From assembly GCA_019510335.1 (NCBI GenBank), contig JAEKKO010000108.1:1-34885 (forward strand): DNA of 34,885 nucleotides, written 5' to 3'. The translations under genes were made by a program, and so were the position numbers. Every line of letters starts with the position of its first letter. Position 1 is the first letter of the stretch. The DNA comes from Novosphingobium sp. (GTDB lineage: Bacteria > Pseudomonadota > Alphaproteobacteria > Sphingomonadales > Sphingomonadaceae). The notes beneath the pieces are model-generated. The model made no database searches. It saw nothing but the letters and a program-made list of their open reading frames with translations, and was not told the origin of the DNA. This document shows positions 1 through 34,885 of the stretch, piece by piece.

Positions 1-211
1 GCTCGCGGAGGAGGTCGCCGGCCAGGGGATCACCGTCAACGCCATCCTGCCGAGCATCATCGACACGCCGACCAACCGCGCCGACATGCCGGATGCCGAC
101 GTCTCGCAATGGGTCCAGCCCCAGGCGATCGCGGACGTGATCGTGTTCCTCGCCTCGCCGGCGGCGCGGGCGATCACCGGCGCGCTGATCCCGGTGACGC
201 GGGGAGGGTAA
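1..211 (+). CDS. SDR family oxidoreductase, C-terminal fragment (5' truncated by window edge)
   Basis: Frame starting at nt 2 reads LAEEVAGQGITVNAILPSIIDTPTNRADMPDADVSQWVQPQAIADVIVFLASPAARAITGALIPVTRGG* (stop TAA 209-211); typical SDR C-terminus (ITVNAILP..DTP..N, ITGALIPV). Confidence 0.85.
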   Translation, partial: LAEEVAGQGITVNAILPSIIDTPTNRADMPDADVSQWVQPQAIADVIVFLASPAARAITGALIPVTRGG

Positions 212-296
212 GCCGGATCGGTCGCAAGTGAGAGATTGCGAAGCTGTCTCCCTATTCACTGGTCCTTAAGCCGCCGGTTCCCTATATCCGCGGGGC

Positions 297-3254
297 ATGA
301 CCGTTCCGCTCTGTGCCGCGCGCCTGCTCGCGCCGTTCGTCCCGCTTTTCCTGCTCGCCTCGGCCGCTCCGGCCGCGCCCACGGCTGCGCCCGCGCCTCT
401 GGTCGACACGGCGGCCAAGGCCGACAAGGCGACCCCGTGGCTATACCGCGGTAGCGACGTCCCGCACGATCCGGAGTGGCAGTTCGGTGAGCTACCCAAC
501 GGCGTGCGCTATGCCGTGCGCCGCAATGGGGTGCCGCCGGGGCAGGTCTCGATCCGCATCCGCATGGACGTCGGCTCGCTTTATGAGCGGCCGGAGGAGA
601 GCGGCTATGCTCACCTCCTCGAGCACCTCGTGTTCCGCGAATCGAAGTACCTTGGGCCGGGCCAGGCGATCCCGACATGGCAGCGGCTCGGCGCGACGTT
701 CGGCACCGACACCAATGCCGAGACCACGCCGACGCAGACGGTGTTCAAGATCGATCTGCCCAACGCGACCCCGGCGACCCTCGACCAGTCGTTCAAGCTG
801 CTCTCGGGGATGATGATCGCGCCGACCCTGAGCGAGGCCGACATCCGCACCGAGCTGCCGATCGTCTTGGCCGAGAAGCGGGAGCGCGGCGGCACCGCCG
901 AGCGGGTTCAGGACGCGATGCGCGAAACGTTCTACGCCGGCCAGCCGCTCGCCGATCACCCGCCGATCGGCACCGTGGAAGCGCTCAACGCCGCCCATCA
1001 AGACACCGTCCGCGCCTTCCATGCCCGGTGGTATCGCCCTGAGAACGCGGTGATCATCGCGGTCGGGGATGTCGAGCCGGCGCAACTCGCGGGGCTGATC
1101 TCAAAGTATTTCGGGGATTGGCCGACCACCGGCGCGCCCGGCAAGCTGCCGAGCTTCGGCGAGCCGGCGGCACCGGCGGGCGGCGACACGACCAACCCGA
1201 TCGGCCTCACCAGAGTGCTGGTGGAGCCTTCGATGCCACGCAACCTCAGCTTCGCGGTGGTGCGGCCGTGGCACGAGAAGCAGGACACCATTGTCTACAA
1301 TCAGGGCCTGATGATCGACTCCGTGGCCCAGGCGCTGATCAATCGCCGGCTCGAGGCCCGGGCCCGCGCCGGCGGCAGCTACCTCGCCGCGCAAGTCAGC
1401 CAGGAGAACGTCAGCCGCTCCGTCGACACGACCTTCGTCACCATCACGCCGCTGACCGACGACTGGCGCGCCGCCGTCCGCGACGTTCGCGCGGTGATCG
1501 CCGATGCGCTGGCCAAGCCGCCGACGCCGGAGGAGATCGCCCGCGAGGCGGCCGAGATCCGTGTCGCCTTCCAGTCGGGCGTAGAGCAGCGCGCGCTGCT
1601 TCCGGGCAACAAGGTCGCCGACGACCTCGTGCAGGCGGTCGACATCCATGAGACCGTCGCCTCCCCCGAGACGGTTCAGCAGATCTTCGAGAAGTCGGTC
1701 CCGCTGTTGACCCCGCAGGCGGTGCTCGAGCACACACGCAAGCTGTTCACGGGGACGGTCGAGCGGGCGCTCTACGTCACGCCGACTGGCGACGCGACGG
1801 CCGAAACCCTGCGCGCCGCGCTGCTCCAGCCGGTCAAGGCCGGGGGCAATGTCCGGCTCGCCGCCAGGACCGTCTCGTTTGCGCAGCTGCCGCCGATCGG
1901 CAACCCCGGGCAGATCGTCACCGACGCACCGACCGGGCTGCTCGGGATCGAGCAGGTCAACTTCGCCAACGGCGTCAAGGCGCTGATCTGGCCGACCAAG
2001 GACGAGCCCGGGCGGGTTTCGGTCAAGGTCCGCTTCGGTGGCGGCTACCGCGCTTTCGCTCCGGGCGACGCGCCGTACGCCTCGCTCGCCGACACCGCGC
2101 TGGTCGGTTCGGGGGTGGCGACGCTTGGCCAGGAGGAGCTCGACCGCATCTCGACCGGCCGCAAGATGGGCTTCGATTTCAAGATTTACGACGCCAACTT
2201 CGAGTTCTCGGCCGAGACCCGGCCGGCCGATCTCGACGATCAGCTCTATCTCTTCGCCGCCAAGTTCGCGATGCCGCGGTGGGATCCGAACCCGTTCATC
2301 CGCGCCAAGGCCGCGGCCCGGCTGCAGTACGACAGCCTCGCCGCCTCGCCGCAGGGCGTGCTTCAGCGTGACCTCAAGTTCTATCAGCGAGGCAGCGACC
2401 CTCGCTACCACACCCCGACGCCGGCCGAGCTCCAGGCGGCGACGCCGGCGCAGTTCCGCAAGGTGTGGGAGCCGATCCTCGCCAGCGGGCCGATCGAGGT
2501 CCAGGTTTACGGCGACTTCGACCGCGACAAGACGATCGCCACGCTCAAGCGCACGTTCGGCGCGCTCGCGCCCCGTCCGCCGCTGGCGCCAACCGCCCTG
2601 GCCCACACCGTCGCAACGCCCTCCACCGGCGGCCCGCCACTGGTGCTGACTCACCGCGGTGACCCAACTTCTGCCGCGGCGGTCGTATCGTGGTCGACCG
2701 GCGGCGGGATGGTCGGGGTGCGCGAATCGCGCCAGCTCGAAATCCTCGCCCAGCTGTTCAGCAACCGCCTTCTCGACGCGATGCGCGAGAAGCTCGGTGC
2801 CAGCTACGCCCCACAGGTCTATTCGGAATGGCCGCTCGACCTTGCCAACGGCGGGGCGATCGTCGCGATGGCGCAGCTCACCCCCCAAGCGGTGCCGAGC
2901 TTCTTCGCCGCGGCCGACCAGATTGCCGCCGACCTGATGGCCCGGCCGCCCAGCGCCGACGAGCTCGCCCGCGTGACCGAGCCGCTGCGCCAACAAGTGA
3001 CCCGTGCCTCGACCAGCACCGCATTCTTCATGTATCAGGTCCAGGGCGCGACGCAGGACCCCTCCAAGTTCGCCGCGGTGCGGACGCTGCTTGGCGACTA
3101 TACTCAGACGACGCCCCAGCACATGCAGGAGCTCGCCCGGCGCTATCTCGTGAAGGACCGCAGCTGGCGCGTGGCGATCATTCCCGAAGGGCAGAAGCTG
3201 GCGACGGCGGTCACGCCGATCCCCGGGCTCGAACCGCAGCCGCAGGCGCGCTGA
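297..3254 (+). CDS. M16 family (pitrilysin/insulinase-like) metallopeptidase, secreted
   Basis: 985 aa; N-terminal hydrophobic signal-like segment; HLLEH (HXXEH zinc motif) in [13 protein letters not shown]; second M16-like domain in the C-terminal half. Confidence 0.93.
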
Positions 3255-3331
3255 GCGGACCCGCGTCGATCGGCGGTTTTGCATTGAACCGCGGGGCGGC
3301 GTATGGGCCGCGCCCGAAGGAGCATTACGAC

Positions 3332-4705
3332 GTGGCGACGAACTGGACCCCCGACAGCTGGCAGACCCGCGAGGCGCGGCACTTGCCGGGCTACGACGAC
3401 GCCGCCGCGCTCGAGCAGGTCCAGCAGACGCTGCGCCGGTTCCCGCCGCTGGTGTTCGCCGGCGAGGCCCGCGCGCTCAAGGCCGACCTCGCCGAAGTGG
3501 CGCACGGCCGGGGCTTTCTGCTCCAGGGCGGCGATTGCGCCGAGAGCTTTGCCGAGTTCCACCCCGACAACATCCGGGATACCTTCCGCGTGCTGCTGCA
3601 GATGGCGGTGGCGCTGACCTTCGCCAGCAAGCAGCCGGTTGTCAAAGTCGGGCGAATGGCCGGCCAGTTCGCCAAGCCGCGCTCGGCGCCGACGGAAAGC
3701 CAGGGCGGAGTCGAATTGCCGAGCTACCTCGGCGACATCGTCAACGGCATCGAGTTCGAGCCCGCGGCGCGGCGCCACGATCCGGAGCGGATGCTGCGCG
3801 CCTACAGCCAGGCCGCGGCCACGCTCAACCTGCTCCGCGCCTTTGCCGGCGGCGGCTATGCCAACTTGCGCCAGGTCCACCGCTGGACGCTCGAGCACAT
3901 CGCCCGTAGCCCGTGGGCCGCCCGCTTCGCCGAAACCGCCGATCGGATCGGCGAGGCGCTCGACTTCATGGCCGCGTGTGGGGTCGACCCGGAGACGGTG
4001 CCGCAGCTCCAGGGGACCAGCTTCTACACCAGCCACGAGGCCCTGCTGCTGCAGTATGAGCAAGCGCTGACCCGGCAGGATTCGCTGACTGGCGACTGGT
4101 ACGACTGCTCGGCGCACATGCTGTGGATCGGTGATCGGACGCGCTTCGAGGGCTCGGCCCACGTCGAGTTCCTGCGCGGCGTCGGCAATCCGCTGGGCAT
4201 GAAGTGCGGCCCGAGCCTCCAACCCGATGCGCTGCTGCGGCTGCTCGACACGCTCAACCCGGCGCGCGAAGCCGGGCGGATGACGCTGATCACCCGATTC
4301 GGCCACGACAAGGTCGAAGCCGGGCTGCCGCCTCTGGTCCGCGCCGTGCAGCGCGAGGGGCATCCGGTGGTGTGGTCGTGCGATCCGATGCACGGCAACG
4401 TCGTCAAGAGCGAAAGCGGGTTCAAAACCCGTCCGTTCGATCGCATCCTCGCCGAAGTCCGCGGATTTTTCGCCGTGCATCGTGCCGAGGGCACCCACGC
4501 CGGCGGGATTCACGTCGAGATGACCGGGCAGGACGTCACTGAGTGCGTCGGCGGGGCGGTGGCGATCACCGACGAGGCGCTGGCCGACCGCTACCACACC
4601 CATTGCGACCCGCGGCTCAACGCGGCGCAGTCGCTCGAGTTGGCATTCCTGATCGCCGAGATGCTCAACCTCGAGGCTGGGGAGCGCGACAGGCGGGCGG
4701 CCTGA
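3332..4705 (+). CDS. Class II 3-deoxy-7-phosphoheptulonate (DAHP) synthase
   Basis: Protein [19 protein letters not shown]...[13 protein letters not shown]...[14 protein letters not shown]...[18 protein letters not shown]...[11 protein letters not shown]...[12 protein letters not shown] matches class II DAHP synthase. The 2690 ORF start is too far upstream (overlaps the M16 gene); GTG at 3332 follows a GAAGGAG ribosome-binding site. Confidence 0.94.
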
Positions 4706-4772
4706 GCTCGCGTGGGTCGTTCGCGTGACCACTTGAGGGGAGCCTTTCGGCGCGTCATGCGTTGGAGGGGCC

Positions 4773-6014
4773 ATGCGGGGCAGGGCTACGGTTAGGGGGA
4801 GCGATCCCGACGCTGGCGTGCTGGCCGATCGATTGGCTGCGACGCGTGGGCTGAGCGAGGCGCTGGTCGCGCCGTTGTCCGACGCCGACGCCACGCTCCA
4901 GTCCATGGCCGATGCCTCACCGGCCAAGTGGCACCTGGCCCACGTCACGTGGTTCTTCGAGACTTTCGTCCTGCGCGATCACGCGCCCGGGTATCAGCCG
5001 TTCGATGCCGGGTGGGGCTATCTGTTCAATTCGTACTACGAAGCTGAAGGGCCGCGGCACGCGCGGCCTGCTCGCGGGCTCTTGTCGCGGCCATCGCTGA
5101 GCCAAGTGCTGGCATGGCGGGCGCACGTCGACGCGGCATTGGCGCCGTTGTTCGGCCGGCCCGAGCTTGCGCCGCTGCTCGAATTGGGAATCGCCCACGA
5201 GCAGCAGCACCAGGAACTTCTGCTGACCGACATCAAGCACGCACTGGCTCAGAACCCACTGGGGCCAGCGATGTGGGACGCCGCGAGCTCGCCGCCTCCG
5301 TCCGACGCGGGGCCTGGCGCATGGCACGAACACCCCGGCGGGATCGCGCTGATCGGCGCCGATGGGACCGGCTTTGCCTTCGACAACGAGGGACCGCGGC
5401 ACCGAGTGCTGCTGGAGCCGTTCGCACTGGCCGCGCAGCTCGTCACCAACGCCGAATGGGAGGTATTCATCGCCGACGGTGGCTACAGCACGCCCACGCT
5501 GTGGCTGTCCGACGGATGGGCGTGGGTCCGGGCGGAGGGCATCTCCGCGCCGCTCTACTGGCGCGGCCACGAGCATTTCACCCATGCCGGCTGGCAGCGG
5601 CGCGAGCCCGGTGCTCCCGTCACGCACATCTCCTACTACGAGGCGGACGCATACGCCGCCTGGGCCGGTGCCCGGCTGCCGACGGAGTTCGAGTGGGAGG
5701 CGATCGCGTCGGGCGATGATTTAGCCGGTGGCAACCAGCTCGAGGTCGCGGGCCCGGTGCTTCCGGCAGGCTCGGCATCGCTGTTCGGCGACTGCTGGCA
5801 GTGGACCCGCTCGGCCTATTTGCCATACCCGCGGTTCCGCCCGGTGGCCGGCGCCGTCGGAGAGTACAACGGCAAATTCATGTCGGGCCAGTTCGTGCTC
5901 AAGGGCGCGAGCTGCGCGACCCCGCGCGGGCACTCGCGGGCGAGCTACCGCAATTTCTTCTACCCCCACCAGCGCTGGCAGTTCACCGGCCTGCGCCTCG
6001 CGCGGGATCTTTAG
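4773..6014 (+). CDS. egtB: Ergothioneine biosynthesis protein EgtB (DinB-like plus FGE-sulfatase domains)
   Basis: 413 aa; KWHLAHVTWFFETF and GIAHEQQHQELLLTDIKH (three-His iron site pattern), C-terminal FGE-like ...KGASCATPRGHSRASYRNFFYPHQRWQFTGLRLARDL; adjacent to egtD. Confidence 0.93.
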   Translation: MRGRATVRGSDPDAGVLADRLAATRGLSEALVAPLSDADATLQSMADASPAKWHLAHVTWFFETFVLRDHAPGYQPFDAGWGYLFNSYYEAEGPRHARPARGLLSRPSLSQVLAWRAHVDAALAPLFGRPELAPLLELGIAHEQQHQELLLTDIKHALAQNPLGPAMWDAASSPPPSDAGPGAWHEHPGGIALIGADGTGFAFDNEGPRHRVLLEPFALAAQLVTNAEWEVFIADGGYSTPTLWLSDGWAWVRAEGISAPLYWRGHEHFTHAGWQRREPGAPVTHISYYEADAYAAWAGARLPTEFEWEAIASGDDLAGGNQLEVAGPVLPAGSASLFGDCWQWTRSAYLPYPRFRPVAGAVGEYNGKFMSGQFVLKGASCATPRGHSRASYRNFFYPHQRWQFTGLRLARDL

Positions 6015-6016
6015 CG

Positions 6017-7003
6017 ATGGCCGCACAGCCCAGCCTCACCGTCGTCGACAGCGACGCTGCGGGGGTCGACCGCGCGTTCCGCGCAGACGTGCTCGCCGGC
6101 CTGGCCCAGCGCCAGAAGGCGGTGCCGGCGCGGTGGTTCTACGACGACCGGGGCAGCTCGCTGTTCGAGGAGATCACCCGCCTGCCCGAATACTATCCGA
6201 CCCGGGCCGAGACGGAAATTCTGGCGCAATGGTGCCCCGAGATCGCGCGGCGCGTCGGGGTGGGACGGGCGGTGATCGAGTTCGGCGCCGGCAGCGCGGC
6301 CAAGACCCCGCTCGTCCTGGGCTGCATCGAACCGGCGTTCTACGTCCCAATCGACATCTCTGGCGATTTCCTCCGCGCCTCGGTCGAGCCGCTCGCGGCT
6401 CGGTTCCCGGCGTTGCCGATCGTTCCGGTCGAGGCCGATTTCACCAAGCCGGTGCCGCTGCCCGAGGCGATCGGCGGGCTGCCGAAGCTGGGCTTCTTCC
6501 CCGGCTCGACGATCGGCAACCTGGTCCCGCCGAGCGCCGTCGACCTGCTGCGGGCGATGCGCGCAACGCTCGGGGATGACGCCACGCTGCTGATCGGGAT
6601 GGACCTGATCAAGGATCCGGCGGTGCTTCTCGCCGCCTACGACGACTCAGCCGGAGTGACGGCGGCATTCAACCTGAACCTCGTCGCGCGGATAAACCGC
6701 GAGCTCGAGGGGACTATCCCGCTTGACGCGCTGCGCCATGTCGTCCGCTGGAACGACCCGCTGGCGCGGATCGAGATGCATCTTGAAGCGCAGCGCGCCA
6801 TCGAATTCACCGTCTCGGACAAACGCTTGGCGATGGCCGCGGGCGAGACCATTCACACCGAAAATAGCCACAAGTACGATTCCCGCAGTGCGGCAATGCT
6901 GCTGCTCGCCGGCGGGTGGACGCCCCACGAGCACTTCTTTGACCATGGGCGCCGCTTCATGGTGATCCTCGCCGCTGCCAGCGAGGCGCGGATGGCGCCG
7001 TAG
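6017..7003 (+). CDS. egtD: L-histidine N(alpha)-methyltransferase EgtD
   Basis: In-frame ATG at 6017 inside ORF 5801..7003; RWFYDDRGSSLFEEITRLPEYYPTRAETEIL, VIEFGAGSAAKTPLVL; starts 2 nt after the egtB stop. Confidence 0.93.
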   Translation: MAAQPSLTVVDSDAAGVDRAFRADVLAGLAQRQKAVPARWFYDDRGSSLFEEITRLPEYYPTRAETEILAQWCPEIARRVGVGRAVIEFGAGSAAKTPLVLGCIEPAFYVPIDISGDFLRASVEPLAARFPALPIVPVEADFTKPVPLPEAIGGLPKLGFFPGSTIGNLVPPSAVDLLRAMRATLGDDATLLIGMDLIKDPAVLLAAYDDSAGVTAAFNLNLVARINRELEGTIPLDALRHVVRWNDPLARIEMHLEAQRAIEFTVSDKRLAMAAGETIHTENSHKYDSRSAAMLLLAGGWTPHEHFFDHGRRFMVILAAASEARMAP

Positions 7004-7009
7004 CCCTCA

Positions 7010-7987
7010 CTAGGGAAGCAGCACGGTCGAGCCGGTCGTCTTGCGCGCTTCGAGGTCACGGTGGGCCTGGGCGGCTTGCTCCAGCGGGTAGGTCTGGCCG
7101 ATGTTCACCTGTATCTTGCCTTCGCGCAGCATCGCGAACAGCCGCGCGGCTCCGGCGCGGCGTTCATCGGCGCCGACGTAGTAGTCAAACAGCGTCGGCC
7201 GGGTGACGTAGAGAGAGCCGTGGGCCGAAAGCACGCCCAGAATGACCCCGGTCACCGGACCGCTGGCATTGCCATAGCTGACGATCAGGCCGCGGCGGCG
7301 GGTGCTGGCGAGCGAGCTCTGCCAGGTCGCCGCGCCGACGCCGTCGTAAGTGACGGCGACGCCGGCTCCGCCGCTCGCCTCGCGCACCTTTGCCGCCAGC
7401 TCGGGATCGTCGGTGCGCAGCACCAGCTCGGCCCCGGCGTCGCGCGCGAGCGCCTCCTTGGGTGCGCTGCCGACGGTGCCGATGACCTTGACGCCGAGCG
7501 CGGTCAGCCACTGCACCAGCAGTTGCCCGACGCCGCCGGAGGCGGCGTGGACCATGACCCAGTCGCCGGCCGCGGGCCTGGCCGCACGTTCGGCGAGGAA
7601 TTCGGCGGTGCAGCCCTTGAGCAGCACGGCGGCGGCAGTCCTCGCGTCGAGGTCGTCGGGCAGCGGAATCAGCTGTTTGGCCGGGACCAGCCGCGCCGTC
7701 GCATAAGCTCCGCGAGCCGGACCGAATGTGCCAACCCGGTCGCCGGGGGCGAAGCCGACGACGTCGGGTCCGACCGCCTCGACCACGCCCGCCGCTTCGG
7801 TGCCGAGCGGCGCTGGCAGCTCGACCGGATAGACCCCGCTGCGGTGGTAGGCGTCGATAAAGTTGAGCCCGACGGCCTCGTTGCGGACCAGCACTTCGCC
7901 CGGACCCGGCCGGTCGAGATCGACGTCGCGCCAGTGGATCACCTCGGGGCCGCCGGTCTGCTCGATAATCGCCTGTCGTGCCTTCAT
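7010..7987 (-). CDS. Quinone oxidoreductase (zeta-crystallin-like MDR)
   Basis: MKARQAIIEQTGGPEVIHWRDVDLDRPGPGEVLVRNEAVGLNFIDAYHRSGVYP...AASGGVGQLLVQW; start placed at complement 7985-7987 rather than the longer ORF start at 8152. Confidence 0.92.
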   Translation of the reverse strand: MKARQAIIEQTGGPEVIHWRDVDLDRPGPGEVLVRNEAVGLNFIDAYHRSGVYPVELPAPLGTEAAGVVEAVGPDVVGFAPGDRVGTFGPARGAYATARLVPAKQLIPLPDDLDARTAAAVLLKGCTAEFLAERAARPAAGDWVMVHAASGGVGQLLVQWLTALGVKVIGTVGSAPKEALARDAGAELVLRTDDPELAAKVREASGGAGVAVTYDGVGAATWQSSLASTRRRGLIVSYGNASGPVTGVILGVLSAHGSLYVTRPTLFDYYVGADERRAGAARLFAMLREGKIQVNIGQTYPLEQAAQAHRDLEARKTTGSTVLLP

Positions 7988-8058
7988 CGCTCGCCTCCTG
8001 AGCCGTTGCGCGGGATGGCAGCGATGCGCCGGCGGCCTTCCCAAGCCAAGCAAAACTG

Positions 8059-8077
8059 CTAGCAATTCAATCGTTAG
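8059..8077. promoter_or_regulatory. Imperfect dyad in the qor/SDR divergent spacer (candidate repressor operator)
   Basis: CTAGCAAT-TCA-ATCGTTAG, 6/8 arm matches, in the 163-bp region between divergent CDSs 7010..7987(-) and 8151..8939(+). Confidence 0.3.
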
Positions 8078-8150
8078 AGCGACCGGAAAGATACATTGGG
8101 GGGCAGCGCGGCGAGTGCGGTGTGGCTGCCGTTGGCGAAGGACTGAAGGC

Positions 8151-8939
8151 ATGATCGATTCGGATCGTTATGGACCGTGGGCGCTGATCGTCGGCGGCTC
8201 GGAAGGCGTCGGCGCCGGCTTTGCCCGGCGGCTGGCGGTGGCGGGAATCAAGCTGGTCCTGGTCGCCCGCAAGGAAGGTCCCCTGGCGGAGCTCGCGGCC
8301 GAATTGCAGGAGGCCGGCGCCGAGGTTCGCACGATCTCGGTCGATCTCGCCCGGCCCGACGCGCTCGACCGGGTCAGGGCGGTGACCGATGACGTCGAGA
8401 TCGGGCTGATGATCTACAACGCCGGCGCCAACAGCGTCCGCGGCAACTTCGTCGAGTTGCCGGCCGAGGTGACCCGCGCCGTGATCCAGATCAGCGTCGT
8501 CGGGCAAAGCGAGTTCGCCCGCCATTACGGCGCCCAGATGTGCGCGCGCGGGCACGGCGGGATGATCCTCGCGGGCTCGCTCTCCAGCTACATGGGCGCG
8601 CCGTCGCTGGCCGCCTATACCGCGTCGAAGGCGTTCAGCCGGATCTTCGGGGAGGCGCTGTGGGCCGAGTGCGCCCCGCTCGGAGTCGACGTGCTCCACC
8701 TGGTGATCGGCTTTACCGCGACCCCGGCGATGGAACGGCTGCACATCGACACCACGACGGCGCAGGACCCGGAAGACGTGGCCCAGGAGGCGCTCGCCAA
8801 CCTCACCAATGGGCCGGTGTGGATTGCCGGCGGCGAAGGCAACCTCGAGACCGCGATCCGCCGCTCGGTCATCGCCGATCGCGGCGCGACCATCCGCCAG
8901 TTGGCGACGCCGTCGCGCGAGGCGATCGTGCGCAAGTGA
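8151..8939 (+). CDS. SDR family NAD(P)-dependent oxidoreductase
   Basis: MIDSDRYGPWALIVGGSEGVGAGFARRLA...YNAGAN...SLSSYMGAPSLAAYTASKAF; Rossmann GGSEGVGAG and YxxxK (YTASK). Confidence 0.9.
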   Translation: MIDSDRYGPWALIVGGSEGVGAGFARRLAVAGIKLVLVARKEGPLAELAAELQEAGAEVRTISVDLARPDALDRVRAVTDDVEIGLMIYNAGANSVRGNFVELPAEVTRAVIQISVVGQSEFARHYGAQMCARGHGGMILAGSLSSYMGAPSLAAYTASKAFSRIFGEALWAECAPLGVDVLHLVIGFTATPAMERLHIDTTTAQDPEDVAQEALANLTNGPVWIAGGEGNLETAIRRSVIADRGATIRQLATPSREAIVRK

Positions 8940-9649
8940 TGGGCCAGCCCACTGCCGTCGTAGCCGGCGCCGGCTCCGGGATCGGCCGCGGCTGCGCGCT
9001 GCGGCTGGCGGGCGAGGGGCACCACGTGATCTGCGTCGGCCGCAGCGCGGACAAGCTGACGGAGACCGTCGCCAGGATCGAAGCTGCCGACGGCAGCGCC
9101 GATGCTTTCGCCGGGGACGTGCGCGACTGGGCCCGGATGGAGGAGCTTGCGGCGAGGGTTGCCCCGCGCGGTCTCGACCTGCTGGTCAATTCGGCCGGCG
9201 GACAGTTCTTCGCGCCGGCCGCTCAGCTCACTGAGAACGGCTGGCGCTCGGTGGTCGAGGTCAACCTGTTCGGCAGCTTCAATCTCTGCCGTCAGCTCTA
9301 TCCGGCGCTCAAGGCCCGGCGCGGGTCGGTCGTGCTGGTCGTCGCCGGGCTGTGGCGCAAGGCGGCCCCGGGCCTCGTGCACTCGGCGGCGGCGCGCGCC
9401 GGCGTCGTCCAGATGATGCGCACACTCGCGCTCGAATGGGCGGGCGAGGGCATCCGCGTCAATGCGCTGTGTCCCGGGCTAACCGACACCAACGCCCTGA
9501 TCGAGCGCTACCGTGGCCTGGTCGAGAGCGTGCCGCTCGGCCGCATCGGCGAGATTGACGAGGTCGTCGACGCGCTCCTCTATCTAGCCCGCGCCGCCTA
9601 TGTCACCGGCGAGGTGCTGACGATCGACGGCGGACTGCACCTGGTGTGA
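8939..9649 (+). CDS. SDR family NAD(P)-dependent oxidoreductase
   Basis: MGQPTAVVAGAGSGIGRGCALRLAGEGHHV...LLVNSAGG...GIRVNALCPGLTDT...YVTGEVLTIDGGLHLV; ATG overlaps the upstream TGA (TGATG), translationally coupled. Confidence 0.9.
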   Translation: MGQPTAVVAGAGSGIGRGCALRLAGEGHHVICVGRSADKLTETVARIEAADGSADAFAGDVRDWARMEELAARVAPRGLDLLVNSAGGQFFAPAAQLTENGWRSVVEVNLFGSFNLCRQLYPALKARRGSVVLVVAGLWRKAAPGLVHSAAARAGVVQMMRTLALEWAGEGIRVNALCPGLTDTNALIERYRGLVESVPLGRIGEIDEVVDALLYLARAAYVTGEVLTIDGGLHLV

Positions 9650-9682
9650 AGGGCTTTCCTGCTTTGCAGCGGTGCTACTACA

Positions 9683-9699
9683 TGCGATACAGTGTCGCA
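9683..9699. promoter_or_regulatory. 17-bp dyad upstream of the VOC gene, candidate TetR-type operator
   Basis: TGCGATAC-A-GTGTCGCA (7/8 arm match) overlapping a weak -10-like GATACA, 16 nt downstream of TTGCAG (9664-9669). Confidence 0.35.
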
Positions 9700-9734
9700 C
9701 CGTCCGAACGAGGGCGAGGGGAAGAGGTATTGCG

Positions 9735-10244
9735 ATGAACAGGGCTTGGCTGGCGCTCGCGGGCGCGATGATGATTTCGGGCGGCGCTTCGGCACAACCG
9801 ACACAACCGGCCCCACCCGCACAGCCGGCGCAACCTGCACAACGGGGGCAACTGACGCCGGTCGGGCCGTCGGCGAAACCGCGTGTGATGATGCTGCGGC
9901 TGTTCGTCTCCGATCTCGCGCGCGGCGAGGCATTCTATCACGAGGTCTTCGGCACTGCCGTGGTCCAGAAGATGGGCGACAACGTCGGCATCCTGATGTT
10001 CCCCGGCAGCACGCCGCCGGGGATCATCATGATCAGGAGCACCGCGCCGACTGTGATGAAGGGCAGCTTCGTCCTACAAGTCCCCGACCTCGAAGCCGTG
10101 CTCACGCGCGCCGCGGCGAACGGCGGAAAGGTCGAGACCAGGCGCTTCGGGCAAGACATCCAGGGCATGGCGGCCCGCTCGCGGCACATGAGCGACCCGG
10201 ACGGCAACGACATCGAGGTGCTGCAGATCGGCACCGTCAAGTAG
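9735..10244 (+). CDS. VOC (glyoxalase/bleomycin-resistance fold) protein with signal peptide and Pro/Gln-rich linker
   Basis: MNRAWLALAGAMMISGGASAQPTQPAPPAQPAQPAQRGQLTP...VMMLRLFVSDLARGEAFYHEVFG...RHMSDPDGNDIEVLQIG; RBS GAAGAGG before ATG 9735. Confidence 0.85.
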   Translation: MNRAWLALAGAMMISGGASAQPTQPAPPAQPAQPAQRGQLTPVGPSAKPRVMMLRLFVSDLARGEAFYHEVFGTAVVQKMGDNVGILMFPGSTPPGIIMIRSTAPTVMKGSFVLQVPDLEAVLTRAAANGGKVETRRFGQDIQGMAARSRHMSDPDGNDIEVLQIGTVK

Positions 10245-10462
10245 CGAGCGAGGCGGAGCCGGCAGGGCGAGGCAAATGCGCAGATTCATACGCGCCTAGG
10301 GCCCGCCGCTACTATCAAAGAACTGTCGCGATCCGGCGCGCCCGCATAAGCTCGTGGCATCAGTCGCACGCCAAATTACTGGAAACTTCTGTCGATGGGA
10401 TCATTGTCCGCTGGCTCTGCGAATCGATTCGTTCGATCCTGAGCAAGCAACAGGAGGATTCA

Positions 10463-10948
10463 ATGGCAGGTCTTTTGCGCTCGGCGTTACTTGGGTCGAT
10501 TCTCGCCTTGGCGGCAACCACCGCCGTCAATGCCAAGACCGCGCCCGCCACAGTGTCCATCGCGGGAACCTGGAAGCTGAATGCAGCAGCATCGAGCTTC
10601 GAGACGATGCCACTCAAGAGCGAAACGCGGGTGTACACCGTAAACGGCAACAAGATCACCATGCATTCCGAGGCTGTCGACACCGCGGGAAAGGCGGTCA
10701 ACGTCAACTTTACGGCAGCTTACGACGGCAAGCAGTACCCCGAGGTCGGCAGTCCCATCGCTGATTCCATCGCCCTGACCAAGCTGAACGCACGCACCGT
10801 TACGGCGATTATGCGCAAGGGTTCGAAGATTGCGGCAACGTCGCGGTCGATCCTTTCGGCCGACGGCAAGCGGTTCACGATCACCCGCAAGATCGGCACC
10901 CCGCCGGCCAAGCTCGCGACCAATGTCCTGGTCTACGACAGGCAGTAA
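10463..10948 (+). CDS. Hypothetical secreted protein (signal peptide; beta-rich, lipocalin-like pattern)
   Basis: MAGLLRSALLGSILALAATTAVNAKTAPATVSIAGTWKLNAAASSFE...; strong RBS CAGGAGG just upstream. Confidence 0.75.
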   Translation: MAGLLRSALLGSILALAATTAVNAKTAPATVSIAGTWKLNAAASSFETMPLKSETRVYTVNGNKITMHSEAVDTAGKAVNVNFTAAYDGKQYPEVGSPIADSIALTKLNARTVTAIMRKGSKIAATSRSILSADGKRFTITRKIGTPPAKLATNVLVYDRQ

Positions 10949-10961
10949 GAGCGAACCTTCG

Positions 10962-10992
10962 GATCCTCCCCGAGCCGAGCTCGGGGAGGATC
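10962..10992 (+). terminator. Perfect 14-bp stem, 3-nt loop hairpin after the secreted-protein gene (terminator-like, no T-tract)
   Basis: GATCCTCCCCGAGC-CGA-GCTCGGGGAGGATC, located 14 nt after the stop at 10948. Confidence 0.6.
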
Positions 10993-11082
10993 AGATGCAG
11001 ACGAGCCTGATGACCGCGACTTCCGGCCGGCCCTGCCCAAAACGGAAGTGCGCACTCCCGACCACAACCTCAGTTGATCTAT

Positions 11083-11829
11083 TCAGGCGTGAGCGGGTTT
11101 GATCTGCCGCCGACGGCGCATCAGCGTGCCGATCGCGCCGAACCCGACCAACATCATCGCCCATGTCCCGAGTTCCGGAACTGCGCCGTTCACGGCCGCG
11201 AGGTCGACGGTAACGCTGAATGAGCCGTGATTATCGGCATAAAACCCGGTCGGGTTATTGAAGCCGGAGGCATCGATGGTCCCGAGATACAACCGCGTCG
11301 CGGTGAGCGGGGCGATGAACTGGAGCAGTGCGCCGGCGGCGTTGTTGTAGCCCGCCTTACCGTCGCCAATGTAGAAGACCTGATTCAACAGGGGCGAAAG
11401 CCCGGTCGGGTTGTTGCCATCGAACGACAGCGGCGCCGGCGCCGCACCGCCGAACGGGTCGGTGGCCGTCGTGAATACGCCGACCAGCGGAATGTTGTGG
11501 TTGCCACTAAGGCTGGACAATCCATTGGCGCCGCCCACGTTCATACTCGAGCCGCCGCCATCGGGCGACGTGTCAGCCGCGTTGCTGCAGCAACTGATCA
11601 AACCGCTGGCAGTAAACGTGAAGGTGTTTGCGCCTGCCGAGAACGTCGTCTGGACCGCATCGGTGGCCGTGCCGCCCCCGCCAGGGCTGCCATCGTGGCC
11701 GAAGACCTGATAAATGCTGGTCGTGCCCGGGACCGCGTAGGTGACGGACCCGCCCGAAGCGAGCGGGTCAGCCAAAGCCGGCGTCGCAAAAAGCGCAATC
11801 CCACAAGCGGCGGCAAACACGGTCTTCAT
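11083..11829 (-). CDS. PEPxxWA-CTERM-type sorting domain protein, secreted
   Basis: MKTVFAAACGIALFATPALA signal peptide; C-term VPELGTWAMMLVGFGAIGTLMRRRRQIKPAHA resembles the VPEPATWAMMLxGFGxxG...RRRR sorting signal. An alternative start exists at 11835. Confidence 0.82.
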   Translation of the reverse strand: MKTVFAAACGIALFATPALADPLASGGSVTYAVPGTTSIYQVFGHDGSPGGGGTATDAVQTTFSAGANTFTFTASGLISCCSNAADTSPDGGGSSMNVGGANGLSSLSGNHNIPLVGVFTTATDPFGGAAPAPLSFDGNNPTGLSPLLNQVFYIGDGKAGYNNAAGALLQFIAPLTATRLYLGTIDASGFNNPTGFYADNHGSFSVTVDLAAVNGAVPELGTWAMMLVGFGAIGTLMRRRRQIKPAHA

Positions 11830-11938
11830 GGCCATCTCCTTGCCAGAAATCCATGCGACCGTCGGCGGTCCCGCGCCGTTAACAAAGCCTTAGCAGAATC
11901 GCGGCGAGTCGCCAAGGCAACTCGCCGTGATCGCGAAC

Positions 11939-12733
11939 TTACTTCGGCGGCATCCGGATGGCGCCGTCGATGCGGATCAGCTGCGCGTTGATATAGGTAT
12001 TGCGGGCGATCTCGAGCACCAGCGAGGCGAATTCCTCGGGGTTGCCGAGGCGCTTGGGGAACGGAACTGCCTTGCCGAGGCCCTCGAACACCGCCGGCGC
12101 ATGGTCCTTGACCCGCAGCATCGGCGGGGTGGCGAACGTTCCGGGGAGGATGGCGTTGACGCGGATGCCGAGGTCCATGAGGTCGCGTGCCATCGGCAGG
12201 ACCATCGAATTGACCGCGCCCTTGCCGCCGCCGTAGGCGACCTGGCCGACCTGGCCATCCTGCGAGGCGGCCGACGAGGTCAGGATGATCGAGCCGCGCT
12301 CGCCGTCGTCGTTGACCGGCTCGGCATTGGCCATGCCGAGCGCCGCGATCGAGGCGACGCGGTAGCTGGCGGTTGCGATGCCCTCCATCGATTTGGCGAA
12401 GCCGGCAGTATCGGCGCGCTTGTAGCCGCCGGTGGTCTTGTCGAACCCGACGGTTTTGCCGCCGCCGGCGACCATCGCGCAGTGGACCACGATGCGCTCC
12501 TGGCCATTGGCGGCGCGCGCCTTCTCGAAGCCGGCGAGGACGCTGTCTTCGTCCATGATGTTGACGTTGCAGTAGGTCCCGCCGATCTCCTTGGCGACCG
12601 CTTCGCCCTGCTCGTCGCTGATGTCGAAGATCGCCACCTTGGCGCCGGCTTTGGCGAGCGCTTCGGCGCTGGCACGGCCGAGACCGGAAGCACCGCCGGT
12701 GACGATGGCAGCGATGGAATTGTCGATCTTCAT
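11939..12733 (-). CDS. SDR family oxidoreductase (3-hydroxyacyl-CoA dehydrogenase type 2-like)
   Basis: MKIDNSIAAIVTGGASGLGRASAEALAKAGAKVAIFDISDEQGEAVAKEIGGTYCNVNIMDED...LTSSAASQDGQVGQVAYGGGKGAVNSMVLPMARDL. Confidence 0.9.
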   Translation of the reverse strand: MKIDNSIAAIVTGGASGLGRASAEALAKAGAKVAIFDISDEQGEAVAKEIGGTYCNVNIMDEDSVLAGFEKARAANGQERIVVHCAMVAGGGKTVGFDKTTGGYKRADTAGFAKSMEGIATASYRVASIAALGMANAEPVNDDGERGSIILTSSAASQDGQVGQVAYGGGKGAVNSMVLPMARDLMDLGIRVNAILPGTFATPPMLRVKDHAPAVFEGLGKAVPFPKRLGNPEEFASLVLEIARNTYINAQLIRIDGAIRMPPK

Positions 12734-12879
12734 GGCGGGCTCCCTTGGATGTGGCGCAACTGGCGGTGCGGCGCCCAGAACTTGTTGGGGCCGCGTTTGG
12801 CGGCACGCATTAGGTCGCTACGGGCGGAAGGCAATGGGGCATTGCAGCCCGGCCGTGCCAATCGCCGGCGCGGGTTGCC

Positions 12880-13164
12880 TCAGTCGAGGGCGAAGTGCTC
12901 CATCGAGCCTCCGCGGCCGGTGTGCGGCGCGATCAGCTCGCGGAATTTGCCGAATGCCTCGAGGCTGCGCGCGCTGACGTGGGCATCGACCGATTCCCAT
13001 TCGCCGAGAATTATGAACTTGTCGGGGTTCTCGACGCCCCGCAGGACGCGCACATTGCGGCAGCCGCACTGCTCGAGATAGGCGTTGCCGTGATCGCGCA
13101 TGGCGGCGGCGAAAGCTTCTTCGTGGCCAGGGTTGATCAGCAGTTCGGCACGTTCGAGGACCAT
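12880..13164 (-). CDS. Antibiotic biosynthesis monooxygenase (ABM) family protein
   Basis: 94 aa, MVLERAELLINPGHEEAFAAAMRD...GCRNVRVLRGVENPDKFIILGEWESVDAHVSARSLEAFGKFRELIAP. Confidence 0.82.
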   Translation of the reverse strand: MVLERAELLINPGHEEAFAAAMRDHGNAYLEQCGCRNVRVLRGVENPDKFIILGEWESVDAHVSARSLEAFGKFRELIAPHTGRGGSMEHFALD

Positions 13165-13241
13165 GTCGGGTATCCCTGGTTGATGGGCGAGCGCGTCATG
13201 GCCGTCACGCCGGCCCGGCGCAAGCGCGGCTCCGCGGCCGG

Positions 13242-13748
13242 TCAGACGTGCGGAAGTTTATCGCCGGCGCGGCTCGCGGCGAGCCCCTCGTCGCGCATTG
13301 CGATCCCGGTCAGCAGGCTATCGGCGATCATCCGCGCGCGGCCGCCGACCAGCCGGGTCGCTTCGCCGTCGTGCTCGAGCTCGCGCAAGGTCGCGTAGAA
13401 CAGCTCGAGCCAGTGGCCGAAGTGGCGTTCTTCAAGGCCGCTGATGGCCAGGTGCTTGGCCATCGGGTCGCCCGAAAACTCGCCGCTATTGTGCAGGATC
13501 GAGCGCCAGAACGCCTTCATCCGCGCGAGGTGCGCGTTCCAATCGCCGATCCGCTCGGCGAAAATCGGCCCGAGCAGCGCGTCGTCGCGGATGCGGCCGT
13601 AGAACCGGTCGACGAACGTCGAGATGAAGGCGGCGTCCACGCCGATCGCCTCGGCCTCGGCGCGCTTGCGGGCGCGTGTGGCGGCGGCATGGGCACGGAC
13701 TTCGGCGGCGGTTGGGTTCGGGTTGTCGTGATGCGGGTGTCGGCTCAT
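13242..13748 (-). CDS. Group III truncated hemoglobin
   Basis: FISTFVDRFYGRIRDDALLGPIFAERIGDWNAHLARMKAFWRSILHNSGEFSGDPMAKHLAI...FGHWLELFYATLRE; start at complement 13746-13748. Confidence 0.85.
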   Translation of the reverse strand: MSRHPHHDNPNPTAAEVRAHAAATRARKRAEAEAIGVDAAFISTFVDRFYGRIRDDALLGPIFAERIGDWNAHLARMKAFWRSILHNSGEFSGDPMAKHLAISGLEERHFGHWLELFYATLRELEHDGEATRLVGGRARMIADSLLTGIAMRDEGLAASRAGDKLPHV

Positions 13749-13909
13749 GAGGCGAATATAGGATGCGATCGCGCCACTTGAAGCGCGCAGCCGCCATTTG
13801 CCTGCCATCGTCACGACGCTGATCCGGTGCGGTGCTCGGCGCATTCGCCACTTGCCGCCGGTGGCGAAAAGCGGTCGGGTGCGGCAGCTTGTGAAGGGGA
13901 GGCTTGGCG

Positions 13910-14362
13910 ATGAGCAGCGCCCGCGATGAGATCGTGCGACTCGTCAACCGCTACGATTTCGCCGTCGACACCCGGCGGTGGGAGCTGTTCGACCGGATCT
14001 TCACCACCGACGTCGAGGCGGACTTCAGCGCCGCTGCCCACAGGCGCGACCGGCCGCAGTTCAAGACCGACTTCGCCGCGTTCCACGACCCGTTCGACAG
14101 CACCCAGCACATCATGGCCAACCACCTCGTCAGCGTGGACGGGGACGTCGCCCAGGCCTTCACGTACGGCAGCTGCCGGCTGGTCCGCACCGGCTTAGGT
14201 TGGCGCATCCGCAAGCGCGTCTGCCGCGTGGTTTGGTTCACCGGCAATCCATTCGTCAACGAGACCATCGCCGGCGTGAAGTTCGAGCTCGATTGCCAGG
14301 TCCTGCGCCGCGAGGGCGATGCCGGACGCGTCGGCTATCTGCAGGCGCTCAGGCTCGATTGA
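13910..14362 (+). CDS. NTF2/SnoaL-like fold protein
   Basis: MSSARDEIVRLVNRYDFAVDTRRWELFDRIFTTDVEADFS...THIMANHLVSVDGD-type pattern (sequence: STQHIMANHLVSVDGDVAQAFTYG); ATG 13910 preferred over TTG 13904, with upstream AGGGGAGG. Confidence 0.82.
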   Translation: MSSARDEIVRLVNRYDFAVDTRRWELFDRIFTTDVEADFSAAAHRRDRPQFKTDFAAFHDPFDSTQHIMANHLVSVDGDVAQAFTYGSCRLVRTGLGWRIRKRVCRVVWFTGNPFVNETIAGVKFELDCQVLRREGDAGRVGYLQALRLD

Positions 14363-14417
14363 CCGGCCGCCGCCCACGGGCTCTAGTGCCGCACGAGTTT
14401 CGGGAGTGGACCGGGCG

Positions 14418-15662
14418 ATGAGCTACCTCGGCGAACTGCGCCAGAACGTGCGTCCGCTCGCCGCGGCGGCCATCGGCAGTGCGTCGGGGCTGACCGTCGC
14501 GGCCTACACCACCTCGATATTCTCGCCCTACCTGATCGAGCGATTCCACTGGTCGCGGGCGCAGTTCTCGCTGATCGGGCTGACGATCCTAGCCGCGCTG
14601 GTGGTGATGCCGATCGTCGGACGCCTGACCGACCGTTTCGGCGTGAGGCCGATGGCGCTCGCCGGCACGCTGCTGCTGCCACTGGCGTTCATCGGTTACA
14701 GCGTTCAGGACGGGCGCTTCGGAATGTTCGTACTGGGTTCGATCGGGGTGCTGGTGTTCGGCAGCCTGACCAGCCCGACGGTTTACACCCGGTTGATCGC
14801 GGAGAACTTCGTCCGTGCCCGTGGCCTTGCCCTGTTCATCGTTACCGGCGCACCGGCACTGATGGGCGCGATCCTGCCGCGCGTGCTGATCGCGGTGAAC
14901 GATGCCTGGGGCTGGCGTGTCGGCTACCGCGTGCTCGCCGCTTATTTTCTCATCGGCGGGCTGATCGCCGTCGCCCTGGTGCCAAAGCACGAACCCGGCC
15001 TCGATCGTGCCACGCGCCCCGTGACGCGGGCAAGCCGGGTTCGGCAGCCCGGCGCCGCCGGCGAGATTCTCCGCACGCGCACGTTCTGGATCATCTGCAC
15101 CGCGATGCTGCTGTGCGCGCTGCCAACGCAGCTCCACGCGGCCCAGATGATGGTCATGCTCGGCGCGGCCGGTCTCGCCAAGACCACCGCCGCCAACGCC
15201 GTCTCGGCGTTCGCGATCGGCGCACTGATCGGCCGCGGCGTGTGCGGTCTAGCGCTCGACCGTTTTGCCGCGCGAACCGTGGCCGCGCTGTCCATGGTGC
15301 TGCCGGCGCTTGGCTATGCGACGATCGCGCTCGTCCCGGGAGCCGTGTCCGCAATCACCCTGGCGATGCTGCTGGTCGGCTTGTCCTACGGTGCGGAGAA
15401 CGACCTGCCGGCGTTCCTGGTCGCCAAGTATTTCCGCATCCAGGTGTTCAGCTCGGCGCTCGCGCTGGTGTTCTGCGGAGTGCTGTTCGCCGGAGCCGGT
15501 GGCGCCGCGATCCTCAGCCTCGTGCTCAAGCTGACCGACAGCTTCCGCCCGTTCCTACTGCTCGCTTCGGCCACGGTACTGGCGGGCAGCCTGCTTTTCC
15601 TCGCCCTGCCGCGCGAAGGCCGCGGCGCGAGCCTGGTTCCCGCCGACCCGGCGCCCGCCTGA
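14418..15662 (+). CDS. MFS transporter
   Basis: MSYLGELRQNVRPLAAAAIGSASGLTVAAYTTSIFSPYLIERFHWSRAQFSLIGLTI...; about 12 hydrophobic segments, GRLTDRFGVRP loop. Confidence 0.88.
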   Translation: MSYLGELRQNVRPLAAAAIGSASGLTVAAYTTSIFSPYLIERFHWSRAQFSLIGLTILAALVVMPIVGRLTDRFGVRPMALAGTLLLPLAFIGYSVQDGRFGMFVLGSIGVLVFGSLTSPTVYTRLIAENFVRARGLALFIVTGAPALMGAILPRVLIAVNDAWGWRVGYRVLAAYFLIGGLIAVALVPKHEPGLDRATRPVTRASRVRQPGAAGEILRTRTFWIICTAMLLCALPTQLHAAQMMVMLGAAGLAKTTAANAVSAFAIGALIGRGVCGLALDRFAARTVAALSMVLPALGYATIALVPGAVSAITLAMLLVGLSYGAENDLPAFLVAKYFRIQVFSSALALVFCGVLFAGAGGAAILSLVLKLTDSFRPFLLLASATVLAGSLLFLALPREGRGASLVPADPAPA

Positions 15663-15679
15663 ACCGATAAGGACCTGCC

Positions 15680-16045
15680 ATGGCCGACACCACCCACAAG
15701 ATCCTGCTGTTCCTCAAGCGCAAGCCGGGGATGAGTCGTGAGGCGTTCCGCGACTATTATGAGAACCACCACGTCCCGCTCGCCAGCAAATACAGCCAGC
15801 AGATCGCGCGTTACGTCCGGCGTTACGTTGAGCCGCAGTCGGGCCCGAACTTCCCCGGCGGCGAGCCCGACTTCGACGTCATCACCGAAATGTGGTTCGA
15901 CGACGAGGCAACGTTTCGCGGCACGCTCGAATACCTCACCACCAGCGCGATGCCCGACGACATCGTCGCCGACGAGGAGAACCTGTTCGATCGTCCGCGC
16001 AGCCGCATCGCGGTGGTCACCGAATGCGACTCACCAATGGGGTGA
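15680..16045 (+). CDS. EthD domain-containing protein
   Basis: MADTTHKILLFLKRKPGMSREAFRDYYENHHVPLASKYSQQIARYVRRYV...; FLKRKPGMSxExFxxYxxxxH pattern. Confidence 0.85.
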   Translation: MADTTHKILLFLKRKPGMSREAFRDYYENHHVPLASKYSQQIARYVRRYVEPQSGPNFPGGEPDFDVITEMWFDDEATFRGTLEYLTTSAMPDDIVADEENLFDRPRSRIAVVTECDSPMG

Positions 16046-16046
16046 G

Positions 16047-16469
16047 CTACGCGCGCCGCGCCATTCCCGGGTTCGGATCGGCGTAGCTCTTTTCTTCGAT
16101 CAGCGTGGATTCGAGCAGCAGGTTGAGCTCGCGCTTGACCGCCGCGCGCTCATCATTGGTGTGGTAGACCGCCCGGGCCAAACGCACGAACTCGGCGGCG
16201 AAATCGCCGGCCGCCTCGCGCTTGCGTATCGTGTCCTCGATCTCCCACAGCGCTGCGTTGATCGTCCTGAGCCGGGCACAGAGCGGCGCGACGCCGGGAC
16301 AGTCAAGCACCGGCATGGCGATCTCCGACAGCAGCCGCAGCTCGGTCGCGACGTGCGCACGCGCTGCGAGGTCGCGGATGCGCGCGCGCTTGATCTCGAG
16401 GATCGCGATCTTGTCGAGCAGCTCGCCCCACGAGACCGGAACGGCCGGACAGGCAGGCGCGCGCTTCAT
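16047..16469 (-). CDS. DUF6165-like protein
   Basis: MKRAPACPAVPVSWGELLDKIAILEIKRARI...NAALWEIEDTIRKREA...VYHTNDERAAVKRELNLLLESTLIEEKSY; overlaps start of the next upstream gene by 4 nt. Confidence 0.72.
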   Translation of the reverse strand: MKRAPACPAVPVSWGELLDKIAILEIKRARIRDLAARAHVATELRLLSEIAMPVLDCPGVAPLCARLRTINAALWEIEDTIRKREAAGDFAAEFVRLARAVYHTNDERAAVKRELNLLLESTLIEEKSYADPNPGMARRA

Positions 16470-17368
16470 CGCCCCGCCTCGCGCACGTCCGCGTGCTTCA
16501 GCGCGGCGAGATCGCTCGCGACCGACCGAGCCACCGAGGCCCAGTCGCCGGGCGAGGGCTGCGGGTAGAGGCGCATCGAGGGGTACCAGTCGCTGCGCCG
16601 CGTGCTCGGCGACCAGCGCCAGTCGGGCTCGTGCTGCAGCAGCAGCCACACCGGCTTGCCCATTGCCCCGGCGAGGTGGGCGATCATCGTGTCGACGGTG
16701 ATCACCAGCTCGAGCCCGGCGATCAGGGAGGCGGTCACGGCGATGTCGAACGGGCAGCCGGATGGGTTCAGCACCGGCAGCTCGGTCGGCTCAGGGCTCA
16801 GCGTGATGCATGGACGCTTTTCGCATAGTGGCGCCAGCAGTGCATCCGGGATCGAGCGGCGGGTGTCCCATTCGCCGGAGTCGCAACATAAGCCGATTGT
16901 ATCGGCCGGAAGCAGCGCTGGCGGAGCGCAGAGGTACGGCATCGGCGCGGCCACCACTGGCGGTGCCCGTAAGGCGAACGCCAGGTCCATGATCTCGAGG
17001 TCGCATTCGCTTCGCGGAAGCGGGCTCGCCGGATTGAACGGCACCAGCCTGTCGACTCCGGGGAGATTGGCGAACATTTCGATGAGGCGAGGTTGGACTT
17101 CCAGCGTCACCGAGGCCGTCCGCTCTCGCAGCAGCGGCAGATAGCGCGCGAACTGGATCGTATCGCCGAGCCCGTGGTAACAGCGGACGAGGACCTCGCG
17201 TCCGTCGAAGGGCCGTCCGTCCCACACCCAGCGCAAGTGGTACGGCATCGCCGGATCGTCACGGGTCGACGGGTCACGCTCCGCAAGGACGCGCTCGCAA
17301 GCCCGCCAGGCGCGGTCGTAATCGCCGGCGCGCATCGCCTGCGCCCATGCCTGGTAGAACCTCGACAT
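16466..17368 (-). CDS. Glycosyltransferase family 9 / heptosyltransferase-like protein
   Basis: GREVLVRCYHGLGDTIQFARYLPLL...ELVITVDTMIAHLAGAMGKPVWLLLQHEPDWRW; GLGDTIQFARY and VDTxxAHLAGAxGxPVW motifs. Confidence 0.82.
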   Translation of the reverse strand: MSRFYQAWAQAMRAGDYDRAWRACERVLAERDPSTRDDPAMPYHLRWVWDGRPFDGREVLVRCYHGLGDTIQFARYLPLLRERTASVTLEVQPRLIEMFANLPGVDRLVPFNPASPLPRSECDLEIMDLAFALRAPPVVAAPMPYLCAPPALLPADTIGLCCDSGEWDTRRSIPDALLAPLCEKRPCITLSPEPTELPVLNPSGCPFDIAVTASLIAGLELVITVDTMIAHLAGAMGKPVWLLLQHEPDWRWSPSTRRSDWYPSMRLYPQPSPGDWASVARSVASDLAALKHADVREAGR

Positions 17369-17423
17369 GCTTAACCGAAGCGGCAGCAACGCGATTTGTT
17401 CCCGAATCCGAAGGCGTTGCCCG

Positions 17424-17966
17424 TCAGAGCGTGGAACTCTGGTCCTGCTCCTGCACTTCCTCGATCGCTTCCATCACCTCGATCGGCTCGATGTCCTTCT
17501 TGACCTCCTCGAACTCACGCTCTTCGACGGGCACCTCAAGCCGGTGCGCGATCCGCTCGACCAGCGTCGCCAGCCGGGTCAGCTCGTGCTCGGTGAGCAG
17601 GCTGATGTGGAGGTCGAGGTCGGCGCGGCGGTCGGCCGAGGCCATCATCCGGTTCTGCGAGATCAGCACGAAAGTCGAGAGGAAGATCGCCTCGACCGAA
17701 GCCACCATGGCGAGGATCACCAGCGTCGGATCGAACGGGCGAATGCCGGAGACTACCCGCAGATTGATCGCCAGCCATGCGCCGAAGATCACCACATGGA
17801 TCACGACGAAGTTCATCGAGCCGGTAAACGCGGTAATCCGGTCCGACAGGCGCGTGCTCCACGGCGCGTGCTCGACTTCCCGCCGGCGGCGTTCCGACAG
17901 CGCTTCGATGTTTTCCCGCAGCTTGCTGCTGAGCCCCTGGTGAGGCGGGGAGGGAACCTCCGGCAT
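17424..17966 (-). CDS. DUF1003 domain membrane protein
   Basis: WSTRLSDRITAFTGSMNFVVIHVVIFGAWLAINL...FDPTLVILAMVASVEAIFLSTFVLISQNRMMASADRRADLDLHISLLTEHELTRL; start at complement 17964-17966. Confidence 0.88.
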   Translation of the reverse strand: MPEVPSPPHQGLSSKLRENIEALSERRRREVEHAPWSTRLSDRITAFTGSMNFVVIHVVIFGAWLAINLRVVSGIRPFDPTLVILAMVASVEAIFLSTFVLISQNRMMASADRRADLDLHISLLTEHELTRLATLVERIAHRLEVPVEEREFEEVKKDIEPIEVMEAIEEVQEQDQSSTL

Positions 17967-18059
17967 GGCCGTCTCGGTCTGAGCAATGGGAGCGTTGGGC
18001 ACTGGAACGCGCGACGGGCGTTCAGGGTTGCAGACGAAATGCAGGGGGACAGCCGGAAC

Positions 18060-19028
18060 ATGCCTTCGACGATGCGTGCCGCGGTGCTCGAGGCTCCCGG
18101 GCGGCTGCGGTTTGAGCGCGTGCCGGTGCCGGAGCCGGGCCCGGGCGAAGTGCGTGTCCGTCTCGAAGGCTGCGGGGTCTGTGCGTCGAACCTCGAGCCG
18201 TGGGCCGGGCTGGAGTGGATGACTTACCCAGGCGAGCCGGGCGGCTTCGGTCATGAGGGCTGGGGCACGATCGACGCGGTGGGCGATGGGGTTGATGGGC
18301 TGAAGGTCGGAGACCGCGTCGCCGCGGTTTCGTTCCGCAGCTTCGCTGAGTGGGACATCGCCTGCGCCCAGATGGTGGTCCCCTTGCCGGGCAGTCTTGC
18401 CGCCGAGCCGTTCCCCGGTGAGCCGCTCGGCTGCGCGTTCAATATTTTCCGCCGCAGCGACGTTCGGGCGGGACAGACGGTGGCGATCGTCGGCATTGGG
18501 TTTCTCGGCGCCGTGCTGACCCGACTGGCGAGCGAGGCCGGGGCGCGGGTCATCGCCATCTCGCGGCGAGAGTCCTCGCTGGTGCTGGCGCGTCAATTCG
18601 GCGCGGCCGAGACGATTGCGATGGACGACCACTGGCGGATCGTCGAGCGGGTCGAGGAGCTGACCGGCGAGGCGCTGTGCGAGCGCGTGATCGAGTGCGT
18701 CGGGCGGCAATGGCCGCTCGACCTCGCGAGCGAGCTGGTCGGCTTCGGCGGCAAGCTGATCGTCGCCGGCTATCACCAGGACGGCCCGCGCCACGTCAAC
18801 ATGCAGATGTGGAACTGGAAGGGCATCGACGTCATCAACGCCCACGAGCGGGATCCTGCCGTGCAACTCCAAGGCTTGCGCGAAGCGGTCGAGGCGGTGG
18901 CGAGCGTCCGGCTCGATCCGCGCCCGCTCTACACCCACCGCTATCCGCTCGAGCGCCTCGGCGATGCGCTCGACGCCACCCGCGACAAGCCCGACGGCTT
19001 CGTCAAGGCGCTGGTGATGCTCGGATGA
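18060..19028 (+). CDS. Alcohol dehydrogenase-like MDR family protein
   Basis: MRAAVLEAPGRLRFERVPVPEPGPGEVRVRLEGCGVCASNLEPW...GFGHEGWGTIDAVGDGV...VGIGFLGAVLTRLASEAGARVIAISRR. Confidence 0.87.
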   Translation: MPSTMRAAVLEAPGRLRFERVPVPEPGPGEVRVRLEGCGVCASNLEPWAGLEWMTYPGEPGGFGHEGWGTIDAVGDGVDGLKVGDRVAAVSFRSFAEWDIACAQMVVPLPGSLAAEPFPGEPLGCAFNIFRRSDVRAGQTVAIVGIGFLGAVLTRLASEAGARVIAISRRESSLVLARQFGAAETIAMDDHWRIVERVEELTGEALCERVIECVGRQWPLDLASELVGFGGKLIVAGYHQDGPRHVNMQMWNWKGIDVINAHERDPAVQLQGLREAVEAVASVRLDPRPLYTHRYPLERLGDALDATRDKPDGFVKALVMLG

Positions 19029-20068
19029 GCCGCCCGCGGGTCGGCTTCCTCGGGACCGGGTGGATCGGGCGCAACCGGATGGCAGCGATGCTCGCCACCG
19101 GCGCGATCGAAGCCGCGGCGATCTGCGACCCTTCGTCTGAGTGCGCGGACGAGGCGATGGCAATCGCGCCAGGCGCCGAGGTGCTGTCATCGCTCGAGGC
19201 GATGCTCGATCACGACCTCGACGGGATCGTCATCGCCACGCCCAGCGGGCTGCACGCCGAGCAAGCCATCGCCACGCTGGAGCACGGCATTGCGGTGTTC
19301 TGCCAGAAGCCGCTCGGCCGCAACGCCGCCGAAGCGGCCGCCGTGGTGGAGGCGGCGCGCAGGGCTGACCGGTTGCTGGCGGTCGATCTGTCCTACCGCC
19401 ACACCGCCGCGGCAAAGGCCCTCGCCACGCTACTGGCGGACGGGGCGCTAGGCCACGTGTTCGCCGCCGACCTCGTCTTCCACAACGCCTATGGTCCGGA
19501 CAAACCGTGGTTCTATGACCGCGCGCAGTCGGGTGGCGGGTGCCTGATCGACCTTGGCGTGCACCTCGTCGACCTCTTGCTGTGGCTGCTCGGTTTTCCC
19601 GCGGTCGAGCGGTTCGACGCGCAGCTGCTCGCGCGCGGCTCACCGTCGGGAACCGATGACGTCGAGGACTATGCCGTTGCGCAGTTCACGCTCGCCGCGG
19701 GGACGGTCGTCCGCCTCGCCTGCTCGTGGCGCTTGCCGGCCGGGCAGGAGGCGGTGATCAAGGCGAGCTTCTACGGCACCGCCGGCGGAGCGACGATGCA
19801 CAACGTTGATGGCAGCTTCTACGATTTCGAGGCGCTGCGCTTTTCCGGCACCAGCCGCGAAGTGCTCGTTGCTCCGCCGGATGCGTGGGGCGGCCGCGCC
19901 GCCGCAGCCTGGGCCGAGCGCCTCGCCCGCGACGGCGGCTTCGATCCGCAGGCGGAGCGGCTGGTCGACGTTGCCGCAGTGCTCGACCGGATCTATGCCG
20001 CCGCTCAGCCTTCCCCTACCGGGTCGAAGACGCGGTCGACGATCGTGCCGAGGGGGCCCCGCGAATAG
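19025..20068 (+). CDS. Gfo/Idh/MocA family oxidoreductase
   Basis: MSRPRVGFLGTGWIGRNRMAAMLATG...VIATPSGLHAEQAIATLEHGIAVFCQKPLGRNAAEAAAVVEAARRADRLLAVDLSYRHT; ATGA overlap with upstream stop. Confidence 0.92.
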   Translation: MSRPRVGFLGTGWIGRNRMAAMLATGAIEAAAICDPSSECADEAMAIAPGAEVLSSLEAMLDHDLDGIVIATPSGLHAEQAIATLEHGIAVFCQKPLGRNAAEAAAVVEAARRADRLLAVDLSYRHTAAAKALATLLADGALGHVFAADLVFHNAYGPDKPWFYDRAQSGGGCLIDLGVHLVDLLLWLLGFPAVERFDAQLLARGSPSGTDDVEDYAVAQFTLAAGTVVRLACSWRLPAGQEAVIKASFYGTAGGATMHNVDGSFYDFEALRFSGTSREVLVAPPDAWGGRAAAAWAERLARDGGFDPQAERLVDVAAVLDRIYAAAQPSPTGSKTRSTIVPRGPRE

Positions 20069-21390
20069 GCGAGCGCGTGATAGAGCCTCAGGGTCGCGCG
20101 CGCCCACAGCAGATAGAGCTTCGGCCAGCCGAGCGCTTGGGCGACGCGGAAGACGCGGTGGCTCCACGCGCTGATCGCCGCCCGCATCCGGTAAATCAGC
20201 TTGCGCCGGGGCCGTACATCCTGCGACGGAGCGACCCGCTTGCGCGGCTGCAACGGCAGCCGTGCGCGGGCGAGGCGGTAGGCGAGCCCCTCACGCCGCT
20301 GGCGGAATCCGGCGGCTTGGGTCTGGCGGACGAACTCCTCGTCGACGGGGGCGAGCTCGAGCCGGCTGGTGGCGATGCCTGCCTTGACGAGCTCATGCAA
20401 CGGCGGCGAGCGGACGAGCACGACGTTGGTTCCGCGCCCGTCCGAGGCATAAGGCTCGAGCCAGGCATCGCCGAGCGCGATGTCAGCGGTCTCGGCCACC
20501 ACGTCGTCGCAGAAGTTGCACGCCGGATTCATGAAGAACCCGGCGCCCCAGTCGCCTTCGGCGAGGTGCCACCAGTCCTGCTGCCGGGTCGAGCCGTCGG
20601 CCAGCGTCAGGTGAGCGGTGTACCAGTTGGCCGGGCGATGCGGGTTCTTCAGGCGGTAGTCGATGGCGCGGACGGTGTCCGGCTCGGCTCCGAGCTGCCA
20701 GGCAAAGCTGTCGACCATCCGCGCGCTTTTCATGTGTCCGCAGAACAGGCCGATGGTGAACGCAATCCGCCGGCGGAGCAGCGGTTCCTCGCGCCGGAGC
20801 AGGTTGATCGCCTTGATGAAGCAGGGAATGCCAACCACAGCATAGCGCCCTGGTGTAGAACGGATCGCACGCAAAACATCCGACATCTCAACAGGGTAGT
20901 AGCGGGACTTGGCGCCCTCCTGGAGCTTGGCCACATTGCGCGAGATGCGGTAGGCGAACAGCCGCGCGTCGCTGTCCTCGCCTGGAACGACGTGCGCCAC
21001 ACCATCGACGAGGCCTCGGCGCAGCAACTCGGCGGCAATCCACGTCACCATCCCGCCCGAGCTGCCGCGAGCGCGGAAGTCGGCTTCCGCGACATGGCCG
21101 ACGTAAGCCGCCTCGTAGCGGCCGACGAGCGGATCGACATGAGCGGCGCCCGGGTAGAGCTCGGCCGCCAGCTCGTCCTCGTTGGCCGCTGCGGGGGAGA
21201 ACGGACAGCAGCGTGCGACCGAAGGCGCGGACGCGGCGAACCACTCGGGCGGGCCATTAGGCTTGAGCTGGCCGTCGCGGTCGAGGTCCATGGTGGCAGC
21301 AGAATGGCGCGAGGCGCAGCTGCCGCAGCCGATGCACAGGCCGGAGCCGACGATCGCCGCAGGGCTCACCGGGATCGGGTCGCCGCGCAT
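20005..21390 (-). CDS. Coenzyme F420 hydrogenase/dehydrogenase beta-subunit-like Fe-S protein (surface polysaccharide-associated subtype)
   Basis: GLCIGCGSCAS..., RARGSSGGMVTWIAAELLRRGLVDGV, YAVVGIPCFIKAINLL, FTIGLFCGHMKSARMVDSF, NPACNFCDDVVAETADIALGDAWLEPY. Confidence 0.9.
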   Translation of the reverse strand: MRGDPIPVSPAAIVGSGLCIGCGSCASRHSAATMDLDRDGQLKPNGPPEWFAASAPSVARCCPFSPAAANEDELAAELYPGAAHVDPLVGRYEAAYVGHVAEADFRARGSSGGMVTWIAAELLRRGLVDGVAHVVPGEDSDARLFAYRISRNVAKLQEGAKSRYYPVEMSDVLRAIRSTPGRYAVVGIPCFIKAINLLRREEPLLRRRIAFTIGLFCGHMKSARMVDSFAWQLGAEPDTVRAIDYRLKNPHRPANWYTAHLTLADGSTRQQDWWHLAEGDWGAGFFMNPACNFCDDVVAETADIALGDAWLEPYASDGRGTNVVLVRSPPLHELVKAGIATSRLELAPVDEEFVRQTQAAGFRQRREGLAYRLARARLPLQPRKRVAPSQDVRPRRKLIYRMRAAISAWSHRVFRVAQALGWPKLYLLWARATLRLYHALAYSRGPLGTIVDRVFDPVGEG

Positions 21391-21393
21391 CGC

Positions 21394-22473
21394 TCAAGCG
21401 ACCACGGCGCGCAAGTACCGGTCCGAGTGCTCGCGCAAGCTCTCGATGGTGCGGCCGATCACCGGCGGCAGCGGATCGTCCAGCACCTGCTCGAACCGTC
21501 GCTCGGGGGTCGTGGCCTCGATCAGATGCCGCTCGGCGCTGAGGGCTCGCGTGAGGTCGCGGACCTTGTTGATGCGGTAGGGGGTGGCGGCGCAGGCGAA
21601 CGGCTTGGCGTTCAAGAGCGAGAACACGCAGCCGTGGAAGAAGTTGGTCAGCACCGCGGCCGAGCGGGCGATCAGCCGGGCGAACTCTTCCGGTCCCGCG
21701 GTCAGCCGCTGCTCGTCGGCCCAATCGTTGCGGTAGCCGATGCTCAGCAGCCGCAGTCCTCGCCGCCTGGCCCAGCGCCGCGCCAGTTCGAGGAACCGCT
21801 CGCCGAAGCTGTGCCCGTACACCGCGACGTAAGGCGCTTCCGGTTCGCTATCGGTCGAGTCGGCGCTCGCAGGCGGGAACTGCAGGCACGGATCGAGCAC
21901 CAGGGGCGGCTCCTCGCCCAACGCGCTGCGGACCAGGCGGCAAGAGTTGAAATCCCGCACCGAAATCGCCGCGAAGTTGCCGAGCTGCGCGGCCCAGTGG
22001 CCGTCCAGCCCGGCGTCGGCGTCATAGTTGCCGAAGCTGGCAGCGTAAGACGCGACGCGCGGGGCAGGGATGCCGCTGCCGTAGAACACCGGCCACCCGC
22101 CGTACCATGGATGGCTGAGGTTCCACACTTCGTCGCTGCCGACGATTACCAAGTCATAGGCGCCCATCGCCTCGGGCCGGTCGAGCGGAAACGGGGGCGA
22201 CAGCGGCAGCGCGTCGATCGCGCTGCGGAAGACGCGGGCCTTCTCGGCATAAAGCTGGATGTCGCTGCGATCGGACCGCCGCGGCAGCAGCGGCTGGAGC
22301 GCGCAGCGCCATTCGACACGGTCGATCCGCGGTGCCGCGTGGTCGAGCAGCTCTGCGTCGTGGCCGCGGCGCCGCAGCCCTTCGACCAGGCACCGCGCCT
22401 GCCAGTACGAACCGTAATTGATACAACGGTGGAAGGTGAGGACACCGATGCGGAGGCGAGCGCCGTCTGGCAT
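21394..22473 (-). CDS. Polysaccharide pyruvyl transferase family protein
   Basis: IGVLTFHRCINYGSYWQARCLVEGLRRRGHDAELLDH...DLVIVGSDEVWNLSHPWYGGWPVFYG...VASYAASFGNYDADAG...ISVRDFNSCRLV...LTNFFHGCVFSLLNAKPFA. Confidence 0.9.
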   Translation of the reverse strand: MPDGARLRIGVLTFHRCINYGSYWQARCLVEGLRRRGHDAELLDHAAPRIDRVEWRCALQPLLPRRSDRSDIQLYAEKARVFRSAIDALPLSPPFPLDRPEAMGAYDLVIVGSDEVWNLSHPWYGGWPVFYGSGIPAPRVASYAASFGNYDADAGLDGHWAAQLGNFAAISVRDFNSCRLVRSALGEEPPLVLDPCLQFPPASADSTDSEPEAPYVAVYGHSFGERFLELARRWARRRGLRLLSIGYRNDWADEQRLTAGPEEFARLIARSAAVLTNFFHGCVFSLLNAKPFACAATPYRINKVRDLTRALSAERHLIEATTPERRFEQVLDDPLPPVIGRTIESLREHSDRYLRAVVA

Positions 22474-22524
22474 GTGCGACCCGTGCTCGGAGCGAACGGC
22501 GCGATGGCCGTTCGCCCCCGCGCC

Positions 22525-22806
22525 CTATTTGCCGTCGTCGGCGACGAACTTGTTGAACCGGCTGAGGCCGCCGCCGTCCGCCTTGTCCTGGTGGAGGAAA
22601 GCGAGACCGTTGTCATCGAAGATCTCGAAGAACTCGTCCCAGTCGATCGGTTCGAGCTCCTGCTCCTGTTCGCCGAAGTCGATCCGCAGCAGGCCGCCCT
22701 TGCGACCGTTATCGCCAGTCGAACGGACGATGCTCGGGCGCCCTTTGCGCTCCTCAATCCACTTGCGGATGACCTTGTGGTCCTTGGTCTTGGTTGCCGA
22801 GCTCAT
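22525..22806 (-). CDS. Small conserved-looking hypothetical protein (93 aa, acidic C-terminal half)
   Basis: MSSATKTKDHKVIRKWIEERKGRPSIVRSTGDNGRKGGLLRIDFGEQEQELEPIDWDEFFEIFDDNGLAFLHQDKADGGGLSRFNKFVADDGK; coding-like composition. Confidence 0.75.
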   Translation of the reverse strand: MSSATKTKDHKVIRKWIEERKGRPSIVRSTGDNGRKGGLLRIDFGEQEQELEPIDWDEFFEIFDDNGLAFLHQDKADGGGLSRFNKFVADDGK

Positions 22807-22886
22807 CGTGCCGCTCCTGCATGGTGTATAGCCTTGAAACCAAACGGCTCGGCCAAGGTTCCGGGCAATCGAATCCGCGACGCGGC

Positions 22887-23402
22887 TCAACCTCGCTCGG
22901 CTGCCCGCGCCGATGCAGGTTCGGGCGGGGCAACGATATCGGGGAACAGTTCCGCCAGTTCACGCAGCGACTCGCCGGCCGAGCGGTGGTGGACGAAAAT
23001 GCCGCCAACATCTTCCCACAAGTGACGATGGCGCACCTGATCATCGACGAGCACGTCTCCCTCCCTGGCATGGTTGCGCTTGTCGCGCGCCATGGTCGTG
23101 ATGATTCGCGTGCCGGGGAAGTGCTGGGCCGCCCAGCGGACCTTCTGGTCGGCCGCCCAGTTGCCGAGGGGCAGCCCGGTGAGGATCATCGGATCGAGAT
23201 GCCGGACCGCTGCGAACAGCTCCATTGCGTCGGGCATCAGCGGAAGGTTGAAATAGAAATCAGGTGCTTGGGCAAGCTTCTGCCAAAACCGTTTGAGGCC
23301 GAACCGCTTCTCGAACGCGCGCGGCGGCATGCCGAGGATGGCCGTCGCGCCGGCGTCGAAGTCGGCGAGGACGCCGTCGCAGTCGAGATAGAGCTGACGC
23401 AT
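22887..23402 (-). CDS. HAD-superfamily protein (5'(3')-deoxyribonucleotidase-like)
   Basis: MRQLYLDCDGVLADFDAGATAILGMPP...MILTGLPLGNW...ITTMARDKRNHAREGDVLVDDQ; DCDGVLADFD (DxDxV) motif. Confidence 0.78.
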   Translation of the reverse strand: MRQLYLDCDGVLADFDAGATAILGMPPRAFEKRFGLKRFWQKLAQAPDFYFNLPLMPDAMELFAAVRHLDPMILTGLPLGNWAADQKVRWAAQHFPGTRIITTMARDKRNHAREGDVLVDDQVRHRHLWEDVGGIFVHHRSAGESLRELAELFPDIVAPPEPASARAAERG

Positions 23403-23479
23403 GCCGACGCTGCCGCCCGGCCGTTACCCGGCGGCAGCGCGAGCCGGCTCCTCCCGCGAAACAAGAGGAGTCGGCGCCG

Positions 23480-24100
23480 TCACGACGTCGGAGCGCTCCA
23501 GGTGTGCGAGCCCTTGTCGGGATGCTCGCTCATCTGCGCGGCCATCTGCAGCGGGACTTGGCGCTGGCCGGTTTGGGCATAGCGCTCGAACTCCTCGAGG
23601 AAGCGCCGGGTCAGCCTAGCCTGGTCGCCGGGCAGCGTGCGCTGCTTGAGCTGCGGGAACCAGGTTCCTTCCTCCTCATAGACGTGGTGCAACACCGCGC
23701 CCTGGATGTGCTCGAGCTTTTCGCGCCACTCGATGCTCATCGGGTCGAGCGTTTCGAGCTTGGCCATCTGCATCTTCGCGGTGGCCTGCTCCTCGTAGGC
23801 CATCGCCGCACGGCCTTCCTCGTCATAATCGGCCATGGCCGGGTAGAGCACCGATTCCTCGGCATTCGAGTGGCCGGTCAGGAGGACCGCGAGGCGCTTG
23901 CAGGCGCTCTGGCGGCTGGAGGCATCGCCGGCACTCAGTGCGTCGGCGAAGCACTGCTCGATCTGGCGGTGCTGTTGAAGCACGATCGCGAGCCAGTCGT
24001 TGTCCCCGGCCATCGCCTCGGCGACGCGGCGGGCGTTGGCGCGATCCTCGTCGGATTCGGCCGGCATGATCTTGGCGGCTAGTTTGTCGAGCATCGACAT
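23480..24100 (-). CDS. Hemerythrin HHE domain-containing protein
   Basis: IVLQQHRQIEQCFADAL...LAVLLTGHSNAEESVLYPAMADYDEE...EHIQGAVLHHVYEEEGTWFPQL; RBS AGGAGAG upstream of complement 24098-24100. Confidence 0.88.
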   Translation of the reverse strand: MSMLDKLAAKIMPAESDEDRANARRVAEAMAGDNDWLAIVLQQHRQIEQCFADALSAGDASSRQSACKRLAVLLTGHSNAEESVLYPAMADYDEEGRAAMAYEEQATAKMQMAKLETLDPMSIEWREKLEHIQGAVLHHVYEEEGTWFPQLKQRTLPGDQARLTRRFLEEFERYAQTGQRQVPLQMAAQMSEHPDKGSHTWSAPTS

Positions 24101-24156
24101 GGAAAACTCTCCTGCAGAACGGGTCTTCCTTCAGCGCCCGACCGCGTTGGTGGTTC

Positions 24157-24198
24157 CGTTGCCAAGCCGATTTTCGTCGTTGCCAGCGCACTTTCCGT
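24157..24198. repeat. Two tandem about 21-nt imperfect direct repeats in the hemerythrin/NMO divergent spacer
   Basis: CGTTGCCAAGCCGATTTTCGT (24157-24177) and CGTTGCCAGCGCACTTTCCGT (24178-24198), 15/21 identical, immediately adjacent. Confidence 0.5.
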
Positions 24199-24340
24199 CG
24201 GCAACCGTGGCGAGCACGGGGCGGCATGCCAACGAATGTCCCTTGCCAGCGCTGCCGAAATGATTTTCGGGCATCTCCGGGGATCGGCGCCGCTCGCCGC
24301 ACGGAGATTCGGCTGCGCGCGCGGCCCAAGGGAGACAGCA

Positions 24341-25321
24341 ATGGCCATTCGCACCCGCGTTACCGAGATGCTCGGGATCGAGCACCCGATCGTCCAGGGT
24401 GGGATGCAGGGCGTCGGCTATGCCGAACTGGCGAGTGCCGTCTCCAATGCCGGCGGACTCGGCATCCTCACCGCCCTGACCCAGCCGAGCCCGGCCAAGC
24501 TGCGCGAGGAGATCGAGCGCTGCCGGTCGATGACGGACAAGCCGTTCGCGGTGAACATCACCGTCCTGCCGACGATCCTCCCGCCCGACTACAAGGGCTA
24601 TGCCCAGGCCGCGATCGACGGCGGGATCAAGATCGTCGAGACCGCCGGCACCCAGGAGGTGCGCGAGATCTGGGAGATGATGAAGCCGCACGGGATCAAG
24701 ATCCTCCACAAGTGCACGGCCGTGCGCCACGCGCTCTCGGCCGAGCGCGGCGGCTGCGACATCATCTCGATCGACGGCTTCGAGTGCGCCGGCCATCCCG
24801 GCGAGGACGACATCCCGGGCCTGATCCTGATCCCCCGGGCGGCCGACCAGGTGAAGATCCCGATGGTCGCCAGCGGCGGCTTCGGCGACGGCCGCGGCCT
24901 CGTCGCGGCGCTCGCGCTTGGGGCCGACGGAATCAACATGGGCACTCGGTTCTGCGCCACGCAGGAGGCGCCGATCCATGCCAACGTCAAACAGAAGTAC
25001 GTCGATAACGACGAGCGCGGGACCAACCTGATCTTCCGCAGGTTCAAGAACACCGCGCGCGTCGGCAAGAACGAGGTGTCGGACAAAGTGGTCGAAATCT
25101 CGGCCCGACCCGATGCGACATTCGAGGACATCCGCCCTTACGTCGCCGGAGCCGCCGGGCGCGAAGTGCTGGAGACGGGCGATCTCGGCAAGGGCATCTT
25201 CTGGGCCGGCATGGTCCAGGGCCTCATCCACGACATCCCCACTGTCCAGGAGCTGATCGAGCGGATCATGGGCGAGGCCGAAGAGATCATTTCCGGCCGC
25301 CTCGCCGGTATGATGCGCTAG
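24341..25321 (+). CDS. Nitronate monooxygenase family (NAD(P)H-dependent flavin oxidoreductase / 2-nitropropane dioxygenase-like)
   Basis: MAIRTRVTEMLGIEHPIVQGGMQGVGYAELASAVSNAGGLGILTALTQ...IVETAGTQ...SIDGFECAGHPGEDD...VASGGFGDGRGLVAALALGADGINMGTRF. Confidence 0.92.
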   Translation: MAIRTRVTEMLGIEHPIVQGGMQGVGYAELASAVSNAGGLGILTALTQPSPAKLREEIERCRSMTDKPFAVNITVLPTILPPDYKGYAQAAIDGGIKIVETAGTQEVREIWEMMKPHGIKILHKCTAVRHALSAERGGCDIISIDGFECAGHPGEDDIPGLILIPRAADQVKIPMVASGGFGDGRGLVAALALGADGINMGTRFCATQEAPIHANVKQKYVDNDERGTNLIFRRFKNTARVGKNEVSDKVVEISARPDATFEDIRPYVAGAAGREVLETGDLGKGIFWAGMVQGLIHDIPTVQELIERIMGEAEEIISGRLAGMMR

Positions 25322-25331
25322 GGCGCCGACG

Positions 25332-26114
25332 ATGGACTACACCAAGGTCACGTATGCGCTCGACGACGGCGTGGCGCGGATCGGGCTCAACGATCCCGAG
25401 CAGCTCAACGCGGTCAGTGAGGAGATGGGCGGGCAGCTGCTCGCGGCGGTCCAGCGCGCCGCGGACGAGGCGCGCGCGGTGGTCCTTACCGGCGAGGGCC
25501 GAGCGTTCTGTTCGGGCGCGAGCCTGCGCGACTGCGGCCTCGACCTGGCGCAGCCGAACCGCGACATCGGCCTGCTGCTCGAGCGGTTCTACAACCCGGT
25601 GCTGGCGACAATCCGCAAGATGGACGCCCCGGTGATCACCGCCGTGCGCGGAGCGGCGGCCGGTTTCGGCGCCGGGCTGGCGCTGTCGGGCGACCTCATC
25701 GTTTGCGCCGAGAACGCCTACTTCATCCAGGCCTTCCGCCACGTCGGCCTGGCCCCCGACGGCGGCTCGTCGTACCTGCTGAGCCGGGCGATCGGGCGCG
25801 TTCGGGCGATGGAGCTGATGCTGCTGGGTGAGCGGCTCGCTGCCGACAAGGCGCTCGACTGGGGGCTGGTCAACCGCGTCGTCCCCGACGCCGAGCTCGA
25901 TGCGACGGCGATGGCGCTGGCCGCCAACCTCGCCAGTGGGCCGGCCTCGATCGGCATCATCAAGCAAGTCGCCTGGGCGGCGCTGGACGCGGCCTACGAC
26001 ACTGCGCTGGCGCTCGAGCGCGACGCCCAGCGCAGCGCCAGCCGCAGCGAGGACTTTCTCGAGGGCATCGCGGCGTTCCAGGAGAAGCGCAAGCCGAGCT
26101 TCTCCGGCCGCTGA
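25332..26114 (+). CDS. Enoyl-CoA hydratase/isomerase family protein
   Basis: VVLTGEGRAFCSGASLRD...MDAPVITAVRGAAAGFGAGLALSGDLIVCAENAYFIQAFRHVGLAPDGGSSYLLSRAIG. Confidence 0.93.
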   Translation: MDYTKVTYALDDGVARIGLNDPEQLNAVSEEMGGQLLAAVQRAADEARAVVLTGEGRAFCSGASLRDCGLDLAQPNRDIGLLLERFYNPVLATIRKMDAPVITAVRGAAAGFGAGLALSGDLIVCAENAYFIQAFRHVGLAPDGGSSYLLSRAIGRVRAMELMLLGERLAADKALDWGLVNRVVPDAELDATAMALAANLASGPASIGIIKQVAWAALDAAYDTALALERDAQRSASRSEDFLEGIAAFQEKRKPSFSGR

Positions 26115-26183
26115 GCGCGCTCGTGGCAGGGGATCCCGGCCCCGCCATTGCCAAGCGCCCATGATGCAGTGCACAATCGGCTG

Positions 26184-26762
26184 ATGCGCATCGCCATCGT
26201 CGACGAAAGCGCCGCGCGCGCCTCGATCATCCAGGAGGGGCTCGCCGACTTCCGCGATTGCGAGATCTTCATCGTCACTGAGCGCCGGGGCCTCGTCGCC
26301 CGGATCGCCGAGATCGGCCCCGAGATCGTCCTCATGGACTTGGGCAATCCCTCCCGCGACGTGCTTGAGGAATACTTCGCGGTGAGCCGCGTCCTGGCCC
26401 GGCCGATCGCCATGTTCGTCGACGAGAGCGATGCCGAATCGATCGCCGCATCGGTCGACGCGGGGGTTTCGGCCTACGTCGTCGACGGACTGGCGCCGCA
26501 CCGAATCAAGCCTTTGCTCGACTTGGCCGTGCGGCGCTTCAACGCCTTCTCGCGCCTCCAGACCGACCTCGCCGAAGCCAAGGGCAAGCTTGCGGAACGC
26601 GACGCGATCGACCGCGCCAAGCGCATCCTGATGAACAGCCGCGGCCTCGCCGAGCCCGAGGCCTATGCCGAGTTGCGGCGCACGGCGATGAACCAGAACC
26701 GGCGGATCGCCGAGATCGCCGACGCGGTGATCACAGCGCACAAGCTGATCGGAGGGGACTGA
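26184..26762 (+). CDS. nasT: NasT-type ANTAR-domain RNA-binding response regulator
   Basis: MRIAIVDESAARASIIQEGL...PEIVLMDLGNPSRDVLEEY...; C-terminal ANTAR AKRILMNSRGLAEPEAYAELRRTAMNQNRRIAEIADAVITAHKL; followed directly by nasS. Confidence 0.93.
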   Translation: MRIAIVDESAARASIIQEGLADFRDCEIFIVTERRGLVARIAEIGPEIVLMDLGNPSRDVLEEYFAVSRVLARPIAMFVDESDAESIAASVDAGVSAYVVDGLAPHRIKPLLDLAVRRFNAFSRLQTDLAEAKGKLAERDAIDRAKRILMNSRGLAEPEAYAELRRTAMNQNRRIAEIADAVITAHKLIGGD

Positions 26763-27971
26763 ATGCCGCACGAGTTGACGATCGGCTTCCTCCCGCTGGT
26801 CGACGCCTGTCTGCCGATCCTCGCCCACGAGCACGGCTTCGCCGCCGCCGAGGGCGTCAGCTTGCGCTTCGTCAAGGACATGAGCTGGGCGACGGTGCTC
26901 GACCGCCTGCTCTATGGCCACACCGATGCCGCACACCTGATCGCCCCGCTGGCGATCGCCGTGACGCTGGGGCGTGGGCGGCCGGCGCAGCCGCTGGCGG
27001 TGCCGTTCGTGCTTGGGCTCAACGGCAATGCGGTGACGATGCGGCCGGAGCTGGCCCAAGCCATCGGTACGCCTGGCTGTCTCGCCGATCCGGTCAGGGC
27101 GGGCGCGGCCCTGGCCCGCATCGCCGCCGAACGCCGCGATGCAGGCAGGCCGCTGCGGTTCGGCGTGGTCCACCGCTACTCTAGCCACAACTACATGCTG
27201 CGCTATTGGCTGGCCGGCTGCGGCATTCGCCCCGACCACGATGCCGACTTCGTCACGGTCCCGCCGCCGTTCTGCGCTGATGCGCTCGAGACGGGCGAGG
27301 TCGACGGCATCTGCGTGGGCGAGCCGTGGAACAGTGTCGCGGTCGAGCGCGGGGTGGGCGAGATCGTCCTCGCCACCGCGCAAATCTGGCGCCGCGGGGT
27401 CGAGAAGGTGCTGGCGCTGCGCGAGCCGGTCCTCACCGCCCGGCGCGAGGCGGTGGAAGCGCTGATCCGCGCGCTGGTTTGCGCGGGGCGGCATTTCGTC
27501 GATCCGGCGAACTGGGACGAGAACGCGGCGATCCTCGCCCGCAGCGAATACGTCGGCGGCTCGGCCGAGCTGATCCGCCGCGCGATCTCCGACCGGCTGC
27601 TGCTCGCGCGCGGCGGGGAGGTCGTGCATTTCCCCGATTTCATGTTCCAGTATCGCGAGGCGGCGAACTTCCCGTGGGTCAGCCAGGCCGAGTGGCTCTA
27701 CACCCAGATGGTCCGCTGGGAGGGCCCGCAGCTCGATTCGCGCGATGCCGCGAGGGCCGCGCGGGTGTTCCGTCCCGACGTTTACCGCAGTGCACTCATG
27801 GGCACCGACGAGCCGCTCCCCGGAGCCAGCTCGAAGGTCGAAGGGAGCCTTGCCGGGACCACCGCCGTGGGCACCCAGCAGGGACGCATGACCTTGGAAA
27901 GCAACCGTTTCTTTGACGGCGGAGTGTTCGACCCGGCCGACCTCGAAGGGTACCTGCGGCGCCACCCCTGA
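26763..27971 (+). CDS. nasS: NasS-type nitrate/nitrite sensor (NrtA/CmpA-like periplasmic-binding fold, no signal peptide seen)
   Basis: MPHELTIGFLPLVDACLPILAHEHGFAAAEGVSLRFVKDMSWATVLDRLLYGHTDAAHLIAPLAIAVTLG...EVDGICVGEPWNSVAVERGVG; adjacent to nasT. Confidence 0.92.
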   Translation: MPHELTIGFLPLVDACLPILAHEHGFAAAEGVSLRFVKDMSWATVLDRLLYGHTDAAHLIAPLAIAVTLGRGRPAQPLAVPFVLGLNGNAVTMRPELAQAIGTPGCLADPVRAGAALARIAAERRDAGRPLRFGVVHRYSSHNYMLRYWLAGCGIRPDHDADFVTVPPPFCADALETGEVDGICVGEPWNSVAVERGVGEIVLATAQIWRRGVEKVLALREPVLTARREAVEALIRALVCAGRHFVDPANWDENAAILARSEYVGGSAELIRRAISDRLLLARGGEVVHFPDFMFQYREAANFPWVSQAEWLYTQMVRWEGPQLDSRDAARAARVFRPDVYRSALMGTDEPLPGASSKVEGSLAGTTAVGTQQGRMTLESNRFFDGGVFDPADLEGYLRRHP

Positions 27972-27983
27972 GCCAACCATTTT

Positions 27984-28157
27984 TGCTGCGTTGCAAAAAC
28001 TACTTTACCGCCCTGCAGCAATCGCGCTAGTCATCCCCCAGCAGCGACAGCGCAGCCCAGTGGTGGGGTGCATCCCAGCGGTCCTGTGAACACGAACATT
28101 GCGTGGCAACGACGCCGCCTGATCTGGTCCTCATGACCATGTCGAGGCGGCTTTTTT
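27984..28157 (+). promoter_or_regulatory. Candidate NasT/ANTAR-responsive leader 1 (operator-like 17-mer, AnnGnn hexaloop hairpin, terminator)
   Basis: TGCTGCGTTGCAAAAAC 27984-28000; hairpin GCAGCCC[AGTGGT]GGGGTGC 28052-28071 (hexaloop A1/G4; one G-G mismatch in stem); GCGTGGCAACGACGCCGCC 28101-28119; terminator 28114-28157. Confidence 0.72.
28114..28157 (+). terminator. Rho-independent terminator of leader 1
   Basis: GCCGCCT (28114-28120) pairs with AGGCGGC (28145-28151), inner TGGTC-CTCAT-GACCA helix, then TTTTTT (28152-28157). Confidence 0.85.
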
Positions 28158-28199
28158 GCGTGCGCGTCTGGAGCACCCGTCCCGATGGGCGACGTACGG

Positions 28200-29903
28200 T
28201 CAGCGCAGCAGCACGGAAGCGGCGAGAGCCGCTGCCAGCAGAGCGCTGACGATTTGCCAAAACGCTATCGGATTGCGCTCGATCAGCGGCACCGGCCGGC
28301 GCGGCCCGACCGCGCGGGCGCCGCCGCCCTCGAGCGCGCGGAGCAGCTCGATGACGTCGCCGAAGCGCGCCTCGCGGTCGGGCTGCAGGGTGGTGAGGAT
28401 GGCCGCATCGAGCCAGCTCGGGATCTCCGGACGATGGCGCGAGGGCGGCACCAGCTTGCCGAAGCGCGGCCGCTGGAACGCTTCGTGCTCGCCGAACGGT
28501 GCCTTGCCGGTGAACCAGCGGTAAAGCGTGACGCCGAGCGCGAACTGGTCGGTCGTGGCGTCGCCGGCGTTTCCGTCGAACTGTTCGGGCGCCATGTAGC
28601 CGGGCGTGCCGGGGATCTCGTCAGGGCGGAAATCCTCGGCCCGCGGCAACCGCGCGACGCCCAGATCGATCAGCTTGAGCCCGCCATCGGCGGTCAGCAT
28701 GACGTTGTCGGGCTTGATGTCGCGGTGTACGACGTCGAGCCGATGCAGCGCGGCGACCGCGCGGGTCAGGCGGATTGCTTGCTCGATTCCCGGGCGCAAG
28801 CCTGGAGCCCCGCGCTCCAGCCGCTCGCTCATCGTCTCGCCGTCGAGCAGCGGCAGCACGGCGTACAGGGCGGTTTGGCGGTCGGGCCGGACCGGGTGCG
28901 CGGCGAGCACGAACGGACTGCTGACGCGCTGGGCGATGAGCATCTCGCGGGCGAACGCCAGGCACATGGCGCGCTCGCTGAGCGCCTCGCGTCGCGGGAA
29001 CTTGAGCACCACGCGACTGCCGTCCTCGCCGTCGGTCGCGACGAGCAGCTCCGCGTTACGGCCGCGGCTGAGCACGCGGTCGATTACGAAGCCGTCGATG
29101 GTCTGACCCGGACGCGGCGGATCGGCGGGGGGAAGGCCGGAAAGCCCCGAAAGAATGCCGTCGTGATCGGGCGCGGGCAGGCGGACGACGTCGACCACCA
29201 CGGCGGTGGCGTTGTCGTGCGTGCCGGCGGCGATGGCGGCGTCGGCGAGCATTTCGGCAGTCGCCTCGGCGCTCGCGGCCTCGCGCAGGATCGCGGCAAT
29301 GCGTGCGGGGGAGAGCACCCCGTGAACGCCGTCGCTGGTCAGCAGCAGGCGGTCGTGCTCGGCCACTTCGATGGTGGCATGGTCGAGCCGCAACTCGGGC
29401 TCGAGCCCGAGGGCGCGGATCAGCACGTGGCGCAGGTCGGGCTCGGGCCGAACATGGTCGATCGTCAGGCAGGTCAGCCGGTCCCCGGTGAAGCGCCACG
29501 CGCGGCTGTCGCCGACGTGGACGAGATGACCGCGCCGGCCGCGCAGCGCGAGCGCGGTGAACGTCGTCGCGCTGTTGGCCATCGTCTCGCCACGGCCCTG
29601 CGCGTGCAGCCAGCGATTGTAGGCGGCGAGTGGGGCCTGCATCGCCCGCGCCGCCCCGAGCGTGTCCGGCATCGCGTAGAATCCCTCGATCAGCGCCCGC
29701 ACCGCGAGCTCGGCCGCCGTGCGTCCGGCTTTGCCGCCGCTGACCCCGTCGGCAACCGCCGCGATCACGCCATGCCGTGCCCGCTCGTTCGGGCTGCCGA
29801 GATGGACCCCGCCGAAATCCTGGTTCTCCGGGCGCGGGCCGGTGCGGCTCGCGAAGCCCGCCGCCACCACCAGCTCGCCTGCCTCGCGCATCGTCTCGTC
29901 CAT
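28200..29903 (-). CDS. Bifunctional PP2C-type phosphatase / Ser-Thr protein kinase with C-terminal TM segment
   Basis: PP2C: ENQDFGGVHL, AVADGVSGGKAG, LLTSDGVHG, THDNATAVVV; kinase: VVLKFPRREA, VVHRDIKPDNVML, LIDLGVARL, GTPGYMAPEQF; C-term FWQIVSALLAAALAASVLLR. Confidence 0.93.
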   Translation of the reverse strand: MDETMREAGELVVAAGFASRTGPRPENQDFGGVHLGSPNERARHGVIAAVADGVSGGKAGRTAAELAVRALIEGFYAMPDTLGAARAMQAPLAAYNRWLHAQGRGETMANSATTFTALALRGRRGHLVHVGDSRAWRFTGDRLTCLTIDHVRPEPDLRHVLIRALGLEPELRLDHATIEVAEHDRLLLTSDGVHGVLSPARIAAILREAASAEATAEMLADAAIAAGTHDNATAVVVDVVRLPAPDHDGILSGLSGLPPADPPRPGQTIDGFVIDRVLSRGRNAELLVATDGEDGSRVVLKFPRREALSERAMCLAFAREMLIAQRVSSPFVLAAHPVRPDRQTALYAVLPLLDGETMSERLERGAPGLRPGIEQAIRLTRAVAALHRLDVVHRDIKPDNVMLTADGGLKLIDLGVARLPRAEDFRPDEIPGTPGYMAPEQFDGNAGDATTDQFALGVTLYRWFTGKAPFGEHEAFQRPRFGKLVPPSRHRPEIPSWLDAAILTTLQPDREARFGDVIELLRALEGGGARAVGPRRPVPLIERNPIAFWQIVSALLAAALAASVLLR

Positions 29904-29983
29904 CCCGTTCGCGCAGGCGCCACGCCCGCCCGCACGAGGATTGGCTTCCCTTCCGCCACGTCAAGTCCAAGGAGGACCTGAGC

Positions 29984-31243
29984 ATGAACTCGCTTGCCAT
30001 GACTGCAGGGAGCGCGCCGATGTCCGGCAGTTCCGCCAAATCGAGCTTCTGGAAGGCCGGGCACCGCCCGACCCTCATCGCCGCATTTCTCTATTTCGAC
30101 GTCTCGTTTATGGTCTGGGTGATGCTCGGCCCCCTGGCGCCGATCATCTCCAAGCAGCTCGGGCTCGACCCGGGCCAGAAGGGCCTGATGGTCGCCGTTC
30201 CGACCCTCGCCGGGGCATTCCTGCGGATCGTCAACGGACTGCTGGTCGATCGAATCGGCACCAAGCTGACCGGGACAATCAACCAGCTGATCGTCATCGC
30301 CGGTCTCGCCTATGCGTGGCGCTTCGGCATCTCGAGCTTCGAGGGAACGCTCGCCGTCGGCGTGGTGCTCGGTTTCGCGGGAGCGAGTTTCGCAGTCGCA
30401 TTGCCGCTGGCCAGCCGCTGGTATGGACCGGAGCACCAGGGCAAGGCCATGGGCATCGCCGGCATGGGCAATTCGGGCACGGTGTTCGCCGCCCTGTTCG
30501 CCGCAATGCTGGCCAAAGCTTATGGCTGGACCAATGTGTTCGGGCTGGCGCTGATCCCGCTGGTGGCGAACCTCGCCTATTACCTGATCGCGGCCAAGGA
30601 CAGCCCCGAGCAGCCCGCGCCCAAGCCGCTATCGGCGTACGCCAGCGTGCTCAAGGAAGGCGATTCGTGGTGGTTCATGCTGTTTTACGGCGTGACCTTC
30701 GGCGGCTTTGTCGGGCTCTCGAGCTCGCTGCCGACGTACTTCGCCGACACCTTCAAGCTGACTCCGGTGCTGGCCGGCTACTGCACCGCGGCGTGCGTCT
30801 TCACCGGATCGATGCTGCGGCCGATCGGCGGCGCGCTCGCCGACCGGCTCGGCGGCATCCGCACGCTGATGTTCGTCTATGTCATCGCCGCGGTGGTGCT
30901 GGCGGCGATCGCCACCGGTCCGAGTGCACTGCCAATCGCCATTGCCTTATTCGTAGTCGTGATGGGCACGCTCGGCGCGGGTAACGGCGCGGTGTTCCAG
31001 CTAGTGCCGCAGCGCTTCCGCAAGGAGATCGGAGTGATGACCGGTCTCGTCGGCTTCGGCGGCGGGGTCGGCGGGTTCTACCTCGCCTCCTCGCTCGGAT
31101 ACGCCAAGAAGCTCACCGGCAGCACTTCGCTCGGCTTCCTGATCTTCGCCGGGCTGGCGGTGATCGCGCTGATTGGCTTGTCGGTGGTCAAGGGCCGCTG
31201 GCGGACCACTTGGGGCGCCGCGCTCCAGGGCGCCCGCATCTGA
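29984..31243 (+). CDS. MFS nitrate/nitrite transporter, NarK/NasA family
   Basis: FLYFDVSFMVWVMLGPLAPIISKQLGLDPGQKGLMVAVPTLAGAFLRIVNGLLVDRIG...LGFAGASFAVALPLASRWYGPEHQGKAMGIAGMGNSGTVFAALFAAMLA; ATG 29984 after AAGGAGG RBS. Confidence 0.93.
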   Translation: MNSLAMTAGSAPMSGSSAKSSFWKAGHRPTLIAAFLYFDVSFMVWVMLGPLAPIISKQLGLDPGQKGLMVAVPTLAGAFLRIVNGLLVDRIGTKLTGTINQLIVIAGLAYAWRFGISSFEGTLAVGVVLGFAGASFAVALPLASRWYGPEHQGKAMGIAGMGNSGTVFAALFAAMLAKAYGWTNVFGLALIPLVANLAYYLIAAKDSPEQPAPKPLSAYASVLKEGDSWWFMLFYGVTFGGFVGLSSSLPTYFADTFKLTPVLAGYCTAACVFTGSMLRPIGGALADRLGGIRTLMFVYVIAAVVLAAIATGPSALPIAIALFVVVMGTLGAGNGAVFQLVPQRFRKEIGVMTGLVGFGGGVGGFYLASSLGYAKKLTGSTSLGFLIFAGLAVIALIGLSVVKGRWRTTWGAALQGARI

Positions 31244-31255
31244 CGATTGCATGAT

Positions 31256-31276
31256 GGGGCGGGCATGGCCCGCCCC
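31256..31276 (+). terminator. GC-rich 9-bp hairpin after narK-type gene (no T-tract)
   Basis: GGGGCGGGC-ATG-GCCCGCCCC, starting 12 nt after the stop at 31243. Confidence 0.4.
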
Positions 31277-31351
31277 CAATTGGCGGCCGCCAAGAGCCGC
31301 ATCGGGTGAGCACCTGCGAGGACGACTCGAACCGTCCAGGGAAAACACATC

Positions 31352-32638
31352 ATGAGGACCAAGTTGCTGCTCGCCGGCGCCGCCATGGCCGCGCCGCTCG
31401 CTCTCGCTCACCCCGCGCTTGCCGCACCCGCGCCAAAGTGGGGCGATCCGGTCGCGGTCGGCGACGGCTTCACTATCGACCCGATCATCGACGCTCGCTT
31501 GCGCTACGAGCACGTCGACCAGCCGACCGTTGACGCCGACGCGGTGACGCTGCGGCTCCGGGTGGGAGCCGAGGTCCGGCACGCGCCGTCGCACCTCGGC
31601 TTGCTCGCCGAAGCCGAGGCGACGCTGGCGCTCGACGATCACTACAACGCCTTTCCGTACGTGGTGGCGAGCCGACAGCGGCGGCCGCAATACGCGACGA
31701 TTGCCGACCCGATGAATGTCGAGCTCAATCGGCTGCAGCTGCAGTACAAGACCAAGCAGCTCACGCTGACCGTCGGCCGCCAGCGGATCAATCTCGACGA
31801 CCAGCGCTGGGTCGGCAACGCTGGCTGGCGCCAGAACGAGCAGACCTTCGATGCGGCGCGGGCCGAGGCGAAGATCGGGCCGGTTGCCCTCGACGGGACT
31901 TACGCGATTAGCCAGCGCACGATCTACGGCATCGACGGCGGCCCGCGCCGAGCGTTCGACGGCAATTTCGTGTTCCTCGGCGCCGGCACCAAGTTGGGGC
32001 CGCTGCAGGTCAAGGGCTTCGCCTACCTGCTCGACTACGACGCGCAGGAGCAGCTCGGCGCCCTGGCCATCCCCAACGCCGACACCCAGACCTATGGCGT
32101 GCGCGCGACCGAGAGCTTCCCGCTAGCGCCCAAGCTCAAGCTGAACGTCATGGCGAGCTATGCCCGCCAGTCCGACTACAAGAACAACCCGCTCCACTAC
32201 GGCGCCGACTACATCGCCGGCGAGGCGGGGCTCGCCTATCTCGGCTGGGGGCTGACTGGCGGCTACGAGAAGCTCGGCAGCGCCCTAGCCACGGGCGGGG
32301 TCCGTCGGGCGCTGCAGACGCCGATGGCGACGCTGCACAAGTTTAACGGCTGGGCCGACGTGTTCCTGACCACCCCGAACAACGGTCTGCAGGACATGTA
32401 TGTATCGCTCGGCAAGAAGTTCGACGGGGTGAAGGCGCTGCCGGGGCTCAACGCCACGGTCACCTGGCACCGCTTCGACAGCGACTTCGGCTCGACTCGC
32501 TACGGCGACGAGTGGGACGCCAGCGTCGGCTTCAAGCTAGGCAAAGTCGCGGTGCTGGCGAAGTACGCCGACTATTCGGCGAGCACCTTCGGCGTCGATA
32601 CCAAGAAGTTCTGGCTCCAAGGCGAGGTGAGCTTCTGA
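31352..32638 (+). CDS. Alginate export (AlgE-like) family outer-membrane porin
   Basis: MRTKLLLAGAAMAAPLALAHPALA signal peptide; FTIDPIIDARLRYEHVDQP...LNRLQLQYKTKQLTLTVGRQRINLDDQRWVGNAGWRQNEQTFDA...; C-terminal GEVSF aromatic end. Confidence 0.88.
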   Translation: MRTKLLLAGAAMAAPLALAHPALAAPAPKWGDPVAVGDGFTIDPIIDARLRYEHVDQPTVDADAVTLRLRVGAEVRHAPSHLGLLAEAEATLALDDHYNAFPYVVASRQRRPQYATIADPMNVELNRLQLQYKTKQLTLTVGRQRINLDDQRWVGNAGWRQNEQTFDAARAEAKIGPVALDGTYAISQRTIYGIDGGPRRAFDGNFVFLGAGTKLGPLQVKGFAYLLDYDAQEQLGALAIPNADTQTYGVRATESFPLAPKLKLNVMASYARQSDYKNNPLHYGADYIAGEAGLAYLGWGLTGGYEKLGSALATGGVRRALQTPMATLHKFNGWADVFLTTPNNGLQDMYVSLGKKFDGVKALPGLNATVTWHRFDSDFGSTRYGDEWDASVGFKLGKVAVLAKYADYSASTFGVDTKKFWLQGEVSF

Positions 32639-32644
32639 GCCGGC

Positions 32645-32672
32645 GCTCCCCTCCGCCGGCGCGGAGGGGAGC
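32645..32672 (+). terminator. Perfect 12-bp stem hairpin after the porin gene
   Basis: GCTCCCCTCCGC-CGGC-GCGGAGGGGAGC, 6 nt after stop 32638; followed by ACCTTTCG (weak T content). Confidence 0.6.
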
Positions 32673-32694
32673 ACCTTTCGCGGTGGACTGATTA

Positions 32695-32871
32695 TGCTGC
32701 ACTGCAAAAACCGGCTTGCCAGCCGCGCCTCGAATCGGTTACAGGTCGGTCCAGCAGAGCCCTGCGCCGTCCAACGATGGGCGAGAAAGCGCGCTCCGCC
32801 GACAGCTTGACATCGCGTGGCAACGAAGCCGCCCGTTCCGGTCTATCCGACCGGCTCGAGGCGGCTTTTTT
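32695..32871 (+). promoter_or_regulatory. Candidate NasT/ANTAR-responsive leader 2, upstream of nirB
   Basis: TGCTGCACTGCAAAAAC 32695-32711; hairpin CGTCC[AACGAT]GGGCG 32768-32783 (hexaloop A1/G4); GCGTGGCAACGAAGCCGCC 32815-32833; terminator 32828-32871. Confidence 0.78.
32828..32871 (+). terminator. Rho-independent terminator of leader 2 (attenuator before nirB)
   Basis: GCCGCC (32828-32833) / GGCGGC (32860-32865), inner CCGGTC-TATCC-GACCGG helix, T6 32866-32871; 22 nt before the nirB ATG. Confidence 0.88.
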
Positions 32872-32893
32872 GTTGCGCGCAACGGAGGATCGG

Positions 32894-34885
32894 ATGAACG
32901 CCCCGATGCATTTCAGGGACTTGGCCGCCGGATCGCAGACGCGCGAAAGGCTGGTGGTGATCGGCAACGGCATGGCCGGCTGCCGCGCGGTCGAGGAAAT
33001 CCTCGCCCGCGACGCCGGCCGCTTCGCAGTGACCATCTTCGGCGCCGAGCCGCGGGTGAACTACAACCGTATCATGCTCTCGCCGGTGCTCGCCGGTGAG
33101 AAGGCGTTCGACGACATCGTCATCAATTCGGCCGAGTGGTACGCGGCGAATGGGATCACTCTGGTGGCGGGCGATCCGGTCGTCCACATCGATCGCGCGA
33201 CGCAGAGCGTCGTCTCGCGCTCCGGCCGGGTCGAGCCTTACGATCGGCTGCTGATCGCGACCGGTTCCGATCCGTTCATCATTCCGGTGCCCGGCAAGGA
33301 TCTCCCCGGGGTCGTCACCTTCCGAGATCTCGACGACGTCGATCGGATGCTCGCCGCGGCCGAGAAGGGCGGCGACGCGGTGGTCATCGGCGGCGGGCTG
33401 CTCGGGCTCGAGGCGGCGCACGGCCTGGCCTTGCGAGGGATGACAGTCACAGTCATTCACCTGATGCCGACGCTGATGGAGCGCCAGCTCGACGAGGCCG
33501 CCGGGTGGCTGCTCAAGGCCGAACTCGAGCGGCGCGGTCAGACGATACTGACCGCCGCCGACACCCACGAGATCATCGCCAGGGACGGCCACGTCGCCGG
33601 CGTGCGGCTCAAGGACGGACGCGAGATCGCGGCCGACATCGTCGTCATGGCGGTCGGCATCCGGCCCAACACCACACTCGCCAAGGCCGCCGGCCTCGCG
33701 GTCGAGCGCGGCATCCTGGTCGACGACCACATGGTCACCTCCGACCCGGCGATCCTCGCCGTCGGCGAGTGTGTCCAGCACCGCGGGGCCTGCTACGGCT
33801 TGGTCGCGCCGCTGTGGGAAATGTGCCGGGCGCTGGCCGACCACGCCACCGGCGAGCCGACCGGCTACGCCGGCTCGGTGACCTCGACCAAGCTCAAGGT
33901 CTCGGGCATCGACGTGTTCTCGGCCGGCGACTTCTCCGGCGGCGAGGGCGCCGAGGACATCGTAATGCGCGACGCCGCCCGCGGCATCTACAAGCGGGTG
34001 GTCGTCCGCGACGACAGGTTGGTCGGCGCCGTGCTCTACGGCGATACCGGCGACGGCAACTGGTACTTCGACCTGCTGCGCAAGGGCGAGGACATCGCGC
34101 CGATCCGCGAGGCGCTGATCTTCGGCCAGGCTTTCGCGCTCGGAGGAGCGCTTGCGGACCCTAATGCCGCCGTTGCCGCCCTCTCGGAGGATGCAGAAAT
34201 CTGCGGCTGCAACGGCGTCTCCAAAGGAACCGTGGTCAAGGCGATCGCCGGCGGCGCCTGCAGCCTCGATGCGGTGCGCTCGAATTGCAAGGCATCGGCA
34301 AGCTGCGGCTCGTGCACGGGGCTGGTCGAAAGTCTGCTGGCGCTGACGCTCGGCGAGGGCGTCCAGCAAAAGGCGAAGACGCTGTGCAAGTGCACCAGCT
34401 TCACCCATGACGACGTCCGCCGCCTGATCCTCGAGAAGAGCCTGAAGGCGATCCCGCAGGTGCTGCAGGAGCTGCACTGGTCGACGCCCGACGGCTGCGC
34501 CTCGTGCCGGCCGGCGCTCAATTACTACCTGCTGTGCGCGTGGCCCGGCGAATACGAGGACGACCAGAAGAGCCGCTTCGTGAACGAGCGGATGCACGCA
34601 AACATCCAGAAGGACGGGACGTATTCGGTCGTGCCGCGGATGTGGGGCGGGCTGACCAACCCGCGCGAGCTGCGCGCGATCGCCGACGTGGTCGAGAAGT
34701 TCAACGCGCCGATGGTCAAGGTCACCGGCGGGCAGCGGCTCGACATCTTCGGCATTCGCAAGGAGGACCTGCCGGCGGTGTGGGCCGACCTCAACGCCGC
34801 CGGGATGGTCTCGGGCCATGCCTATGGCAAGAGCCTGCGCACGGTGAAGACCTGCGTCGGCTCTGAATGGTGCCGCTTCGGCACG
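32894..34885 (+). CDS. nirB: Assimilatory nitrite reductase (NAD(P)H) large subunit, 3' truncated by window end
   Basis: MNAPMHFRDLAAGSQTRERLVVIGNGMAGCRAVEEIL...PRVNYNRIMLSPVLAGE...VIGGGLLGLEAAHGLALRGM...ICGCNGVSKGTVVKAI...NCKASASCGSCTGLVE...TVKTCVGSEWCRFGT; RBS GGAGGAT. Absent from the supplied ORF track because no stop occurs before the window end. Confidence 0.95.
   Translation, partial: MNAPMHFRDLAAGSQTRERLVVIGNGMAGCRAVEEILARDAGRFAVTIFGAEPRVNYNRIMLSPVLAGEKAFDDIVINSAEWYAANGITLVAGDPVVHIDRATQSVVSRSGRVEPYDRLLIATGSDPFIIPVPGKDLPGVVTFRDLDDVDRMLAAAEKGGDAVVIGGGLLGLEAAHGLALRGMTVTVIHLMPTLMERQLDEAAGWLLKAELERRGQTILTAADTHEIIARDGHVAGVRLKDGREIAADIVVMAVGIRPNTTLAKAAGLAVERGILVDDHMVTSDPAILAVGECVQHRGACYGLVAPLWEMCRALADHATGEPTGYAGSVTSTKLKVSGIDVFSAGDFSGGEGAEDIVMRDAARGIYKRVVVRDDRLVGAVLYGDTGDGNWYFDLLRKGEDIAPIREALIFGQAFALGGALADPNAAVAALSEDAEICGCNGVSKGTVVKAIAGGACSLDAVRSNCKASASCGSCTGLVESLLALTLGEGVQQKAKTLCKCTSFTHDDVRRLILEKSLKAIPQVLQELHWSTPDGCASCRPALNYYLLCAWPGEYEDDQKSRFVNERMHANIQKDGTYSVVPRMWGGLTNPRELRAIADVVEKFNAPMVKVTGGQRLDIFGIRKEDLPAVWADLNAAGMVSGHAYGKSLRTVKTCVGSEWCRFGT

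Follow-up and report, generated by a model that had tools for sequence, protein, structure and literature searches.

In the stretch of Novosphingobium DNA analyzed here, 34,885 nucleotides in length and referred to as the window, the transporter gene narK very probably belongs to a noncontiguous operon that is controlled by NasT and has an antisense interior open to translation. Judged from sequence comparison, a nitrate RNA switch seems to reach narK by way of polymerase and ribosomes that cross a kinase gene backward, and this kinase gene seems to have been kept free of backward stop codons over dozens of species to permit the crossing. The original prediction had proposed a noncontiguous operon in which the nasTS transcript is extended through a leader, antisense across the kinase gene, and into narK. 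The operon as such is strongly supported by comparative genomics (an intact leader, a covarying hairpin P1, and an open route). Its transcript, however, probably starts at the leader's own promoter and not only by readthrough from nasTS. Moreover, the antisense segment, rather than being untranslated, constitutes a translatable open reading frame coupled to narK.

Gene Order in the Window and in Related Genomes

The window stems from a MAG that is 81% complete and comprises 395 contigs. Its genes follow the order nasT, nasS, PP2C/Ser-Thr kinase, narK, porin, and nirB, with all but the kinase gene on the plus strand. The ANTAR antiterminator NasT is encoded by an ORF starting from TTG (26148..26762; PF03861, E 3e-17) and the nitrate/nitrite sensor NasS by the adjoining gene (26763..27971; NMT1_2, E 5e-62). 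Domain and family matches confirm the predicted placement of a bifunctional PP2C phosphatase/Ser-Thr kinase (PP2C_2 and Pkinase) on the minus strand at 28200..29903 and of narK, a nitrate/nitrite MFS transporter (TIGR00886, E 1e-84), on the plus strand at 29984..31243. Downstream follow an outer-membrane porin of the Alginate_exp family (31352..32638; PF13372 and synteny), which is likely on the same transcript as narK, and nirB (32894..34885; TIGR02374), which runs off the window. Two leaders are present, leader 1 behind nasS and leader 2 in front of nirB. The earlier reading of narK as the first plus-strand coding sequence after the leader missed an ORF of 598 codons (28185..29981, plus strand), which is antisense, in register, to the whole kinase gene and ends with TGA at 29979-29981. 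We refer to it as aORF. Elsewhere in the window, ARAGORN reported a tRNA-Gly of 96 nt (7475-7570, minus strand) at a site of overlapping long ORFs; this may be a false positive.

Loci across the genus, with gene boundaries set by tblastn matches, were assigned to classes A to D by their gene order. Class D, without a kinase gene, reads nasT-nasS-leader 1-nrtABC-porin-leader 2-nirB. Class A, to which the window belongs, reads nasT-nasS-leader 1-[inverted kinase]-narK-porin-leader 2-nirB; an opposite-strand gene lies inside the operon, and leader 1 is aimed at the 3' end of the kinase gene in every locus examined. In the 11 genomes of class B, narK and the kinase gene form the same head-to-head pair, which here lies upstream of nasT in the reverse orientation. 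The module was moved and inverted to the other side of nasTS, with leader hairpins, aORF, and narK still together. Class C is characterized by a distant kinase (approximately 35% identity), which is co-directional and located before nirB.

In L193 and L194, a porin gene precedes aORF, upstream of the kinase 3' end, and the porin stop and aORF start overlap in TGATG; one strand here appears to carry an uninterrupted series of porin, aORF, and narK, with the kinase gene hidden on the opposite one. L123 carries a leader right before nirB and, further on and on the opposite strand, a separate porin with its own leader. L226 (an Azospirillum plasmid) and L231 show a head-to-head kinase-narK pair with spacers of about 400 bp, no antisense stops, and an aORF that falls short of narK, a layout that possibly represents an earlier stage of the arrangement.

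Leader 1 as a Candidate NasT-Type Element

A leader with a hexaloop hairpin and a T6 terminator had been described behind nasS, and both features were recovered on the plus strand. Hairpin P2 (GTGGC-AACGAC-GCCGC, 28103..28118), with GGC-AACGAC-GCC as its core, overlaps GCCGCC...GGCGGCTTTTTT, the intrinsic terminator at 28114..28157, whose T6 run occupies 28152-28157. Approximately 45 nt before P2 lies a further hairpin, P1 (28056..28067), with the hexaloop AGTGGT; both hexaloops carry A1 and G4. Leader 1 is kept in 21/21 compared class A loci. Across these 21 leaders, P1 pairing holds in 95% of cells, compared to 75% in shuffles and 33-49% in slid controls, compensatory changes are seen in four of the six pairs, and unguided consensus folding recovers the same P1 hairpin. 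P2, in the form GGC-AACGNN-GCC, is nearly invariant in class A and overlaps the terminator. A single further copy of the 70-base leader element was found in the genome of the window, before nirB and with 79% identity. This leader 2 likewise comprises a dyad, a promoter-like module, P1, P2, and a terminator (32695..32871, plus strand). An Rfam search of the window returned no family, neither at the gathering threshold nor at E 1.

These features largely follow those of known ANTAR leaders. Two hexaloops with A1 and G4 are present, with G1 in a minority of P1 loops, and P2 is exclusive with the intrinsic terminator in class A, whereas class B pairs the Shine-Dalgarno (SD) sequence and AUG instead. 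The linker between P1 and P2 of leader 1 is longer, about 30 nt versus 5-12 nt in eut (PMC3369931). We interpret leader 1 as a putative NasT-type element, for which NasT binding and antitermination are predicted.

Upstream of the hairpins, a promoter-like module is present (27984..28029, plus strand). In the relatives, its conserved form, composed of TGCTGCNNTGCAAAAA, CTT(T/G)(A/C)C (e.g., CTTTAC), about 10 nt, and CGAATCGSTTA, precedes almost all copies of leaders 1 and 2. The dyad TGCTGCNNTGCAAAAA is located 5' of both leaders (27984-27999 and 32695-32710 in the window). Before leader 1 of the window the dyad reads TGCTGCGTTGCAAAAA, followed by the -35-like CTTTAC (28003-28008) and the -10-like CAATCGCGCTA (28019-28029), which has diverged from CGAATCGSTTA. 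This leader scores poorly with the leader-promoter position matrix because its -10 half is shifted or diverged. A sigma70 consensus scan over 26000-34885 gave one promoter match, which corresponds to chance level. On the plus strand between 28158 and 29983, no terminator-like site was detected by a scan that also missed the leader terminator, the loop of which is too long. In relatives, a TGC-rich motif resembling the dyad occurs just upstream of nasT.

Leader 1 had alternatively been regarded as a regulated 3' end of nasTS or as a relic left by inversion of the kinase gene. A promoter-like module of its own, situated between nasS and the leader, argues against a mere 3' end. The relic reading is rejected, since none of the class A loci examined has lost an intact leader 1, and its P1 covaries. 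Given the conserved promoter-like module, the covarying P1, and the near-invariant P2, leader 1 probably makes its own RNA from its own promoter and is not a decayed remnant.

In class B, the interval from nasT to the kinase 3' end contains, on the narK strand, CTTGCA...CGAATCGGCAT, P1, P2, an SD sequence, and the start of aORF. The stem of the P1 hexaloop varies in sequence between lineages with its pairing retained, and P2 reads GGC-AATGGC-GCC. No T-run was found in this element, and in most loci the P2 region is predicted to base-pair with the SD sequence and AUG of aORF. Hence the class B element appears to control the start of translation, not termination. If aORF were not translated, it would be difficult to account for a nitrate element that has no target nearby other than the start of aORF.

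Depletion of Antisense Stop Codons in the Kinase Gene

An in-register stop codon on the antisense strand corresponds to TTA, CTA, or TCA on the sense strand, and none of these codons occurs in the kinase gene of the window. In the window alone, the open aORF proves nothing, because an ORF of 897 codons antisense to ECH-nasT-nasS (25287-27980, minus strand) is open as well; the evidence is comparative. We attribute this longer ORF to chance at high GC, because nasT and nasS of the relatives do have antisense stops.

Among 27,739 kinase codons from 50 other genomes of about 20 genera, a single TTA/CTA/TCA codon was counted, compared to approximately 81 (81.4) expected (Fisher OR 0.011, p 1.9e-30, with p-values that overstate independence in related species). 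Synonymous sites of the kinase genes are highly diverged (4-fold divergence 0.45). Class A kinases (n=20) contain one such codon where 37 were predicted from same-locus neighbors, and class B kinases (n=11) contain none where 14 were predicted; both tests are exploratory. The test on 19 kinases of the family from other genera was predicted beforehand, and 19/19 showed zero, including one at GC3 0.66. The exception to stop avoidance is L172, a class A MAG in which an antisense stop is present. GC content is not the cause, because other A-ending codons (CCA, ACA, GCA, GTA, GGA, and CGA) are used in the kinase genes at or above the frequency of their neighbors. Seven class C kinases of the same genus, co-directional before nirB, yielded an OR of 1.02, and three homologues with co-directional narK an OR of 1.15; these controls rule out the notion that an antisense ORF is to be expected in every GC-rich gene. 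Comparison across genomes strongly supports a route from leader 1 to narK that has been held open by selection.

Start Signals, Junction, and Spacer

Both ends of aORF carry conserved signals. In the window, an SD sequence GGAG is located at 28170..28173 (plus strand). Under a strict rule, an SD sequence with ATG or GTG after the leader was found in the aORF frame of 15/21 class A loci (other frames, 0 and 1) and 8/11 class B loci (other frames, 0 and 0); the test is weak in the family set, with 7/14 versus 3 and 4. At the downstream end, the window reads TGA-gc-ATG, i.e., the aORF stop lies 2 nt before the narK start codon, and the narK SD sequence AGGAGG (29970..29975, plus strand) resides within the aORF tail. 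The aORF stop falls at -5..+10 of the narK ATG in 38/48 loci, as opposed to 2/48 and 5/48 for the other frames, and at -5..+40 in 47/48. The commonest junction is an ATGA overlap, which is present in nearly all other-genera loci with narK. Exceptions are seven loci with a shifted frame (stops at +8 to +38) and L192, which uses the third frame. The spacer between kinase gene and narK ranges from about 62 to 185 nt, but it keeps one frame in 41/49 loci and 25 of the 31 distinct lengths.

As had been stated, the 80-bp spacer of the window contains no leader. The blocks CGTCAAG and GAGGATC are conserved across class A spacers and look like the kinase gene's own -35 and -10; the candidate kinase promoter in the window (29937..29964, minus strand) is composed of TTGACG (29964-29959), 16 nt, and AATCCT (29942-29937). 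Class A spacers, e.g., that of L163, also contain a conserved GGGC-ACGTC-GCCC hairpin in the putative 5' UTR of the kinase gene.

Protein or Passage, and Alternative Explanations

The start signals and the stop-free frame conserved in about 20 genera could also mean that aORF encodes a functional, selected protein, forming with the kinase a NasT-controlled antisense gene pair with full overlap, and E. coli offers known examples of genes that overlap in antisense (PMC7103648). We consider this unlikely. The aORF product has no match in Pfam or NCBIfam, and AlphaFold2 gave no structure from a 26-sequence alignment (mean pLDDT 27). Divergence at 4-fold sites of the kinase gene (0.449) is comparable to that of nasS (0.495) and narK (0.404), so no constraint on the residues of aORF is apparent; purifying selection on the protein was not detected, nor does synonymous-site conservation along the kinase gene show a peak marking a constrained antisense protein or a hidden narK promoter. 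From these observations, selection on aORF seems to act on openness and junction rather than on residues, and aORF seems to be a passage for ribosomes, not kept for its protein product. It is reasonably probable that the protein is irrelevant altogether and that aORF serves as an antisense conduit, with conserved frame, start signals, and junction, that joins an RNA switch to a distant gene across an opposing gene and allows either the transporter or the kinase to be expressed, but not both.

Alternatively, narK could be transcribed from its own promoter within the 80-bp spacer, with leader 1 ending transcription or serving another purpose. This reading could draw on the conserved spacer blocks and on the head-to-head homologues outside the family with their spacers of about 400 bp and uncoupled aORF. 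Since these blocks read as -35 and -10 on the kinase strand, the leader-promoter matrix finds no match in narK spacer or kinase gene, the kinase 5' end lacks synonymous-site constraint, and stop avoidance and junction would be left unexplained, we rate this explanation as rather improbable, slightly below the protein-coding one. The promoter-like module, the intrinsic terminator, and the lack of an adjoining annotated sense gene would also suit an independent decoy RNA that captures NasT in the manner of the eut ANTAR sponges; an SD sequence and start codon behind the terminator, the conserved aORF, and a class B version that has no T-run and pairs with the SD sequence and AUG of aORF make this very improbable. 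Least credible is a codon-usage accident of GC-rich kinases with an antisense frame devoid of any role. Long antisense ORFs are common in the window, and TTA, CTA, and TCA are likewise absent from 36/144 other genes with 500 or more codons, but the normal use of other A-ending codons, the undepleted class C and co-directional homologues, the narK junction, the frame of the spacer, and the zero count even at GC3 0.66 leave next to no room for it.

Proposed Mechanism and Significance

The preferred reading, a noncontiguous operon under NasT control, would operate as follows. RNA synthesis would start at the promoter just behind nasS, and without nitrate the leader 1 RNA would end at the T6 terminator. 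On nitrate, NasS would free NasT, in line with the chemistry described for NasS and NasT (PMC3795266), and NasT would hold the hexaloop hairpins P1 and P2 such that the terminator is blocked. RNA polymerase could then run on over the kinase gene on its antisense strand. Ribosomes loading at the SD sequence and start codon past the leader would translate aORF, shield the long RNA from Rho-type termination, and be brought to narK, whose start codon adjoins or overlaps the aORF stop. Opposing transcription and the RNA itself would lower kinase expression. Sequence comparison shows the parts used in the steps up to the blocked terminator, as well as conservation of the stop-free frame, its start signals, and the narK junction; we infer readthrough, translation in vivo, protection from Rho, and kinase repression.

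If this holds true, bacterial operons are able to run across a gene of opposite orientation over evolutionary time, and they do so by molding the codons of that gene such that ribosomes can follow the polymerase. This would explain how long antisense transcripts possibly escape Rho, and it would make a single switch out of the nitrate sensor, the transporter, and the protein kinase. Missing TTA/CTA/TCA codons together with a coupled junction provide a simple signature for finding other hidden operons, and annotation rules that drop antisense ORFs can hide regulatory wiring.

Comparison with Known Systems

Leader 1 resembles known ANTAR/NasT leaders, i.e., the Paracoccus NasT-nasA system (PMC3795266) and the dual-hexaloop motif (PMC3369931), in its two hexaloops with A1 and G4, a second hairpin that overlaps the terminator, and adjoining nasTS and nitrate genes. 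It differs in its longer linker and in a downstream frame that is antisense to another gene, and the class B element appears to control translation start. The E. coli gene pop, 603 bp and antisense to ompA (PMC7103648), is likewise a translatable reading frame that lies antisense within a conserved gene. In comparison, aORF is about three times longer, widely conserved, and followed by a coupled gene, with no sign of protein selection. As in an excludon (PMC7154746), the opposed transcripts possibly repress each other, where repression of the kinase is our deduction. Noncontiguous operons are already known, as exemplified by menE-menC-MW1733-ytkD-MW1731 of S. aureus (reviewed in PMC7154746), in which an opposite-strand gene also interrupts the operon and which the predicted narK mRNA would match by crossing that gene antisense. 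Unlike the S. aureus operon, the arrangement described here is placed under a nitrate leader and has been conserved across about 20 genera, and its antisense stretch, described in S. aureus as an internal untranslated region (PMC7154746), is a stop-free and translatable ORF that has start signals and is coupled to narK at the junction.
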